Origin: Thioclava dalianensis
GTDB taxonomy: Bacteria; Pseudomonadota; Alphaproteobacteria; Rhodobacterales; Rhodobacteraceae
NCBI RefSeq assembly: GCF_000715505.1
Contig: NZ_JHEH01000008.1
Location: 1-64,000 of the forward strand
Reading direction: 5' to 3'
Length of the DNA: 64,000 bases
The position numbers and the translations under genes were made by a program. This document shows positions 1-64,000 of the stretch, one piece after another (the stretch's first letter is position 1; every line of letters begins with the position of its first letter). The notes under the pieces are model-generated. The model was not told the DNA's origin and did not search any database. It saw only the letters and a list, made by a program, of their open reading frames with translations.

Positions 1-113
1 TCTCGAAGACGACTTCTGCAACAACGCCCTGTCGGACCGTCGAGATCCGCCCTTCGCGCCGGTAATACGTCGCTTGAGGTTACCCGCTTTCCAATGTTTG
101 CTACACCTCGGAA

Positions 114-3041
114 ATGACTGACACTTCGGCGCACATGAATCTCGTCTCAAAATCTTTCCTGGGGTTCTTGGTTGACCCTCTCGGCCGACATCCACGGTCC
201 CTGACCCTGCAAGACAGGGGCATTGCCGCGCGTGGGGCGGGTTCGCCATGGATAGGGTTTGACGCAATCGCGACGCGCCCTTCAATGCGGAAGGGCCTCC
301 TCTCTTCGTCTCTGTCGCTCGATCTCGGGGGCGGCCGGAATCTGACCTTGCCGGCCGTGGACGCGTCTGCAGCAAGAAACTTTGCAGATGCCGCTACCAC
401 CGCCTGGACGGATTTCAACCGGGCGGAGTTGCAAAAGGAGGAGACCGTGGTTCTGCGCATCCTCCACGCGCTCGATGCACTCAAGGTGCCGGACGCTTAT
501 CCCGCAGCATGCCAAGTCGCGCCGCTGGAGCGCGATGCTGCCGATCTGAACCGCCGGGTGCTTTCTAAGCTGAATGCGGAGGCCGTCGGCGACGAAGTCA
601 TGTCCCGAATTGCCCCGATCGTTGCGTTCGCATCCGATCCGAATGCCGTCCGTGACGCATCTATCGAGATGTTTGTGGAGGATCAGCTCCTCCGCTGGAA
701 GGATTTCTTCGACACGGTCGAGACTATGCCACTGACGCCGGAGCAGCGCCTGTCGGTGGTCGTCGACGAAGATGCGACGCTGGTTCTGGCCGGGGCGGGC
801 TCCGGCAAGACAAGCGTGATCACCGCCAAGGCCGCATACCTGGTGAAGGCGGAGATACGGAAGCCGAGCGAGCTCCTGCTGCTGGCCTTTGCGAAAGACG
901 CAGCGACCGAGATGTCGGAGCGGATCGAGGCGCGGTGTGGCGTCCCCGTGGCGGCCCGCACTTTCCACGCATTGGCCTACGAGATCATCGGTGAGGTGGA
1001 AGGTGAAAAGCCATCCTTGGCGCCGACCGCGACAGACGACAAGGCGTTCTCATCCCTGATGAAGGAGATCCTGAGGCACGTCGTGGCGAGCGCCAGTGAT
1101 GTCGCGCAGACCGTGATTGGTTGGTTCGCCGGTTTCTTCGACGACTTCCCGACAGAATGGGATTTCAAGACGAAGCACGAATGGTATGCGCAGATCGAAA
1201 GCCGCAACCTGCGGACGCTGCAAGGCGAGACGGTGAACAGTTTCGAAGAACTTCTGATCGCCAACTGGCTGTTCCGGAACGGCATTGCCTACGAATACGA
1301 GCCCAGCTACGAGCACAAGCTCCAGAAGACCGGGCGCCGCGTCTACACGCCCGATTTCCGGCTGACAGAGAGCGGCATCTACATCGAACATTTCGGTGTG
1401 CGCAAGAAACAGGGCAGGGACGGCAAGGAGGAGCTGACCACGGCGCCTTACATCGATCGCGAAGACTACCTCGAGGGCATGAACTGGAAACGGCAAGTCC
1501 ATGCCGAGCACGAGACGGTGCTGGTCGAAACATATAGCTGGGAGCGTGAAGAAGGCCGGCTGCTCGATGGGCTCGCCGAAAAGCTCGAGCCGCACGTCAC
1601 GCTCCGTCCGATCCCGGACATCGAGATATATGATCGCGTGGCCGAGGTCGGGATGGTGGACAGCTTCACCTCGTTGATGGGCACGTTCCTGCGTCACTTC
1701 AAGAACGGCGGCTACCGGGTTGAGGACTGTTCAGACAAGGCGCAAACTCTGAAGATGGGCAAACGTGCCGAAGCATTCCTGAAGATCTTCGGCGCTGTCT
1801 TTCGTGAGTATCAATCCCGTCTGGGTGATCGGATCGACTTCGAGGACATGGTGAACCGCGCCACGGCTCTTGTCGAAAAAGGACACTACCAGAGCCCGTT
1901 CCGGCACGTTCTCGTCGACGAATTCCAGGACATCTCGACTGGACGGGCGAAGCTGATCCAAGCCCTCAAACGCCAACACTCAGATGCCAAGGTGTTTGCC
2001 GTCGGCGACGATTGGCAGTCGATCTATCGCTTCGCCGGCTCGGACATTCATATTATGCGCAACTTCGGCGCGGAATTTGGAGGCACCTATGCAGGGGTCG
2101 CCGGTGTCCATCGGACCGTCGATCTCGGTCGGACTTTTCGATCTGTGGACAGGATCGCTTTGGCCGCCCGGCGCTTCGTTCTGCGCAACCCAGCACAGAT
2201 CACCAAGACGGTGATCCCCGCAGGCGAGGCGGACGAGCCGTCAATCAGGATCGCCTGGACGCGCCGTGACACTGGGGAGACGGTCTTGAACGACGCCGTG
2301 GCCGCTCTTGCCGCCACAGAAGGGAAGGGGGGCGGGAAACCGTCCATTCTGATCCTCGGTCGATATCGGTTCCTGAGGCCCGATGTCGGGCGGCTTCAGC
2401 GCCAGAACCCAAGGGCGATGATCACCTTCAAGACCATTCATGCCTCGAAGGGTCTGGAGGCGGATCACGTGATCATCCTCGGTGCCGACAACGCCAAGAT
2501 GGGCTTCCCGTCAATGATCGTGGACGACCCTTTGCTTAGCCTCGTATCGCCCGAAGCCGAGCCCTATCCGAATGCCGAAGAGCGGCGCGTCATGTATGTC
2601 GCCGTAACCCGGGCCCGGCGGACAGTGACCATCCTGGCGTCCGAAGCGCGCCCCTCGGTCTTCGTCGAGGAACTGATGAAAGAGCCCGAGTTCGGCGTGG
2701 TCGTGCCCCCGGGGGCCCAGAAACACACCCAAACCTGTCCGGGTTGCGGCGGGCGTCTGCTTCACATGGCTGGAAAGGACGGGCGCGACTGGTATCGCTG
2801 CGAGCATGTTAAGCTGTGCGGCAGTAGAATGCCCGCGTGTCCGGCTTGCGGTGTTGGCCTCCCAGTCCGTTCTCGGACCCATGGAGAACTGGTTTGCGGA
2901 GATTGCGGGCAAAGCCAGCCGGCTTGTCCGAGTTGCGACGCAGGATGGCTTGTAGAACGGCGCGGTCGCTATGGAGCATTTCTGAGTTGTGTCCGCTTCC
3001 CAGACTGCGACGGCAAAGCCAAGCTGCAGAAAAGTGCATGA
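114..3041 (+). CDS. UvrD/HelD-like superfamily 1 helicase with C-terminal zinc ribbons
   Basis: A 975-residue SF1A helicase related to HelD (helicase IV), expected to translocate on DNA with ATP. Visible motifs are Walker A AGAGSGKTS at about 225-233, the motif II sequence LVDEFQDIS near 600, GDDWQSIYRFAG near 630, HASKGLEADHV near 775 and VAVTRAR near 828. The N-terminal part is unlike PcrA/UvrD and resembles the HelD/UvrD-like group. After about residue 870 there are at least three CxxC pairs (CPGC, CPAC, CGDC, CPSC, then SC and DC), resembling topoisomerase-type zinc ribbons. It is the leftmost gene of a tRNA-linked island, so a role in element maintenance or defence is possible but unproven. 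The upstream ribosome site is weak, and a second ATG lies 7 codons in. Confidence 0.85.
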   Translation: MTDTSAHMNLVSKSFLGFLVDPLGRHPRSLTLQDRGIAARGAGSPWIGFDAIATRPSMRKGLLSSSLSLDLGGGRNLTLPAVDASAARNFADAATTAWTDFNRAELQKEETVVLRILHALDALKVPDAYPAACQVAPLERDAADLNRRVLSKLNAEAVGDEVMSRIAPIVAFASDPNAVRDASIEMFVEDQLLRWKDFFDTVETMPLTPEQRLSVVVDEDATLVLAGAGSGKTSVITAKAAYLVKAEIRKPSELLLLAFAKDAATEMSERIEARCGVPVAARTFHALAYEIIGEVEGEKPSLAPTATDDKAFSSLMKEILRHVVASASDVAQTVIGWFAGFFDDFPTEWDFKTKHEWYAQIESRNLRTLQGETVNSFEELLIANWLFRNGIAYEYEPSYEHKLQKTGRRVYTPDFRLTESGIYIEHFGVRKKQGRDGKEELTTAPYIDREDYLEGMNWKRQVHAEHETVLVETYSWEREEGRLLDGLAEKLEPHVTLRPIPDIEIYDRVAEVGMVDSFTSLMGTFLRHFKNGGYRVEDCSDKAQTLKMGKRAEAFLKIFGAVFREYQSRLGDRIDFEDMVNRATALVEKGHYQSPFRHVLVDEFQDISTGRAKLIQALKRQHSDAKVFAVGDDWQSIYRFAGSDIHIMRNFGAEFGGTYAGVAGVHRTVDLGRTFRSVDRIALAARRFVLRNPAQITKTVIPAGEADEPSIRIAWTRRDTGETVLNDAVAALAATEGKGGGKPSILILGRYRFLRPDVGRLQRQNPRAMITFKTIHASKGLEADHVIILGADNAKMGFPSMIVDDPLLSLVSPEAEPYPNAEERRVMYVAVTRARRTVTILASEARPSVFVEELMKEPEFGVVVPPGAQKHTQTCPGCGGRLLHMAGKDGRDWYRCEHVKLCGSRMPACPACGVGLPVRSRTHGELVCGDCGQSQPACPSCDAGWLVERRGRYGAFLSCVRFPDCDGKAKLQKSA

Positions 3042-3079
3042 CATGCTGTAAGGGGGCTATCCAGCCGCCATTGGCGCGG

Positions 3080-3110
3080 CCTTCGACGAAGGTTCGCGGG
3101 TAGCGCCCTC
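3080..3110 (+). other. candidate origin of transfer (oriT)
   Basis: The 211-bp gap before the mobC/relaxase pair is where an oriT would be expected. It contains a near-perfect inverted repeat CCTTCG-A-CGAAGG (3080-3092), followed 6 bases later by GGTAGCGCCCTC (3099-3110). A hairpin followed by a short conserved string is the usual oriT layout, and the string resembles the nic region of IncQ plasmids. The relaxase here is not IncQ-type, however, so the resemblance may be chance. A direct repeat GGCTGC also lies nearby. Confidence 0.3.
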
Positions 3111-3252
3111 GGGACGTGCATTTTCGGGGCGTAGCATAAATATTTTCCAGGCTGCCGATTTTTGGCTGCGCGTTTTTTCAGGTCCGGTTTCCATACTCCT
3201 CCCATCAAGTCTACCCAAAGTCCCGCAAACGCGCGGAGAGGAGCGGATCAGA

Positions 3253-3601
3253 ATGGCAAGGAAGACGAAAGCCAACCGGAGAAAACGGCGAGAAATTCAG
3301 GCAACCGACGCTGAGTGGCAGGTGATCAAATCGGCGGCTGGCAAGGTGGGCGTGTCAACTTCCGAGTTTGTCCGCCGCTGCGCCTTTCGTCTGGATCTGT
3401 CAGATGGATCGACCAGGAAGGAAGATGCCGCGGTGCAGGTCCTTTCCTCCTTCGATCTGATTGAGAAAAGCTTGCGGGGTGATGGCGATGGAAGTGGTCT
3501 GGCAGGGAACGGTTTCTCCGAGTCATCTGCGCATGATTGCGACAATCGAAGCCAAGCTCGACCGGATGCATGGCGCACTGTTCGGAGAGGGTGAAAAATG
3601 A
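3253..3601 (+). pseudogene. mobC-like relaxosome accessory protein, frameshifted
   Basis: Small basic mobilization protein of the MobC/MbeC type. The N-terminus is Lys/Arg-rich (MARKTKANRRKRR), then comes a ribbon-helix-helix-like segment with GVSTSEFVRRCAF, as expected of an oriT-binding partner of a relaxase. The uninterrupted frame would end at 3594 (113 aa), but its last 35 or so residues look out of frame. Skipping one base in the GGGG run at 3476-3479 switches to a frame reading VSPSHLRMIATIEAKLDRM and ending GEGEK, with a stop that overlaps the relaxase start as ATGA. That gives a normal-length (115 aa) MobC. A real frameshift, a programmed slip and a sequencing error are all possible. 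GAGGAG before the ATG is a good ribosome site. Confidence 0.6.
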
Positions 3602-5268
3602 TCCTCGGCTGGACGCGTTTCAAGAACCAGAAGATGGCCGACTACGAGAAGATCGTGGACTACTTCGTTGCCGAAAAGGTTCCTAAACTGGTAAACGGGA
3701 AATACATTTCGGTGCGCAGATACCCCGCGCCGGAAGTTCTGTTGGGACGCCCGGCGCGTATCATTCGAACGATCGAGAACCTTGAGCAGCGGCACCGGTT
3801 AAGCGCCTTCACACTCACCTTCACCGAGGCGGATATCTCGATCCGCGACTTCAATGCCGGCGACTCTGAAGCGCGCGAGAAGGTGCATCGAATCCTCGAT
3901 CTCGCGCTCGCGGTCGCTTTTCCAGGTGTGCCGATTGAGAAGAGGCCCGCTATTCTTGTCTCGACCCACACTCACACGAGCAGGCTGGAGCTGAACTTCG
4001 CAATTCCGCGATGCGTGATCCGGCCTGATGGATCGGTTCGCGCTTTTAATCCAAGCCCACCTGGCAGGCGCGCGACCGAACTTTGGCGGGCCTTCGTCGA
4101 TACGATCAACATGAACTACGGGTTCGATGACCCGGGCGCTCTTGAACGGATGCGTCTGATCAAATTGCCGGACGCAGTTCTTAAGGAGATCGCAGAGGCA
4201 CGGAGGAACAATCAGTTGTCCCGTTTCGAGCCTCTGGCGGCGTTCGTGCAGGCTGCGGAGGTCCGTGCGGGTATTTTGCTCGCAAAGCCCGGCATTCCAA
4301 AGCGAGATGTTTTGCTCGAGGGCTTGCGCCCCTTGGCAGAACAACATGATTTGACTTTTGAGACCGCCACCGCTAACGGCACGACTTTCCGGTTCCGGAA
4401 TGGTGAAACTCAACGCAGCGTCACGATTCGTGGCCCCCTGATGACAGATCAGTTCGACCAACTTTTCCAGCGCTTTAACAGCAACGGACGAGAGCGGAAA
4501 ATCCAGCTGGCGAAGGCGCCTGACAAACTGGAAGAGCTTTGGCTGTCTGTTGCCCGAGAAATGCCAGCTCGCCACGGCTTCGAGGCGCCCGAGAAATTCT
4601 ATGAACTCTCCGAGTTTCTCGAGGCGATGCCAAGGCCTCGACCTACGGTTTTTCGCCGAAAGACGCATGGGCTGAGGCCGATTGTCGGTCTGCTCCATCG
4701 TCTCGTGACGCAGCAGCTGATGCGCGGGCTCGTCGCGCGTCTCGTCACCGCACTGCCCAAGAACATCTTTGCCGAACCCCGCAAAAAACTGGAGGCCCTG
4801 AATGCCCGATACGCAAAAAACCACAACCCGGAATCTGAGCAAGGACATCCTGGATCTGATCGAGTCCAACAAGCGGGTGGTGGAGTTGATCCCGTCTCTC
4901 CAAGCCCTCTTGGCCATCGAAAAAGACCGTGGGGTGGTCGAGCGACTGGACCAGATGATCGAGGATCTCGGCGCGATCTCGCAGCAGATCGCGAAAGCCG
5001 CGAGTGTGATGGGCGACGCGATCGAATCGTTTCAAAAGGACGCGCAGAAACGCGATGCGCGAGAGCAGGAAATCATCGATCTGATGGCGTTGGTTCACGA
5101 GCGCCTGAAACGCTCGAGTTGAATGAGCTGGACGAGAGGATCAAAGCGCTGCTTGCCCGCCTCGGGGTATCTCAGCGCGGTGGGGACGAACAGATCGAAG
5201 ACGCGCTCGAGCCGGCAGAGATCGTCGTGTCCGAGAAGAACGACGATATTCTCCCCGACGGGCCGTGA
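3598..5268 (+). CDS. relaxase, MbeA-like (His-Glu-Asn signature)
   Basis: DNA-nicking relaxase expected to cut one strand at oriT and stay covalently bound to it. Near residue 124 the sequence HTHTSRLELNFAIPR replaces the usual three-histidine motif: His124, Glu131 and Asn133 have the spacing (7 and 9) of the HEN motif of ColE1 MbeA. Candidate nucleophiles are Tyr16 and Tyr22 (VDYF). Residues 1 to about 405 look like real protein in this frame. From about 405 to 505 the translation is Arg/Gly-rich and low in hydrophobic residues, because another gene (4802-5122) is encoded in the +1 frame over it. The last 50 residues (ELDERIKALLARLGV) look like protein again. They could instead be a separate product started at TTG 5119, whose codon overlaps the nested gene's stop. 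The start overlaps the end of mobC. Confidence 0.75.
   Translation: MILGWTRFKNQKMADYEKIVDYFVAEKVPKLVNGKYISVRRYPAPEVLLGRPARIIRTIENLEQRHRLSAFTLTFTEADISIRDFNAGDSEAREKVHRILDLALAVAFPGVPIEKRPAILVSTHTHTSRLELNFAIPRCVIRPDGSVRAFNPSPPGRRATELWRAFVDTINMNYGFDDPGALERMRLIKLPDAVLKEIAEARRNNQLSRFEPLAAFVQAAEVRAGILLAKPGIPKRDVLLEGLRPLAEQHDLTFETATANGTTFRFRNGETQRSVTIRGPLMTDQFDQLFQRFNSNGRERKIQLAKAPDKLEELWLSVAREMPARHGFEAPEKFYELSEFLEAMPRPRPTVFRRKTHGLRPIVGLLHRLVTQQLMRGLVARLVTALPKNIFAEPRKKLEALNARYAKNHNPESEQGHPGSDRVQQAGGGVDPVSPSPLGHRKRPWGGRATGPDDRGSRRDLAADRESRECDGRRDRIVSKGRAETRCARAGNHRSDGVGSRAPETLELNELDERIKALLARLGVSQRGGDEQIEDALEPAEIVVSEKNDDILPDGP
4802..5122 (+). CDS. helical protein nested within the relaxase gene (MbeB/MbeD-like position)
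   Basis: A 106-residue, ATG-started frame lying wholly inside the relaxase frame in the +1 register. Its codons show the GC-rich third positions typical of this genome, and its translation is a plausible amphipathic, possibly coiled-coil protein (SKDILDLIESNKRVVELI, then DQMIEDLGAISQQIAKAA). The relaxase frame over the same bases looks like the constrained, shadow-like one. In ColE1, accessory mobilization genes are likewise nested out of frame in the 3' part of mbeA, so this may be a mobilization accessory protein. That is inference from position; I recognise no domain. Confidence 0.65.
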   Translation: MPDTQKTTTRNLSKDILDLIESNKRVVELIPSLQALLAIEKDRGVVERLDQMIEDLGAISQQIAKAASVMGDAIESFQKDAQKRDAREQEIIDLMALVHERLKRSS

Positions 5269-5591
5269 ACTCATCGGGCGTCTGCGCGCGAGCCTTCGTA
5301 CTGAATGGCCAGACCTGAGGGGCGGACCAAATTCGCGCCTGCAAACGATCCAGCGAATGATTTGTTCACAGCTTTGTTGGTAACGATCGAGCTTTCGGAA
5401 CATCCCGTTGGGTGGCGTGAACCATCAGGCCGCCGGCTTCAAAAAAGCCTGACTTATCGCAGGATGTTAGTCGCTCTCGTTCGGAACCGGACAAAATTGC
5501 GCAATTATAGTCGGTTAGAGCGCATCCGGCCTAAGTTTTCTGTGGATTACGGCGCGGTTTGCCGTGAGTTGCGGCGTCACGCTCCCTATAC

Positions 5592-5958
5592 TTGGCATCA
5601 TCAGCCGCGAACCCAATCGGGCCGCAAAACCCATCCTCCGCCGAGCTCGCGCTCGCGCGGCACCGAGAACTGTTCCCTAGTGCCCACCTCGCGACACATA
5701 CCCAGTCCGATCCGTCGCTCGCAGAGCGATGCCGCGCGCTGGCTTGCGCGGCTGGTCGCGGCGCGCGACAAGGTCGCGTTGATGGTTGCAGAGGATCCTG
5801 TCTACGCGCCGATCTTTGCCAGGCTGGATCGGGAAGTCGCTCTCGAACGCGCGCGTCAATCCGGGGACCCGCTGGAGAGGGCGAGGGCGATCGTTGCTCA
5901 GAAGGCGATCGGGGACAGTAGTCGTGCGATCGTCAGCAACCGACCGCCCTCGCCATAG
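5592..5958 (+). pseudogene. hypothetical protein remnant with probable frameshift
   Basis: Two adjacent frames each carry half of what looks like one protein. From 5592 one frame gives a plausible start through AELALARHRELFP to about 5725. The next frame then gives DAARWLARLVAARDKVALM and on to ERARAIVAQKAIG, ending at 5958, with GC-rich codon use. A one-base indel near 5720-5730 would join them. The longer open frame from 5305 (217 aa) includes the second half, but its first 130 residues look non-coding and more AT-rich. The 3' end overlaps the convergent integrase gene. I do not know the function. Confidence 0.35.
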
Positions 5959-7169
5959 CGCTGTCGCCCAAGTGCATGGCCCATGATGTCGCGCCGGATC
6001 CGCTCGTCGATCCCGGCTTCGAGCATCCGATCCTCGAAATTGTGCAGAAGCGAATAAAGTGTGTGCCTGGGGGTCTCCAAAAGATCGTTTTCACGCAGGA
6101 ACTTGTTGACGGTCGCGCTAAGCGAAGCCGAGCCGCCACGATAGCGCGGAAACCCGTCAGGAAACTCCTTCATGGCCTCAAGCGAGACGCCGAGCAGCGG
6201 GATGATCCGCTGGGCATTGTTCGATTTCAGCGCACGGCCGAGCGGTTGCAGGTTCAGATGCGGGATGTCAGCCGACAGCACGATCTCTTCCGGGTGAAGG
6301 GCGGCGAGTTCACTCGGGCGCATCCCAGTGTTTACCATGCCCAGAAAAATTGCTCGCGCTTCATCGTTGAGACCGTTTAAGGCGCCCTCGGCCAGAAGTC
6401 TTTCCCGGATCCAGCTATCTGAGAATGGAGGGCGCTCTCCCGCTTTGCCCTGCTTGAATTTCAGATCGGAAAGCGGAAGATCCAACTTAAGCTTTTTCTT
6501 CGCATTCACGCTTTTGAGAATGTCGCCGAGGTGGGTGAGATCCTTGTTGGCGCTGTTCGCGGTCAGCCCTTCAGTTTCAAGGCGCGCCATCCACCAATCG
6601 CGAAATTCCAGCATGTCGTCGCGGGTGATCTCCTGCATCGGCTTGTCGCCGATTACGGCGATGAAGTTCGCGACGGCTTTTCGTCGCGGATTTTCCCAGC
6701 GCCGCTTCTGGTCGCGGCTCTTGCCAAGAACACGGTCACGCTCCAGCTCCCAGAAGAGATCCAGAGCGCGCGTCACCGTAATGGCAGGTGCGGCGGCTCC
6801 GCCAAGCACGGCGCGCGCTTCTTCCTGGTCGAATTGTCCTGCAGTCTCCGGGGCGGCTTCCACGCGGTCGACAATTTCGGCCAAGGGAAGGTCTGCAACT
6901 TGAGGTGCCTCCAGGAAGCGGAAGCCGCGTGCGCTGGCGAGCCGTTTGGCTGCTTCGAAGCGTTTCTCCGCATCGGCGCTGTCGCCAGCGAGTTTCGCCT
7001 CCCAGGCTTCGATCTTACTTTGCCAAACGGTTGCAGCCTTCTGCCGTGCGATGGCCTCGGAATCGGTCTTCAATTACAATACAATTTCCCGACGCGCTTC
7101 GACCGAAGCATAGGCCGTAGGCACGCGCCTTCTGAGGTGCCAAGTCTTGCCGCGTTTCGAGATTGTCAT
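5898..7169 (-). pseudogene. tyrosine-recombinase integrase, interrupted by in-frame TAA
   Basis: Site-specific recombinase of the type found in tRNA-targeted islands, expected to catalyse excision and integration. The box I Arg is in TGMRPSEL, and the C-terminal MGHALGRQRYGEGG supplies the box II His and the nucleophile Tyr. Two lesions are visible. The frame opens at ATG 7169 (MTISKRGKTWHLRRRVP), but codon 32 is TAA (7074-7076) between EIVL and LKTDSEA, where a Ser codon would be usual. Codon 375 (6045-6047) is CTG, giving YSLLHNF where relatives have YSLRH, so the box II catalytic Arg is Leu. A 391-aa product could restart at TTG 7073 but would lack the N-terminal domain and still carry the Leu. 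Probably inactive. Confidence 0.8.
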
Positions 7170-7185
7170 GGGGCGCACCGTTCGC

Positions 7186-7222
7186 TGTGGTGCAAAACGT
7201 GTATCATTTTGTGGTGCAAAAC
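7186..7222. repeat. two 13-bp direct repeats between integrase and tRNA
   Basis: TGTGGTGCAAAAC occurs perfectly at 7186-7198 and 7210-7222, 11 bases apart. The pair lies just upstream of the integrase start and beside the tRNA attachment side. Such repeats are compatible with integrase arm-type sites or a regulator's binding sites in the integrase promoter; which one is not decided by the sequence. Confidence 0.6.
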
Positions 7223-7308
7223 ACTACGTAAATGCCAATTGCCTAGAGGGGGATCCTTCTTAAGGCATTGGTTTGGCAGTAAATTTCCCTGTGAATATCC
7301 AAGGAAAG

Positions 7309-7398
7309 TGGCGGAGAGACAGGGATTCGAACCCTGGGTCGGCTCTCACCGACAACGGTTTTCGAGACCGCCGCATTCGACCACTCTGCCACCTCTCC
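7309..7398 (-). tRNA. tRNA-Ser (anticodon CGA)
   Basis: A 90-nt class II tRNA. The acceptor stem is GGAGAGG paired with TCTCTCC (one G-U pair), with discriminator G and an encoded CCA at 7309-7311. The anticodon arm GCGGT-CTCGAAA-ACCGT gives anticodon CGA, reading UCG. A long variable arm follows, and the T arm carries GGTTCGAATCC. The 3' end points toward the integrase, so this gene is the likely attachment site of the island, with the functional tRNA restored at the junction. Confidence 0.95.
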
Positions 7399-7923
7399 GC
7401 GTCATGGGTCGTCGTGAGAGCGGGATTTATCGTTCCGTGCGCGGGCTTGCAACCGGTTTCTCAAGATTTTTTACCGGGACGGCGGAAAATTTTGCACAGG
7501 GGATTTTCGGCGGTGCCGGGGGGCTTGGGCGCGGTGAGGACGGTGCCCTGATTGCGCGCGCTGAGCCTGTCGAGAGGGGCATTGGAATCGCGCTGGCGGC
7601 TGGACGCTGCGCGCGCGAAGAGCGCGCTCGAAGGCGTCGTCTTGGGGCGCGCGGCGGTGCGCGGATGCGGGGTGCGTTCAACTCGACGTGATCAGTGCTG
7701 GAACGGGCAGGGCGTGAGCGAGAGGGTAAATTGCCCCTTAGTCTTTACGCTCGTTCGATTTTTCGCAGTTGCAGCATAAGCTGCTCGGATCACGTTCCGG
7801 CAAATCGCCGCCGACGCTTGGAACCAAACACATTGACGATGCATTGGAGGGGCGTAGGTCCAGCGAACGGACCTGATCCGAAGTCTCAATCGGGGGATGA
7901 ACCCCCATACAGGAGAGAGAAAA
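7399..7923. other. gene-poor gap of about 525 bp
   Basis: No convincing gene is seen. The open frames here are Arg/Pro-rich shadows of GC-rich DNA. The right part must hold the promoter and 5' untranslated region of the outer-membrane protein gene; the left part presumably holds the tRNA-Ser promoter. Confidence 0.6.
7856..7874 (+). promoter_or_regulatory. small hairpin in the 5' leader of the outer-membrane protein gene
   Basis: AGGTCC at 7856-7861 pairs with GGACCT at 7869-7874 around a 7-base loop, about 50 bases before the start codon. It could stabilise the mRNA leader or be a small-RNA or protein target. There is no further support. Confidence 0.3.
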
Positions 7924-8511
7924 ATGAAACGTATTCTTGTGAGCTCGAGCATCCTTGCCATGGTTGGTGGCGCAGCATTCGCCGGCGGTTACACCGCTCC
8001 GGCAGCCGCACCCGTCGTGACCCCGGCACCGATGGTCGCAGCACCCGTCGCATTCGACTGGACCGGTGCTTACGCTGGTGCTCAAGTCGGCTACGGCAAA
8101 ACCAATGGCGACCTTGATGCCAACGGCGCAGTCGGCGGTGTCCATGCAGGTTATCTGAAAGATTTCGGTGGCTTCGTGGGCGGCGGTGAGCTGGCCTACA
8201 ATGCTGCTAACGTCGACGATGGCGATAATGGCAAGCTGAAAAACATGACCGACCTGAAACTGATCGGTGGTGTGCCCTACAACCGCTCGCTGTTCTACGG
8301 GGCCCTTGGTGCATCGTACATGAAAGCCGATCTGGCTGGCCAGGACCACAGCGACACCTCCCCGATGGTTGGTATCGGCATGAAATACGCGGTCACCGAC
8401 CAGTGGACCGTCGGCGGCGAGCTGGACTACCGTGACGGCCATAACTTCGATGGCACGGACTCGGACGTCAACGCGACGACCCTGAACCTGACCACCTCGT
8501 TCAAGTTCTGA
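7924..8511 (+). CDS. outer-membrane beta-barrel protein (opacity/OmpA-like barrel)
   Basis: A 195-residue secreted protein. Residues 1-20 form a signal peptide (MKRILVSSSILAMVGGAAFA), followed by an Ala/Pro-rich stretch to about residue 45 and then WTGAYAGAQVGYG, the usual opening of porin-like 8-strand barrels in alphaproteobacteria. Alternating hydrophobic strands with Gly/Asp turns follow, and the chain ends in SFKF with a terminal Phe, the signal read by the BAM assembly machinery. The ATG at 7924 is preferred over one 9 codons upstream because GGAGAGAG lies just before it and the signal peptide begins there. It stands alone, followed by a strong terminator. A structural or pore role at the outer membrane is likely; the cargo is unknown. 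Confidence 0.85.
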   Translation: MKRILVSSSILAMVGGAAFAGGYTAPAAAPVVTPAPMVAAPVAFDWTGAYAGAQVGYGKTNGDLDANGAVGGVHAGYLKDFGGFVGGGELAYNAANVDDGDNGKLKNMTDLKLIGGVPYNRSLFYGALGASYMKADLAGQDHSDTSPMVGIGMKYAVTDQWTVGGELDYRDGHNFDGTDSDVNATTLNLTTSFKF

Positions 8512-8532
8512 TCCGGTTCCGGATATTTCGGG

Positions 8533-8560
8533 AAAGGCGGGCCTGTGTGCCCGCCTTTTT
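8533..8560. terminator. bidirectional intrinsic terminator
   Basis: A perfect 10-bp stem AAAGGCGGGC / GCCCGCCTTT with a 6-base loop, ending in a T run. It lies between the convergent outer-membrane protein gene and the tetR-type gene. Confidence 0.9.
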
Positions 8561-8603
8561 CATACGCGGATCATGGCGCGCGGCGCGTCTTGTCGCGGAA
8601 GGG

Positions 8604-9218
8604 TCAGGGGCGGTCCGGCCCGATCAGGCCCAGCCCGCGGAGATAGACGCCGATGCCGCTTTCCAGCAGATCCTCGGGAGCGTAGGGCGCGCGGTTTCCC
8701 TCGCGCGCGTAGAGCTCTACCACGCCGTGGCTGAGCGCCCAGATATGGGCCGAGACCATTGCGACGGGCGGTCTGCGCTCGGGGGGGACGTGATCCATCA
8801 ATGCGGCTGTGGCCTGCTCGATCGCGCCGGTCGCGCGGCTGGCCACATTGGAGAGTTCGGGTGAGCGATTGGACGAGATGCCGCTTTCGAACATCGCCAT
8901 GTAGTGACCGGGATATTTCCGCGCAAAGGCAAGATAGGCGCGGCCCGTCGCCGAGAAGGCCGCCAAGGCCGTGGGCTTGCCGCCATTCCACGCATGTTCC
9001 ATCAGATCGCCGAAGATCAGGTAGCCCTGACGGGCACATTCCGCGATCAGATCCTCACGCCCTGCAAAATGGCGATAGACTGCCGCCGGGGTGACGCCTG
9101 CGCGCTTGGCCGCCTCGGAGAGCGTAAACCCCGTGGGCCCTTTCTCTTCGATCAGCGCAAGGGTCGAGGTGACCAGCGCCTGGCGCAGATTGCCGTGATG
9201 ATAGCCTTGCTTAGACAT
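8604..9218 (-). CDS. TetR/AcrR family transcriptional regulator
   Basis: A 204-residue one-domain repressor. The N-terminal helix-turn-helix is clear ([20 protein letters not shown] at about 33-52, then GREDLI). The C-terminal two-thirds resemble the WHG-type TetR ligand domain. The start overlaps the last 8 bases of the upstream polyphosphate kinase gene, so the two are probably cotranscribed and translationally coupled. The target and ligand are not evident; the kinase gene itself is the obvious candidate. Confidence 0.85.
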
Positions 9219-10107
9219 TCAGGATGTCGATGCCGCCGCAGATGGATGTGTCAATAGATCCAATGGCTTCTCGGTCTTTCTTTGCGTAATCGACCGCGCT
9301 TAGAACGGTCTGGATCGCGGCAATCCGGGCGCGTTTCTTGTCATCCGAGCGGATCACCGTCCAAGGCGCGAAATCGGTGTTGCTGCGCTCCAGCGTGTCC
9401 TCGATCGCCGCCGAATAGGCGTCCCAGCGTTTGAGCCCCTCGACATCGATCCAGCTCAGTTTCCATTGTTTGAGAGGATCGGTTTCGCGTGCGATGAACC
9501 GCCGCAACTGCTCGGCCCGGTCGACATTGAGCCACAGCTTCACCAGCGTGATCCCGTCATCGACCAGCATCTTCTCGAAATCAGGGAGTTGGGTGAAGAA
9601 GTGCTCGCGTTGCTGCGGGGTGCAGAAGTCAAACACATGCTCAACCACGCCGCGATTGTACCACGAGCGGTCGAACATCGCGATCTCTCCGGCAGCGGGC
9701 AGCCAGTCGACATAGCGCTGGAAATACCATTGGCTGGCCTCGGTCTCGGAGGGTTTGGGCAGCGCCACGACATAGGCCGAGCGCGGGTTGAGATTCTCGC
9801 GCATCCGCCCGATCGTGCCGCCCTTGCCAGCCGCATCGCGGCCTTCGAACAGCACGACCAGCCGTTTGCCGGTCTCTTTCATGTCCCACAACATCTTGAC
9901 CAGCTCGACCTGCAGTTTCTCCATCTGCCGATCGTATTTCTTGCGCTTCAACATCTCGTCGTAAGGGTATGACTTGGCAAGGATATCATCCTTGTCGGAA
10001 TGCTGGATCGCGTCCCGGATCGCCTTCGGGGCCTCGGTTTCGAGATAGCGCGTGATATCGCCCACGAAGGGAATGTCGTCGCGCGTCTCTTGCCTGTCCT
10101 GTGCCAT
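9211..10107 (-). CDS. ppk2: polyphosphate kinase 2 (PPK2 family)
   Basis: Cytoplasmic enzyme that uses polyphosphate to phosphorylate nucleoside mono- or diphosphates, or works in reverse. The 298-residue chain has a P-loop [11 protein letters not shown] near residue 87, the lid Arg region [11 protein letters not shown], and the Walker B-like [12 protein letters not shown] near 145. It is a single-domain PPK2; the subclass (NDP or NMP as acceptor) is not assigned here. GGGGAGG lies before the ATG. It is the first gene of a two-gene unit with the overlapping tetR gene. Confidence 0.92.
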
Positions 10108-10171
10108 CCGGGCCTCCCCAAGTTTGCGCCAGTATGAGCTGCGCGTGAAGGCGGTGCAAGCCGCAGGCGCG

Positions 10172-11131
10172 TTAGTTCAGCCCTGCGCGCTTGGCGACCT
10201 CGTTGACCGCCTCCACGACCTGTTTCGTCGCGACATGGGGTGTCATATGGCCAATCCCCTTGAGCGAGATCAGCGTGGCCCCGGGGACCGTCTTGGTGAA
10301 GGGGATCGCGTGGATCTTCTCGCTTACAATCGTATCGGCCGTGCCATGGACAGAGACCACCGGCAGATCGAGCTGCGGATATTTCGGGATCATCTGCGCG
10401 ATCTGGCTTTTCAGGCTGGCCCGTTCGCGCGCATTCACCCGCATCGTGGTCACCCGCAGCGTCATGCCGGGACCGAACCAGCGAATATAGCCCTTGGGCA
10501 TTTGCTGCGGTTTGAACACGTCGCGCACTTCAGCGGCGATCACCGCCGGGGGCGTCCAGGCCGAGATCAGCGGCACCAGAAGGGCTTGGCCAAGCGGCGG
10601 GGCGGTCAGCTTGTAGAGCAGGGGCAGGCCGCTGTCCCACATCTCGGAGGGGGCCGAGACAGGCACCAGCCCCTTGAGCGTGTCGGGCAGCGTCACGGCC
10701 CAAGCGATCGCCACCGCGCCGCCATAGGAATGCCCAAGAACGATCGGATTGCGCGCGCCCACTTCGAGCGTGGCTTTTTGCAGCAGCTTCGCCTGATTGA
10801 AGATCGTGTCCTGACCGGCGGGCAGCGGATCGGAATAGCCAAAACCCGGTCTGTCCGGCACGAAGACGCGGTAGCGTTTGGCAAGTTCCGGGGCGAGATC
10901 GAAGGTCAGATCGCGCGCCGATCCCGAAGCGCCGTGAATCAGCACCACCGCCGGTCCGTGATCGCCCATCGTGACGACATGGACACGCTGTCCATCGATA
11001 TCGACGAACACACCATCGGGCGGATAGCGGGCTTCGGCTTGGCGCGCCCTCCAGATATCAAGCCCCCAGGTCGCACCGCCCAAGATGAGGGCAAGGACAA
11101 CGACGCTAGCGGCCAATCTCAGCCATGTCAT
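10172..11131 (-). CDS. membrane-anchored alpha/beta hydrolase
   Basis: A 319-residue alpha/beta-fold hydrolase. Residues 1-24 form a signal anchor ([20 protein letters not shown]), placing the catalytic domain on the outer face. The oxyanion region is HGASGS, the nucleophile elbow is GHSYGG, and the final His is in GIGHMTPH. The Asp is probably in VHGTADTIV. The substrate is unknown; esterase or haloalkane-type hydrolases share this layout. I prefer the Met at 11131, which starts the membrane segment, over one 13 codons upstream. The 5' end overlaps the end of metA. Confidence 0.8.
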
Positions 11132-12026
11132 AGGGAGTCCCCTGATAAATCTCATTGATCCAGTTGCCATAGAGCAGGTGGGCGTGGCTTTTCCACCGGT
11201 TCAGGGGCATTTGGCGCGGGTCGTCTTCAGGGTAGTAATTCGCGGGCACGTTGATTGGTTTCCCTGACGCAACGTCACGGTCGTATTCTTCCTTAAGCGT
11301 GCCGCTGTCATATTCGAGATGGTTGAAGATATAGAGCGCGCGGCGCGCCCGATCTTCGACCAGACAGGGGCCGGTTTCATCCGAATGGATCAGCGTGGTC
11401 ATGCCTGCCGCCTCCAGCTCTGGCCGTTTCATCTCTGTCCAGCGGCTGACCGGGATCAGCAGATCATCCGAGAAGCCGCGCAGATAGGGCGAGGCGGGTG
11501 CCTCGTTGCGATGCCGGAAACAGCCGAACGCCTTGTGGTCGAGCAGATGTTTGGGCGTACCGTGGAAGTAATAGGCCATCGCCATTCCGCCCCAGCACAC
11601 ACCGAAGGTCGAGAAGACATGGCTCTGGGTCCAGTCGAACACTTGCGTGAGCTCGTCCCAGTAATCCACTGTTTCAAAGTCAATTTGCTCGATCGGCGCG
11701 CCGGTGATGATCAGCCCGTCGAATTTCTCGCCCGAGGCCAGAACCTCGCTGAAGGGGCGGTAGAACTCCTCCATATGCTCGGCGGCCGTGTTGCGGGTCA
11801 CGTGATCGGACATGCGGATCAGTTGGAAATCGATCTGAAGCGGCGTCGCTCCGATCAGCCGCGCGAACTGGTTCTCGGTCTGGATTTTTTTCGGCATCAG
11901 ATTTAGAAGCGCGATGCGGATGGGCCGGATTTCTTGCGACTGGGCGCGGCTGGGCGACATGACCATCACGCCTTCCTGCGACAGAATGTCGAAGGCCGGA
12001 AGGTTCTCGGGTAGCGTGATAGGCAT
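11106..12026 (-). CDS. metA: homoserine O-acyltransferase, MetA family (predicted acetyl-CoA user)
   Basis: Acylates homoserine in the first dedicated step of methionine synthesis. The 306-residue chain matches MetA length, opening [15 protein letters not shown] and holding LNLMPKKI. The nucleophile Cys is in FGVCWGG (about 144), with the His/Glu pair in FNHLEYD. At the position where E. coli MetA has Gly111 (succinyl-CoA use), this protein has Glu ([10 protein letters not shown]). Published work on MetA links Glu there to acetyl-CoA use, so homoserine O-acetyltransferase is the better call. I looked for a SAM-II riboswitch in the 53 bp upstream and saw none. Confidence 0.93.
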
Positions 12027-12079
12027 TTGATTTCAGTCTCTTATGGTTCGTTTTTGATGTGATTTCGCTGGGTCGGCTG

Positions 12080-12934
12080 TCACGCCGGCAACGCCTCTGC
12101 GATAAGCGATGTAAACCCTTTCGCATCGCGCACAAGATAAAGATCCTCTGCGCGGATGCTGATCCCCCAGTTGCGCGCCATCGCCTTATAGCGCGGCTGC
12201 CTGTGGGCGAGCGCTTGCGCATAGGTCCAGCGCACGAAGGCGTCGGGGTCGACCTCGGCTTCGCTTTGGCCCTTGAGATCGCGATATTCCTCCCATTTAC
12301 GGATGAGGAATTCGGGCTGGTAATACATCGGTTTGGGGGCGCGGGCGAAACGCTCGACCAGCGCCTCGGTATGGGCCTCGGATCCTTCGATCCAGACCAT
12401 CAGGTGATGGGCAGACAAGGCGCTCAGGATCGGATCTTGCGGGTCGTCGGGATCGACCACCTCGCAGATCGAGCCGCCGGAATCGCATAGGAATTGCTCG
12501 ATCCCGTAGATCGCGCGGGCGCGCTCGATGAAGGGGATGGTGTCGAGCAGGGCTGCCATCTCGGCACGGCGGTGCTGTTCCTGACGGCGCATATAGTCGT
12601 CAAAGGGCAGGCCGCCCTTGGCCGGATCGCCCGGCTTGCCCAGATAGGTCGAGAGCGGCGCCAGATTGTCGAAGGTGATGTTGGAGGCGATATAGACGGA
12701 GTCGCTCAACAACAGCTCGGCGAGAAACGGGTTCTTCATCGCCTCGCGCTTGAAGTTGTCGGCGATATTTTCGCCCATGTAGCGCGTGCCGATCCGGTAA
12801 TCGACCGAGTAGTGGAACCAGCCCTCGTCGCGCAACAGATTGGCAGCCCAAGTCTTGCCCAGACCCGACATGCCAAACAACAAGACCCGCTTGTCGCTGG
12901 CCTCAAGCCAGTCGGTGCGGTTGGAATAAATCAT
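12080..12934 (-). CDS. P-loop ATPase, function unknown
   Basis: A 284-residue cytoplasmic protein with a Walker A motif GMSGLGKT about 22 residues from the start. The adjacent text (WFHYSVDYRIGTRYMGENI) resembles kinase-like P-loop proteins conserved in Rhodobacterales, where a substrate is presumably phosphorylated. No clear substrate motif is seen. The Met at 12934 is preferred because GAGG lies before it; an in-frame Met 6 codons upstream is possible. It lies 53 bp upstream of metA on the same strand and may be cotranscribed. Confidence 0.7.
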   Translation of the reverse strand: MIYSNRTDWLEASDKRVLLFGMSGLGKTWAANLLRDEGWFHYSVDYRIGTRYMGENIADNFKREAMKNPFLAELLLSDSVYIASNITFDNLAPLSTYLGKPGDPAKGGLPFDDYMRRQEQHRRAEMAALLDTIPFIERARAIYGIEQFLCDSGGSICEVVDPDDPQDPILSALSAHHLMVWIEGSEAHTEALVERFARAPKPMYYQPEFLIRKWEEYRDLKGQSEAEVDPDAFVRWTYAQALAHRQPRYKAMARNWGISIRAEDLYLVRDAKGFTSLIAEALPA

Positions 12935-12989
12935 GCCCGGCCTCGTCTGCATCTGCTTTGCCCCTCTCTAGCGCGCGCGGGCGCGCACG

Positions 12990-13955
12990 TCACGGGGTTT
13001 TGGGCGCGGGTGCGGGCGGGCGTTGCGCGGGCTTTGCATTGAGGATCGCGAGGCCCACTGCGAGGAGTGCAAAGCCTCCGATCTCGCTGAGGCCCAAGCG
13101 CTCGCCATAGACTGCCCAGCCTGCCACGATGGCCACCGGCGGGATCAACAGCGTCACCAGCGCGAGATTGGCCGCCCCTGCCAGCGACAGGATACGGTAA
13201 TAGAGCAGATAGGCCAGCGCCGAGCAGCCAAAACCAAGCCAGAGCATCGCGGTCCAGACTGAAGGCGCATAATCGAGCCGGGGCATGCCCTCAAGCCACA
13301 GCATCAGTGGCAAAATCCAGAGCGTACCGCCGGTGAGCATCCCTGCGGCCGACAGTTCCGGCGCGATGCCGCGCACGGCCCGGCGCGCATAGGCGCCTGC
13401 CACACCGTAGCTCATCGCGGCGCCGAGGATCGCGATCTGGCCGGCAGAGGCGGGGTTGAAGCCGCGCAAAGCCTCGGGGCCGATGGCCACGACGACGCCG
13501 CAAAAGCCCAAGGCGATGCCCAGAGACTTGCGCGCGCTCAGCCGCTCGTCCGAGAAGACCAGCGCTGCGATCAAGGCACCGAAAATCGCGGTGGAGGCGT
13601 TCAGGATCGAGGCCAGCCCGGACTCGATATGTTGCTGGCCCCAGACGATGAGCGAGAAGGGGATCGCGTTGTTCAGAAGCCCCATCACTACGAAATGCAC
13701 CAGCAATACGGGGCGGCGCGGAATTGGGATGCCGCGCGCGAGAACCCAGATCCAAAGCAAAACCGCGCCAAGCGCGACACGGATGAACACAACCGTAAAG
13801 ACGCCCGCGCCATCAAGCGCCGCCCGGTTCGACAGGAACGATGAGCCCCAGATCAGCGCAAGCCCGCCCAGAAGCGCCCAGACGAGCGGGGAGAGCGAGA
13901 GCGGGGCGGTGGGGGCGATACGGTGCGTCATGGCTTTTGCGATAGGGTTAATCAT
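12990..13955 (-). CDS. EamA/DMT-superfamily transporter
   Basis: A 321-residue integral membrane protein with about ten hydrophobic helices in two repeats. The first opens LVWALLGGLALIWGSSF, with the WGSSF signature at the end of helix 1. The second repeat begins near GQIAILGAAMSYGVAGAY. The family exports amino acids and other metabolites. The last helix is followed by a Pro/Lys tail. The substrate cannot be told. A strong terminator separates it from the next gene. Confidence 0.88.
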   Translation of the reverse strand: MINPIAKAMTHRIAPTAPLSLSPLVWALLGGLALIWGSSFLSNRAALDGAGVFTVVFIRVALGAVLLWIWVLARGIPIPRRPVLLVHFVVMGLLNNAIPFSLIVWGQQHIESGLASILNASTAIFGALIAALVFSDERLSARKSLGIALGFCGVVVAIGPEALRGFNPASAGQIAILGAAMSYGVAGAYARRAVRGIAPELSAAGMLTGGTLWILPLMLWLEGMPRLDYAPSVWTAMLWLGFGCSALAYLLYYRILSLAGAANLALVTLLIPPVAIVAGWAVYGERLGLSEIGGFALLAVGLAILNAKPAQRPPAPAPKTP

Positions 13956-13986
13956 GCGTCTGCGCCACCCGAAACATGCGCAAGAA

Positions 13987-14013
13987 AAAGCCCCGCCAAT
14001 CGGGCGGGGCTTT
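13987..14013. terminator. intrinsic terminator
   Basis: An 11-bp perfect stem AAAGCCCCGCC / GGCGGGGCTTT with a 5-base loop, flanked by A and T runs. It lies just past the end of the FadL-like gene (minus strand) and ahead of the transporter gene, and could work in both directions. Confidence 0.88.
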
Positions 14014-14037
14014 CACGTCATCCGAAGGGGACGTGGA

Positions 14038-15168
14038 TCAGAAGCTCATGCCCACGCGCAGGCCCGCGCCCCAGCCCTTGTTGCCCGAGAAATCGGCCAG
14101 CGTGGGGGCGTTGGTCGTGGCATCGCCGATATCGACATAGCGCAGACCGCCAGTGATCTTGATCTGGTCGGTTGCCTGATAGCTGGCCGCCAGCGAGATC
14201 GACTTGAAACCATCGGTCGGCCCGAGGTTGCCCACGGTGTCGCCGTCATGCTTTTCATAGCCGAACATCACAGCGCCCGACCATTGGTCGGTGAAGCGGC
14301 GACCCACACCGATATTGAAGGTCGTGGTGTTGTTCTTGAACGCCACGAGTGCGCCAGCGCTGCCCGGCTGACCGCCGCCCAGCGTCGCCCGGTAGCCATC
14401 CGGCGCGATCTCGAATTGCGACCAGTGCACCCAGCGGACCGAGCCCAGCAGGAGCGTGTCTTTTGCGATCCCGGTCTGGAATTCGAGGTTGACCGATTCC
14501 GGCGAGACGGTTTCGAAGGTCGAGTCGATCGTCGCGCCGTTGAACAGCGTTTCCGTACCGTCGAAATCATGCGTGATCTTCGAGTTATAGGTCAGCGCGA
14601 CACGGGCTGCGATCTCGGGTTTTTCCCAAGCGACACCCACCACATAGCCGAAATCTGTCTCGTTCGGAGCGTCGAGTTTATAGGGAAGGTAGGCGCCGGC
14701 TGTGGTTGAGAACACCTTCAGATCGGCCTTGCCGGAGGCTTGCTGGATGCGCACACCGCCATAGACCGAGATGTTCTGCGGGAACTTGTAGCGCATCAGG
14801 CCGGTCACCGCATGCGACGAGATTGACGCGGTCGAGCCTGCGAACGGGTAGGGCTGGTTGGCCAGCGGATAGTGCACATTTGCGCCCAGCGGCTGGTCGA
14901 GAATGATCGCAAGGTCGATATTGTCGTTCAGCGCCTGCTTGTAGCCAAGGCTGAAGCTGCCGTAGCCGGTCGCCATATCGCCCGACGAAATTGCGCCGCC
15001 TGCGACGGTGCCCGAGACATCTGGGTTGAAGCCGCCGATGTTGAATTCAGCGTAATTGCCTTGCTCGAACAGAATGCCGACCGATTGCGTCGAACGTTCG
15101 ACGCCGCCTGCCTGCGCCATGCCGGTGCTCAAAGCGACGACGGCTGCTGTTGTCAAAATCTGTTTCAT
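14038..15168 (-). CDS. FadL/TodX-like outer-membrane transport protein
   Basis: A 376-residue outer-membrane protein. The signal peptide is MKQILTTAAVVALSTGMAQA. The mature start GGVERSTQSVGILFEQGNYAEF matches the plug region of FadL-type barrels, and the chain ends in VGMSF with the terminal Phe typical of barrels. FadL proteins admit long-chain fatty acids or hydrophobic compounds across the outer membrane. It is shorter than E. coli FadL (about 420 mature), as often seen in alphaproteobacteria. GGAGAGG precedes the ATG. It is transcribed alone. Confidence 0.85.
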   Translation of the reverse strand: MKQILTTAAVVALSTGMAQAGGVERSTQSVGILFEQGNYAEFNIGGFNPDVSGTVAGGAISSGDMATGYGSFSLGYKQALNDNIDLAIILDQPLGANVHYPLANQPYPFAGSTASISSHAVTGLMRYKFPQNISVYGGVRIQQASGKADLKVFSTTAGAYLPYKLDAPNETDFGYVVGVAWEKPEIAARVALTYNSKITHDFDGTETLFNGATIDSTFETVSPESVNLEFQTGIAKDTLLLGSVRWVHWSQFEIAPDGYRATLGGGQPGSAGALVAFKNNTTTFNIGVGRRFTDQWSGAVMFGYEKHDGDTVGNLGPTDGFKSISLAASYQATDQIKITGGLRYVDIGDATTNAPTLADFSGNKGWGAGLRVGMSF

Positions 15169-15347
15169 AATGATCCTCTCCCCGTGACGTGTGTCTGTCG
15201 GTTCCCTGAAAATGACGTTATCACCGCGCCTTTATAGATCAATTCGTGTTGAACTCTGACGCTACGTCTCCAACCCATTGCGAGGGCTCACTTGTGGCGT
15301 GGGTGTCACGCTTTCTAACGTTAAGGTCAGCTTTCAAACCGTTGGGT

Positions 15348-15473
15348 TCAGAAAATCCCCGAGAATCGCCCTAAGGCGAGCGCGATCAACCAAAGCGTGC
15401 ACAGGGCGCAGGCAAGCAAGATCGGGACCCAAAGGGTCAGACGCGGGGCGGGGATCGGGGGGTGTCGGGCCAT
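15348..15473 (-). CDS. 41-residue single-span membrane protein
   Basis: A small frame with ATG at 15473 and a GAAGG ribosome site 8 bases before it. The N-terminus MARHPPIPAPRL is Pro-rich. One strongly hydrophobic span follows (TLWVPILLACALCTLWLIAL), and the tail is GRFSGIF. The codons are GC-rich at third positions. It sits between the FadL-like gene and the GNAT gene. The function is unknown; it looks like a small inner-membrane protein. Confidence 0.55.
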   Translation of the reverse strand: MARHPPIPAPRLTLWVPILLACALCTLWLIALALGRFSGIF

Positions 15474-15570
15474 CTCGTGCCTTCGTTGCGGGAAACTCTG
15501 GTGAGATATTTACCCCGTCTTAGGTAAAGCGGGTCTTAACTGCGCTGAGCGAAATTGCAGTGGAGACTAT

Positions 15571-16464
15571 GTGACGGGCTCGGCATTGGAGATCGCGCCG
15601 TTTCCAGGGGCGGCATGGCAGCAGGCGCTGGACGCGATCGCCCTCGGCGGCGCCTGTGCGATGCAGCAATCGCAAAGCTATGGGGCGGTGCTGGGCGCGC
15701 GCGGGCGGCGTGTCGCGCGGTTTGAGATCCGTGCGGACGGGGTGCGGATCGGGCTTGTGCAGATGATCGGGCGGCGCGGTATGTGGTTGATCTCGCGCGG
15801 GCCGGTCTTTGTGCCGGGCTGCGCAGAGGGGTTGCAACGCCGCGCGCTGTGCCATCTGGCGCGCAGGCCCGGCCTTGTGCTGGCCACGCCTGCCGCAGCC
15901 GTGGCGGGGCCGGGGTTGATCCCGCTGATCACAGCGCGCCATCATGCGATCTGGTCGCTCAGGGCCGATCCGTCTGCGCTGCGCAAGGGGCTCGCGGGCA
16001 AATGGCGCAATCGGCTTGTGGCGGCAGAGCGCGCCGGGCTGCGGGTCTGCCCCGAGCCCGAGTTCGACTGGATCTTGCGCGCTGATCAGGCGCAGCAACG
16101 CGCGCGCGGCTACCGCGCCTTGCCCGCCGATTTCACCCGTGACTGGGCTGCACAGGCGCCCGAGGATCTGATCGCCTTGCGGATCGAAGACGCGACGGGC
16201 GCGCGCATCGCTGGCGTGATCGTGCTGCGCCATGGGGCGGGGGCAAGCTATCATATTGGCTGGGGCGGGGCGCAGGGCCGGGCCAGCGGGGCCCATAATC
16301 TGGCGCTGTGGCAGACAGCCTTGATGCTGCGCGCCCAAGGCGTCGTGCAGTTTGATCTGGGCTGTGTGGATGGCGAGGCGGGGGCCGGGCGGCTCCATTT
16401 CAAGCTGGGCACGGGCGCGCGGGCGGTGTCGCTGGGCGCGAGCCTCTTGGCGCTGCCGATTTGA
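15571..16464 (+). CDS. FemAB-like GNAT-fold acyltransferase
   Basis: A 297-residue protein with a GTG start and GGAG before it. The architecture resembles FemAB/peptidoglycan-bridge type proteins (two GNAT halves): QSQSYGAVLGARGRRVARFE in the first half, and AGVIVLRHGAGASYHIGWGG with HNLALWQTALMLRAQG in the second. The final LHFKLGTGARAVSLG matches the F/KxxxG region typical of this group. Its substrate in Gram-negative bacteria is generally unknown; exosortase- and cell-envelope-linked homologues exist. It is followed after 128 bp by a membrane protein gene on the same strand. Confidence 0.75.
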   Translation: MTGSALEIAPFPGAAWQQALDAIALGGACAMQQSQSYGAVLGARGRRVARFEIRADGVRIGLVQMIGRRGMWLISRGPVFVPGCAEGLQRRALCHLARRPGLVLATPAAAVAGPGLIPLITARHHAIWSLRADPSALRKGLAGKWRNRLVAAERAGLRVCPEPEFDWILRADQAQQRARGYRALPADFTRDWAAQAPEDLIALRIEDATGARIAGVIVLRHGAGASYHIGWGGAQGRASGAHNLALWQTALMLRAQGVVQFDLGCVDGEAGAGRLHFKLGTGARAVSLGASLLALPI

Positions 16465-16592
16465 TCCGTTATCGCCTCACTTTTGCCCCAGATCACGATT
16501 AGTTTTCCTGAAAGATCGCGGTGCAAGCCGCAGCCCAGAGCAGAGGGTACGCGCTCTCGCACCCGCGCCAAATGACGAGAAAGGTCCGCCTG

Positions 16593-19125
<2,533 letters not shown>

Positions 19126-19163
19126 GCGACGCCCCGGCGCATGCGCGCCAAGAGAGTTTTGCC

Positions 19164-19204
19164 TGTGCCGCGCGTCCCATGTGACGTGCGGCACATTGCT
19201 TTTG
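19164..19204. terminator. terminator between guaB and the TRAP operon
   Basis: A 13-bp stem TGTGCCGCGCGTC / GACGTGCGGCACA (one G-T pair) with a 6-base loop, followed by TTGCTTTT. It lies between convergent guaB and dctM. Confidence 0.75.
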
Positions 19205-19232
19205 AGGGGGCGCGTCCGGCGCGCGGCGCGGG

Positions 19233-20531
19233 CTACATCATGCCGGGCAACCAGAGCGAGATCTGCGGCACCGCGACCAGAATTGCGAGCGTTGCGAACA
19301 TCGCCACCCAGAACGGCATGACGCCTCGGAAAATCTCGATCAAGGGCACGTCCTTGGCCACGGATTTCACGATGAAGACGTTGATGCCGACGGGGGGAGA
19401 GATCAGCCCCATCTCGAGCGTGAGCACGACCAGCACGCCAAACCAGATCGGATCGATGCCGAGATCGAGGATCACCGGCAAAAAGATCGGCAGCGTCAGT
19501 ACCAGCATGGCCAGACCTTCGAGGAAACACCCCAGCACCATGTAGATCACGAGGATCACAAGCAGCGTGCCGATCCGGCCAAGATCGAGCGCCACGAGCA
19601 TCTGGCTGATTTCGGCGGGCAGGTGGCTGAGCGCCACGAACGGGTTGATCAGATGCGCCGCGATCAGGATCAGCATGACCGAGGCTGTGGTGACGATACT
19701 GTCTTGCGCGGCGCGCCAGAAGCTTCGCAGGGTCAAGCTGCGCTCACATGCCCCGTAGATAATGACGAAGGCCGCGCCAACCCCGGCGGCCTCGGTGGGC
19801 GAGAAAAACCCCGAATAGATGCCGCCAATGGTGAGCACGATGACGATGAGAATCGGGATTGCGCCGAGGAAGGCGCGACCCTTTTCGGCGGCGCTCGTAG
19901 CCGGGCCTTTCGGTCCGATCTCGGCGCGCAGGGTGCACAGGATCATGATCGTCAGGATGAAGGCGCTCAGCAGCAATATCCCCGGCAAGATGCCCGCCAT
20001 GAAGAGCCGCCCGATGCTTTGCTGCGTCAGGATTGCGTAGATGACAAAGCCGGTTGAGGGCGGGATCAGGATCCCCAGCGTCCCGCCCGCGGCCACAACC
20101 CCGGTCGACAGGCGCGGGCTATAGGCGTAGCGGTCCATCTCGGCCAGCGCGGTGCGCCCCATCGTCAGTGCCGAGGCGACCGAGGAACCCGAGAGGGCTG
20201 CAAACCCGCCGCAGCCCACCACGGTTGCCAGCGCAAGCCCGCCGCGCATCTGACCGATCGTCGCGAAAGCCGCATCATAGAGCTTGCGGCTCATCCCGGT
20301 GACGCTCGCCACATTGCCCATCAGGATGAACAGCGGCACCACGATCAATTCGGAATTCGAGGCCAGTGAGAAGGTCTCGGAGGCCAAAAGCCCGGTGGCC
20401 GCCTGTAGCCCGTTCAGAATCCAGATCCCGACAAAGCCCACTGCGAACATCGCAAAGGCCACAGGCACCCGGATCAGCAGCAAAGCCAGCAGCAGCGTCA
20501 GGCCAGCCGAGCCCACGATTGCAGGGGTCAT
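19233..20531 (-). CDS. dctM: TRAP transporter large permease (DctM)
   Basis: A 432-residue integral membrane subunit with about 12 helices that drives Na-coupled uptake of organic acids with DctP and DctQ. Typical text includes the N-terminal LLLALLLIRVPVAFAMF and the conserved SGSSVASALTMG and PPSTGFVIYA motifs. The start overlaps dctQ by 4 bases. It is the last gene of the P450/TRAP operon. Confidence 0.95.
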   Translation of the reverse strand: MTPAIVGSAGLTLLLALLLIRVPVAFAMFAVGFVGIWILNGLQAATGLLASETFSLASNSELIVVPLFILMGNVASVTGMSRKLYDAAFATIGQMRGGLALATVVGCGGFAALSGSSVASALTMGRTALAEMDRYAYSPRLSTGVVAAGGTLGILIPPSTGFVIYAILTQQSIGRLFMAGILPGILLLSAFILTIMILCTLRAEIGPKGPATSAAEKGRAFLGAIPILIVIVLTIGGIYSGFFSPTEAAGVGAAFVIIYGACERSLTLRSFWRAAQDSIVTTASVMLILIAAHLINPFVALSHLPAEISQMLVALDLGRIGTLLVILVIYMVLGCFLEGLAMLVLTLPIFLPVILDLGIDPIWFGVLVVLTLEMGLISPPVGINVFIVKSVAKDVPLIEIFRGVMPFWVAMFATLAILVAVPQISLWLPGMM

Positions 20532-21043
20532 AGCGGCTCCTTTTCGCCGGTCGGCTGAGGGTCATCGCGCCAGATTAGCCGCAATGCGCGCAGGCCCATC
20601 GTGAGCGCGCCGACCAGCGAGAGCACGCAAAGCGCGTATTGGAACCACGCATTGGGCAGGTTCAAGAGATTGGTCGAGAGATGGAGCATCACGCTCAGCT
20701 TTGCGCTTTGATAGACCGTAACCGCGATCAGCACGAAGATCGCCACGCCCAGCAGCGCCGAGAAAATGTCGATGGTGCGGTTGAGCGCTGCGGGAAACGT
20801 GGTTTCGAAGATATCGACGACGATATGGCCGCCCCTGCGGTCGCACAGCGCCATTCCGCCAAAGACGATCAGCACCATCGTCATGGTGACCAGATCCTGC
20901 GCGCCGTAAAGCGGCATGCCGAAATTGCGCCCGATCACATCGATCACGATCACCAGCACGACGAAGATCAACCCGCTCGTGCCGATGATCGCGGACAGGC
21001 TGATCAGCCTGTCCACAAGCTTTTGCATCTGTGCGAGCATCAC
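20528..21043 (-). CDS. dctQ: TRAP transporter small permease (DctQ)
   Basis: A 171-residue four-helix membrane subunit. The first helix is at about 15-40 (LSAIIGTSGLIFVVLVIVID), followed by the family hallmark of a Gly/Asn-rich loop (GRNFGMPLYGAQDLV). It overlaps dctP and dctM by 4 bases on each side, so the three are translationally coupled. It bridges the large permease and is needed for its stability in known systems. Confidence 0.93.
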   Translation of the reverse strand: MMLAQMQKLVDRLISLSAIIGTSGLIFVVLVIVIDVIGRNFGMPLYGAQDLVTMTMVLIVFGGMALCDRRGGHIVVDIFETTFPAALNRTIDIFSALLGVAIFVLIAVTVYQSAKLSVMLHLSTNLLNLPNAWFQYALCVLSLVGALTMGLRALRLIWRDDPQPTGEKEPL

Positions 21044-22020
21044 TCGCCCCGCATCGCCGCCAGTGTGGCCGCGCCGCCCACCTTGCTCACATAGGTGTCG
21101 GTCACATCGGCCAGCGCGTCATTGAAGGGTTGCGCGCCCGCAGCGTCCAGATCGATCACCGTGGTGCTGTCTGAGGCCCGTGCCGCATCGAGCGCCGCCG
21201 CTGCGGTCGCGATCCATGCCTCTTCGGTCATCTTCGAGATCTTCTCGCCCTTCACCGCATCGAGCGCCGCCTTGGCCTTGGGCGGCAGCCCGTCATAGGC
21301 GGGCTTGTTCATCACCGTATAGAAGGTGAGGCGGCCAAGGTTCGGTCCTGTCGTGACGCTGCCCACGACCTCGTTGAGCTTGAAATCCGACAGGATCGAC
21401 GCGCCGCTGACCACGCCGTCGATCAAACCGGTTTGCAGTCCGTTATAGACCTGTGTCATCGGGATCTGCACCGGGGTTGCGCCGAGCGCCTCCATCGCGG
21501 CAGCCGAGATCGAGCCTGCCACGCGGATCTTGAGCCCCTTGAGATCGGCAGGCGTGCGCACCTCTTTGTCGTGCATCATCAGGATGTTGGGCTCTGAGCC
21601 CCATAGCGCGATCACTTCGGTCTGCGGGTATTCGCCCTTGATCTGATCAAAGCCCTGCCAGAGCGCCTTGTAGCCCGGTGCATCCAGCGGCAGGGCGCCG
21701 GGCAGCTCGGCGATCAGGGTCTTGGGGAATTGCGACGAGGTGTATCCCTGAACGCCCCAGCCCATATCGGCTGTGCCTTGCAGCACGCGCACATATTGAT
21801 CCGCCGGGCCTGCGCCCAGCTCGCCGCCGTGATAGCCGCGCAGCGTGACGGCCCCGTCCGTGCCCTCAGAAAGCGCTTTGGCCAGCGGCTCTATCTGGGC
21901 TGCGTTGATTGTATGGGTGGGCGGCGCCCAGTTTGCGTATTTCAGCTCCTGTGCGCTGGCGCTGCTCAGGGTTGCGCCAAGCGCGATCACTGTCGCGATG
22001 CTCAAACTCGTGTGTTTCAT
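21040..22020 (-). CDS. dctP: TRAP transporter periplasmic substrate-binding protein (DctP)
   Basis: A periplasmic receptor of 326 residues. The signal peptide ends near SSASA (residue 23). The mature domain has the DctP-type strand LKGLKIRVAGSISAAAMEAL, whose conserved Arg normally contacts the ligand carboxylate. That fits an acidic ligand, but the compound is not identified. The ATG at 22020 is preferred over the in-frame Met 5 codons earlier, because the signal peptide begins there. It lies 66 bp downstream of the reductase gene in the same operon. Confidence 0.92.
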   Translation of the reverse strand: MKHTSLSIATVIALGATLSSASAQELKYANWAPPTHTINAAQIEPLAKALSEGTDGAVTLRGYHGGELGAGPADQYVRVLQGTADMGWGVQGYTSSQFPKTLIAELPGALPLDAPGYKALWQGFDQIKGEYPQTEVIALWGSEPNILMMHDKEVRTPADLKGLKIRVAGSISAAAMEALGATPVQIPMTQVYNGLQTGLIDGVVSGASILSDFKLNEVVGSVTTGPNLGRLTFYTVMNKPAYDGLPPKAKAALDAVKGEKISKMTEEAWIATAAAALDAARASDSTTVIDLDAAGAQPFNDALADVTDTYVSKVGGAATLAAMRGE

Positions 22021-22086
22021 GGTCTCTCCTCCCAATGGACCGTTAAACCCCTCATGTGAGGGCCTTTAGATACTCCCATGCAGCCC

Positions 22087-23262
22087 TCAGGCCGCTATCT
22101 CCTCCAGTTCTGCGCGCGTGATCGGCACGGGCGATGCGATGAGCTTACGCGCCCGCATATGGGCGCGCGCGTTGTCGAGCGTCTCGATGGCGGAAAGCCC
22201 GCTTGCGTCGAACCGCCCGATAATCCCTGCGGCGATCTCCTCCTCCGCCGCATCGGGAGTGGCAAAGCCCGCGATCTGCAACTTGCAGGGGCCTTGATCC
22301 GACCAGAACCAGGGCTGCGCGCTGTAAGGCGCGGCGTCGCCTTTGGCGATCCGCTTGGCGATGAGGCGCGCGTGGTCGGTCGCGGCCTGTACGCTTTCGA
22401 GCCGGATCTGCGCGCCGCTGCGGGGATCGGGAAAGCTCGCGCAATCGCCCAAGGCCGAAATCGCCGGGTCCGAAGTCAAAAGCCGCGCATCGGTCCGAAC
22501 GCCGTTGTCGCAGGCAAGCCCCGCCGCCTCGGCCAGCTCGGTATTGGGACGCACGCCCGCCGCGAGCAGCACGAAATCGGATGCGATCTTCGTGCCATCG
22601 GCCAGCGTCACGCCCGAGGGCTCCACCGCGATGGCGGCTTGGCCCAGATGCAGGCGGTTGCCCCAGTCGCGGTGCAGCTCCGCGAAATGCGCCGACATCT
22701 TGGCCGAGACCGCACGTGCCATCAGACGCGGTGCGGCCTCGATGATCGCGACCTCATGGCCGAGCGCGCGGGCCACGGCTGCGAATTCCAAGCCAATGAA
22801 GCCGCCGCCGATCACCGCGATCCGAGTCGGCTGCGAAAGCCTGTCGCGCAGGGTCTGAGCGTCGCGCAACGTGCGCAGATCGCAGGCCAGCCCGATCCCT
22901 TCGATCGGGGGGCGCAGATTGCGCGTGCCGGTCGCGAGGACGAGATGGTCATAGGGCAGGGCATGCGCGCCGCTCTGCCCGGTCACGGTGACGCGCTGGG
23001 CGGTGCGATCAATCGCCTCCACCCACGTGTCGGGCCGGTAGTCGATCTGCTTGGCGTCGAAGAAGCTCTCGGGGCGGAGATACAGCGCCTCGGCCTTGCC
23101 GTCGCGAAGATAGGCCTTGGAGAGCGGCGGGCGCTGATAGGGCAGGCCGGGCTCACCGCCGATCAGCGTGATTGTCCCGGCAAAGCCGCTCTGGCGCAGG
23201 CTGATCGCCGCTTGCAGCCCGCCCTGTCCGGCACCGATGATGAGGACGGTCTCAGGGGTCAA
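22087..23262 (-). CDS. NAD(P)H-dependent ferredoxin reductase (FAD), P450 partner
   Basis: A 391-residue putidaredoxin-reductase-like flavoprotein that would pass electrons from NAD(P)H to the ferredoxin encoded next to it. The FAD Rossmann motif GAGQGG lies near the N-terminus, ATGTRNL marks the FAD domain, the NAD fold is IGGGFIGLE near residue 150, and a second FAD motif is in ALGDCA. The start overlaps the ferredoxin gene by 4 bases. With the P450 it makes a three-component (class I) system. Confidence 0.93.
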   Translation of the reverse strand: MTPETVLIIGAGQGGLQAAISLRQSGFAGTITLIGGEPGLPYQRPPLSKAYLRDGKAEALYLRPESFFDAKQIDYRPDTWVEAIDRTAQRVTVTGQSGAHALPYDHLVLATGTRNLRPPIEGIGLACDLRTLRDAQTLRDRLSQPTRIAVIGGGFIGLEFAAVARALGHEVAIIEAAPRLMARAVSAKMSAHFAELHRDWGNRLHLGQAAIAVEPSGVTLADGTKIASDFVLLAAGVRPNTELAEAAGLACDNGVRTDARLLTSDPAISALGDCASFPDPRSGAQIRLESVQAATDHARLIAKRIAKGDAAPYSAQPWFWSDQGPCKLQIAGFATPDAAEEEIAAGIIGRFDASGLSAIETLDNARAHMRARKLIASPVPITRAELEEIAA

Positions 23263-23582
23263 AACTGTTCCTCGGGCAGATGGACCACGAGCCCGTCGAG
23301 ATCAGAGGTCAGCTTGATCTGGCATGACAAGCGCGAGCGCTCGGTGACCTCGGAGGCAGCCCCGTCCAGCATATCCTCTTCGCTCCTGTCGCGCGTCCCG
23401 ACCCGATCGGCCCATGCCGCATCGACATAGCAATGACAGGTCGCGCACATCATCGCGCCGCCGCATTCGCCCACGATCCCGTCCACATCCTGCGAGACCG
23501 CCGCATGCATCACGGTGTCGCCCTCATCGGCGTCAATGTCGGTCTGCGAGCCGTCATGGGCGATATAGGTCACCTTCACCAT
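23259..23582 (-). CDS. [2Fe-2S] ferredoxin, putidaredoxin type
   Basis: A 107-residue adrenodoxin/putidaredoxin-like carrier. Cluster ligands are visible as CGGAMMCATC (C-x5-C-x2-C) plus the later Cys in RLSCQIK. It would shuttle single electrons from the reductase to the P450. It lies 40 bp downstream of the P450 gene and overlaps the reductase gene. Confidence 0.95.
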   Translation of the reverse strand: MVKVTYIAHDGSQTDIDADEGDTVMHAAVSQDVDGIVGECGGAMMCATCHCYVDAAWADRVGTRDRSEEDMLDGAASEVTERSRLSCQIKLTSDLDGLVVHLPEEQF

Positions 23583-23622
23583 TGAAATTCCTCCTCCTTC
23601 ATGTCCGATCCGCGCGGGCGGG

Positions 23623-24798
23623 TCAGTTCAGTGTCACCGGCAGGTTGATCGGCCCGCGAAACCCAAAGCCGCGCCACAGAACCTGCGAGGGGTCGGGCAG
23701 GCGCATATCGGGGAAACGGTCGAACAGCAGCGGCAGGATGATCTTGCCCACGGTGCGCCGCGCGATATGGGCGCCTGCGCAGTGATGGGGGCCATTGCCG
23801 AAAGCCTGATGGGGGTTCTTGTCGCGAAAGACGATATAGTCCTCGCCATTCTCATAAAGGCTCTCGTCGCGATTGGCGGAGGCCTGGATCGTCATCACGG
23901 TGTCGCCCTTGGGGATCTCGAAGCCGCCCAGCTCGGTATCTTCGGTGACGAGCCGCGAGCTGGCCTGGATCGGGGCCACCCAGCGCACGCCCTCTTCAAA
24001 AGCCTTGCCCCAAGCCTCTTGAGCGCGCACCTGCGCCAGTTGATCGGGATTGGTCAGCAGGCCGTAGAGGATCGTTGCCAGCGCATCGCGCGGCTCGTTG
24101 ATCCCGCCGCCGATCGCGATCTTGATATTGGCCCAGATCTGGCTCATCGGGATCGGATCTTCGGCTGTGAGCATCACCGAATAGGCCGAGCCGTCGGGCT
24201 GAGCGATGCGCTTCTCGCGCAGCTCAGCAAAAAGCGCGTCCATCTCGTCATTGGCCTTGTCCGAGATCGCGAACGGCTCGGGCTTCCAGCCGAAATTTCC
24301 CGCCCCGTCGATCAGGTGCTGCGACCAGCGCTGCATCTCGGCATCGCTGGCCTCGGGGATGCCCAGCACATTGGCGAGGATCCGGGCGGCCAGCGGGCCG
24401 CAGAGATCGGTGAACAGATCGACCGTCTCGCCGCGCGGCAGCCGCCCGACATACTCCTCTGCCAGCTCTTGATAGAGCGGCCCCCAATCCGTGTTGATTT
24501 TCTTCGGCGTGAGTGCGGGCATCATCGCCTTGCGCTCGCGCATATGTTCCTCGCCATCCTTGCGCATCAGGGTATGGGCGCGAAAGGCGGGCTTCATCGG
24601 CGTGTTGGGATCGTTGCTGCTGAACAGATCGGGGGCGTCCTTGACCTGCTTGGTCAGCTCGGCCGTGGTCAGAAAGGTGCGCTGGGCAGAGGCGACCCGC
24701 AAGACCGGGCTTTGGGCGCGCAATCTGCGATAGATCGGGTAGGGATCCGTCGTCAGTTGCGCAAGCGTAATTGTATCGTCAAGCGGTGCGAGCGCCAT
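23623..24798 (-). CDS. cytochrome P450 with atypical I-helix
   Basis: A 391-residue bacterial soluble P450 (monooxygenase). The heme ligand is Cys340 in FGNGPHHCAG, and the K-helix ExxR is in FEEGVRW. The I-helix reads IGGGINEPRDAL where most P450s have (A/G)Gx(D/E)T, so both the acid (Asn) and the alcohol (Glu) of the proton-relay pair are changed. Alternatives to the Thr exist in known families (P450cin has Asn), so it may still be active, possibly with unusual oxygen activation. It is the first gene of a probable six-gene operon with ferredoxin, reductase and a TRAP importer, divergent from a LysR regulator. The substrate is unknown, perhaps an imported carboxylate. Confidence 0.93.
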   Translation of the reverse strand: MALAPLDDTITLAQLTTDPYPIYRRLRAQSPVLRVASAQRTFLTTAELTKQVKDAPDLFSSNDPNTPMKPAFRAHTLMRKDGEEHMRERKAMMPALTPKKINTDWGPLYQELAEEYVGRLPRGETVDLFTDLCGPLAARILANVLGIPEASDAEMQRWSQHLIDGAGNFGWKPEPFAISDKANDEMDALFAELREKRIAQPDGSAYSVMLTAEDPIPMSQIWANIKIAIGGGINEPRDALATILYGLLTNPDQLAQVRAQEAWGKAFEEGVRWVAPIQASSRLVTEDTELGGFEIPKGDTVMTIQASANRDESLYENGEDYIVFRDKNPHQAFGNGPHHCAGAHIARRTVGKIILPLLFDRFPDMRLPDPSQVLWRGFGFRGPINLPVTLN

Positions 24799-24878
24799 TG
24801 TGTCCTCCCGAATTCTCCTCCGAGATCCGGGCTAACGCAGCGCATGCCTTGTAACAATGAGATGAATTTTGTATATCA

Positions 24879-24895
24879 CATCAAATAATTTGATG
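24879..24895. promoter_or_regulatory. 17-bp perfect palindrome, probable LysR operator
   Basis: CATCAAATAATTTGATG is a perfect palindrome around one central base, 9 bp before the LysR start and 80 bp before the P450 start. It lies in the AT-rich stretch of the divergent promoter region. A palindrome here fits autoregulation and activation of the P450 operon. Confidence 0.6.
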
Positions 24896-24903
24896 GGATT
24901 GCC

Positions 24904-25803
24904 ATGTCTCAAACACCCTCGCCAAGCGGCAGGATCGATATCGCCGCGCTCGAGACATTGCGGCTCGTGCATGCTTTGGGCTCTTTCACGGCGGCGGCCG
25001 AAAAGCTCGACGTCAACCAATCGGCGGTAAGCTACACAATCGCGAAACTGCGCAGCTATTTTCAGGATCCGCTCTTTGTGCGCGAGGGCGGGCAACAGGT
25101 TGCGACCGAGCGCTGCGAGCATATCCTTCAACAGGTCACCGAGATCTTACAAAAGCTTGACGATGTCGCGCAGCCGGAAAAATTCGATCCCGCGCAATCG
25201 CGCTCCAAGGTCACCATCGCCTGCAATTACTACGAGCGGATCCTGATGATCCCCAAGATTGTCTCGGAGTTGCGCCGTCAGGCGCCGGGGCTTGAGGTGG
25301 AGGTGGTGAACGCGCTGGGAGACGGGCATTTGCGGCTGTTGCGCCGCGAGGCCGATGTGTTGATCGGACCGTTTGCGCGCAGCCAATCGGGCTTTCACTC
25401 GCGCCGTCTTTATACCGAGCACTATGCCTGTTTCATGGATCCCGGCCACCCGATGGCGGGCCGAGCGCTGGATGTCGAGCGCTATCTCCAGCTCAACCAT
25501 CTCTATATCAATTACGGCGGGAGCTGGAAATCGGCCTATGTGACCGAGCTTGAAGCGGCAGGCCACACATTGCGGCCAACGATCGCCGTGCCAAGCCCTG
25601 CAGGTCTCGCCTCGCTTCTCTCGGGCTCCAATCTCGTGGCGACGATGCCCATTCGGCTGGGCAAGACGATGGATGGGCTTGTGCTCAATCCCTGTCCGTT
25701 TCAGGGGCATTTTGACCTGTCTGTCGTCTGGACCGCGCATAAGAACGCCTCGGCGGTCCATCGCTGGCTGCGCGAGGTCATCGTCGAGACCTGTCGCGGA
25801 TAG
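24904..25803 (+). CDS. LysR family transcriptional regulator
   Basis: A 299-residue regulator. The winged helix-turn-helix is at about 20-70 (ALGSFTAAAEKLDVNQSAVSYTIAKL), and an effector-binding domain starts near SKVTIACNYYERILMIPKI. The residues resemble the NodD/LinR-like subgroup seen with aromatic or phenolic inducers, but this is only a resemblance. It is divergent from the P450 operon, which is the likely target, and the 17-bp palindrome sits in its own leader. Confidence 0.9.
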   Translation: MSQTPSPSGRIDIAALETLRLVHALGSFTAAAEKLDVNQSAVSYTIAKLRSYFQDPLFVREGGQQVATERCEHILQQVTEILQKLDDVAQPEKFDPAQSRSKVTIACNYYERILMIPKIVSELRRQAPGLEVEVVNALGDGHLRLLRREADVLIGPFARSQSGFHSRRLYTEHYACFMDPGHPMAGRALDVERYLQLNHLYINYGGSWKSAYVTELEAAGHTLRPTIAVPSPAGLASLLSGSNLVATMPIRLGKTMDGLVLNPCPFQGHFDLSVVWTAHKNASAVHRWLREVIVETCRG

Positions 25804-25924
25804 CGGGCAGGGGTCTTGGCGTACCCGCGCAAATGCCCCTTGCGTTTGGCCGCGCGGTTTTGGACAACTGCCTCATGGTGTGGCTGAAATCCGTCATCGC
25901 ACCCGCCCAGCGGAGGTCTTGTTC

Positions 25925-26689
25925 GTGACCCGACCCAGCCGCCAGCAAGAGCGGATCACCCAAATCACCGCGATGCTCGATGTTTCGCCTGCCTTGCGGC
26001 TGCGCGATCTTGCCGCACAGATGGGGGTCACCGAGATGACGCTGCGGCGCGATGCGGCGCAGGCGGGCGGGCGATTTGCCTGCCGGGGCGGCTATCTCGT
26101 CGCGAGCCGCACCACGGAGTATTACGATTTCGACGCGCAGATGACGCGCGCGATCGAGGCCAAGCGCGCGGCGGCACAGATCGCGCAGGATCTTGTGCCC
26201 GATCAGGCGGTGGTGTTTCTCGATGCCGGCACCACGCTGCCTCATCTCGCGCGGCTGCTGGCACAGGGCGGGGTGCGGCGCATCATCACTCATTGCTTCA
26301 CCACCGCTGAGGTCTTGCAGGGCCGCGCCAATGTGCCGGTGGAGTTTCTGGGCGGTGAGATCAAGTTGACGACCCGCTCCTGCCACGCCGAAAACCCGCA
26401 GGAGCGCCTTGCCGATCTTGGAATCGATGTGGCGTTTCTCTCGGCGGGCGGGATCGATGCGGCGGGCGTGATCAGCTGCTCATATCCTTACGAGGCCGCG
26501 CTCAAACAGGCCGCGATTGCGAGCTCGGCCCAGAGCTATGTCGTGCTGGATGACAGCAAGCTCGGCACGCGCAAACCGGTGCCCTTCGCCACGCTGGACG
26601 CGGTCGATGGTGTGGTGAGCGAAACCGGCCTGTGGAGCGGGGCGCAGATGAGAAATCGGTTGACACAGCTGTCGCCGCGCGAGATGTAG
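25925..26689 (+). CDS. deoR: DeoR family transcriptional repressor
   Basis: A 254-residue regulator of sugar catabolism. The helix-turn-helix begins RLRDLAAQMGVTEMTLRRD. The sugar-phosphate-binding domain carries LDAGTTLPHLA (a phosphate-sensing loop) and the later LSAGGID and LDDSKLG motifs. The GTG at 25925 is chosen because GGAGG lies 8 bases before it; the open frame extends far upstream without a match to the family. It sits ahead of a kinase, deoC and aldehyde dehydrogenase set, so it probably senses a deoxyribose phosphate. Confidence 0.85.
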   Translation: MTRPSRQQERITQITAMLDVSPALRLRDLAAQMGVTEMTLRRDAAQAGGRFACRGGYLVASRTTEYYDFDAQMTRAIEAKRAAAQIAQDLVPDQAVVFLDAGTTLPHLARLLAQGGVRRIITHCFTTAEVLQGRANVPVEFLGGEIKLTTRSCHAENPQERLADLGIDVAFLSAGGIDAAGVISCSYPYEAALKQAAIASSAQSYVVLDDSKLGTRKPVPFATLDAVDGVVSETGLWSGAQMRNRLTQLSPREM

Positions 26690-26695
26690 GGCGAG

Positions 26696-26717
26696 TAATG
26701 TTAGGATTGAAACATTA
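26696..26717. promoter_or_regulatory. inverted repeat, candidate DeoR operator
   Basis: TAATGTT at 26696-26702 and AACATTA at 26711-26717 are perfect 7-bp arms around an 8-base spacer. They lie between the repressor gene and the kinase gene, in an AT-rich stretch within GC-rich DNA. This is the expected place for the operator of the catabolic genes. Confidence 0.55.
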
Positions 26718-26792
26718 TGATCAAGCGCGCGGGTTGCGATGAACCGAGATGCGCGCCGACCGCGATGTTTCTTGAGATGACGGAGAGCGAAC

Positions 26793-27725
26793 ATGTCTGA
26801 CACAATCGCCGTGGTTGGCTCGAACATGATGGATCTGGTCACCTATATCGAGCGGATGCCCGCACGCGGCGAAACGCTTGCCGCGCCCGATTTCGCGATG
26901 GGATTTGGCGGCAAGGGGGCCAATCAGGCGGTTGCCGCGGCGCGGCTGGGATCAAAGGTCGCGATGGTGACTTGCGTCGGTGATGATGGTTTTGGGGCGC
27001 AGGTGCGCGCCAATCTTGAGAGCAACGGGATCGACACGACCCATGTGCGCACGGTCGAGGGCAGCGCCTCGGGCGTTGCTCCGATCTTTGTCGAGCCCGA
27101 TGGCGAGAACGCGATCCTGATCGTGAAGGGCGCCAATGCGGCGTTGGCACCGTCCGATGTGGATGGGGCCGCAGAGATGCTGCGCGGGGCCTCGGCGATC
27201 TTGCTTCAGCTCGAGGTCGATCTGGCCACCGTCTATCACGCGGTCGCATTCGGGGCGCGCGAGGGCATCACCACGATCCTCAACCCCGCGCCGGCGCATC
27301 GTGATCTCGATATCGCGCAGCTCGACGGGCTCGACTGGTTTTGCCCCAATGAGAGCGAGCTGGCACTGCTGACCGGGCTGCCCACCGACACCGAGGCGGA
27401 CGTTACCGCCGCCGCGCGTCACCTGATCGCGCGCGGCATTCGCAATGTGGTGGTCACTTTGGGCGGGCGTGGCGCGCGGCGCATCACTGCCGATCATGTC
27501 GAGGAGATCGCGCCGGTCGCCGTGACCCCGGTCGATACCACCGGGGCGGGCGATGCGTTCATCGGCGCCTTCGCCCATTATCTTGGGGCCGGGCACGCCC
27601 CGACGGAGGCGCTGACCCGTGCTGCCCGCTATGCCGCGCTGTCGATCACCCGCAGGGGGACGCAGACCAGCTACGCAACCGCGCCGGAATTTGCAGAGTT
27701 TCTGTCCGAGCACGCGCTCGATTGA
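26793..27725 (+). CDS. rbsK: PfkB-family sugar kinase (ribokinase or deoxyribokinase)
   Basis: A 310-residue kinase that would phosphorylate ribose or 2-deoxyribose at C5. Family marks are NMMDL and GGKGANQAVAAARLG at the N-terminus and DTTGAGDAFIGAF with the catalytic Asp. No transporter gene is adjacent. Because deoC and an aldehyde dehydrogenase follow, deoxyribose is a better guess than ribose (as in the deoK systems of enterobacteria), but sequence alone cannot settle it. There is an 88-bp gap to deoC. Confidence 0.85.
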   Translation: MSDTIAVVGSNMMDLVTYIERMPARGETLAAPDFAMGFGGKGANQAVAAARLGSKVAMVTCVGDDGFGAQVRANLESNGIDTTHVRTVEGSASGVAPIFVEPDGENAILIVKGANAALAPSDVDGAAEMLRGASAILLQLEVDLATVYHAVAFGAREGITTILNPAPAHRDLDIAQLDGLDWFCPNESELALLTGLPTDTEADVTAAARHLIARGIRNVVVTLGGRGARRITADHVEEIAPVAVTPVDTTGAGDAFIGAFAHYLGAGHAPTEALTRAARYAALSITRRGTQTSYATAPEFAEFLSEHALD

Positions 27726-27813
27726 GACTGTTTGAGCGCCGGATCGGGGCGGCATCGGGACATAGCGCCCGACACGCTCCCCGAGGCCCGCGCGCCGACC
27801 AAGGAGATAGGCG

Positions 27814-28830
27814 ATGAAGACGCAGACCGATGTTCAGACTTCCGAAGGCGCGCTTGTGCCCACAGCCGCAGGTCACGCGGAGGCCGGGCGCAATCCCGGC
27901 ATGTCGCTTGATGTGGCGATGTTCGAAGGCCACCGGGTGAACCGGTCCGCCGCCGAGCGCCGCTGTGCGACGCTGACGTCCCGGCGCAGCGTGAAGAAGG
28001 CGCATCAGGCGGCGTGGCTGGTCAACGCGGTGCGCTGCGTCGATCTGACGACGCTTGCGGGCGATGATACGGGCGCGCGGGTGCAGCGGCTCTGCGCCAA
28101 GGCGCGCCAGCCGATCGCGCCGCATATCGTGCAAGGTCTGGGGCTCGACCCGGAGGGGCTTCGGGTCGGCGCGGTCTGCGTCTATCCCACGATGGTGCCG
28201 CATGCCGTGCGCGCGCTGGAGGGCACTGGGATTCCCGTGGCCTCGGTCGCGACGGGCTTTCCGGCCGGTCTGATGCCGCTGCATCTGCGCCTAGAGGAGA
28301 TCCGCTGGGCGGTGGCCCAAGGCGCGGGCGAGATCGATATCGTGATCAGCCGCGAGCTGGCGCTGACGCATAACTGGCAGGGCTTGCATGACGAGATCGC
28401 CGCGATGCGCGAGGCCTGTGGCGAGGCCCATATGAAGGCGATCCTTGCGACCGGAGAGCTGGAAACGCTCAACACGGTCTATGCGGCCTCGATGGTTGCG
28501 ATGCAGGCGGGGGCGGATTTCATCAAGACCTCGACCGGCAAGGAAAGCGTCAATGCCACGCTCCCCGTGAGCCTTACGATGCTGCGGGCGCTGCGCGATT
28601 ACGGCATGAGCACGGGGCACCGGATCGGCTTCAAGCCCGCAGGCGGGATGAAGCAGGCCAAAGAGGCGCTCGCCTGGCAGATCCTGATGAAAGAAGAATT
28701 AGGCCGCGACTGGCTCAATCCCGATCTGTTCCGCTTTGGCGCAAGCTCGATGCTGGGCGATATCGAACGCCAGCTCGAACATTACGTGACCGGGCGCTAC
28801 GCCGATTCCAGCCGCCATGCGCTTGCCTGA
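27814..28830 (+). CDS. deoC: 2-deoxyribose-5-phosphate aldolase
   Basis: Splits deoxyribose 5-phosphate into acetaldehyde and glyceraldehyde 3-phosphate through a Schiff base. At 338 residues it belongs to the long DeoC class. The Schiff-base Lys is in ADFIKTSTGKES (the first Lys of that stretch). The proton-relay Lys is in GFKPAGGM, and the phosphate loop follows. AAGGAG precedes the ATG. The aldehyde dehydrogenase gene starts 12 bp later, which would remove the acetaldehyde. Confidence 0.94.
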   Translation: MKTQTDVQTSEGALVPTAAGHAEAGRNPGMSLDVAMFEGHRVNRSAAERRCATLTSRRSVKKAHQAAWLVNAVRCVDLTTLAGDDTGARVQRLCAKARQPIAPHIVQGLGLDPEGLRVGAVCVYPTMVPHAVRALEGTGIPVASVATGFPAGLMPLHLRLEEIRWAVAQGAGEIDIVISRELALTHNWQGLHDEIAAMREACGEAHMKAILATGELETLNTVYAASMVAMQAGADFIKTSTGKESVNATLPVSLTMLRALRDYGMSTGHRIGFKPAGGMKQAKEALAWQILMKEELGRDWLNPDLFRFGASSMLGDIERQLEHYVTGRYADSSRHALA

Positions 28831-28842
28831 GGAGAGACCAAA

Positions 28843-31203
28843 ATGAGCATTCAGACGATCCTCGAGACGATGGAGTACGGCGTGGCCCCTGAAGATGACA
28901 GCCACGCACGCGCTTGGCTTGACGCGCATAAGGATGGCTTTGGTCATTTCATCAATGGCGAGATGACGCGCCCCGCGCATCTGTTCGAAGTGCGCGACCC
29001 GGCTCGTGACACAGTTCTGGCCCGTGTCAGCCAAGGCCAGACGGCCGATGTGGATGCCGCCGTTGCCGCCGCGCGCAAGGCCCAGCCCGATTGGGCGAAG
29101 CTGTCAGGCCATCAGCGCGCCAAGCATCTTTACGCGTTGGCCCGTCATGTGCAGCAACATGCCCGCCTCTTGGCGGTGTTGGAAACGCTCGATAGCGGCA
29201 AGCCGATCCGCGAGAGCCGCGATATCGACATTCCGCTGGTCGCGCGCCATTTCTACCATCATGCGGGCTGGGCCGAGATCTTGGAGGATGAACTGCCCGG
29301 GCAGGGCCCGCAGGGCGTCTGCGGTCAGATCATTCCGTGGAACTTTCCCCTTCTGATGCTGGCGTGGAAAGTGGCCCCGGCGCTGGCGGCGGGCAATACG
29401 GTCGTGCTCAAACCCGCCGAATACACGCCGCTCACCGCGCTGGCTTTCGCCGAGATCGCGGCTGAATGCGGCCTGCCCAAGGGCGTGCTCAATATCGTCA
29501 CCGGCGATGGCGAGACGGGAGGCGCGATTGTCGGCCATGAGGGCATCGACAAGCTGGCCTTTACCGGCTCGACCGAGGTCGGGCGGCTGATCCGCGAGCG
29601 CACCGCTGGCTCGGGCAAGGCTCTGACCCTTGAGCTGGGCGGCAAATCGCCCTTCATCGTCTTTGACGATGCCGATCTTGATGCGGCGGTCGAAGGTGTG
29701 GTCGATGCGATCTGGTTCAATCAGGGGCAGGTCTGTTGTGCGGGCTCGCGCATTCTGGTGGCCGAATCCGTGGCCGCGCGCTTCGAGACGCTGCTGCGCG
29801 CCCGGATGACGACCCTGCGCACCGGCGATCCGATGGACAAAAGCACCGATATTGGCGCGATCGTGCACCCTTCGCAGCTTGCGCGGATCCGCGACCTTGT
29901 GGCGCGCGGGGCGGCGCAGGGGGCAACGCTGCATCAGGGCGAGGCGCCGCAGGGCTGTTTCTTCCCGCCGACTTTGGCCACCGATGTCGCGCCCGCAAGC
30001 ATCCTGTCCACCGAGGAGATCTTCGGCCCCGTGGTGACGCTCACCACTTTCCGCACGCCCTCCGATGCGGTGGCGCTGGCCAATAACACCCGCTACGGGC
30101 TGGCCGCGAGCCTCTGGTCGGAAAACATCAACCTATGCCTCGATATCGGGGCACAGGTGAAGGCCGGGATTGTCTGGATCAACTGCACCAATATCTTCGA
30201 TGCGGGTGCGGGCTTTGGCGGCTATCGCGAAAGCGGGTTTGGTCGCGAAGGCGGGCGTGAGGGGATGCGGGCCTATCTGCGCCCCTCAGATGCTGCATCG
30301 GGCAAGGCCAAGGGCTCGGAGCCCGCAGAGCTGCAGACCGGTCCCGCTCCCCAGATCAAGGGCGCCGAGATCGACCGCACGGCCAAGCTCTATATCGGTG
30401 GCAAACAGGCGCGGCCCGATAGCGGCTACAGCTATCAGGTGCGCGGCGGCAAGGCGGTCGTGGGGCTTGCCGGTCTGGGCAATCGCAAGGATATCCGCAA
30501 CGCGGTGGAGACTGCCTCCAAGGCCGGGGGCTGGGGCCGTGCGACGGGGCATAACCGCGCGCAGGTGCTCTATTACATCGGCGAGAACCTCTCTGCGCGT
30601 GCCGCCGAATTTGCCACCCGGCTCGAGAGTTTCGGCGCGGGTCGCAAATCGGCGCAGGCCGAGGTCGATACCGCGATCGCGCGGTGCTTCTGGTATGCCG
30701 CCCAGGCCGATAAGTTCGACGGCGCGGTCCATGCCACCAAGTCCGATTTCGTGACGCTGGCAATGAACGAGCCGCTTGGCGTGATGGGGCTGGTAGCGCC
30801 GAGCGCGCATCCGCTGCTCGGGGCGATCTCGCTGGTGCTGCCCGCGATTGCGATGGGCAACCGGGTGGTGCTGGTGCCCAGCCAGGCCCATCCGCTGGCC
30901 GCGACCGATCTCTATCAGGTGTTTGACACCTCCGATCTGCCGGGCGGGGTGGTCAATATCGTGACCGGGCCGCGCGATGAGCTGGCCAAGGTGTTGGCCG
31001 CGCATGATGGTGTCGATGCAATGTGGTATTTCGGCAGTGCCGCAGGCGGGCAGATGGTCGACCGCGAAAGCGCGGGCAATCTCAAGCAGACTTGGACCGA
31101 ATGCGACGATGCGCGCGATTGGAGCGCGAAACCCGGTCAGGGGCGGCTGTTCCTCGAACGCGCCACGCAGGTCAAGAACATCTGGGTGCCCTACGGCGCG
31201 TAA
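28843..31203 (+). CDS. aldehyde dehydrogenase, double-domain ALDH16-like
   Basis: A 786-residue protein with two ALDH-fold segments. The first (about 40-480) is complete: NAD site and WNFPLLMLAWK, the Glu in TLELGGKSPF, the catalytic Cys in GQVCCAGSR and EEIFGPVV. The second (about 500-786) has LGVMGLVAPSAHPLLGA and VVNIVTGPR but no catalytic Cys, so it looks structural. This matches ALDH16, studied structurally in a Loktanella (Rhodobacteraceae) enzyme. In this operon it would oxidise acetaldehyde released by DeoC, or another aldehyde of the pathway. Confidence 0.9.
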   Translation: MSIQTILETMEYGVAPEDDSHARAWLDAHKDGFGHFINGEMTRPAHLFEVRDPARDTVLARVSQGQTADVDAAVAAARKAQPDWAKLSGHQRAKHLYALARHVQQHARLLAVLETLDSGKPIRESRDIDIPLVARHFYHHAGWAEILEDELPGQGPQGVCGQIIPWNFPLLMLAWKVAPALAAGNTVVLKPAEYTPLTALAFAEIAAECGLPKGVLNIVTGDGETGGAIVGHEGIDKLAFTGSTEVGRLIRERTAGSGKALTLELGGKSPFIVFDDADLDAAVEGVVDAIWFNQGQVCCAGSRILVAESVAARFETLLRARMTTLRTGDPMDKSTDIGAIVHPSQLARIRDLVARGAAQGATLHQGEAPQGCFFPPTLATDVAPASILSTEEIFGPVVTLTTFRTPSDAVALANNTRYGLAASLWSENINLCLDIGAQVKAGIVWINCTNIFDAGAGFGGYRESGFGREGGREGMRAYLRPSDAASGKAKGSEPAELQTGPAPQIKGAEIDRTAKLYIGGKQARPDSGYSYQVRGGKAVVGLAGLGNRKDIRNAVETASKAGGWGRATGHNRAQVLYYIGENLSARAAEFATRLESFGAGRKSAQAEVDTAIARCFWYAAQADKFDGAVHATKSDFVTLAMNEPLGVMGLVAPSAHPLLGAISLVLPAIAMGNRVVLVPSQAHPLAATDLYQVFDTSDLPGGVVNIVTGPRDELAKVLAAHDGVDAMWYFGSAAGGQMVDRESAGNLKQTWTECDDARDWSAKPGQGRLFLERATQVKNIWVPYGA

Positions 31204-31230
31204 GCGCGCGCTTCGATACCAAGGATCACG

Positions 31231-31256
31231 AGGCTCCGCGCAAGGCGGGGCCTTTT
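31231..31256 (+). terminator. terminator after the deoxyribose operon
   Basis: A 9-bp stem AGGCTCCGC / GCGGGGCCT (one G-T pair) with a 5-base loop, followed by TTT, 28 bp after the aldehyde dehydrogenase stop. Confidence 0.8.
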
Positions 31257-31346
31257 GACATTGCGCGTGCGTGCGGTTGCTGGGCGATTGCGTCGCGCCG
31301 GATGGCCCTCTAGAACGGCGCGATACCGTCTTGCAAGGAACGCCCG

Positions 31347-32504
31347 ATGACGCCTGCCGCCCGGATTGCCGCCGCGATCTCGCTTCTCGATACGATTTTG
31401 CCGGGAGAACCGGCCGAGCGTGCGTTGACCAATTGGGCGCGGGGGCACCGGTTCGCAGGCTCCAAGGACCGGGCCGCGATCCGCGATCACGTCTATGATG
31501 CGCTGCGCTGCCGGGGCTCGTTCGCGCAGCTTGGCGGCGGCGAGGATGGCCGGGCGCTGATGTTGGGACTGTTGCGTGCGCAAGGGATTGATCCGCAAAC
31601 GATCTTTACCGGCGAAGGCTATGGTCCCGAGCCGCTGAGTGCGGCCGAGCAAGCCGCGCTGGAGGCGCCGGTGCCAGAGGATCTGGCCGAGCTCGACTGG
31701 CCCGAATGGTTGCGTCCCGCCTTGCGCGCCGATCTGGGCGCAGGCTACGGAGCGATCTCAGAGGCGATGCGGGCCCGCGCGCCGGTGATTTTGCGGGTCA
31801 ATATTGCGCGCACCGATCCCAAGAAGGCAGCAGAGATGCTTGCTGCCGAGGGGATCGTGACGCAGCCCCATCCGCTGGTCGCAACCGCGCTCGAGGTGAT
31901 CGAGGGTGCGCGCAAAGTGCATCGCAGCGCGGCCTATATGAACGGTCTGGTCGAGCTGCAGGACGCCGCCTCGCAGGCCGCCACGGCGCTGGTGCCGCTC
32001 GCGCCGGGGATGCGTGTGCTCGATTATTGTGCAGGCGGTGGCGGTAAAGCTCTGGCACTGGCGGCGGCCTGTCCAGAGGCTGTAATTCATGCTCATGACG
32101 CCGATCCAGCCCGGTTGCGTGATCTGCCCGTGCGGGCCGCGCGCGCGGGGGCGGAGATTGCGCTTTGCCCGCCGGGCGCGCCCGGGACGGGCTATGATCT
32201 GGTCGTGGTCGACGCGCCGTGCAGCGGCTCAGGGACATGGCGGCGCACGCCCGAGGCCAAGTGGCGCCTTGATCCCGCGCGCCTCTCCGAGCTGGTCGCC
32301 CTTCAGGCCGAAATCCTTGAAAAAGCAGCAGATCTGGTCGCAGATGGTGGCGTTCTGGCCTATATGAACTGCTCGTTTCTAGAGGTTGAGACCGCAGCGC
32401 AGCTGCGCGACCTCGAAGCGCGGGGATGGGCGTGCCAAACCGAGCGCCGGTTCTCGCCGCTTGAGGGTGCGGACGGTTTCTACGTTGCGCTGCTTCATCG
32501 CTGA
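31347..32504 (+). CDS. RsmB/NOP-family RNA methyltransferase
   Basis: A 385-residue SAM-dependent RNA (m5C) methyltransferase of the Sun/RsmB type. The N-terminal half is the RNA-binding NusB-like region. The SAM site is LDYCAGGGGKALALAAA. The two active-site Cys are in DAPCSGSGTWRR and MNCSFLEVE, as in RsmB. It lacks part of the N-terminal region of E. coli RsmB (429 aa). The likely target is 16S rRNA, but the site is not proven. Rhodobacteraceae often carry this gene next to guaB. Confidence 0.87.
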   Translation: MTPAARIAAAISLLDTILPGEPAERALTNWARGHRFAGSKDRAAIRDHVYDALRCRGSFAQLGGGEDGRALMLGLLRAQGIDPQTIFTGEGYGPEPLSAAEQAALEAPVPEDLAELDWPEWLRPALRADLGAGYGAISEAMRARAPVILRVNIARTDPKKAAEMLAAEGIVTQPHPLVATALEVIEGARKVHRSAAYMNGLVELQDAASQAATALVPLAPGMRVLDYCAGGGGKALALAAACPEAVIHAHDADPARLRDLPVRAARAGAEIALCPPGAPGTGYDLVVVDAPCSGSGTWRRTPEAKWRLDPARLSELVALQAEILEKAADLVADGGVLAYMNCSFLEVETAAQLRDLEARGWACQTERRFSPLEGADGFYVALLHR

Positions 32505-32620
32505 GCGCTCCGAGGCATCGCGCGAAAACCCGCTGCCCTGCGGGCAATCCGACTGACGTTAATCGGGCCTTAATCCTTTTGCCCCGCTTATAGGGAAAGG
32601 ATTTTGGGAGGATTCGCGCT

Positions 32621-34933
32621 TTGGCCCAGATCGAGCTGACATTGCAACCTATGACCCGCACGATGGCGTGGCTCGCGCCGGGGGCGATCTATCTTGCCTT
32701 TGCGGGGGTGCTTGCCGCGGGGATCGCGATCCTCGTGCCGGATCGGGTGTTGATGTGGGCGTTGTTTTCGGCCTCGGGGACGCTTTTGGTCGTGGCCGCC
32801 GCCACTTGGTTTGCCTTTGCCTATCATCGAACGCGCAGAACGCGCCTGCATGATCTGATCTCGCAGTTTATCGCGCAGGATGCGTCTCCGTCCTTTACGA
32901 CCGATAGCGACGGCGAGATCGGCTTTCAGAACCGTGCCGCGGTTGAGCGGTTTGGCTCACGTGGCGGGCAGGTCCTCTCCCGTGCGCTCAGTGAGCTATT
33001 TGCCGATCCTGCCGCCGTCCTGCGCCGCTTGCAGCTCAAGGCGCAGGCGCTCGGGGCTGCGCGCGAAGATCTTGTCACGCGGCGCGGCCATGTCCGCCTC
33101 TCAGTGCATCAGGTCGGCGCCGAAGGCTATCTCTGGCGGCTTGAGGATATGGCGGAGCGGGCCATCGGCGGGCATGGGGCGGAGACGATCAGCCTGCCGA
33201 TGCTCACGGTTTCGGAAAGCGGCACGATCCTGTTTCTCAACGAGGCGATGCGCCGCCTGATCGGAGAGCGGGTGCGCACGCTGGATCGGGTGTTTCGTGA
33301 CCTGCCGCTGCGCTCGGGCGAGATGCACGAGGTTGCGACCCCTGCAGGGCCCGTGCGCGCGACCATCGCGCAAATCGAGGGGCCGGGAGGGCGCTCTGAG
33401 ATCTATCTGCTGCCGATCTCGGCCGAACAGGCGCAGCCGCAGGTTGGCAGCTTTGAGATCCTGCCGATCGCACTTATGAAGCTCGACACGCAGGGACGGG
33501 TCGCCGCCGTCAACCGTGCCGCCCGCGGGCTGATGGGTAAGACCACCGAAGGGGCGCATCTGTCGGATCTGCTCGAGGGACTGGGCCGACCGGTCAGTGA
33601 TTGGGTGGCCGATGCGCTTGATGGTCGGGCCGATCGCCGTCCCGAAGTCCTCCGCGCGCGCCGTGGCGACAAGGAGGTGTTCTTGCAGGTGACGCTTGCG
33701 CGCATCTTCGAGGAGGGGCGGGCGGGTTTGCTGGCAGTGCTGTCGGATGCGACGCAGCTCAAAACTCTCGAGGCGCAATTTGTCCAAAGCCAGAAAATGC
33801 AGGCGATTGGCCAGCTTGCAGGCGGTGTCGCGCATGACTTCAACAATTTGCTGACCGCCATTGCCGGACATTGTGACCTATTGATGCTGCGCCACGATAA
33901 GGGCGACCCCGATTTCGCGGATCTCGACCAGATCAGCCAGAACACGAACCGCGCCGCCTCGCTTGTCGGCCAGTTGCTGGCGTTTTCGCGAAAGCAGACG
34001 CTCAAACCGCAGATGATCGATCTGCGAGACACGGTTTCGGAGATGACCCATCTGCTCAATCGGCTCGTGGGCGAAAAAGTCAGTCTCACGCTCTCTCATG
34101 ACCCCGAGCTGCGTCCGATCCGCGCCGACAAGCGGCAGCTCGAACAAGTGTTGATGAACCTCGTGGTGAATGCGCGCGATGCGATGCCGGGCGGCGGAGA
34201 AATCACGATCACGACTGAAAATCTTCATCTGGTGCAGGATATTCCGCGCGATCGCGTGACGGTCCCAAAGGGAGATTATGTCGCGATTCAGGTGTCGGAT
34301 CAGGGAACGGGCATTGCTCCCGAAGTGACACGCAAGATTTTCGAGCCCTTCTTCACCACGAAACGCACGGGTGAGGGAACGGGGCTCGGCCTGTCGACAG
34401 CCTATGGCATCATCAAGCAGACGGGGGGCTATATTTTCTGCGATTCCGTCGTAGGATCGGGAACATGTTTCACGATCTACCTGCCTGCCTTTGATCGCGT
34501 GATAGATGTTGATGCTGATGAACCAGAACCGGCAAGGGAGCTGCCAGTGACGCGAGAGGCCAGCAGCAAGCCGGCGACTGTCTTGCTGGTCGAGGATGAG
34601 GCGCCAGTCCGCGCTTTCGCATCGCGCGCGCTCAAGCTTCAAGGGTTCAACGTGCTCGAGGCGGAGAATGCCGAAGAGGCCCTCGCCATGCTCGAAGCAC
34701 CTGATCTTGCGGTCGATATTTTTGTGACCGATGTCATCATGCCAGGGCTCGACGGACCAAGCTGGGTCGCGCAGGCGCGCGAGTCCCGGCCTGGGATCAA
34801 GACCATCTTCATGTCGGGCTATGCCGAGGATGTCTTTAAGAACGGCGATTCACCCATCGACAATTCGGTCTTCCTGCCCAAACCCTTCTCGCTCAGCGAA
34901 CTGACGGCGACTGTACAAAATCAACTCGGCTAA
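32621..34933 (+). CDS. cckA: hybrid histidine kinase CckA
   Basis: Essential cell-cycle phosphorelay kinase in alphaproteobacteria that controls CtrA through ChpT. The 770-residue chain has two N-terminal membrane spans (about 16-63), then PAS segments, then the DHp helix QLAGGVAHDFNNLLTAIAGH with phospho-His405. The ATPase domain has NLVVNARDAMPGGGE and the G-box GEGTGLGLST. The C-terminal receiver has Asp704 in VTDVIMPG. The TTG at 32621 has GGGAGG about 10 bases before it and gives the usual CckA N-terminus; a Met is available 10 codons later. Confidence 0.94.
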   Translation: MAQIELTLQPMTRTMAWLAPGAIYLAFAGVLAAGIAILVPDRVLMWALFSASGTLLVVAAATWFAFAYHRTRRTRLHDLISQFIAQDASPSFTTDSDGEIGFQNRAAVERFGSRGGQVLSRALSELFADPAAVLRRLQLKAQALGAAREDLVTRRGHVRLSVHQVGAEGYLWRLEDMAERAIGGHGAETISLPMLTVSESGTILFLNEAMRRLIGERVRTLDRVFRDLPLRSGEMHEVATPAGPVRATIAQIEGPGGRSEIYLLPISAEQAQPQVGSFEILPIALMKLDTQGRVAAVNRAARGLMGKTTEGAHLSDLLEGLGRPVSDWVADALDGRADRRPEVLRARRGDKEVFLQVTLARIFEEGRAGLLAVLSDATQLKTLEAQFVQSQKMQAIGQLAGGVAHDFNNLLTAIAGHCDLLMLRHDKGDPDFADLDQISQNTNRAASLVGQLLAFSRKQTLKPQMIDLRDTVSEMTHLLNRLVGEKVSLTLSHDPELRPIRADKRQLEQVLMNLVVNARDAMPGGGEITITTENLHLVQDIPRDRVTVPKGDYVAIQVSDQGTGIAPEVTRKIFEPFFTTKRTGEGTGLGLSTAYGIIKQTGGYIFCDSVVGSGTCFTIYLPAFDRVIDVDADEPEPARELPVTREASSKPATVLLVEDEAPVRAFASRALKLQGFNVLEAENAEEALAMLEAPDLAVDIFVTDVIMPGLDGPSWVAQARESRPGIKTIFMSGYAEDVFKNGDSPIDNSVFLPKPFSLSELTATVQNQLG

Positions 34934-34961
34934 TCGGTGACGCTTTGGGGTTTGCCCGGCA

Positions 34962-35555
34962 TCACCCGAGCTGATCATAAAGCGCAAAATCGCGCTCCAT
35001 GCGATCCCTGAGTGCCGCTTCAGTCTGGGCCGAAAGGCCGACATCCACGGCCGGGGGCACGTTTACCCGTGGCAGGGTGATCGCAAAATCGAGCTGATCT
35101 TCGAGAAAATGCACGAAATCGGTGATCTGCTCGTAGCGAAAGACCTTGTCGACGCAGGGTGTGCCATGCGCGTCGCATAGAAACTCGGATTGGCTCAGCA
35201 GGTCTGCATGGGGCGGTCGTTCGTAGGCCATGTAATCTTGCGCAAACTGCTCGAAAGAGCGGCCAACCATCGGATGATCGGGATCGTCCTCATCGTCGCG
35301 CAACCGAAACCGATACCATGAGCGCAACCATTCGATCGGCGAGCGCATCAGGGCCACAGTGGTAAACGCAGCGCCGGATTTCTGTTGTAGGAAAGGCGCG
35401 AGCTGGGCTTGAAATTCCGAACCTGTCATATGTTTGAGAGGGGCTGGGCGCTTGATTGCGACCTCTGCCAGCGGCTCCAGCGCGGCCTCGATCGCCGAGG
35501 ATCCAGCCTTTGGTGTGGCCAGAAAAACAAGCCTTTGTTCCCAGAATATCAGCAT
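34962..35555 (-). CDS. sulfotransferase-like protein
   Basis: A 197-residue protein with an N-terminal LVFLATPKAGSSAIEAAL, matching the 5'-phosphosulfate loop of sulfotransferases (TPKAGSS). MRSPIEWLRSWYRFR matches the 3'-phosphate motif region RxP..R..S. The family moves sulfate from PAPS to carbohydrate or other acceptors. It is short for the family, and the acceptor is unknown. It ends 28 bp past cckA on the opposite strand. Confidence 0.75.
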   Translation of the reverse strand: MLIFWEQRLVFLATPKAGSSAIEAALEPLAEVAIKRPAPLKHMTGSEFQAQLAPFLQQKSGAAFTTVALMRSPIEWLRSWYRFRLRDDEDDPDHPMVGRSFEQFAQDYMAYERPPHADLLSQSEFLCDAHGTPCVDKVFRYEQITDFVHFLEDQLDFAITLPRVNVPPAVDVGLSAQTEAALRDRMERDFALYDQLG

Positions 35556-35666
35556 CTTGCGGTCCGTTCCTAAAGCACGCTGCCTTGCATATCGGTCCTG
35601 AACCCGCTGGTAAACCTAGAATGCACACCCAGAAATCTCGCTGTTTGCGCGGAATTTTATTGAAAT

Positions 35667-35681
35667 GTTCGCATTTTGTAC
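35667..35681 (+). promoter_or_regulatory. degenerate second SOS-box-like site
   Basis: GTTC-N7-GTAC (GTTCGCATTTTGTAC) differs by one base from the alphaproteobacterial SOS pattern GTTC-N7-GTTC. It lies 29 bp upstream of a perfect reverse-orientation site and could be a second LexA contact. Confidence 0.35.
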
Positions 35682-35695
35682 CCATAACGATAGGA

Positions 35696-35710
35696 GAACA
35701 TCTAGAGAAC
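35696..35710 (+). promoter_or_regulatory. LexA (SOS) box upstream of recA
   Basis: GAACATCTAGAGAAC, i.e. GAAC-N7-GAAC, is the reverse complement of the alphaproteobacterial SOS box GTTC-N7-GTTC. It lies 56 bp before the recA start, the expected operator position. Confidence 0.88.
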
Positions 35711-35766
35711 GGGCATCAACGGATCGATTGCTGATCCGGCGGCTCTGTGGAATAAGGGACGGGACA

Positions 35767-36834
35767 ATGGCAGTAGCGAAAATTCTCGATATGGACAAAC
35801 ATTCCAAGGCTGACAAACAAAAGGCGCTCGACTCCGCGCTGGCGCAGATTGAGCGGCAGTTCGGCAAGGGATCGATCATGAAGCTGGGCGGTGATACCCC
35901 GGCGCGCGAGATTGAATCGACTTCCACCGGCTCGCTCGGGCTCGATATCGCGCTCGGTATCGGCGGCTTGCCGAAAGGGCGGATCGTTGAGATTTATGGT
36001 CCCGAAAGCTCGGGTAAGACCACGCTTACGCTGCACGCGATCGCGGAAGAGCAGAAAAAGGGTGGCGTATGCGCCTTTGTCGACGCGGAACACGCGCTCG
36101 ATCCCGGATATGCGCGTAAACTCGGCGTGGATCTGGAAGAGTTGTTGATCTCGCAGCCCGACACGGGTGAGCAGGCGCTCGAGATTGTCGATACGCTTGT
36201 GCGCTCGGGCGCGGTGAGCATGGTCGTGGTCGACTCCGTTGCCGCTTTGACGCCCAAGGCCGAGATCGAGGGCGATATGGGCGATCACACCGTCGGCGCC
36301 CAGGCCCGCTTGATGAGCCAGGCGATGCGCAAGCTGACCGCTTCGATCGGGCGGTCCAACTGCATGGTGGTTTTCATCAACCAGATCCGTATGAAGATCG
36401 GTGTGATGTTCGGCTCGCCAGAGACGACCTCGGGTGGCAACGCGCTGAAGTTCTACGCCTCGGTGCGTCTCGACATCCGCAGGATCGGGTCGATCAAGGA
36501 TCGCGATGAGGTCGTGGGCAACCAGACCCGCGTGAAAGTCGTCAAGAACAAGGTGGCGCCGCCCTTCAAGCAGGTTGAGTTCGACATCATGTATGGCGAG
36601 GGCATCTCGAAGATGGGCGAGCTTGTCGATCTGGGCGTGAAGGCCGGGGTCGTAGACAAATCGGGTGCATGGTATTCCTACGGGGATGAGCGGATCGGTC
36701 AGGGGCGGGAGAACGCCAAGACCTTCCTGCGCGAGCACCCCGATCTCGCCTATGAGATCGAGGACAAGATCCGGGCCAGCCACGGTCTCGATTTCGGTGA
36801 GCTGAGCGCGGATGACGCGCTGACCGAAGAGTAA
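35767..36834 (+). CDS. recA: recombinase RecA
   Basis: Strand-exchange recombinase and SOS co-protease. The 355-residue product has Walker [10 protein letters not shown], the loop L1 [23 protein letters not shown] with loop L2, and the conserved [21 protein letters not shown] segment. The ATG at 35767 gives [14 protein letters not shown]; the in-frame extension upstream to 35665 overlaps the SOS boxes and is not expected to be translated. A strong terminator follows. Confidence 0.97.
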
Positions 36835-36858
36835 TCGGGCGAAAATATTCGCTGCGGA

Positions 36859-36886
36859 ACAGCCGGGTCATGTGCCCGGCTGTTTT
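36859..36886 (+). terminator. recA terminator
   Basis: A perfect 9-bp stem ACAGCCGGG / CCCGGCTGT with a 7-base loop and a TTTT run, 25 bp after the recA stop. Confidence 0.9.
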
Positions 36887-36955
36887 CAGTTGCTGGACAG
36901 GGGGTAGGGGCCGCGTTAAACGGGATCTGACCAGCCCGATAAGGCGAGAAAAAAC

Positions 36956-39610
36956 ATGCCCAGTCTTAACGATATCCGCTCTACATTCCTTGGCTATTTC
37001 GAACGCAATGGCCATCGCGTTGTCGACAGCTCTCCGCTTGTGCCGCGCAACGACCCGACCCTGATGTTTACCAATTCGGGGATGGTGCAGTTCAAGAACT
37101 GTTTCACCGGCGTTGAAAAGCGTGACTACCAGCGCGCGACCACCGCGCAGAAATGCGTGCGCGCGGGTGGCAAGCACAACGATCTCGACAATGTCGGCTA
37201 CACCGCGCGCCACCATACGTTTTTCGAAATGCTGGGAAATTTCTCGTTTGGCGATTACTTCAAGGAAGGGGCAATCCCCTTCGCGTGGGAGTTGTTAACC
37301 AAGGATTTCGACATTCCGAAGGACCGGCTTCTTGTCACCGTCTATCACACCGATGACGAGGCGGCCGAGATGTGGAAGAAGGTCGCGGGCCTTTCCGACG
37401 AGCGGATCATTCGCATTCCGACCTCCGACAATTTCTGGCAGATGGGGCCGACCGGTCCCTGTGGCCCGTGCACTGAGATCTTCTTTGATCATGGCGACAA
37501 GATCTGGGGCGGCCCGCCCGGCAGTGCCGAGGAAGACGGGGACCGCTTCATCGAGATCTGGAACCTCGTTTTCATGCAAAACGAGCAGTTTGAAGATGGC
37601 TCGATGCGCGCGCTCGACATGCAGTCGATCGATACCGGCATGGGGCTGGAGCGGATCGGCGCACTGTTGCAGGGCAAGCATGACAATTACGACACTGATC
37701 TGATGCGCAACCTGATCGAGGCCTCGGCCCATGCCACCTCGAGCGATCCCGACGGTCCGGGCAATGTCCATCATCGAGTGATCGCCGATCACCTGCGCTC
37801 GACCTCATTCCTGATTGCCGATGGCGTGATGCCGTCCTCGGATGGGCGGGGCTATGTGCTGCGCCGGATCATGCGCCGCGCGATGCGTCATGCGCATTTG
37901 CTGGGCGCAAAGGATCCGGTGATGTATCGCCTTGTGCCCGCTCTGATCCGTGAAATGGGCGCGGCCTATCCCGAATTGGGCCGTGCACAGGCGCTGATCG
38001 AAGAGACCCTGCGCTCCGAGGAGACGCGGTTCAAGACGACGCTGGATCGCGGTCTCAAATTGCTCGACGAGGCGCTGATCGATCTGCCCGAGGGCGATAA
38101 GCTGCCCGGCGAGACGGCGTTCAAGCTCTATGACACCTATGGGTTCCCGCTCGATCTGACGCAGGATGCGCTGCGCGAGAAGGCCCGCGAGGTCGACACG
38201 GATGGGTTTGACAGCGCGATGGCCGAGCAAAAGGCCAAGGCCCGCGCAAGCTGGTCCGGCTCGGGCGAGGCGGCGGATGCCTCGATCTGGTTCGATATTG
38301 CAGAAAAGACCGGCGTGACCGAATTCCTCGGCTACGACACCGAAACCGCCGAGGGGCAGGTCGTGGCGCTTGTCTCGGACGGGGTGCGGGTCGATGCCGC
38401 GCAGGGGAGCGTTCAGATCGTCACGAACCAGACCCCATTCTACGCGGAAAGCGGCGGTCAGGTCGGCGATCAGGGTGTGATCACGACCGAGACCGGCGTT
38501 GCGCGCGTCACGGATACGCGCAAAGTGGCCGGAGTTTTCATTCATTTCGCCGAGGTGAGCGAAGGGGAGATCACGGTTGGGCAGGGCGCCCGGCTGGTGG
38601 TTGATCACGCCCGTCGCTCTGCGATCCGGGCCAATCACTCGGCTACGCATTTGCTGCATGAGGCGCTGCGTCGTGCGCTTGGCGATCACGTCGCACAGCG
38701 CGGCTCGCTCAATGCCGCAGAGCGCCTGCGGTTCGATTTCTCGCATTCGAAAGCGCTCAGCGCTGAGGAAGTGGCGCAGGTCGAGCGCGAAGTGAATGAA
38801 TTCATTCGTCAAAACACCGCCGTTGATACGCGTATCATGACGCCCGACGATGCCCGAGGCCTTGGGGCGCAGGCGCTGTTTGGCGAGAAATACGGCGATG
38901 AGGTGCGCGTCGTGTCGATGGGCACGCTGGAAGGCTCGGGTAAGGGCGTGCGCGGGGATGTCTATTCGCTGGAGCTGTGCGGCGGCACCCATGTGACGCG
39001 GACGGGCGATATTGGCAGCTTCATTCTGACCGGCGAGACGGCCTCTTCGGCGGGTGTGCGCCGGATCGAGGCGCTGACGGGTGAGGCCGCGATGGCCGAG
39101 TTGCGCCGCCGTGATCTGCTGCTGGGCGAGATGGAAGCGTTGCTCAAAGTCTCGGAGGCAGATGCTGTTGCGCGGTTGCAATCGCTGCTTGATGAGCGCA
39201 AGGCGCTCAACAATGAGGTGGCGCAGCTGCGCCGGGATCTCGCCATGGGCGGTTCTGGCGGCAATGCCGCAGAGTCGTTTGTGATCAATGGGATATCCTT
39301 CGTTCCTCAAGTGGTGTCGGGTGTGTCGGGCAAGGAGTTGCCGGGCATCGTGGATGCGCTCAAGGCGCAGATCGGATCGGGGGCGATCCTTGTTGTGGCC
39401 GATGCGGGCGGCAAGGCTGCCGTGGCTGCTGGCGTCACATCGGATCTGACCGAGCGCGTGAGCGCCGTGGATCTCGTCAAGGCTGCCGCCACAGCGCTTG
39501 GTGGTAAGGGCGGCGGTGGCCGCCCCGACATGGCACAGGCGGGCGGCGCGGATCCGTCCAAGGCGCCTGAGGCGGTTGAAGCGGTGAAAACCTATCTGGA
39601 GGGATTGTAA
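36956..39610 (+). CDS. alaS: alanyl-tRNA synthetase
   Basis: Charges tRNA-Ala in the cytoplasm. The 884-residue chain starts with [20 protein letters not shown]. Class II motif 1 and 2 text ([30 protein letters not shown]) is visible, and the editing-domain zinc motif is [12 protein letters not shown] with the later CGGTH. The C-terminal C-Ala domain carries [10 protein letters not shown] and [14 protein letters not shown]. The stop shares a base with the next start (TAATG). Confidence 0.97.
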
Positions 39611-39906
39611 TGGCCGGAGCTTATTGGATCGCGCATGTGACGGTCACCGACCCCGAGGCCTATGGCAAATATGCCGAAGGTGCGGGGCCTGCGATCGCCA
39701 AGCATGGCGGCAAGTTTCTTGCCCGCAGCACGCGCTATGTTCAGCTTGAAGGGACCGACCGGGCGCGCAATGTGCTCGCGTGGTTTCCCAGTCTTGAGGC
39801 GGCCGAGCAGTGCTATCATTCGGATGAATATCAGGCCGCGCTGGCCCATGCCAAAGGTGCTGCTGAGCGCGATCTGATGATTCTCGAAGCCAGCGACGAC
39901 GTTTAA
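39610..39906 (+). CDS. DUF1330 family protein
   Basis: A 98-residue DUF1330 protein (dimeric alpha/beta barrel, ferredoxin-like). The core YWIAHVTVTDPEAYGKYAEG, FLARSTRY and FPSLEAAEQCYHSDEYQ is typical. The ATG overlaps the alaS stop by one base, so it is very likely coupled to alaS. The function is not known. An enzyme or binding role for a small ligand is usual speculation for the fold. Confidence 0.9.
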   Translation: MAGAYWIAHVTVTDPEAYGKYAEGAGPAIAKHGGKFLARSTRYVQLEGTDRARNVLAWFPSLEAAEQCYHSDEYQAALAHAKGAAERDLMILEASDDV

Positions 39907-39939
39907 GTTCGCCATTCAATGATTTGAAGGAAAAGGGAA

Positions 39940-40719
39940 ATGTGCCGTTGGGCCGCCTATGTCGGAGAGCCGATCTTTCTTGAAGATATTGTCAGCCGAC
40001 CCAATCACTCCCTGATCCATCAAAGCCAGTTCGCCACGATGTGTCACACCGCGATCAACGCCGATGGCTTTGGCGTTGCGTGGTATGGCGAGCGGCCCGA
40101 GCCGGGGCTCTATCGCGATGTGATGCCTGCATGGTCCGATCCGAACCTGCGTTCGCTTACGGAGACGGTGAAGTCGGGGCTGTTTCTGGCGCATGTGCGC
40201 GCCTCGACCGGCTCGGCCACCTCGCGCAACAATTGCCATCCGTTTCGGCATGGGCGCTGGTCGTTCATGCATAACGGGCAGGTGGGGGGCTATGAGGGGT
40301 TTCGCCGCGCGGGCGAGATGATGATCCCTGACAGCCTTTACCCGGAGCGGCGCGGGGCCACCGATAGCGAGGCGTTGTTTCTTGTGGCGATGGCCGAGGG
40401 GATGGCAGCCGATCCGAAAGCGGCGCTGGAGCGTGCCACGGCACGGTTCGAGACGCTCTCGCGGGAGCGCGGCGGTGCCCCGCATATGCGGCTGACGGCT
40501 GCGTTCTCGGATGGGGTTCGGCTTTTTGCGGTGCGCTATGCCAGTGACGATCAGGCGCCGAGCCTCTATCACCGCTGGTCCGACACGCGCCGGGGCCGGG
40601 CCGTGGTCTCTGAGCCGCTGGAGGTCGATGAGCAGGATTGGCATGAGATCCCGCCCGGGTCGTTTTGCATATTTGAGGGCAAGCGCGTGACGGTGGAGCC
40701 TTTCACGCCGGGCCGGTGA
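39940..40719 (+). CDS. class II glutamine amidotransferase (YafJ-like)
   Basis: A 259-residue Ntn-type glutamine amidotransferase domain without a synthetase partner. The nucleophile is Cys2 (MCRWAAYVG), exposed after Met removal. The Gln site includes INADGFGVAWYG, LAHVRASTG and FMHNGQVGGY. It resembles E. coli YafJ and the ergothioneine-pathway EgtC group. No ergothioneine genes are adjacent, so YafJ-like is the safer call. It follows the DUF1330 gene by 33 bp. Confidence 0.9.
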   Translation: MCRWAAYVGEPIFLEDIVSRPNHSLIHQSQFATMCHTAINADGFGVAWYGERPEPGLYRDVMPAWSDPNLRSLTETVKSGLFLAHVRASTGSATSRNNCHPFRHGRWSFMHNGQVGGYEGFRRAGEMMIPDSLYPERRGATDSEALFLVAMAEGMAADPKAALERATARFETLSRERGGAPHMRLTAAFSDGVRLFAVRYASDDQAPSLYHRWSDTRRGRAVVSEPLEVDEQDWHEIPPGSFCIFEGKRVTVEPFTPGR

Positions 40720-40731
40720 GCGCGTCGCCGA

Positions 40732-41655
40732 CTAGGTACGATCCGCTTTCAAGGCGTCGCGAAAGTTTCTGCGTGCCGCTTTGATTTTCCAATTTGTATT
40801 GGTTTGCAGGGCCTTGTCGGCGGCGCGCATGCCAGTTCTGTAATGCCCGCGTTGAAGAGCCGTATCGAGCATACGCGACACGTATAGGACAGAGTCCTTT
40901 CGTTCGGAGAGGAGCCTCCGCACGTCTTTTGACTCCAGCTCGCCGCGAAGGGCTCCGAGTGCGAGCGGTTTGAGAAGGCCCATCACCCGTAAGCGAGGTG
41001 GTATGATATGGCCGAAATGGCGCAGCTTGACCGGAGTCAGTGCTGGGGTTTTAAGGCGATCGACATGGGCGGCATCGAGCGGCTCGAAAGGATCATAGAT
41101 GAGATATCCCGAGCGCAGCGCGCGCACGCCTTCAGCGGCATCTGACCATTGTCCGAGCCAGTCATTGTTCCGCCGTGCAAATCTATAACGTGTCTCGAAT
41201 GAGGCGCGACGTCGATCCAGCGTCGATTGCGGCGCGAAGACCACCGCATGGCTCTTTGGAAAGAGCGGCGCGAAAGTGAGCGCGCCAAACCCGCCCATCG
41301 AGGATCCATAGACACAGATCCGGTCGAATCCGGCAAAGAACCCTTGCGCCGACAGGCGCTCCAAAGCCCGATGCAGGTTCCCGGCCCGAAACCAGTCATT
41401 CGTGTTGTTGATCACGCCTAGAATTGACCACCCCTGTTTGGCAACCAAGGCATGTGCCCAAGGAAACCGCTCGCCCGCTTCCCGTGAGGTCGAGAGATTG
41501 CCAAAGGTGATCACAAGCGTCCCGGCAGCCTCCCCTTGTCCCGGCAGATAGGCGAGCACATGCGCATCGAGGTCGTGGACGAAGCCACCCTGAGCCTCTG
41601 CGAGGGTTCGAACCGCATCGAAAGAGCGGATGGGAGGATTGAGACGTTCGTCCAT
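40732..41655 (-). CDS. alpha/beta hydrolase-like protein
   Basis: A 307-residue protein whose middle has VYGSSMGGFGALTFA, the nucleophile elbow GxSxG of serine hydrolases. A preceding strand LVITFGNLSTS supplies the oxyanion region, and the distal His may be in FGHIIPPR. The Met at 41655 (MDERLNPPIRSF) is chosen because upstream residues in the frame are unlike protein. Relatives are common in Rhodobacteraceae without assigned substrates. The C-terminal 60 residues are basic and helical. Confidence 0.7.
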   Translation of the reverse strand: MDERLNPPIRSFDAVRTLAEAQGGFVHDLDAHVLAYLPGQGEAAGTLVITFGNLSTSREAGERFPWAHALVAKQGWSILGVINNTNDWFRAGNLHRALERLSAQGFFAGFDRICVYGSSMGGFGALTFAPLFPKSHAVVFAPQSTLDRRRASFETRYRFARRNNDWLGQWSDAAEGVRALRSGYLIYDPFEPLDAAHVDRLKTPALTPVKLRHFGHIIPPRLRVMGLLKPLALGALRGELESKDVRRLLSERKDSVLYVSRMLDTALQRGHYRTGMRAADKALQTNTNWKIKAARRNFRDALKADRT

Positions 41656-41818
41656 GAAGAAAAACTTAGACGTAAACAGATGGCATCTCAATGATCTCGC
41701 TGATGTGATCTGTCCTGCCCGAGCCGGAACGGGCCCCAGTTGCCCACGTCGAGCCGATCCTTCGGGGGCGCGAGAAAACTTCTGGACGCGGGGCGGGCGC
41801 GCGGCTAGGGTCCGGGCC

Positions 41819-41860
41819 ATGACGACCGCAACCATCATCATTTGCTGCATTACCCGCTGA
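41819..41860 (+). CDS. candidate cysteine leader peptide upstream of cysS
   Basis: A 13-residue frame, MTTATIIICCITR, ends 90 bp before the cysS start. It holds two adjacent Cys codons (TGC TGC at 41843-41848) near its end, as in amino-acid attenuator peptides. AGGG lies about 8 bases upstream. Cys is a rare residue, so a tandem pair directly before cysteinyl-tRNA synthetase is suggestive. It is short enough to be chance; conservation in relatives would decide. Confidence 0.45.
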   Translation: MTTATIIICCITR

Positions 41861-41868
41861 CTTCGTTG

Positions 41869-41945
41869 CGCGGGCCGGTCGTCTCTTTCCAAAATCGATG
41901 TGACCTAGTATGCCCGCCGCAGGTTCGCCCATGCCGCCCGCGAGG
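41869..41945 (+). promoter_or_regulatory. mutually exclusive GC stems before cysS
   Basis: The segment CGCGGGC (41869-41875) can pair with GCCCGC at 41912-41917 or with GCCCGCG at 41936-41942. The second stem abuts the cysS ribosome site GAGG (41942-41945). Two exclusive pairings next to a possible Cys leader fit translational attenuation. No energy calculation was done. Confidence 0.35.
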
Positions 41946-41950
41946 ACATT

Positions 41951-43390
41951 ATGACCCAGATCCGCCTGCGCAATTCCCTGTCGCGAAAGGTCGAGGATTT
42001 CACGCCGATCGACGCGCAAAACGTGCGGATGTATCTCTGCGGGCCGACGGTCTATGACCGCGCGCATCTGGGCAATGCGCGGCCCGTTGTGGTGTTCGAT
42101 GTGCTCTACCGTTTGCTGCGGCAACTCTATGGGGCGGAGCACGTCACCTATGTGCGCAACTTCACCGATGTGGATGACAAGATCAACGCGACGGCCTTGG
42201 CGCGCAAAGAGGCGGGGGCGGAGGGCAGTCTCGAAGAGCTGATCCACGCGCGCACCGAAGAGACCATCGGCTGGTATCACGCCGATATGGATGCGCTAGG
42301 CGCGCTGCGTCCTGATCATGAGCCGCGCGCGACCGAGTATATCGGCGCGATGATCGCGATGATCGAGGGGCTGGTGGCGCAGGGCCATGCCTATGCGGCA
42401 GAGGGGCATGTGCTGTTCCGCGTGCGCTCCTATCAGGGCTACGGCAAGCTCTCGGGCCGCACCGTCGATGACATGATCGCGGGCGCGCGGGTCGAGGTCG
42501 CACCCTATAAAGAAGACCCGATGGATTTCGTGCTCTGGAAGCCCTCGGATGAGAGCGAGCCGGGCTGGGCGAGCCCCTGGGGCCGGGGCCGTCCGGGCTG
42601 GCATATCGAGTGCTCGGCCATGTCTTACGAATTGCTTGGCGCGAGTTTCGATATCCATGGCGGCGGGATTGATCTGCAATTCCCCCACCACGAGAACGAG
42701 ATCGCGCAAAGCTGCTGCGCCCATCCCGAGGGGTCGTTTGCGAATTTCTGGGTTCATAACGAGATGTTGCAGGTCGAGGGCAAGAAAATGTCCAAGAGCT
42801 TGGGCAACTTCTTCACCGTGCGCGATTTGCTCGATGGCCATGACGGCGAGAAGGGCATTCCGGGCGAGGTGATCCGGTTTGTGTTCCTCCAGACGCATTA
42901 TTCGAAGCCGATGGACTGGACGGCGGAGAAGGCAGCGGGTGCTTCGGCAAAACTCGATGATTTCGTGCGTATGGCTGATCAATATTGCGATTTCGATGAA
43001 GCAAAGAACCGGGTCCCACACCAAGCCATTCTCGACGCGCTCGGTGATGATTTGAATACCCACGCCGCTCTGGTCGCTATCGACAAATTCGCGGGGCAAT
43101 CTGATCTTGTAACCGACATGGCTGTTGGTCTCGATTTTCTAGGGTTGATCCCTCTTGAAGAGATGGAGCACCGCGTCCAGCAGCTTCGCTCAAAGACTGA
43201 TGACTTGAAAGACCTCGGCGACAAGCTCGGAACTCTGCGCGCCAATGCCATGCAAACCAAGGATTTCGCGCCTGTGGACGCGATGAAACAGGCTCTTCTC
43301 GCCGCAGGCGTCGAGGTGCGGATGTCGAAGGCCGGGGTGGAATTGTTGCCCGGTCCGGATTTCGACCCCACCAAGTTGGAGGGGCTGTGA
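41951..43390 (+). CDS. cysS: cysteinyl-tRNA synthetase
   Basis: Charges tRNA-Cys. The 479-residue class I synthetase has the HIGH-type motif AHLGNARP after CGPTVYD, and the KMSKS motif in KKMSKSLGN. The zinc-binding Cys/His cluster includes the Cys in LCGPT and the [23 protein letters not shown] and CCAHPEG segments. Bases about 42,950-43,240 use more A/T-ending codons than the first part of the gene. The stop overlaps a tiny downstream frame (TGATG). Confidence 0.96.
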
Positions 43391-43455
43391 TGGCGCGCAA
43401 ATGCAGAAACAAGGGCCGCCGCGCGGGACGTAACCTCAGCGGAGGCCTCCAATGA
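43390..43455 (+). CDS. very small basic frame coupling cysS and cimA
   Basis: A 21-residue frame begins at ATG 43390, overlapping the cysS stop (TGATG), and ends overlapping the cimA start (ATGA). The product is very basic (begins [14 protein letters not shown]). It contains the cimA ribosome site GGAGG. It may serve only to pass ribosomes from cysS to cimA, or be chance. Confidence 0.3.
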   Translation: MARKCRNKGRRAGRNLSGGLQ

Positions 43456-45074
43456 CCAAAGCCCGCCTCTATCTCTACGACACCACTTTGCGCGACGGTC
43501 AACAGTCTGCGGGCGTGCAGTTCTCGGTGCCCGAGAAAATCGCGATTGCGGAGGCGCTTGATGCCATCGGGATCGATTATATCGAGGGCGGCTGGCCGGG
43601 CGCGAACCCGACCGACAGCGATTTCTTCGAGGCGCGCCCGAAGACCTGCGCCACGTTCACCGCTTTCGGGATGACCAAGCGGGCCGGGCGCTCGGCTGAG
43701 AACGACGAGGTGCTCGCAGGCGTCATGAATGCGCGCACGCCTGCGGTCTGCCTCGTGGGCAAGACGCATGATTATCACGTCACAGCGGCCCTCGGGATCA
43801 CGCTTGACGAGAACCTTGAGAATATCCGCGCCAGCGTCGCCCATATGGTCGCGCAAGGCCGCGAGGCTTTGTTCGACGCCGAGCATTTCTTCGACGGCTA
43901 CAAGGCCAATCCCGATTATGCGCTGGCCTGTTGTCGCGCAGCCTTTGAGGCGGGCGCGCGCTGGATCGTGCTCTGCGACACCAATGGCGGCACATTGCCG
44001 GGCGAGATTGCGCGGATCGTGGCGGAGGTGATCGCGGCGGGGCTTCCGGGCGATCATCTGGGCATCCATACCCATGACGACACTGGCAATGCGGTGGCAG
44101 GCAGTCTTGCCGCGATCGAGGCCGGTGTGCGGCAGGTGCAGGGCACGCTCAATGGTCTGGGCGAGCGCTGCGGCAATGCCAACCTGATCTCACTGATCCC
44201 GACGCTGCTGCTGAAGGAGCCGTTCGCGAGCCAGCTTGAGACCGGGATCAGCCATGACAACCTTGCGCAGATCACCAAGCTGTCGCGCAAGCTCGACGAT
44301 ATTTTGAACCGGGTGCCACTGCGCAGCGCGCCTTACGTCGGCGCCTCAGCCTTCACCCATAAGGCGGGGCTGCATGCCAGTGCGATCCTCAAGAACCCCG
44401 ACACCTATGAGCATATCGACCCCGCCATCGTCGGCAATTCGCGGCTGATCCCGATGTCCAATCAGGCGGGGCAGTCGAACCTGCGCGCCCGGCTTGAGGG
44501 GATGGGGATCGAGGTGCCGCGCGACACGCCCGCGCTTGCCCGCATCCTCGATCAGATCAAGGAGCGCGAAGATCAGGGCTATGCCTATGACGGCGCGCAG
44601 GCGAGCTTCGAGCTGCTGGCGCGCCGGGAGTTGGGCCTTCTGCCCGATTTCTTCGAGGTCAAGCGCTACAAGGTCACCGTCGAGCGGCGTAAGAACCGCT
44701 ATGATCAGATGGTCTCGATCTCGGAGGCGGTGGTGGTCGTCAAGGTGGGCGGTCAGAAGATGCTGTCGGTCTCGGAAAGCATGGAGGAGGCGGGCCATGA
44801 TCGGGGTCCGGTGAATGCGCTCTCCAAGGCGCTCGGGAAGGATCTGGGCCCCTATCAGGCCTATATCGACGACATGAAACTCGTCGATTTCCGGGTGCGG
44901 ATCACGCAGGGCGGTGTCGAGGCCGTGACCCGTGTGATCATCGACAGCGAAGACGGGACGGGGCGGCGTTGGTCAACCGTCGGGGTCTCGCCCAACATAG
45001 TCGATGCGAGTTTCGAGGCGCTGCTGGATGCGATGCAGTGGAAGCTGGTGCGCGACGGGGCGCAGCCGGCATGA
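43452..45074 (+). CDS. cimA: (R)-citramalate synthase
   Basis: Condenses pyruvate with acetyl-CoA to (R)-citramalate, a threonine-independent route to isoleucine. The 540-residue DRE-TIM enzyme opens YDTTLRDGQQSAGVQFS, with metal ligands HTHDDTGNAVA and the NGLGERCGNANL loop. The C-terminal regulatory domain, as in LeuA/CimA, follows KVTVERRKNR. Homocitrate or isopropylmalate synthase is the alternative; the CimA-like GGWPGANPTDSDFF text supports citramalate. GGAGG lies 6 bases before the ATG. It overlaps the next gene by 4 bases. Confidence 0.92.
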   Translation: MTKARLYLYDTTLRDGQQSAGVQFSVPEKIAIAEALDAIGIDYIEGGWPGANPTDSDFFEARPKTCATFTAFGMTKRAGRSAENDEVLAGVMNARTPAVCLVGKTHDYHVTAALGITLDENLENIRASVAHMVAQGREALFDAEHFFDGYKANPDYALACCRAAFEAGARWIVLCDTNGGTLPGEIARIVAEVIAAGLPGDHLGIHTHDDTGNAVAGSLAAIEAGVRQVQGTLNGLGERCGNANLISLIPTLLLKEPFASQLETGISHDNLAQITKLSRKLDDILNRVPLRSAPYVGASAFTHKAGLHASAILKNPDTYEHIDPAIVGNSRLIPMSNQAGQSNLRARLEGMGIEVPRDTPALARILDQIKEREDQGYAYDGAQASFELLARRELGLLPDFFEVKRYKVTVERRKNRYDQMVSISEAVVVVKVGGQKMLSVSESMEEAGHDRGPVNALSKALGKDLGPYQAYIDDMKLVDFRVRITQGGVEAVTRVIIDSEDGTGRRWSTVGVSPNIVDASFEALLDAMQWKLVRDGAQPA

Positions 45075-45841
45075 GCGATCTGGCTACGGCACTGCATGCG
45101 GCGGCCCGCGCCGTTGAGCAGGGAGATCCGGATCGCTTTGCCGCGACCATGGCCACGCCCGCTGATCTGCGCGACCGGCTGTGGCCGCTTTATGCCGCCA
45201 ATCTGGAGATCGCACGCGCGCCTTGGGCCTCCTCCGAGCCGATGGTGGCCGAGATGCGCCTGCAATGGTGGATCGATGCGCTTGAGGGGGTGGGCGAAGG
45301 CCGGGTGCCGCCGCATGAGATCGGCGCTGCACTGATGCCTCTGGCCGGTCCCGCGCGCCATCTTGTCAGCGTGGCCGAGGCGCGCCGGGCCGATTGCTGG
45401 CCCGATCCGTTTGAGGGGCCAGCGGCCCTTTGGGCCTATCTCGATCAGACCTCTGGCGGGCTGTATTGGGCGGCGGCCGAGGCGCTTGGCGCCCCGCCCG
45501 AAGCCGAGCCCGCCACCCGCAGCTTTGGCGCAGGCGCGGGGCTTGCGGCCTTGCTGCGCGCGTGGCCAGAACTGGTGGCCCGGGCGCGCGCGCCGATGCA
45601 TGATCCTGCGCCAGAGCTGTTGCGAGAGCTCGCGCGCGAGGGGTTGGCCCGGTTAGCCGCGGGGCGGCGCAAAGGGGCGCTGGCGGGGACGGCGCGATTG
45701 GCGCTTTTGCCCGGCTGGCAGGCGCGCGGACAGCTTTCACGCGTGCTCGAGCGGCCCGAGCGGGTTCTCGAAGGCGGGCTTGAGCCGTCGGAGTTTTCGC
45801 GCCGCGCCGGCTTGCTGCGCGCTGGGTTCTTCGGAATTTAA
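45071..45841 (+). CDS. squalene/phytoene synthase-like protein
   Basis: A 256-residue helical protein of the squalene/phytoene synthase family. Text such as LYAANLEIARAP, EMRLQWWIDAL and DQTSGGLYWAAAEALG matches the mitochondrial NDUFAF6-like subgroup, which lacks the full DxxxD metal motifs. A role in carotenoid synthesis is therefore doubtful; NDUFAF6 homologues have been linked to respiratory complex I assembly. The ATG overlaps the cimA stop. Confidence 0.8.
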   Translation: MSDLATALHAAARAVEQGDPDRFAATMATPADLRDRLWPLYAANLEIARAPWASSEPMVAEMRLQWWIDALEGVGEGRVPPHEIGAALMPLAGPARHLVSVAEARRADCWPDPFEGPAALWAYLDQTSGGLYWAAAEALGAPPEAEPATRSFGAGAGLAALLRAWPELVARARAPMHDPAPELLRELAREGLARLAAGRRKGALAGTARLALLPGWQARGQLSRVLERPERVLEGGLEPSEFSRRAGLLRAGFFGI

Positions 45842-46005
45842 CCCTGTTTTCAGACTCTTGGCGAGATCGTTCTAATTGTATCGATCTCGTGGCTCTGCGG
45901 CGTTTCGAAATTTAGCAAATCTTTAGCTCTCGGCGTGATGTTCGGGACGTGCGGGCGCTGGTTCCCGGACTTGTCTCGATCTTTCATGCCCGTCGGGAGT
46001 GCTGC

Positions 46006-49000
46006 ATGCGACTGTTCAATGACCTGAAATTCGGTGTCAAGATTCCGCTTATGCTGGTGAGTATCGCGATGATCGCGCTCACGATCATGGGGGTTTCGGC
46101 CTATCGGGACGGGCGCGCATTGCTGACGCGCGCCAGCGCTGAGCGTTTGGAGCGAACGCTGGCAGCCCAGGTGTCGGCCATTGAAGGATGGGGCGCACAG
46201 CTTGAAGGGAATTTGCGCGCACTGGCCAACAACGCCCTGACCGCGCGGGCGCTCTATGACTTTGATCAGGGCTGGAAAACGCTCGATTCGCAAGCGGCAG
46301 GGGATTTGACGCGGGCCTATGTCTCGGACAATCCCAATCCCGCAGGGCAACGCGCTGATCTCGACTATGCCGAGGATGCGAGCGATTACTCGATCCAGCA
46401 TCGCCGCTATCATGCGGGGCTGCGCGCGATCCTGCGTGATCGGGGCTATAGCGACCTCTATCTTGTTAATCCTGAAGGAAAAATCGTCTATTCGGTGATG
46501 AAGGACAGCTTGTTCGGGGCGGAGCTTGCGGGCAGTGACATCCCCTTTGCGGGGCTCGTGTCGTCTTTGGAGGCGGCGCAATCGGCGGCGTTCGCGACCA
46601 GTGAGATGCATATCGTCGCAGACGGTGTCCCGGAGTTTTTCGCAGCCCTCCCGGTGTTCTCGACCTCGCAAAAGCGGCTTGGCACGCTTGTGGCCCGGGT
46701 CGACGCAAACCTGTTTGCCGGGATGAGCGCGACTGAGCGGGGCTTGGGCAAGACCGCGCAGGGCTTTTTCGTGACCACTGCGGGTCGTTTGCTGGGGCCC
46801 TTGCATCACCCGGTCGAGGGGCTGGTGCCCGGCTCCCCCATTCAGACCGAAGCGATGTCTCATCTGGACGCGGGCGAGACTGGGCTGATCGACGAGATCG
46901 GCTTGTCGGGGCAGGCGGTCAGCGCGGCCTTTACCCCGTTCACGCTCTTTGGACGACGCTATGGTGCGCTGCTCGAGCAGGACCACGCCGAGCTATACGC
47001 GCCCGCGGCCGAACTCGCCCGCTCGATGCTGTTTCAGGCGAGTTGGCTGACGCTCGCTCTGGCCGTGATTTCCGCCATCATGGGCCGTTCGATCTCCCGC
47101 CCGCTGCAGTCGCTGGGGCAGACGATCCGAACGATTGCCACCGGCGCGCGCAACGAAGACGTCCCGGGCACCGCACGGCGCGACGAGGTCGGCGTGATCG
47201 CCAAGGCGCTCGACGGGTTGCAGGCAGATCTGCGTTTGGCCGATGCCGCGCAGCGCGACGCCCATCTCCAAGGCACAGCCTTCGGAAATGCCTCGGCCTC
47301 GCTGATGATGGTGGATCCCGATTTCACGATCACCCATGTGAATACTGCAGCCAGAACGCTTATCGACAGCCGGATCGAGGAGTTCCGAAAGGTCACGCCG
47401 GATCTGGACGCGAATGCGCTTGTGGGGCGGTCCATGGATGATTTTCATGCCCTGCCCGAGAAAGCCCGCGCGCTTCTGAGTGATCGGTCTCGAATGCCGC
47501 TCCAGGTTGAGATCAAGGTCGGAGGTGGGCGTTTCGGCGTCGAGGTCTCGGAAATTGTCGACAAGGACGGCGGAGTCGCAGCTCTCGTCGCGGAATGGCG
47601 CGATGTGACGGAGCTGCGGGCGCGCAATGCCCTGCTTGATGCGATCGACGCCAATCAGGTCGTTTGTGAACTCGATCCCAACTATTGCGTCACTCGCCTG
47701 AACAAAACGTGTCGGGATGTTTTGGGCCACGCAGCCGACGCTTTGATGGGCGCTGATTTGCGCCGCCATCTGACGGTTGAAGGCGATGGCGATGGCTGGA
47801 AGCGGGTCGCGGGCCTGTCCTCGTTGCAGGGGCGTTTCCGGCTGACCGATGGGCAGCGGGGCAGCTATCTGATCGATGGCTCGATCAATCCGGTCGCGGA
47901 TCAGGCGGGCCGGATTATGAAGATCGTTTTGATCGGCACCGATGTGACGCAGGCCAATGCGGCGCTTGAGGCTGCCCAAGCGAGCCATGCCCAGATCGTG
48001 GCCGCGCAACAGACCGTGGTTGATGCGCTTCGTCTCGGCCTTCGGGCCCTGTCACAAGGCCATCTGGAGCAGGGGATCACGCAGGAATTCGAGCCGCAAT
48101 ACGAACCACTGCGTGCCGATTTCAACGCGGCCATCGAGACACTCGGGCGCGCAATGCAGGTGGTCAACGAGAATGCCTCCAATATCGATGGCGAGGCAGG
48201 CGAGATCTCACGCGCCTCCGAAGATCTGTCGCGCCGGACCGAACAACAAGCCGCTACGCTCGAGCAGACCGCAGCCGCGCTTGACGAGTTGAGCCGGTCG
48301 GTCAGCGCCTCGGCGCAAGGTGTGGCGGAGGCCGATCAGGTGGTTGCCGAAGCCCGGCGCAGTGCCGAGGATTCCGGTGTCGTGGTCAAACAAGCGGTCG
48401 ATGCGATGAGCGCGATCGAGACCAGCTCTCAGCAGATCTCCAAGATTATCGGCGTGATTGACGAGATTGCTTTCCAGACCAATCTTCTGGCCCTGAATGC
48501 GGGTGTTGAGGCTGCGCGGGCTGGAGAGGCGGGGCGTGGTTTTGCAGTCGTCGCCTCCGAGGTGCGCGCATTGGCCCAACGGTCATCAGAGGCCGCGCGC
48601 GAAATCGATACGCTGATCAGCGCGTCCTCGGAACATGTGGCGAGTGGCGTCGGGCTCGTCGGAGAAACCGGACGTGCGCTTGAGGGGATTTTGTCTTCCG
48701 TCCTCGATGTCGCCGAACGGGTCTCGCAGATCTCGCAAAATGCGCGCGAGCAGGCCACCGGTCTTGTTGAGATCAACACAGCGATGAACCAGCTCGATCA
48801 GGCGACCCAGAAAAACGCCGCGATGTTCGAGCAAACGACCGCTGCGAGCCTTGGACTGACCCGGGGCGCCAGTGAGTTGCGCAAGGCGATGGGGCAATTC
48901 CACATTCCCGGAGCCAAACCGGCTCGGGCAGTGCCGCCCAGCCTCAAAGCGCAGCCAGCCCCGCCCAAGGTCGTGGGCAACGTCGCCTTGGAAATCGCGC

Positions 49001-49029
49001 CAAGCAGTGAGGATTGGGAAGATTTTTGA
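46006..49029 (+). CDS. methyl-accepting chemotaxis protein with periplasmic and PAS sensing
   Basis: A 1007-residue receptor. Membrane spans lie at about 14-36 and 341-361, with a large periplasmic sensor (Cache-like) between them. A HAMP follows (about 362-414), then two PAS-like segments (about 425-660) and a signalling domain with the hairpin tip [20 protein letters not shown] and [12 protein letters not shown]. The C-terminus is EDWEDF, resembling the NWETF CheR/CheB tether of E. coli receptors. The ATG at 46006 has GGGAG upstream. It heads the mcp-cheB-cheD run. Confidence 0.9.
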
Positions 49030-49079
49030 TCGAAGCCGACCATGATGCTTAACCAAACCAGAAAGAGGCCGCGTGTTGC

Positions 49080-50132
49080 ATGCATAAAGTTCTGATTGTT
49101 GATGACTCAGCGACAATACGTCAGCTTATCCGTGCAGCCATCGCGGATGATCCGCGGCTAAAAGTCGTGGGTGAGGCGTCTGACCCCTACCAGGCGCGCG
49201 AGAAAATTAAACAGCTCAATCCTGACGTTCTCACGCTTGATGTCGAGATGCCTCGGATGAACGGTTTGGAATTCCTCGAGAAACTGATGCGCTTGCGCCC
49301 GATGCCTGTCGTCATGGTCTCCTCCGAGACACATAAAGGGTCGGCCGCCGCGCTCGAGGCGCTGTCGCTCGGTGCGGTCGAGTGCATCGGCAAGCCGCGC
49401 GTGAACATGATGGCCGAGGCGTTTTGGCATTTGCCGGATCTCCTTGTGGCTGCCTCCTCGGCACGGCTGCGCAAGGCCGGGCCGCGAGAGCGCCGTGCAC
49501 CGAGCGCCGGGTTCGACTGGAATGGCAAAATGGTCTTGATCGGGTCGTCGACCGGGGGCGTGGATGCGCTTGAAACCGTTTTGTCGGAATTCTCCGAGAC
49601 ATGTCCACCAACCTTGATCACGCAGCATATGCCCGAGGCCTTCCTGTCCAGCTTCGCCACGCGCTTGAACCGCCAGATCGTACCTGAACTTTCCCTTGCC
49701 CGTGAAGGGGCGCCGCTCATGGCTGGCCATGTGTATCTTGCGCCCGGCGGCGACCATCACCTCGGAATCATCCGGAAGGGGGCCGAGTATCGCTGCCATC
49801 TGGTGTCCGGTGCGAAGCGCAGCGGGCATCGCCCCTCCGTGGACATTCTCTTTGAATCAGCCGTTAGTTTCGGGTCCGAGATCGTCTCGGTCCTGTTGAC
49901 AGGTATGGGACGCGATGGCGCCGATGGAATGCTTCGCCTTCGACGGGCCGGCGCGCGATGTCTTGCGCAAAACGAAGCAAGTTCCGTCGTCTTCGGAATG
50001 CCCCGCGCGGCCCTTGAGAATGGTGGGGCAGAGCGCGCGGTCGCTTTGGGGGAGATTGCGGGCGAGGTCCTGGCGCTGTGCGCGGTCCCGGCACGTCCGG
50101 TTGGAAAAATAAGCCGAGGGGTGAGAACATGA
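49080..50132 (+). CDS. cheB: protein-glutamate methylesterase CheB
   Basis: Demethylates and deamidates receptors to reset adaptation. The receiver domain has the phospho-Asp54 in LTLDVEMPRMNG. A linker follows, and the catalytic domain has Ser in LIGSSTGGVDAL, His in TQHMPEAF, and Asp in LTGMGRDGADG. The 350 residues fit the family. It begins 50 bp after the receptor gene and overlaps cheD by 4 bases (ATGA). Confidence 0.95.
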   Translation: MHKVLIVDDSATIRQLIRAAIADDPRLKVVGEASDPYQAREKIKQLNPDVLTLDVEMPRMNGLEFLEKLMRLRPMPVVMVSSETHKGSAAALEALSLGAVECIGKPRVNMMAEAFWHLPDLLVAASSARLRKAGPRERRAPSAGFDWNGKMVLIGSSTGGVDALETVLSEFSETCPPTLITQHMPEAFLSSFATRLNRQIVPELSLAREGAPLMAGHVYLAPGGDHHLGIIRKGAEYRCHLVSGAKRSGHRPSVDILFESAVSFGSEIVSVLLTGMGRDGADGMLRLRRAGARCLAQNEASSVVFGMPRAALENGGAERAVALGEIAGEVLALCAVPARPVGKISRGVRT

Positions 50133-50647
50133 GTGCCGTATCGCGTCCTCAACATATATCGCAAGGCGAATACGCATCTGCCGGGAAAGGGGGGCGCTCG
50201 ATCACGACGATTCTGGGGTCCTGCGTTGCGACCTGCCTCTATGATCCTAAGGCAATGGTTGGGGGTATGAACCACTTTCTCTTACCCGAGAGCAGTACGG
50301 CATCGGTTCAGGCTGCAAGTTTTGGTGTGAACGCGATGGAGCTGTTGATCAACGACATGATAAAGCTCGGCGCCCGACGCGATAGATTGAAGGCGAAAGT
50401 CTTCGGCGGCGCGCGTATGGTTGCGGGTCTATCGGATGTAGGGCAGAAAAACGGCGTATTCGTGCTCGAGTTTCTGCGCTGTGAGGGCATTGAATGCACC
50501 GGTCAAAGCCTGGGCGGCACACAGGCGCGCCGGATCGAGTTCTGGCCCGATAGCGGCCGGGCGCGCCAAAAACTTCTTGGAGAGGCGCAGATCTTCGAAG
50601 TTCTTGCGCCGCCACCGGAAGTGGCCAGCGATGTGGAGCTGTTCTAA
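50129..50647 (+). CDS. cheD: chemoreceptor glutamine deamidase CheD
   Basis: Deamidates receptor glutamines and may bind other Che proteins. The 172-residue chain has the catalytic Cys in GSCVATCLYD and His in GGMNHFLLP, plus ELLINDMIKLGA and KVFGGARMV, all typical. Only 4 bases overlap with cheB, so it is coupled to it. Confidence 0.94.
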   Translation: MSAVSRPQHISQGEYASAGKGGRSITTILGSCVATCLYDPKAMVGGMNHFLLPESSTASVQAASFGVNAMELLINDMIKLGARRDRLKAKVFGGARMVAGLSDVGQKNGVFVLEFLRCEGIECTGQSLGGTQARRIEFWPDSGRARQKLLGEAQIFEVLAPPPEVASDVELF

Positions 50648-50891
50648 GGGGATTGAGACATCTTGCGCGATAGCACATCGCGCGAGATGGCCCCGTATCG
50701 GTCTATCTGCGCTCTGGCGACCTGGTTCCGCTGCTTCGGGCCACGGCCTTATTTTCCGCCATTGTTCTTGCCGCAACCGCCATCTACTGGCTACGCGCCT
50801 GATACCGCTGGTCCATCAGAAGCTTCTTCAATGACACTAGAAGACTTCTGACATGTGGCCGCTCGATACGAGATGTGTTGGAGGATGACAT

Positions 50892-50915
50892 CAGCCCGAG
50901 GTGTTCGTCGGGCTG
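50892..50915. terminator. hairpin between convergent che operons
   Basis: An 8-bp perfect stem CAGCCCGA / TCGGGCTG with an 8-base loop, the first of two tandem hairpins after cheD. It lacks a clear T run on the plus strand. Confidence 0.5.
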
Positions 50916-50924
50916 GATAGGCAA

Positions 50925-50961
50925 CAGCGCCGCACTCGAAAGAGCGCGGCGCTGCGTTTTT
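50925..50961. terminator. main terminator of the cheB-cheD side
   Basis: A perfect 9-bp stem CAGCGCCGC / GCGGCGCTG with a 12-base loop, then CGTTTTTG. It is expected to end plus-strand transcripts. Confidence 0.8.
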
Positions 50962-50979
50962 GTCGCGGTCAGGTTCAGC

Positions 50980-51366
50980 TCAAAGCCACATCACCTCGCC
51001 ATCATCTTCATGGCGAAGTAGGACTTTTTCCTGCTCCGGATCGAGATTTGCGACCAATTCGTGCAATCGCAGATGCGACAGAATTGGGAGCGCCCGCAAC
51101 TGGATGCCTCTTGGCATCTCGCTTGAGACTGCGGCCATCAGGCGCCCCAGATCTTCAAGCGCCTGGGTGACGCGATCGATGCCCTGCAGCCCACGGATCG
51201 CATTGGGATCCGTTGCATCGGCGAATTTACATATCGAGATGGCGCGCTGAATTTCGGTCGAGACGCGTGCGAGCGTCTCGAGCTCTTCGCCGACGCGCCC
51301 AGCCAAAGCGTCGAGCGCGAGGTGCCGGCGTTCGATCGAGGGAGAGGCCAATACGTGCTTCATCAT
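50980..51366 (-). CDS. small helical chemotaxis protein with CheZ-like DxxxQ motif
   Basis: A 128-residue, mostly alpha-helical protein at the end of the cheY2-cheA-cheW-cheR-cheY operon; its start overlaps cheY by 4 bases. The segment LQGIDRVTQALEDLGRLM contains Asp64-x3-Gln68, the same spacing as the catalytic DxxxQ of CheZ (and of CheT in rhizobia). It has no other recognised domain. A CheY-P phosphatase helping remove phosphate from the adjacent CheY is an attractive idea but is inferred only from the motif and position. Confidence 0.7.
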   Translation of the reverse strand: MMKHVLASPSIERRHLALDALAGRVGEELETLARVSTEIQRAISICKFADATDPNAIRGLQGIDRVTQALEDLGRLMAAVSSEMPRGIQLRALPILSHLRLHELVANLDPEQEKVLLRHEDDGEVMWL

Positions 51367-51749
51367 AGGCGCCCCACGACAGTTTCGATGCAAGCTTTGA
51401 GATCTTGCGGCTGGAACGGCTTTTTCAGGAAGTTGTTCATCCCGAGTTTGCGACCTGCCTCAATGATTTCACGATCGGCGCGCCCGGTGATTAGAATAAA
51501 CCCGACCGATTTCGTCTTTGGATTGCTGCGAAGGGCGTGCAGAAACTGCAACCCGTCCATATTCGGCATGTTGTAGTCGGAAATCACCAGATGTGCCGGG
51601 GATTTCTGCAGCATTTCCAGCGCGCCTGGGCCGTCGGAGGCCGTGCCGACCTGACGCACGCCCATCGCGTCGAGCGCCTGCGTGATGAGGCCGCGGCTCG
51701 TCGACATATCGTCGACAACCATCATCTTGATCTGATCTCTCAAGGCCAT
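51363..51749 (-). CDS. cheY: chemotaxis response regulator CheY
   Basis: A 128-residue single receiver. The acidic pocket is VVDD near 11-14, the phospho-Asp is in VISDYNMPNMDG (about 58), Thr is in ILITGRAD and Lys in FLKKPF. It overlaps cheR by 10 bases and the small DxxxQ gene by 4. It likely binds the flagellar switch, although no flagellar genes are visible in this window. Confidence 0.92.
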   Translation of the reverse strand: MALRDQIKMMVVDDMSTSRGLITQALDAMGVRQVGTASDGPGALEMLQKSPAHLVISDYNMPNMDGLQFLHALRSNPKTKSVGFILITGRADREIIEAGRKLGMNNFLKKPFQPQDLKACIETVVGRL

Positions 51750-52624
51750 GTCGGGTCTCCGGTTTTAGGGCTCGGATCGGGCAATCTATATGTGGTCACG
51801 CCCGCAGAGAGCAGTTGGCTGTTGTTGCCCGTTGCGATGCGCTCGGAATGGCCGACAAACATCCAGCCTCCGGGCGCAAGCTGGGCTTCGAAACGCTGCC
51901 AGAGCAGGGCTTGTGCCTCGGGCGCGAAGTAAATTACGACATTGCGGCAGAAGATGACGTCGAAACGCCCCCTCATCGGCCAGGGGTCATGCAGATTCAG
52001 CTCACGGAACGAGACGAGTTTGCGTAGCCCGGCTGAGATCTCGTAAGATCCATTTTTGGCCACGAAGTATTTCTTTTTCAACGCTTCGGGGATCGGCTCG
52101 ACAACCGCTTCTGGGTAGCATCCTGCGCGCCCGCGTTCGATCATTCTTGGATCGATATCGGAGGCGAGCAGCCTGATATCGAGCGTGTCGAAATCGGGGA
52201 CCAGTTCGGCCAGAACCATCGCGATGGTGTAGACCTCTTGCCCATTGGAGCTACCGGCAGACCAGATGCGCACGCGTCCGCCCGCGCGCGCTCGCTCGAT
52301 CAGCGGCGGCAGCACCTCTGTGCGAAGTGTGTCGAAGTGGTGTTTCTCCCGGAAAAAATGGGTCACATTCGTGGTCAGCGCCGAGATCATTTCTCGGCGC
52401 TCCGCCTGTCCTTCCGGGGAGCGCACGAGTGAAATGTAGCTTGCGTAATCAGGCAGATGCAGGGCGCGCAACCGTTTGGCAAGCCGCGATTGGACCATTG
52501 ATGCCTTGCCCGGTGCGATGACGATTCCTGCGGCGTCCTGCAGGATTTGAGTGATCGCGCCAAGCTCTGCCGCGCTGAGCGCGGCTGGGTCGATGGCAGG
52601 TGCGGAAGCGGGGCGCGCGGTCAT
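51740..52624 (-). CDS. cheR: chemotaxis protein methyltransferase CheR
   Basis: Methylates receptor glutamates with SAM. The 294-residue chain has an N-terminal helical domain with RLAKRLRALHL and a SAM domain with IWSAGSSNGQEVYTIAMVL, the acidic SAM contact in ASDIDPRM, and VIFCRNVVIYF. The start overlaps the end of cheW by 4 bases. Confidence 0.95.
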   Translation of the reverse strand: MTARPASAPAIDPAALSAAELGAITQILQDAAGIVIAPGKASMVQSRLAKRLRALHLPDYASYISLVRSPEGQAERREMISALTTNVTHFFREKHHFDTLRTEVLPPLIERARAGGRVRIWSAGSSNGQEVYTIAMVLAELVPDFDTLDIRLLASDIDPRMIERGRAGCYPEAVVEPIPEALKKKYFVAKNGSYEISAGLRKLVSFRELNLHDPWPMRGRFDVIFCRNVVIYFAPEAQALLWQRFEAQLAPGGWMFVGHSERIATGNNSQLLSAGVTTYRLPDPSPKTGDPTWP

Positions 52625-53091
52625 GCTGCCTCGATTGCGTTTTCTGGCAGCACAGAGGCGAGATCCAGCACCCGGATCATCCGACCCTCGACGATGGTGA
52701 GCTCTGAGATATAGCTTTGGGTCGCATCGGCGGCGAGATCGGGCGGCGGTTGCAGCTCGGAGCGGGGCAGGTTGAGAATGTCGGAGACCGCATCGACAAG
52801 AAGCCCCGCGCTTTGGCTGCCCAGCTGAACCACGATGATCACGTTGCGCGCATCGCCTTTGACCGGCGCCATGCCCAGTCTCACCGACAGATCAACCACG
52901 GGGAGGACCGTGCCCCGCAGGTTGATTACGCCGCGCACATAGGCTGGCGCATGAGGCAGCGGGGTTGCGCGCGTCCAGCCGCGGATCTCGCGCACGGACA
53001 TGATATCGACGCTGTACTCTTCCTCGCCCAAGCGGAACGAGAGGAGTTCGAGTTCCGACGAATTGTTCTGCTTTTTGCTATCTTCTGTCAT
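52621..53091 (-). CDS. cheW: chemotaxis coupling protein CheW
   Basis: A 156-residue scaffold linking receptor and CheA (SH3-like). The sequence has LLSFRLGEEEYSVDIMSVRE, PLPHAPAYVRGVINLRG and VLPVVDLSVRLGM, all typical. The ATG at 53091 begins 5 bp after the cheA stop, with AGGG before it; the longer frame upstream starts inside cheA. Confidence 0.95.
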   Translation of the reverse strand: MTEDSKKQNNSSELELLSFRLGEEEYSVDIMSVREIRGWTRATPLPHAPAYVRGVINLRGTVLPVVDLSVRLGMAPVKGDARNVIIVVQLGSQSAGLLVDAVSDILNLPRSELQPPPDLAADATQSYISELTIVEGRMIRVLDLASVLPENAIEAA

Positions 53092-53095
53092 GATT

Positions 53096-55252
53096 TTACC
53101 CTGCAAGAGCGATATCGCGGCCACGGGTGCGGCCAGAGGCATTGTGAACGAGGTCGGCGGGATCGAGGATCAGCGCGATTTGGCCATCGCCCAGAATTGT
53201 CGCGGCGGCGACGCCGGGGATGTGGCCATAGGATTGTTGCAAGCCTTTGATGACCACCTGCCGCTGCTCCATGATGGCGTCGACCACGAGCGCGGATCTT
53301 TCGCCATTTTCCTGAGCTGTGAGCAAAACGATCCCGCCCTCGTAATTGGCTTTGGGGGCGCGGTAGCCAAGCTCGGCCCCCAGATCGTAAAGTGGAACAA
53401 AGTCGCCGCGCACATGGATCACGTTGGTCTCTGGCCCGAGCGTGCGAATGTCGTCCCCCATCAGCGTCGCGGTCTCGATGATTGACGACAGAGGCACCAC
53501 CAATGTCTCATCGGCCACAGAAATCACCATCCCGTCGAGCACGGCCAGTGTGAGTGGCAGCGAGATCGAGAAACGCGTGCCTTCTCCCGCGACCGACGTG
53601 ATCGAAATCCGCCCCCCGAGGGCTTGGATTGCGCTGCGCACGACATCCATGCCCACGCCTCGGCCTGAGAGGGCAGAGATCTGATCTGCAGTCGAGAAAC
53701 CGGGCAGGAACAGGAGGTTGTCGATCTCGCTCTCGGACAATTGCGCCTCGGGGGCGACGAGCCCCTTGGAGATCGCCTTGGCCAGAACCTTTTCGCGATT
53801 GATACCCGCGCCGTCATCGGAGACTTCGATGACCACACGGCCCGAGCGGTGCTGCGCGGAAAGGGTAATCACCCCTTCGCGCGACTTGCCGGCGGCTTCG
53901 CGGATATGCGGTGCCTCCAAGCCGTGATCGACCGCGTTGCGGATCATATGTGTGAGCGGATCGGCGAGCCGTTCGATCACCGTTTTGTCGACCTCAGTCG
54001 TCTCGCCCTCGGTACGCAGGCGTACCTCTTTTTCGATGGCGGCGGAGGCCTCGCGCACGATCCGTGCCATCCGCTGGAAGAGCGGTTTGACGGGCTGTGC
54101 GCGGATCATCATCACGCTATCCTGGATGTCGCGGGTGAGCATCATGAAGGCTTCGAGACCTGTCATCACGGGCGAATTGGGCGGCAGACCTGCCTCGGCT
54201 ACGGATTGTGCGAGCATCGCCTGATTGATGACCAGCTCGCCCACGAGGTTCACCAGTCGGTCGATCCGTTCAAGGTCGACGCGCACGGTCGCGCCGGGCT
54301 CCGCCGTTGGTGCGGCTTTCGCAGGCTCGGCGTCCGGACGGGTCTCAGCTTGCGGTTGCGGGGTCGGGGCCGGCGGAGGCTCAGCGACGTTCTGCGCAGG
54401 TGCCTCAGGAGGCGCGATGGGGTCTGGCATGGCGGTTTCGGCGGGCTCGGTCTCAGTTTCGGGTGCGGTGGCATCTTCTGGCGTGGCAATCGTGATCTCG
54501 GCTACATCCTCAACGAAATCGAAGACCTCGCGCAGATCGGCCTCTTCGAGATCGCCGGACAGCGTTGCCTGCCACGAAAGATAGGATTCTCGCGGATCAA
54601 GCGCCGCAAGATCGGGGAGCCGTGACATATCACAGGTGATCTCGACGCTTGCATCAAGCCCGTGCACGGTGCGCAACAGATGGACCGGATCGTTGCCGGA
54701 GGCGTAAAGCGCGGTTTGCGGCGTGAAGGTGAGCACCCATTCGGCACCGGTTGTATCGGGCGACCCGAGATCGCCGAATGCCTCGTCGGAGAAGTCCAGA
54801 TCAAGGCTCAGCCCCATCGGCTGGAAGTCGTCGATCTCATCTTCCTCCGCACCGGGCACGGGGGCATTATCGCCCATCAGGCTTTCCAGCTCGCGCAGGC
54901 AGGCCTCCGAGCCTTCGGGTTCGGGGGCACCGTCCCGCGCGGCACTGACCTGATCGGCTAGAAGATCGGCAGTCTGGAAGAAATGTTTGATGGCCTCGGG
55001 GGTAATTTCGAGGCGGCCTGAGCGCACCTCATCCATCACGGTCTCATAGCGATGGGCGAAGGCCACGAGCGCATCGAGGCCGAACGCCCCCGCGCCGCCC
55101 TTGATGGAATGCACGGCCCGGAAGACGACATTGATCGTCTCGCTGTCATGGGCGCCCTCATCCATATCGCTGAGCGCGTCTTGCAGGCTTTCGAGCAGCT
55201 CATCGCATTCGATGAAGAAGGACGCCTTGATTTCTGCCATTGGGTCGGACAT
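53096..55252 (-). CDS. cheA: chemotaxis histidine kinase CheA
   Basis: A 718-residue kinase. The HPt domain has phospho-His48 in FRAVHSIKGGAGAFG. A second region and a long acidic, Pro-rich linker (about 245-330) precede the dimerisation segment RIDRLVNLVGELVI. The ATPase domain has MIRNAVDHGLE and GRGVGMDVVRSAI, and the CheW-like domain follows. No internal receiver is present. The ATG at 55252 has GAGGAG before it. It is followed within 5 bp by cheW. Confidence 0.95.
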   Translation of the reverse strand: MSDPMAEIKASFFIECDELLESLQDALSDMDEGAHDSETINVVFRAVHSIKGGAGAFGLDALVAFAHRYETVMDEVRSGRLEITPEAIKHFFQTADLLADQVSAARDGAPEPEGSEACLRELESLMGDNAPVPGAEEDEIDDFQPMGLSLDLDFSDEAFGDLGSPDTTGAEWVLTFTPQTALYASGNDPVHLLRTVHGLDASVEITCDMSRLPDLAALDPRESYLSWQATLSGDLEEADLREVFDFVEDVAEITIATPEDATAPETETEPAETAMPDPIAPPEAPAQNVAEPPPAPTPQPQAETRPDAEPAKAAPTAEPGATVRVDLERIDRLVNLVGELVINQAMLAQSVAEAGLPPNSPVMTGLEAFMMLTRDIQDSVMMIRAQPVKPLFQRMARIVREASAAIEKEVRLRTEGETTEVDKTVIERLADPLTHMIRNAVDHGLEAPHIREAAGKSREGVITLSAQHRSGRVVIEVSDDGAGINREKVLAKAISKGLVAPEAQLSESEIDNLLFLPGFSTADQISALSGRGVGMDVVRSAIQALGGRISITSVAGEGTRFSISLPLTLAVLDGMVISVADETLVVPLSSIIETATLMGDDIRTLGPETNVIHVRGDFVPLYDLGAELGYRAPKANYEGGIVLLTAQENGERSALVVDAIMEQRQVVIKGLQQSYGHIPGVAAATILGDGQIALILDPADLVHNASGRTRGRDIALAG

Positions 55253-55262
55253 CGCGTTCTCC

Positions 55263-55628
55263 TCAGCCGGCAACCATGTTGAGTGCTTTGACCAGCTTGC
55301 CCGGATCGAAGGGTTTGACGATCCAGCCGGTGGCCCCGGCGGCGCGGGCGCGCGCCTTCAGTTCGGGGGCGGATTCGGTCGTGAGCACGAGGATCGGGGT
55401 CGCGCGGTGCTTGTCCTGACCGCGCACAGCCTCGATAAAGCCGAACCCGTCGAGCCGCGGCATGTTGATATCTGAAATGATCGCGTCAGGCTCCAGCCCG
55501 TCGAGCACCTCGAGCCCATGCATACCGTCTTCGGCCAGATGCAGCTCGATGCCGGCACTGCCGAGCGCGAGTTTGAGCATGTCACGAATCGTGCGGCTGT
55601 CATCGACCGCGAGAACTTTCAGGCTCAT
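55263..55628 (-). CDS. CheY-type response regulator (second)
   Basis: A 121-residue single receiver. It has VDDSRTIRDML, phospho-Asp in IISDINMPRLDG, Thr in LVLTTESAP and Lys in WIVKPFDP. The IVKPFDPGKL end resembles the TacY-like CheY proteins often placed before cheA. It overlaps the STAS gene by 4 bases. Two CheYs in one operon suggest one drives the motor and one acts as phosphate sink; which does which is open. Confidence 0.9.
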   Translation of the reverse strand: MSLKVLAVDDSRTIRDMLKLALGSAGIELHLAEDGMHGLEVLDGLEPDAIISDINMPRLDGFGFIEAVRGQDKHRATPILVLTTESAPELKARARAAGATGWIVKPFDPGKLVKALNMVAG

Positions 55629-55900
55629 GCGGCCTCCGAGGTTTGCAGAGTCTCGAGCGTTGTCCCCAGATGCACCAGGGCAGTGTCGAACGCGTCGGAC
55701 CGGGGATGGATAGTGAGGCTGTGGCCCGAGCTGCGCCAGCTTTGCGCCGCTGCGGCCAGAATTTGCAGGCCGAGGCCGCCGAGCACGGAGACCTCTCCGG
55801 CATCGAGAACAAGATCGGCGCCGCTGCGGGCGCGGATGTCATCAGCCAGTTGGCCGACCGTGGATAGGTCGATCTTGGCCGGCAGGGGCAGCGCGCTCAT
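55625..55900 (-). CDS. STAS-domain protein, start of the che operon
   Basis: A 91-residue STAS (anti-sigma-antagonist-like) domain: KIDLSTVGQLADDIRA, DAGEVSVLGGLGLQIL and SLTIHPRSDAF. Such small STAS proteins open che operons in many bacteria and may link to signal transduction by binding rather than catalysis. The potential phospho-site Ser sits in the VSVLGG strand-turn. The ATG at 55900 has AGGGG before it. Confidence 0.85.
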   Translation of the reverse strand: MSALPLPAKIDLSTVGQLADDIRARSGADLVLDAGEVSVLGGLGLQILAAAAQSWRSSGHSLTIHPRSDAFDTALVHLGTTLETLQTSEAA

Positions 55901-55942
55901 GGGCGGGCCCCTGGAATGTCTGCGGAGTCGTGGTACACGGGC

Positions 55943-55973
55943 ATCCCCTTTCATCAGATCATGAAAGAGGGAT
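55943..55973. promoter_or_regulatory. inverted repeat upstream of the che operon
   Basis: ATCCCCTTTCAT (55943-55954) faces ATGAAAGAGGGAT (55961-55973), pairing over about 11 bases with one bulge. It lies 43 bp before the STAS start and after the glk stop. It may be an operator or a terminator; no T run follows. Confidence 0.3.
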
Positions 55974-56011
55974 AGCGCTCAGCAGTTAAGATAGGCTTGA
56001 CGCGTGTCGCT

Positions 56012-56977
56012 TTATTCCACAGCGACCCGCGCGGCACAGAATGCCGCACATCCGTGCAGCGCGGCGTAGTCATCCTCGATCACCGAGACCGGAAAGGCCT
56101 TGAGGAAGTCAGAGAACCGGCCCTTGGCGTGCATCGCCGGGGCAAAGCCGAATTCCGACAGCCACGGCACCACGCCGCGCGCCGCGCCCCCGATCAGGTA
56201 GATGCCGCCGAAGGGCAGGTGGGTCAGCGCCAGATCGCCCAGCACCCGGCCCATGAAGCGCACGAACATCTCGCCTGCCGCGCGGGCGGTGGGATCGTTG
56301 CGCTTGATCTCTTCAAGGATCTGCTGGCCGGTGACGGTCGCGTCTTCATGGCCTGCGAGATAGGCATAAAGCCGCTCCAACCCGCGCCCCGAGACGACAT
56401 GCTCCACAGAGGCAAATTCGTGCTTGGCCTCAAGATAGCGCTTGAGCGAAAATTCCTCTTCAGTCTGGCAGGGCAGCGTGATGTGACCGGCCTCCGAGGG
56501 CGGGACCAGCCGCCCGCCGGGAGCCTCGTGGACGGGGGCTGCGTTAAAGCCGGTGCCCACGCCCACCACCAGCCGCGCGGCATCGGCGCGCGCGGGCTGG
56601 CCGGGCAGGATCTCGCGCACCGCGTCGGCGGCCAGATGTCCCAGCGCATGGCCCTGCGCCTGCAGATCGTTGAGTACGAAGACCTGCTCGGCCCCGGTCA
56701 CGCTCTTGAGGTTGCGCGCCTCGATGACCCAGGAGAGGTTGGTCATTGTGGCGATCTCGTCGCGCACTGGACCTGCTGCGGCCACACAGGCCCCCGCGAG
56801 ATCGCGCACGCTTTCCTCGGCAATGTAGTCGGAGAGGATCTCTTCGAGCGAATCGCGCCCTTTATTGGCATAGCGCCGGATGGTGCCGGGCAGCATCTGG
56901 CGACCCTGCGCCAGTGCCACGCGGGTGTTGGTGCCACCGATATCGGCCAGCAAGGTGTAGCGATCCACAACGCTCAT
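56012..56977 (-). CDS. glk: glucokinase
   Basis: Phosphorylates glucose with ATP. The 321-residue bacterial Glk has the phosphate motif LLADIGGTNTRVALAQ at the N-terminus, VGVGTGFN and TGHI-type sugar-site text (SEAGHITLP), and IYLIGGAARGV. It is the last gene of the lacI-bgl-glk unit; its ATG overlaps the bgl stop by 4 bases, so it would use glucose freed by that enzyme. Confidence 0.93.
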   Translation of the reverse strand: MSVVDRYTLLADIGGTNTRVALAQGRQMLPGTIRRYANKGRDSLEEILSDYIAEESVRDLAGACVAAAGPVRDEIATMTNLSWVIEARNLKSVTGAEQVFVLNDLQAQGHALGHLAADAVREILPGQPARADAARLVVGVGTGFNAAPVHEAPGGRLVPPSEAGHITLPCQTEEEFSLKRYLEAKHEFASVEHVVSGRGLERLYAYLAGHEDATVTGQQILEEIKRNDPTARAAGEMFVRFMGRVLGDLALTHLPFGGIYLIGGAARGVVPWLSEFGFAPAMHAKGRFSDFLKAFPVSVIEDDYAALHGCAAFCAARVAVE

Positions 56978-58302
56978 CCACGATCCCCCAATGCATCTTT
57001 CCACTCGAGATAGGATGCTTTTGGGGTGCGCTGCAAGGTGTCGAAGTCGACATGGACAAGGCCGAAGCGCTTCTCATAGCCAAGCGCCCATTCGTAATTG
57101 TCGAGAAGTGACCAGCCGATATAGCCTTTCACCGGCACGCCCTCGGCGATCACTTTTTGCACCTCTGCCAGATGCGCGCTGTAATAGGCGATGCGGGCGG
57201 CATCCGTGACCTTGCCGCCAATCACCGTATCGGCCGATGCCATGCCGTTTTCGGTCACAAAGAGCGGCAGATCGCCGGTATAGTCCCGCGCGATCCGGGT
57301 CAGGAAGGAGGACAGCCCCTCGGGATAGATCTCCCAGCCCATCTCGGTCTTGGGCAGCGGGCCTGCCACCTCGGTATGCGAGGGCCAGGCCGAGCCATCG
57401 GGCGCGATCCGCTTGCAGGTGTAGTAATTGAGCCCGAACCAGTCGAGCGGGGCCTGAATCGTGGAAAAATCGTCCTGCCAACCCTTGGGCATATGCGGCG
57501 CGAACCCCTCCATCACCTCGTCGGGATAGCGCCCAAGGAACAGACCCTCGGCGAAGAAGCGGTTGTAATAGGCGTCATACAGCCGGGTCGCGGCGGCCGT
57601 CTCCGGGCTGTCATCGGCGGGCAGGGGATATTCGAAATTGCACACCGCGCCCAGATTGGTCATCCCCGAGGCGCGCATCACCTGCGTTGCCGTGCCATGG
57701 GCCAGAAGCACGTGATGCATTGCATGGGCGGTGGCGCGAATGTCGCGCAGACCGGGCGCGTGATGGCCAAGAAAATGGCTGAGCCAGCCCACGCACCACG
57801 GCTCGTTGATGGGGGCGGCCGACCAGATCCGATCGCCCAGACGATCGGCAATCACTTGGGTGAAATCGCCAAACCACCCGGCAATGTCGCGGTTGCGCCA
57901 GCCGCCCAGATCGGCCAATGCGGCGGGTAGCTCCCAGTGATAGAGCGTGAGCGCAGGCTTGATCCCCCGCTCGAGCATGCCATCGACCAGCCGGTCATAG
58001 AAATCGAGCCCCTCCGCATTCACCGCGCCACGCCCCTCGGGCATCACCCGCGCCCATGAGGTCGAGAAGCGGTAGATATCGAAACCCGCATTTGCGATCA
58101 GATCGAGATCCTCGGCCCATCGGGTGTAGTGATCGCAGGCCAGATCGCCATTCTCGGCGCGCACCACATTGCCCGGCGTTGCGGCAAAGCTGTCCCAATG
58201 GGTCGGCCCGGCGCCGCCCTTGGCATGGCCCTCGATCTGGTACGAGGACGTTGCGACCCCGAAGAGGAAATCTTCAGGGAATTCAGAACGTTTCGGTAGC
58301 AT
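56974..58302 (-). CDS. beta-glucosidase-type glycoside hydrolase family 1
   Basis: A 442-residue GH1 enzyme. The start reads FPEDFLFGVATSSYQIEG, the acid/base Glu is in INEPWCVG, and the nucleophile Glu is in LFVTENGMA. It has no signal peptide and therefore acts in the cytoplasm on imported disaccharides or their phosphates. It sits between a LacI regulator and glk, divergent from an alpha-glucoside importer, so the locus may handle both alpha- and beta-glucosides. The ATG at 58302 is used, since the upstream extension overlaps lacI. Confidence 0.94.
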   Translation of the reverse strand: MLPKRSEFPEDFLFGVATSSYQIEGHAKGGAGPTHWDSFAATPGNVVRAENGDLACDHYTRWAEDLDLIANAGFDIYRFSTSWARVMPEGRGAVNAEGLDFYDRLVDGMLERGIKPALTLYHWELPAALADLGGWRNRDIAGWFGDFTQVIADRLGDRIWSAAPINEPWCVGWLSHFLGHHAPGLRDIRATAHAMHHVLLAHGTATQVMRASGMTNLGAVCNFEYPLPADDSPETAAATRLYDAYYNRFFAEGLFLGRYPDEVMEGFAPHMPKGWQDDFSTIQAPLDWFGLNYYTCKRIAPDGSAWPSHTEVAGPLPKTEMGWEIYPEGLSSFLTRIARDYTGDLPLFVTENGMASADTVIGGKVTDAARIAYYSAHLAEVQKVIAEGVPVKGYIGWSLLDNYEWALGYEKRFGLVHVDFDTLQRTPKASYLEWKDALGDRG

Positions 58303-58316
58303 ATTGAACCTTTTTC

Positions 58317-59348
58317 TTAGCGTTTCGGGGCGGGGCCTGTGGATTGGCCGAGCACGAGCACGGCCTCCATCAGATCCGACCGGGGCTGTGTGTCGCCTCT
58401 TTCGATATGGGAGATCAGCATCTGGGCGCAACGCCGCCCGGCCTCGCGCACCGAAGAGCGTGTGGCGGTAAAAATCGGCTCTTGCGCAGTGCCGTTGCGC
58501 AAATAGCCCAGCTCGTCATCATGGGTCACGATCGAGACATCGCGGCCCATCGTGAGCCCGTTCTCTTCAATGCCGCGCCGCACCCCCATGGCCGAGAGCA
58601 GCGAGGCGGTCAGAAAGGCGGTCGGCGGATCGGGCAGGGCGAGCATGCTGCGGGCACTGTCATGGCCCTGCGCCTCGGTCATCTCGCCTTCGGTCAGCAG
58701 CGCCGGGTCGGGCGTGATGCCGCGTGCCGACAAAGCGCGCTCATAGCCAAGTTTGCGCCTGCGGGCGAAATCCATATCGCTGATGCCGTTGATCAGCGCG
58801 ATCCGGCGATGCCCGAGATCGAGCAGGAAGTTTGTCGCGCGCTCAAACGCGCGGGTGTTGTTCACATCGACCCAGCTATAGGGCTTGCGCGTGCCGTTGA
58901 CCCGCCCGTGCATCACGTAAGGAAGCGACAGATCATCCAGCAGCGCGATCCGATGATCGTTGAGCCTTGGCGCATGGACCAAAACCCCGTCGACATTGCC
59001 CTTCGAGGACAGCTCTCCATAGGCGCGGGCCTCAAGGTTATCGGGCACGATGGTGATCACCATGTCATATCCCGCATTCGCATAGATCTCGCCGGCGCCT
59101 GCGATGAAATCGGCAAAAACCGGGTTCACAATTTCGTGGCGGTCGGAAATCGGGATAATATGACCGATCGCCATGGCCCGTCCGGTGGCCAGGCGCTTGG
59201 CCTGCGTGTTGGGTTGGTAGTTGGCTGCGGCGGCGGCTGAGAGAACGCGTTGCCGCGTCGCCTCCGACACTTCCGGATAGCCATTGAGCGCACGGCTGAC
59301 CGTGGTGGGGGACAACCCCAGTTCTTGTGCCAGTGTCTTGAGATTCAT
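58317..59348 (-). CDS. aglR: LacI-family repressor of the alpha-glucoside locus
   Basis: A 343-residue LacI/GalR protein. The helix-turn-helix and hinge are at 1-60 (LAQELGLSPTTVSRALNG), followed by a periplasmic-binding-like sensor domain (IGHIIPISDRHEI). It lies between bgl and the divergent aglE gene and fits AglR. Two operator-like palindromes lie in the divergent gap, one 5 bp before this start, indicating autoregulation. Confidence 0.9.
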   Translation of the reverse strand: MNLKTLAQELGLSPTTVSRALNGYPEVSEATRQRVLSAAAAANYQPNTQAKRLATGRAMAIGHIIPISDRHEIVNPVFADFIAGAGEIYANAGYDMVITIVPDNLEARAYGELSSKGNVDGVLVHAPRLNDHRIALLDDLSLPYVMHGRVNGTRKPYSWVDVNNTRAFERATNFLLDLGHRRIALINGISDMDFARRRKLGYERALSARGITPDPALLTEGEMTEAQGHDSARSMLALPDPPTAFLTASLLSAMGVRRGIEENGLTMGRDVSIVTHDDELGYLRNGTAQEPIFTATRSSVREAGRRCAQMLISHIERGDTQPRSDLMEAVLVLGQSTGPAPKR

Positions 59349-59352
59349 TGTT

Positions 59353-59366
59353 TCAAACCGCTTTGG
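59353..59366. promoter_or_regulatory. LacI-type operator, repressor-proximal
   Basis: TCAAACCGCTTTGG matches 12 of 14 bases of the perfect site at 59541, and keeps the central CG typical of LacI operators. Being 5 bp from the lacI start, it probably mediates autoregulation. Confidence 0.6.
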
Positions 59367-59540
59367 ATTTTGAGGAGGTTATGTTGCGCCGCTCAACCCG
59401 TCAATGCTGCGCTCGCGGCAATTCAAATGCTGCGATGCGGCAGCGACGCGCTTGTAAGTCGCAGCAAATAAAGTAAAGTTGAGGCATCGTTCCGTCGCGC
59501 TGATTGACAAGCTTGGATCGATCTGACAGTTCTGACTTGT

Positions 59541-59554
59541 CCAAAGCGCTTTGG
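59541..59554. promoter_or_regulatory. LacI-type operator upstream of aglE
   Basis: CCAAAGCGCTTTGG is a perfect 14-bp palindrome with a central CG, 52 bp before the aglE start. It is the expected operator for the divergent LacI-family repressor. Confidence 0.75.
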
Positions 59555-59605
59555 GGAGGCGGCGAGTCGCCTGAAGAACGGGGCGCGACACACCGGGAGG
59601 AATTC

Positions 59606-60970
59606 ATGACCAAATATTTGATGCTCGGCATCGCGGCGCTCGCAGTTTCAGCGGGTATGGCCTCGGCGCAGGATCTCAAGTTCAAGCCGGGCGAGGAGAG
59701 CAATCGCTTCGACTGGAGCAGCTATGACCAATTCGCCAAGGATAACGATCTGAGCGGCCAGACGCTCACGATCACGGGCCCGTGGACGGGCGACGACAAG
59801 AAACTGTTCGAAAGCGTGCTGGCCTATTTTGAAAAGGCGACTGGCGCGAAGGTGAATTATTCGGGCTCCGAGAGCTTTGAAAATGACATCGTGATCGCCG
59901 CGAAAGGCGGCACGCCGCCCAATATCGCGGTCTTTCCGCAGCCCGGTCTTGCCGCCGATATGGCGCGTCAGGGCTATTTGACGCCGATGCCCGAAGGGAC
60001 CGGCGCCTGGATCAAGGATAACTACTCCGCGGGCCAGAGCTGGGAAGACCTGTCGACCTACAAGGGTAAGGACGGCAAGGATCACACCTATACGTTCCCG
60101 TTCAAGGCCGACCTGAAATCGCTGGTCTGGTATGTGCCTGAAAACTTCAAGGAAGCGGGCTATAAAGTGCCCCAGACCATGGAAGAGCTCAAGGCGCTCA
60201 CCGAGCAGATCGTCAAGGATGGCGGCACGCCGTGGTGCATCGGGCTGGGATCAGGGGCTGCGACCGGCTGGCCTGCGACCGACTGGGTCGAAGACTTTAT
60301 GCTGCGCACCCAATCGCCGCAGGATTATGACGACTGGGTCACCAACAAGCTGAAGTTCAACGATCCCAAAGTGGTCGCGGCGATCAAGGATTACGGTTGG
60401 TTTGCCACCAATCCGAAATTCGTCGAGGGCGGGCCGCAGGCTGTGGCTACGACCGATTTCCGTGACAGCCCCAAGGGTCTCTTCGACTTCCCGCCCAAAT
60501 GCTACATGCATAAGCAGGCGAGCTTCATCCCGACCTTCTTCCCCGAGGGGACCAAGGTGGGTACGGATGTGAACTTCTTCTACTTCCCGGCTTATGCCAG
60601 CAAGGATCTTGGCAAGCCGGTGCTGGGTGCGGGCACGATGTTCGGCATCACCAAGGACAGCAAAGCGGCTGAGACCTTCATCAAGTTCCTCGAGACGCCG
60701 ATCGCGTCTGAGGTGTGGATGGCGCAGTCGGGCTTCCTGACGCCCAATAAAAACGCCAACCCAGCGGCCTTTGCCAATGACACGCAGCGCCACATGAACA
60801 AGATCTTGCTGGATGCGACGACGTTCCGCTTCGACGGCTCTGACCAGATGCCCGGCGAGATTGGGACCGATGCGTTCTGGAAAGCCATGGTTGCCTACAC
60901 GACCGGTGACGAGACCGCGCAGCAAGCCGCAGATGCGGTGCAAAAGCGCTGGGACAGCATCGAGAAGTAA
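59606..60970 (+). CDS. aglE: alpha-glucoside ABC transporter, substrate-binding protein
   Basis: A periplasmic receptor of 454 residues for maltose-, trehalose- or sucrose-type alpha-glucosides. Its signal peptide ends near SAGMASA. The mature domain is solute-binding family 1, with NRFDWSSYDQF, GTPPNIAVFPQPG and YFPAYASKDLG typical of AglE. The ATG at 59606 has GGGAGG before it. A hairpin with a T run follows the gene, so more receptor than permease mRNA is expected. Confidence 0.93.
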   Translation: MTKYLMLGIAALAVSAGMASAQDLKFKPGEESNRFDWSSYDQFAKDNDLSGQTLTITGPWTGDDKKLFESVLAYFEKATGAKVNYSGSESFENDIVIAAKGGTPPNIAVFPQPGLAADMARQGYLTPMPEGTGAWIKDNYSAGQSWEDLSTYKGKDGKDHTYTFPFKADLKSLVWYVPENFKEAGYKVPQTMEELKALTEQIVKDGGTPWCIGLGSGAATGWPATDWVEDFMLRTQSPQDYDDWVTNKLKFNDPKVVAAIKDYGWFATNPKFVEGGPQAVATTDFRDSPKGLFDFPPKCYMHKQASFIPTFFPEGTKVGTDVNFFYFPAYASKDLGKPVLGAGTMFGITKDSKAAETFIKFLETPIASEVWMAQSGFLTPNKNANPAAFANDTQRHMNKILLDATTFRFDGSDQMPGEIGTDAFWKAMVAYTTGDETAQQAADAVQKRWDSIEK

Positions 60971-60978
60971 GACAGCAG

Positions 60979-61010
60979 ACGCCTCCGGAGCATGCTTCGG
61001 GGGCGTTTTT
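60979..61010 (+). terminator. intra-operon hairpin between aglE and aglF
   Basis: A 13-bp stem (ACGCCTCCGGAGC / GCTTCGGGGGCGT, two G-T pairs) around a tight 2-base loop, followed by TTTTT. It lies 26 bp before aglF and is a likely partial terminator or mRNA stabiliser that raises the ratio of binding protein to permease. Confidence 0.75.
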
Positions 61011-61035
61011 CCGCGACGCCTAGGGGAGGGGCCTG

Positions 61036-62013
61036 ATGTCACCGATCTTGCAAGGTTTGTTTACGATCGTCCTCGGCGTGGGCGGATGTATTACCTATTT
61101 CTACGCCTCGAACCTGATCCTCGATAAAGTGATCTTTCCGCCCAAGGGCAGCAATCCGGGGCGCAATATCAACCGCGCCAATATGGTGCGCCCGTGGCTG
61201 TTCCTGTTTCCCGCGATCTTCGCGCTCGGCCTCTATCTGGCCTATCCGGTGGTCGGCTCGTTCTGGCGCTCGTTGTTCAACCGCTCGGGCGACGACTTCA
61301 TCGGTCTGGGCAATTACGAACGGCTGGCGGCCGATCCGCAATTCCGTCAGGCGGTGTTCAACAACTTCCTTTGGGTGCTCGTCGTGCCCGCGCTGGCCAC
61401 GTTCTTCGGGCTGCTGGCCGCGCAGCTGACCGACCGCCTCAAATGGGGTAACCTCGCGAAATCGCTGATCTTCATGCCGATGGCGATCAGCTTTGTGGGC
61501 GCCTCGCTGATCTGGAAATTCGTCTATGCCAACAACCCCACGATCGGGTTGATCAATGCAGTGCGCGCCTATTTCAGCCTCAACCCGGTTGATCCGCTGC
61601 AAATCCCGTTTTGGAACAACTTCTTCCTGATGGTGATCCTGATCTGGATCCAGACCGGCTTTGCGATGGTGATCCTGTCGGGCGCGCTGCGCGGCATCCC
61701 CGAAGAGACGGTGGAGGCGGCGGTGCTTGATGGCGCCAATCCGTGGCAGCTCTTTTTCAAGATCAAGGTGCCGCAGATCATGTCCACCATTGTGGTGGTC
61801 TGGACGACAATCACCATTCTCGTGCTCAAAGTGTTCGATATCGTCTATGCCACGACAGGGGGCAATTTCGGTACCCAGATCCTGCCCAGCTACATGATGC
61901 AATACATGTTCCGCGATGACGGGCGCGCGACGGCTGTGGCCTTTGTCATCATGATCATCGTGTTGCCGGTGATGATCTGGAATATCATTCAGGCTCGCAA
62001 GGAGGTGCGCTGA
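61036..62013 (+). CDS. aglF: alpha-glucoside ABC transporter permease AglF
   Basis: A 325-residue inner-membrane permease (MalF-like) with about six to eight helices. The EAA loop for ATPase contact is visible (EAAVLDGANPWQLFFKIKVPQI). It forms the channel with AglG. The ATPase subunit gene is not seen before the window ends; it may follow aglA as aglK. The end overlaps the aglG start by one base. Confidence 0.92.
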   Translation: MSPILQGLFTIVLGVGGCITYFYASNLILDKVIFPPKGSNPGRNINRANMVRPWLFLFPAIFALGLYLAYPVVGSFWRSLFNRSGDDFIGLGNYERLAADPQFRQAVFNNFLWVLVVPALATFFGLLAAQLTDRLKWGNLAKSLIFMPMAISFVGASLIWKFVYANNPTIGLINAVRAYFSLNPVDPLQIPFWNNFFLMVILIWIQTGFAMVILSGALRGIPEETVEAAVLDGANPWQLFFKIKVPQIMSTIVVVWTTITILVLKVFDIVYATTGGNFGTQILPSYMMQYMFRDDGRATAVAFVIMIIVLPVMIWNIIQARKEVR

Positions 62014-63170
62014 TGTCGGCCATTGCTGGACAGAAATCGCGCCTGACATGGGCGGTCAATATCTCGGTCGTGCTGCTTGTTGTGGCGTGGCTGGTGCCGA
62101 CGGTGGGGCTCTTGGTCTCGTCTTTCCGCACCACCGATCAGATCAGCCAGTCGGGCTGGTGGGACGCGGCCTTCCCGGTGGAAAAGGCCTTTCGCGACCG
62201 CGTCAGCGCGGATGGTGAGACCCAGAGCAACGGGCTCTATGTCCTGAGCGGCGATCTGCTGACCAATGGTCAGAACGCAGCCGATCTCAAACCGGGCACC
62301 AAGATCAAGGCTTTTGGCACCTCGGGGATCAAGCCGGGCGCCTATAAGGCTGGTACAAGCGCCGATCTGGGCGACGGCGGGACACTGACGATCAATTCCG
62401 ACGGCACTTATACTGCATCCAGCCCGACAAGCTTCGACGGCTCTGGCCCCCGGGTCTATTTCGAGGCCGAGCTGCCGCCTGCCTTCACGCTGGCCAATTA
62501 CCGCGAGGTGCTGTTCTCGGACGGGATGGGACAGGCTTTTCTCAACACGCTCACCGTGACGATCCCGGCCACGATCATTCCGATCCTTGTTGCGGCATTC
62601 GCGGCCTATGCGCTGGCATGGATGCAATTCCCGGGGCGGGGCTTGCTGATCGCCGCTGTGGTGGGGCTGCTGGTCGTGCCGTTGCAACTGGCGCTGGTGC
62701 CGCTATTGCGGCTGCATCTGGAGATCGGGATCGGGCAGAGCTTCCTTGGGATCTGGCTCGCGCATACCGGCTTTGGCCTGCCGCTCGCGATTTACCTTTT
62801 GCGCAATTACATGGTCGGCCTGCCGCGCGACATCATCGAAAGCGCGAAGGTCGATGGGGCCACCGATTTCCAGATTTTCATGAAGATCGTGCTGCCTTTG
62901 TCATTCCCGGCGCTCGCTTCTTTTGCAATCTTCCAGTTTCTCTGGGTGTGGAACGATCTTTTGGTGGCCAAGGTGTTCTTGCCTGCCAATGACGGCTCCA
63001 AGGTGATGACCGTGAAGATCGCCGATGACCTGCTGGGCTCACGCGGGGGGGATTGGGGCATTCTGGCCGCCGCCGCCTTCGTGTCGATTGCCGTGCCGCT
63101 CTTGGTGTTCTTCTCGATGCAACGATATCTCGTTCGGGGCCTGCTGGCAGGCTCGGTGAAAGGCGGATGA
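62013..63170 (+). CDS. aglG: alpha-glucoside ABC transporter permease AglG
   Basis: A 385-residue permease with the EAA loop ESAKVDGATDFQIFMKIVLP. Between the first membrane span and the main membrane part (about 42-155) lies a long periplasmic insert with Gly/Asp-rich turns (SGDLLTNGQNAADL, TLTINSDGTY), as known for AglG-type permeases. The start overlaps aglF and the stop overlaps aglA. Confidence 0.92.
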   Translation: MSAIAGQKSRLTWAVNISVVLLVVAWLVPTVGLLVSSFRTTDQISQSGWWDAAFPVEKAFRDRVSADGETQSNGLYVLSGDLLTNGQNAADLKPGTKIKAFGTSGIKPGAYKAGTSADLGDGGTLTINSDGTYTASSPTSFDGSGPRVYFEAELPPAFTLANYREVLFSDGMGQAFLNTLTVTIPATIIPILVAAFAAYALAWMQFPGRGLLIAAVVGLLVVPLQLALVPLLRLHLEIGIGQSFLGIWLAHTGFGLPLAIYLLRNYMVGLPRDIIESAKVDGATDFQIFMKIVLPLSFPALASFAIFQFLWVWNDLLVAKVFLPANDGSKVMTVKIADDLLGSRGGDWGILAAAAFVSIAVPLLVFFSMQRYLVRGLLAGSVKGG

Positions 63171-64000
63171 TGAAGACTTTGACGAAACAGGAAGACTGGT
63201 GGCGCGGTGCGGTGATCTACCAGATCTATCCGCGCAGCTTCCAAGACAGCAATGGCGATGGGGTGGGCGATCTTCTGGGCATCGTGCGACGCCTGCCGCA
63301 TGTCGCAAGCCTTGGCGCGGATGCGGTCTGGATCTCGCCCTTCTTCACCTCGCCGATGAAGGATTTCGGCTATGATGTGAGCGATTACTGCGATGTCGAT
63401 CCGATGTTCGGCAATCTCGCAGATTTCGATCAGGTGATTGCCACGGCCCATGCGCTGGGGCTCAAGGTGATGATCGACCTCGTTCTGAGCCACACGTCAG
63501 ATCAGCATCCGTGGTTCCGTGAGAGCCGCACGAGCCGCGACAATCCCAAGGCCGATTGGTATGTCTGGGCCGATCCCAAGCCCGATGGCACGCCGCCCAA
63601 TAACTGGCTGTCGATCTTTGGCGGGTCGGGCTGGCACTGGGATGCCCGGCGCGAGCAGTATTACATGCATAATTTCCTCGTCTCGCAGCCCGATCTGAAC
63701 TTCCACAACCCGGAAGTGACGCAGGAATTGCTCAACGTGGCGCAGTTCTGGCTGGAGCGCGGCGTCGATGGCTTCCGCCTCGATACCGTCAATTTCTACA
63801 TGCATGACGAGCAGTTGCGCGACAATCCTCCGTTGCCGCCCGAAGAGCGCAACGACCAGACCGCGCCCAAGGTGAACCCCTACAATCACCAAAACCACAT
63901 CTACGACAAGAATAACCCCGAGAACCTGCGGTTCCTGCGCCGCCTGCGCACCTTGATGAACAATTACAACGCAGCCGCTGTGGGCGAGGTGGGCGACAGC
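63170..64000 (+). CDS. aglA: alpha-glucosidase AglA (partial, runs off the window)
   Basis: The first 277 residues of a GH13 enzyme that hydrolyses imported alpha-glucosides. The start is ATG 63170 (MKTLTKQEDWW), 6 bases after AAAGG; ATG 63167 is also possible and both overlap the aglG stop. Visible text: YQIYPRSFQDSNGDGVGD, the conserved VMIDLVLSHTSDQHPWF, and the catalytic Asp in VDGFRLDTVNFY. The general-acid Glu is probably in VGEVGDS at the very end. It has no signal peptide, so it acts in the cytoplasm. Confidence 0.93.
   Translation, partial: MKTLTKQEDWWRGAVIYQIYPRSFQDSNGDGVGDLLGIVRRLPHVASLGADAVWISPFFTSPMKDFGYDVSDYCDVDPMFGNLADFDQVIATAHALGLKVMIDLVLSHTSDQHPWFRESRTSRDNPKADWYVWADPKPDGTPPNNWLSIFGGSGWHWDARREQYYMHNFLVSQPDLNFHNPEVTQELLNVAQFWLERGVDGFRLDTVNFYMHDEQLRDNPPLPPEERNDQTAPKVNPYNHQNHIYDKNNPENLRFLRRLRTLMNNYNAAAVGEVGDS

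Follow-up and report, generated by a model that had tools for sequence, protein, structure and literature searches.

A VirH2-type cytochrome P450 and a TRAP importer in one putative operon of Thioclava dalianensis: a predicted O-demethylation module for methoxylated aromatic acids

Organisation of the locus

We confirmed the coordinates of six minus-strand genes at positions 19233-24798 of the window, the 64,000-nucleotide stretch of Thioclava dalianensis DNA analysed here. They encode a cytochrome P450 (391 aa, 23623-24798), a 2Fe-2S ferredoxin with the cysteine pattern C-X5-C-X2-C ... C (107 aa, 23259-23582), an FAD-dependent ferredoxin reductase with a TTG start (391 aa, 22087-23262), the solute-binding protein DctP (326 aa, 21040-22020), the small permease DctQ with a GTG start (171 aa, 20528-21043) and the large permease DctM (432 aa, 19233-20531). 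The proteins scored over the cut-offs of the Pfam families p450, Fer2, Pyr_redox_2 plus Reductase_C, DctP, DctQ and DctM, respectively, and DctM also over that of TIGR00786. The heme-Cys loop and ExxR motif, together with the separate ferredoxin and FAD reductase, mark a class I bacterial P450 system and the joint presence of DctP, DctQ and DctM a TRAP transporter, so that a preliminary description of six same-strand genes combining these two systems was borne out. No NCBIfam model matched the P450, ferredoxin or reductase over its cut-off; nearest to the reductase were HcaD/AndAa, under their cut-offs. Overlaps of 4 bases, previously ascribed to the whole operon, were found at three of the five junctions (ferredoxin/reductase, 23259-23262; DctP/DctQ, 21040-21043; DctQ/DctM, 20528-20531), whereas the P450 and ferredoxin genes are 40 bp apart and the reductase and DctP genes 66 bp (22021-22086, minus strand). 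The latter gap can fold into a hairpin (-21.3 kcal/mol for the folded 69-nt stretch); lacking sequence conservation, it was dropped as a functional element. A weak scan for consensus sites detected nothing like a promoter within the operon and nothing resembling a terminator on the minus strand; the sole minus-strand promoter-like site, at 24912-24885 upstream of the P450 gene, is at chance level.

A divergent LysR-type regulator gene (299 aa, 24904-25803, plus strand; Pfam HTH_1 and LysR_substrate) is kept beside the P450 gene in relatives. The regulator announced earlier is therefore real, although it lies outside the interval 19233-24798 given for the operon. The 105-bp gap between the LysR and P450 genes holds a predicted LysR-type box, the T-N11-A palindrome CATCAAATAATTTGATG at 24879-24895, and the window contains no other match at two or fewer mismatches (0.01 expected). 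All 15 intergenic regions in the comparison had an aligned, imperfect palindrome block, with only CATC and a few other columns invariant, and the exact degenerate pattern occurred in 7 of 93 loci, including the window's own copy. Divergent regulator gene and palindrome together give the layout of a LysR-regulated catabolic operon, and we infer from the sequence that LysR binds at 24879-24895.

Among the surroundings, an OMPP1/FadL/TodX-type outer-membrane protein (PF03349) is encoded on the same strand about 4 kb from the operon end (14038-15168, minus strand) and could offer hydrophobic compounds an outer-membrane route. Adjoining the LysR gene is a deoxysugar-type cluster (25928-31203, plus strand) with genes for a DeoR regulator, a PfkB kinase, a DeoC aldolase and a 786-aa aldehyde dehydrogenase with two matched stretches. 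An ORF of 556 aa at 3598-5268 (plus strand) had no Pfam match at E<=0.001.

Kinship and predicted structure of the P450

The P450 has the heme loop FGNGPHHCAG, the ExxR motif and the I-helix sequence GGGINEPRDA, in which the position of the acid-alcohol pair usual in P450s reads Glu-Pro. All 37 aligned relatives share the N-E-P-R-D stretch, which is present also in PDB entry 6g71, and alignments place Glu-Pro in GcoA as well. Closest among known enzymes is VirH2 (PinF2) from Ti plasmids of Agrobacterium, the crown-gall bacterium, presumably CYP104A1: the window's P450 is equal in length and 67.5-70% identical to VirH2 proteins, with 67.5% to the second P450 of pTiC58, at the VirH2 position, and 67.8% to its counterparts on octopine Ti plasmids. 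P450 nomenclature asks for more than 40% identity within a family and 55% within a subfamily, and these values exceed the thresholds for the VirH2 (CYP104) family. In a midpoint-rooted tree of 54 rows the P450 groups with VirH2 in a 46-row clade (support 100/98) that leaves VirH1 and other plasmid P450s outside.

In the comparison of the P450 model with the PDB, aromatic O-demethylases matched best, and the best 20 matches were all GcoA, SyoA or CYP1232A24. The last (6g71), from Arthrobacter, is to our understanding a P450 active on papaverine ethers. The actinobacterial GcoAB and SyoA systems provide the nearest folds after CYP1232A24 (30-31% identity); with the GcoA and SyoA P450s, which we take to be CYP255A, identity was 29-31%, below the 40% that marks a common family. 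GcoA works with a single fused reductase, GcoB, unlike the window's P450 with its separate ferredoxin and FAD reductase, and we know of no importer associated with GcoAB or SyoA. VirH2 is a reported O-demethylase converting ferulate to caffeate. Hence, kinship and modelled fold make the window's P450 a likely O-demethylase of methoxylated hydroxy-aromatic acids. Our literature searches returned no report on CYP1232A24 and only plant-triterpene work for CYP104A1; the GcoA paper does not mention VirH, Agrobacterium or I-helix terms, nor does a bacterial P450 review mention CYP104, VirH or TRAP.

Recurrence of the operon and redox partners

To gauge recurrence we used 40 targeted P450 loci (L001-L031, L037-L045), which are biased to near relatives, and an even sample of 248 genomes of the family, in which 32 have the P450 (E<=1e-100); 20 windows hand-placed on long contigs of 18 of the same genomes served as controls. 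The two sets overlap: G088 is probably the genome of L003, G067 that of L020 and G246 that of L029. In the targeted searches the six-gene order with the divergent LysR gene was kept in 12 other loci (L001-L008, L031, L038, L041, L045), one gene reading as split or short in three of them (the P450 in L045, the reductase in L008, DctP in L041), and the arrangement is thus more than chance. By tblastn, split pieces of the P450 were seen at L045:9001-10171 and L030:9001-10166 and of the reductase at L008:10546-11702. The pairing thus recurs in other genomes, where the preliminary description had proposed to look for it, and the exact order is a minority form, with 2 of 32 P450 loci in the even sample. 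Of these 32 loci, 23 have a DctP-type gene no more than about 9 kb from the P450, compared with one of the 20 control windows (Fisher p 1e-6); the window's DctP as sole query likewise gave 23, and in 13 the gene lies within 800 bp. Twenty of the 23 nearby DctPs belong to another type, 28-31% identical to the window's; a binding protein plus a large, DctM-like permease was found near 12 of 32 P450s versus 1 of 20 controls, and DctM alone was weakly enriched (13/32 versus 3/20, p 0.048). Since most nearby DctPs are of another type and the complete pair occurs in only 12 loci, the general association is that of the P450 with a TRAP binding protein, and the window's complete TRAP transporter is one form of it. 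In two opened loci a lone DctP-type binding protein directly follows the VirH2-like P450 (L119:10234-11262, L125:7858-8964), with no DctM-like gene found in either stretch; the next genes encode an exonuclease and a SIS/CBS protein in L119 and acetolactate synthase in L125.

The order P450-ferredoxin-reductase was found in 27 of the 40 targeted loci, and in the even sample the ferredoxin and reductase genes lay just downstream of the P450 in 5 of 32. On the Ti plasmids opened, virH2 follows another P450 gene and lies upstream of virK/virA; at the window's locus this vir setting (virH1, virK, virA) is replaced by LysR and TRAP genes, and conversely the ferredoxin, reductase, DctP, DctQ, DctM and LysR had no match in two 40-45 kb vir stretches. 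Among plasmid records the P450 query returned 139 from Agrobacterium (any P450 at E<=1e-5). With the ferredoxin query Agrobacterium was not among the ten most frequent names, of which the last had 9 records; three A. vitis records were among the rows, and the one opened was plasmid pRv, in which another P450 type adjoins the ferredoxin. A literature search that reached few subscription journals found no report naming redox partners of VirH2. The window's ferredoxin and reductase are candidate partners for VirH2-type enzymes, and new for them. In some relatives a second P450 and an ABC transporter are the partners of the VirH2-like P450, so substrates may vary. On Alloyangia pacifica plas2 (L070:1022-9499) a close ferredoxin/reductase pair accompanies another P450 type, together with an ABC transporter; an S-(hydroxymethyl)glutathione dehydrogenase gene in the same stretch is a sign of formaldehyde.

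A transporter shared with LigM

Arg166 of DctP, which we take to be the arginine that holds the ligand carboxylate, is invariant in 12 of 12 aligned DctPs, and the carboxylate ligand foreseen from this residue is supported. The best PDB matches of DctP were 7nr2, 5im2, 4n6d and 5i5p; its predicted structure (pLDDT 36) was too poor for pocket comparison. Homologues at E<=1e-90 were present in 31 of the 248 genomes, and in 26 of these a gene scoring above the NF047885 threshold (LigM vanillate/3-O-methylgallate O-demethylase) is the immediate upstream neighbour in the same orientation, at 89-262 bp. The P450 cassette takes this place in two genomes, the window's own and G088; in G226 the P450 lies 10 kb upstream, and in the remaining two LigM or below-cut-off kin is located elsewhere. 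The LigM-partnered DctPs are 50-62% identical to the window's, and the P450-type DctPs form one clade (99/96) amid them, in a tree that does not settle the direction of the LigM/P450 exchange (L076 and L081 lack a row, their DctP ORF not being called, and L082 is labelled 'x' though LigM is upstream). A single family of importers thus has two unrelated O-demethylases as partners, and this is the strongest clue to the substrate.

The LigM loci share with the window the DctPQM family and the predicted reaction. They differ in that LigM has the aminomethyltransferase fold and that the regulator is of the GntR/FCD type, adjoining LigM in 8 of 11 fetched loci with a LigM ORF called, in place of P450 and LysR. 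Such GntR(FCD)-LigM-DctPQM clusters were seen in L071-L086 (e.g. L071:6357-12419), followed in L071 by a catechol 2,3-dioxygenase-like gene. LigM is described as tetrahydrofolate-dependent in one paper (PMC13406360). Ten genomes that have both the P450 and this TRAP transporter gave no LigM; the same search was blank in the controls, though the model matched 40 of the 248 genomes. VanA_C was found in 5 of the 10, which weakens the idea of the P450 as a stand-in for missing VanA: the P450 is not simply the relatives' only vanillate demethylase. By description, not by sequence, TarPQM of Rhodopseudomonas palustris resembles the window's system in that it imports lignin-derived aromatics by a TRAP transporter and belongs to a catabolic cluster, for which no P450 is known to us. 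Searches for vanillate, TRAP transporter and LigM matched only a review, whose consulted passages contain no such operon, and a phthalate study, and none revealed a Rhodobacteraceae P450 with a vanillate O-demethylase role. The P450 kind and the transporter kind are both known, and their combination was not found described in the literature searched.

Aromatic pathway and choice of substrate

The genome itself (4.18 Mb, 99.99% complete) has a pcaH homologue (68%) with an adjoining second intradiol-dioxygenase-like gene and surrounding ORFs that by eye resemble pca genes, a pobA homologue (57%) and a class III alcohol dehydrogenase homologue (73%). The operon does not adjoin the pca genes. Neither LigM at E<=1e-80 nor VanA_C was found. 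In Paracoccus aestuarii (L041) the whole operon lies between a side with pcaDCHG, pobA and aldehyde dehydrogenase genes and a CoA-type side with AMP-binding (split), enoyl-CoA-hydratase, MarR and amidohydrolase genes, the first two of which would make and split feruloyl- or caffeoyl-CoA; in P. liaowanqingii pobA and an aldehyde dehydrogenase gene are likewise neighbours. With these two, catabolic neighbours were found in 8 of the 40 targeted loci (the other six being L009, L022, L024, L025, L029 and L030) and in 8 of 32 loci of the even sample versus 0 of 20 control windows (p 0.014). An Amidohydro_2 protein, perhaps an aromatic decarboxylase, as known in this Pfam family, recurs near VirH2-like P450s (L041:17504-18379; L009, L022, L089, L107, L110, L116, L117, L122); these proteins are 69-83% identical to that of L041 and occur in 6 of 32 loci versus 0 of 20 controls.

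In our judgement the operon's P450 probably O-demethylates an imported methoxylated aromatic acid. The substrate class, held unpredictable in the preliminary description, can be predicted since the P450 is near VirH2, its model is nearest to aromatic O-demethylases and the transporter family elsewhere goes with LigM. Of import followed by hydroxylation, import and oxidation are supported, whereas VirH2 kinship and structure point to O-demethylation and not to simple hydroxylation of an aromatic or alicyclic acid. The best reading puts methoxylated hydroxy-aromatic acids of the vanillate type first, with protocatechuate as the product to be fed onward, and hydroxycinnamates such as ferulate second.

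That a hydroxycinnamate is the physiological substrate, ferulate being imported by DctP, converted to caffeate by the P450 and then relieved of its side chain, is possible, though less probable than not. This would agree with the reported VirH2 reaction and with the Fcs/Ech-like genes around the L041 operon and near the P450s of L009, L022, L025, L088, L089, L116 and L122. Moreover, the TRAP protein TarP has nanomolar Kd values for ferulate and caffeate and showed no binding of 4-hydroxybenzoate (PMC3610893). However, a search with the L041 type only gave no close Fcs (27% at best) or Ech (36% at best) in the window's own genome, and the transporter's main partner elsewhere is the vanillate/3-O-methylgallate demethylase. 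With pcaH, pobA and class III alcohol dehydrogenase present, the genome's own gene content thus favours a methoxybenzoate over a hydroxycinnamate. Removal of a para-methyl group from anisate or veratrate, finished by PobA or the pca route, seems unlikely: pobA is present in the genome and near the P450 in L024, L029, L030, L041, L045, L089, L123, L124 and L129 (the last probably the L029 genome), but pobA commonly belongs to pca clusters, LigM works on vanillate-type rings, and PDB entry titles give guaiacyl- and syringyl-type rings for GcoA and SyoA. Slightly more doubtful still is hydroxylation of an unrelated carboxylate, as the preliminary description broadly had it, or a mainly detoxifying role. 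TRAP proteins bind many organic acids, yet the best 20 structural matches are the O-demethylases named above, and the linked importer argues for nutrition rather than for the detoxification of phenolics that one paper also credits to VirH2 (PMC4086400). Finally, that the P450 and TRAP parts are separately transcribed chance neighbours, as the 66-bp gap with its hairpin and the 2/32 frequency of the exact pairing might suggest, is very improbable given the identical order in 12 other loci, the 23/32 versus 1/20 enrichment of DctP-type genes and the missing terminator-like site.

Proposed mechanism and implications

Under the preferred reading of a vanillate-type substrate, the module would be inducible, the aromatic acid acting via LysR at the T-N11-A box between the divergent genes. 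DctP would capture the acid through its carboxylate for import by DctQM, and electrons would pass from NADH via the reductase and the 2Fe-2S ferredoxin to the P450. Oxidation of the O-methyl group would leave a catechol-type acid, for example protocatechuate, for cleavage by the genome's protocatechuate dioxygenase route, and would release formaldehyde, to be taken up by a class III alcohol dehydrogenase whose gene lies elsewhere in the genome. Tentatively, the window may hold the complete, free-living VirH2 system, of which the Ti plasmid VirH2 would be a stripped relative with redox partners encoded elsewhere, while in this lineage an ancestral TRAP importer would have swapped the folate-type LigM for a P450 cassette, the two chemically unrelated demethylases being interchangeable parts of a single uptake system.

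New here are the full catabolic context in which a VirH2-type P450 stands and the alternation of two unrelated demethylases beside one transporter. The operon gives the VirH2 family candidate redox partners and a nutritional setting, and the LigM/P450 alternation yields a testable prediction of the substrate of a DctP-type transporter, a kind named after C4-dicarboxylates. As a candidate three-part O-demethylase, the system may be of use in lignin conversion, and it hints at how Rhodobacterales may process vanillate-type acids that come from lignin.
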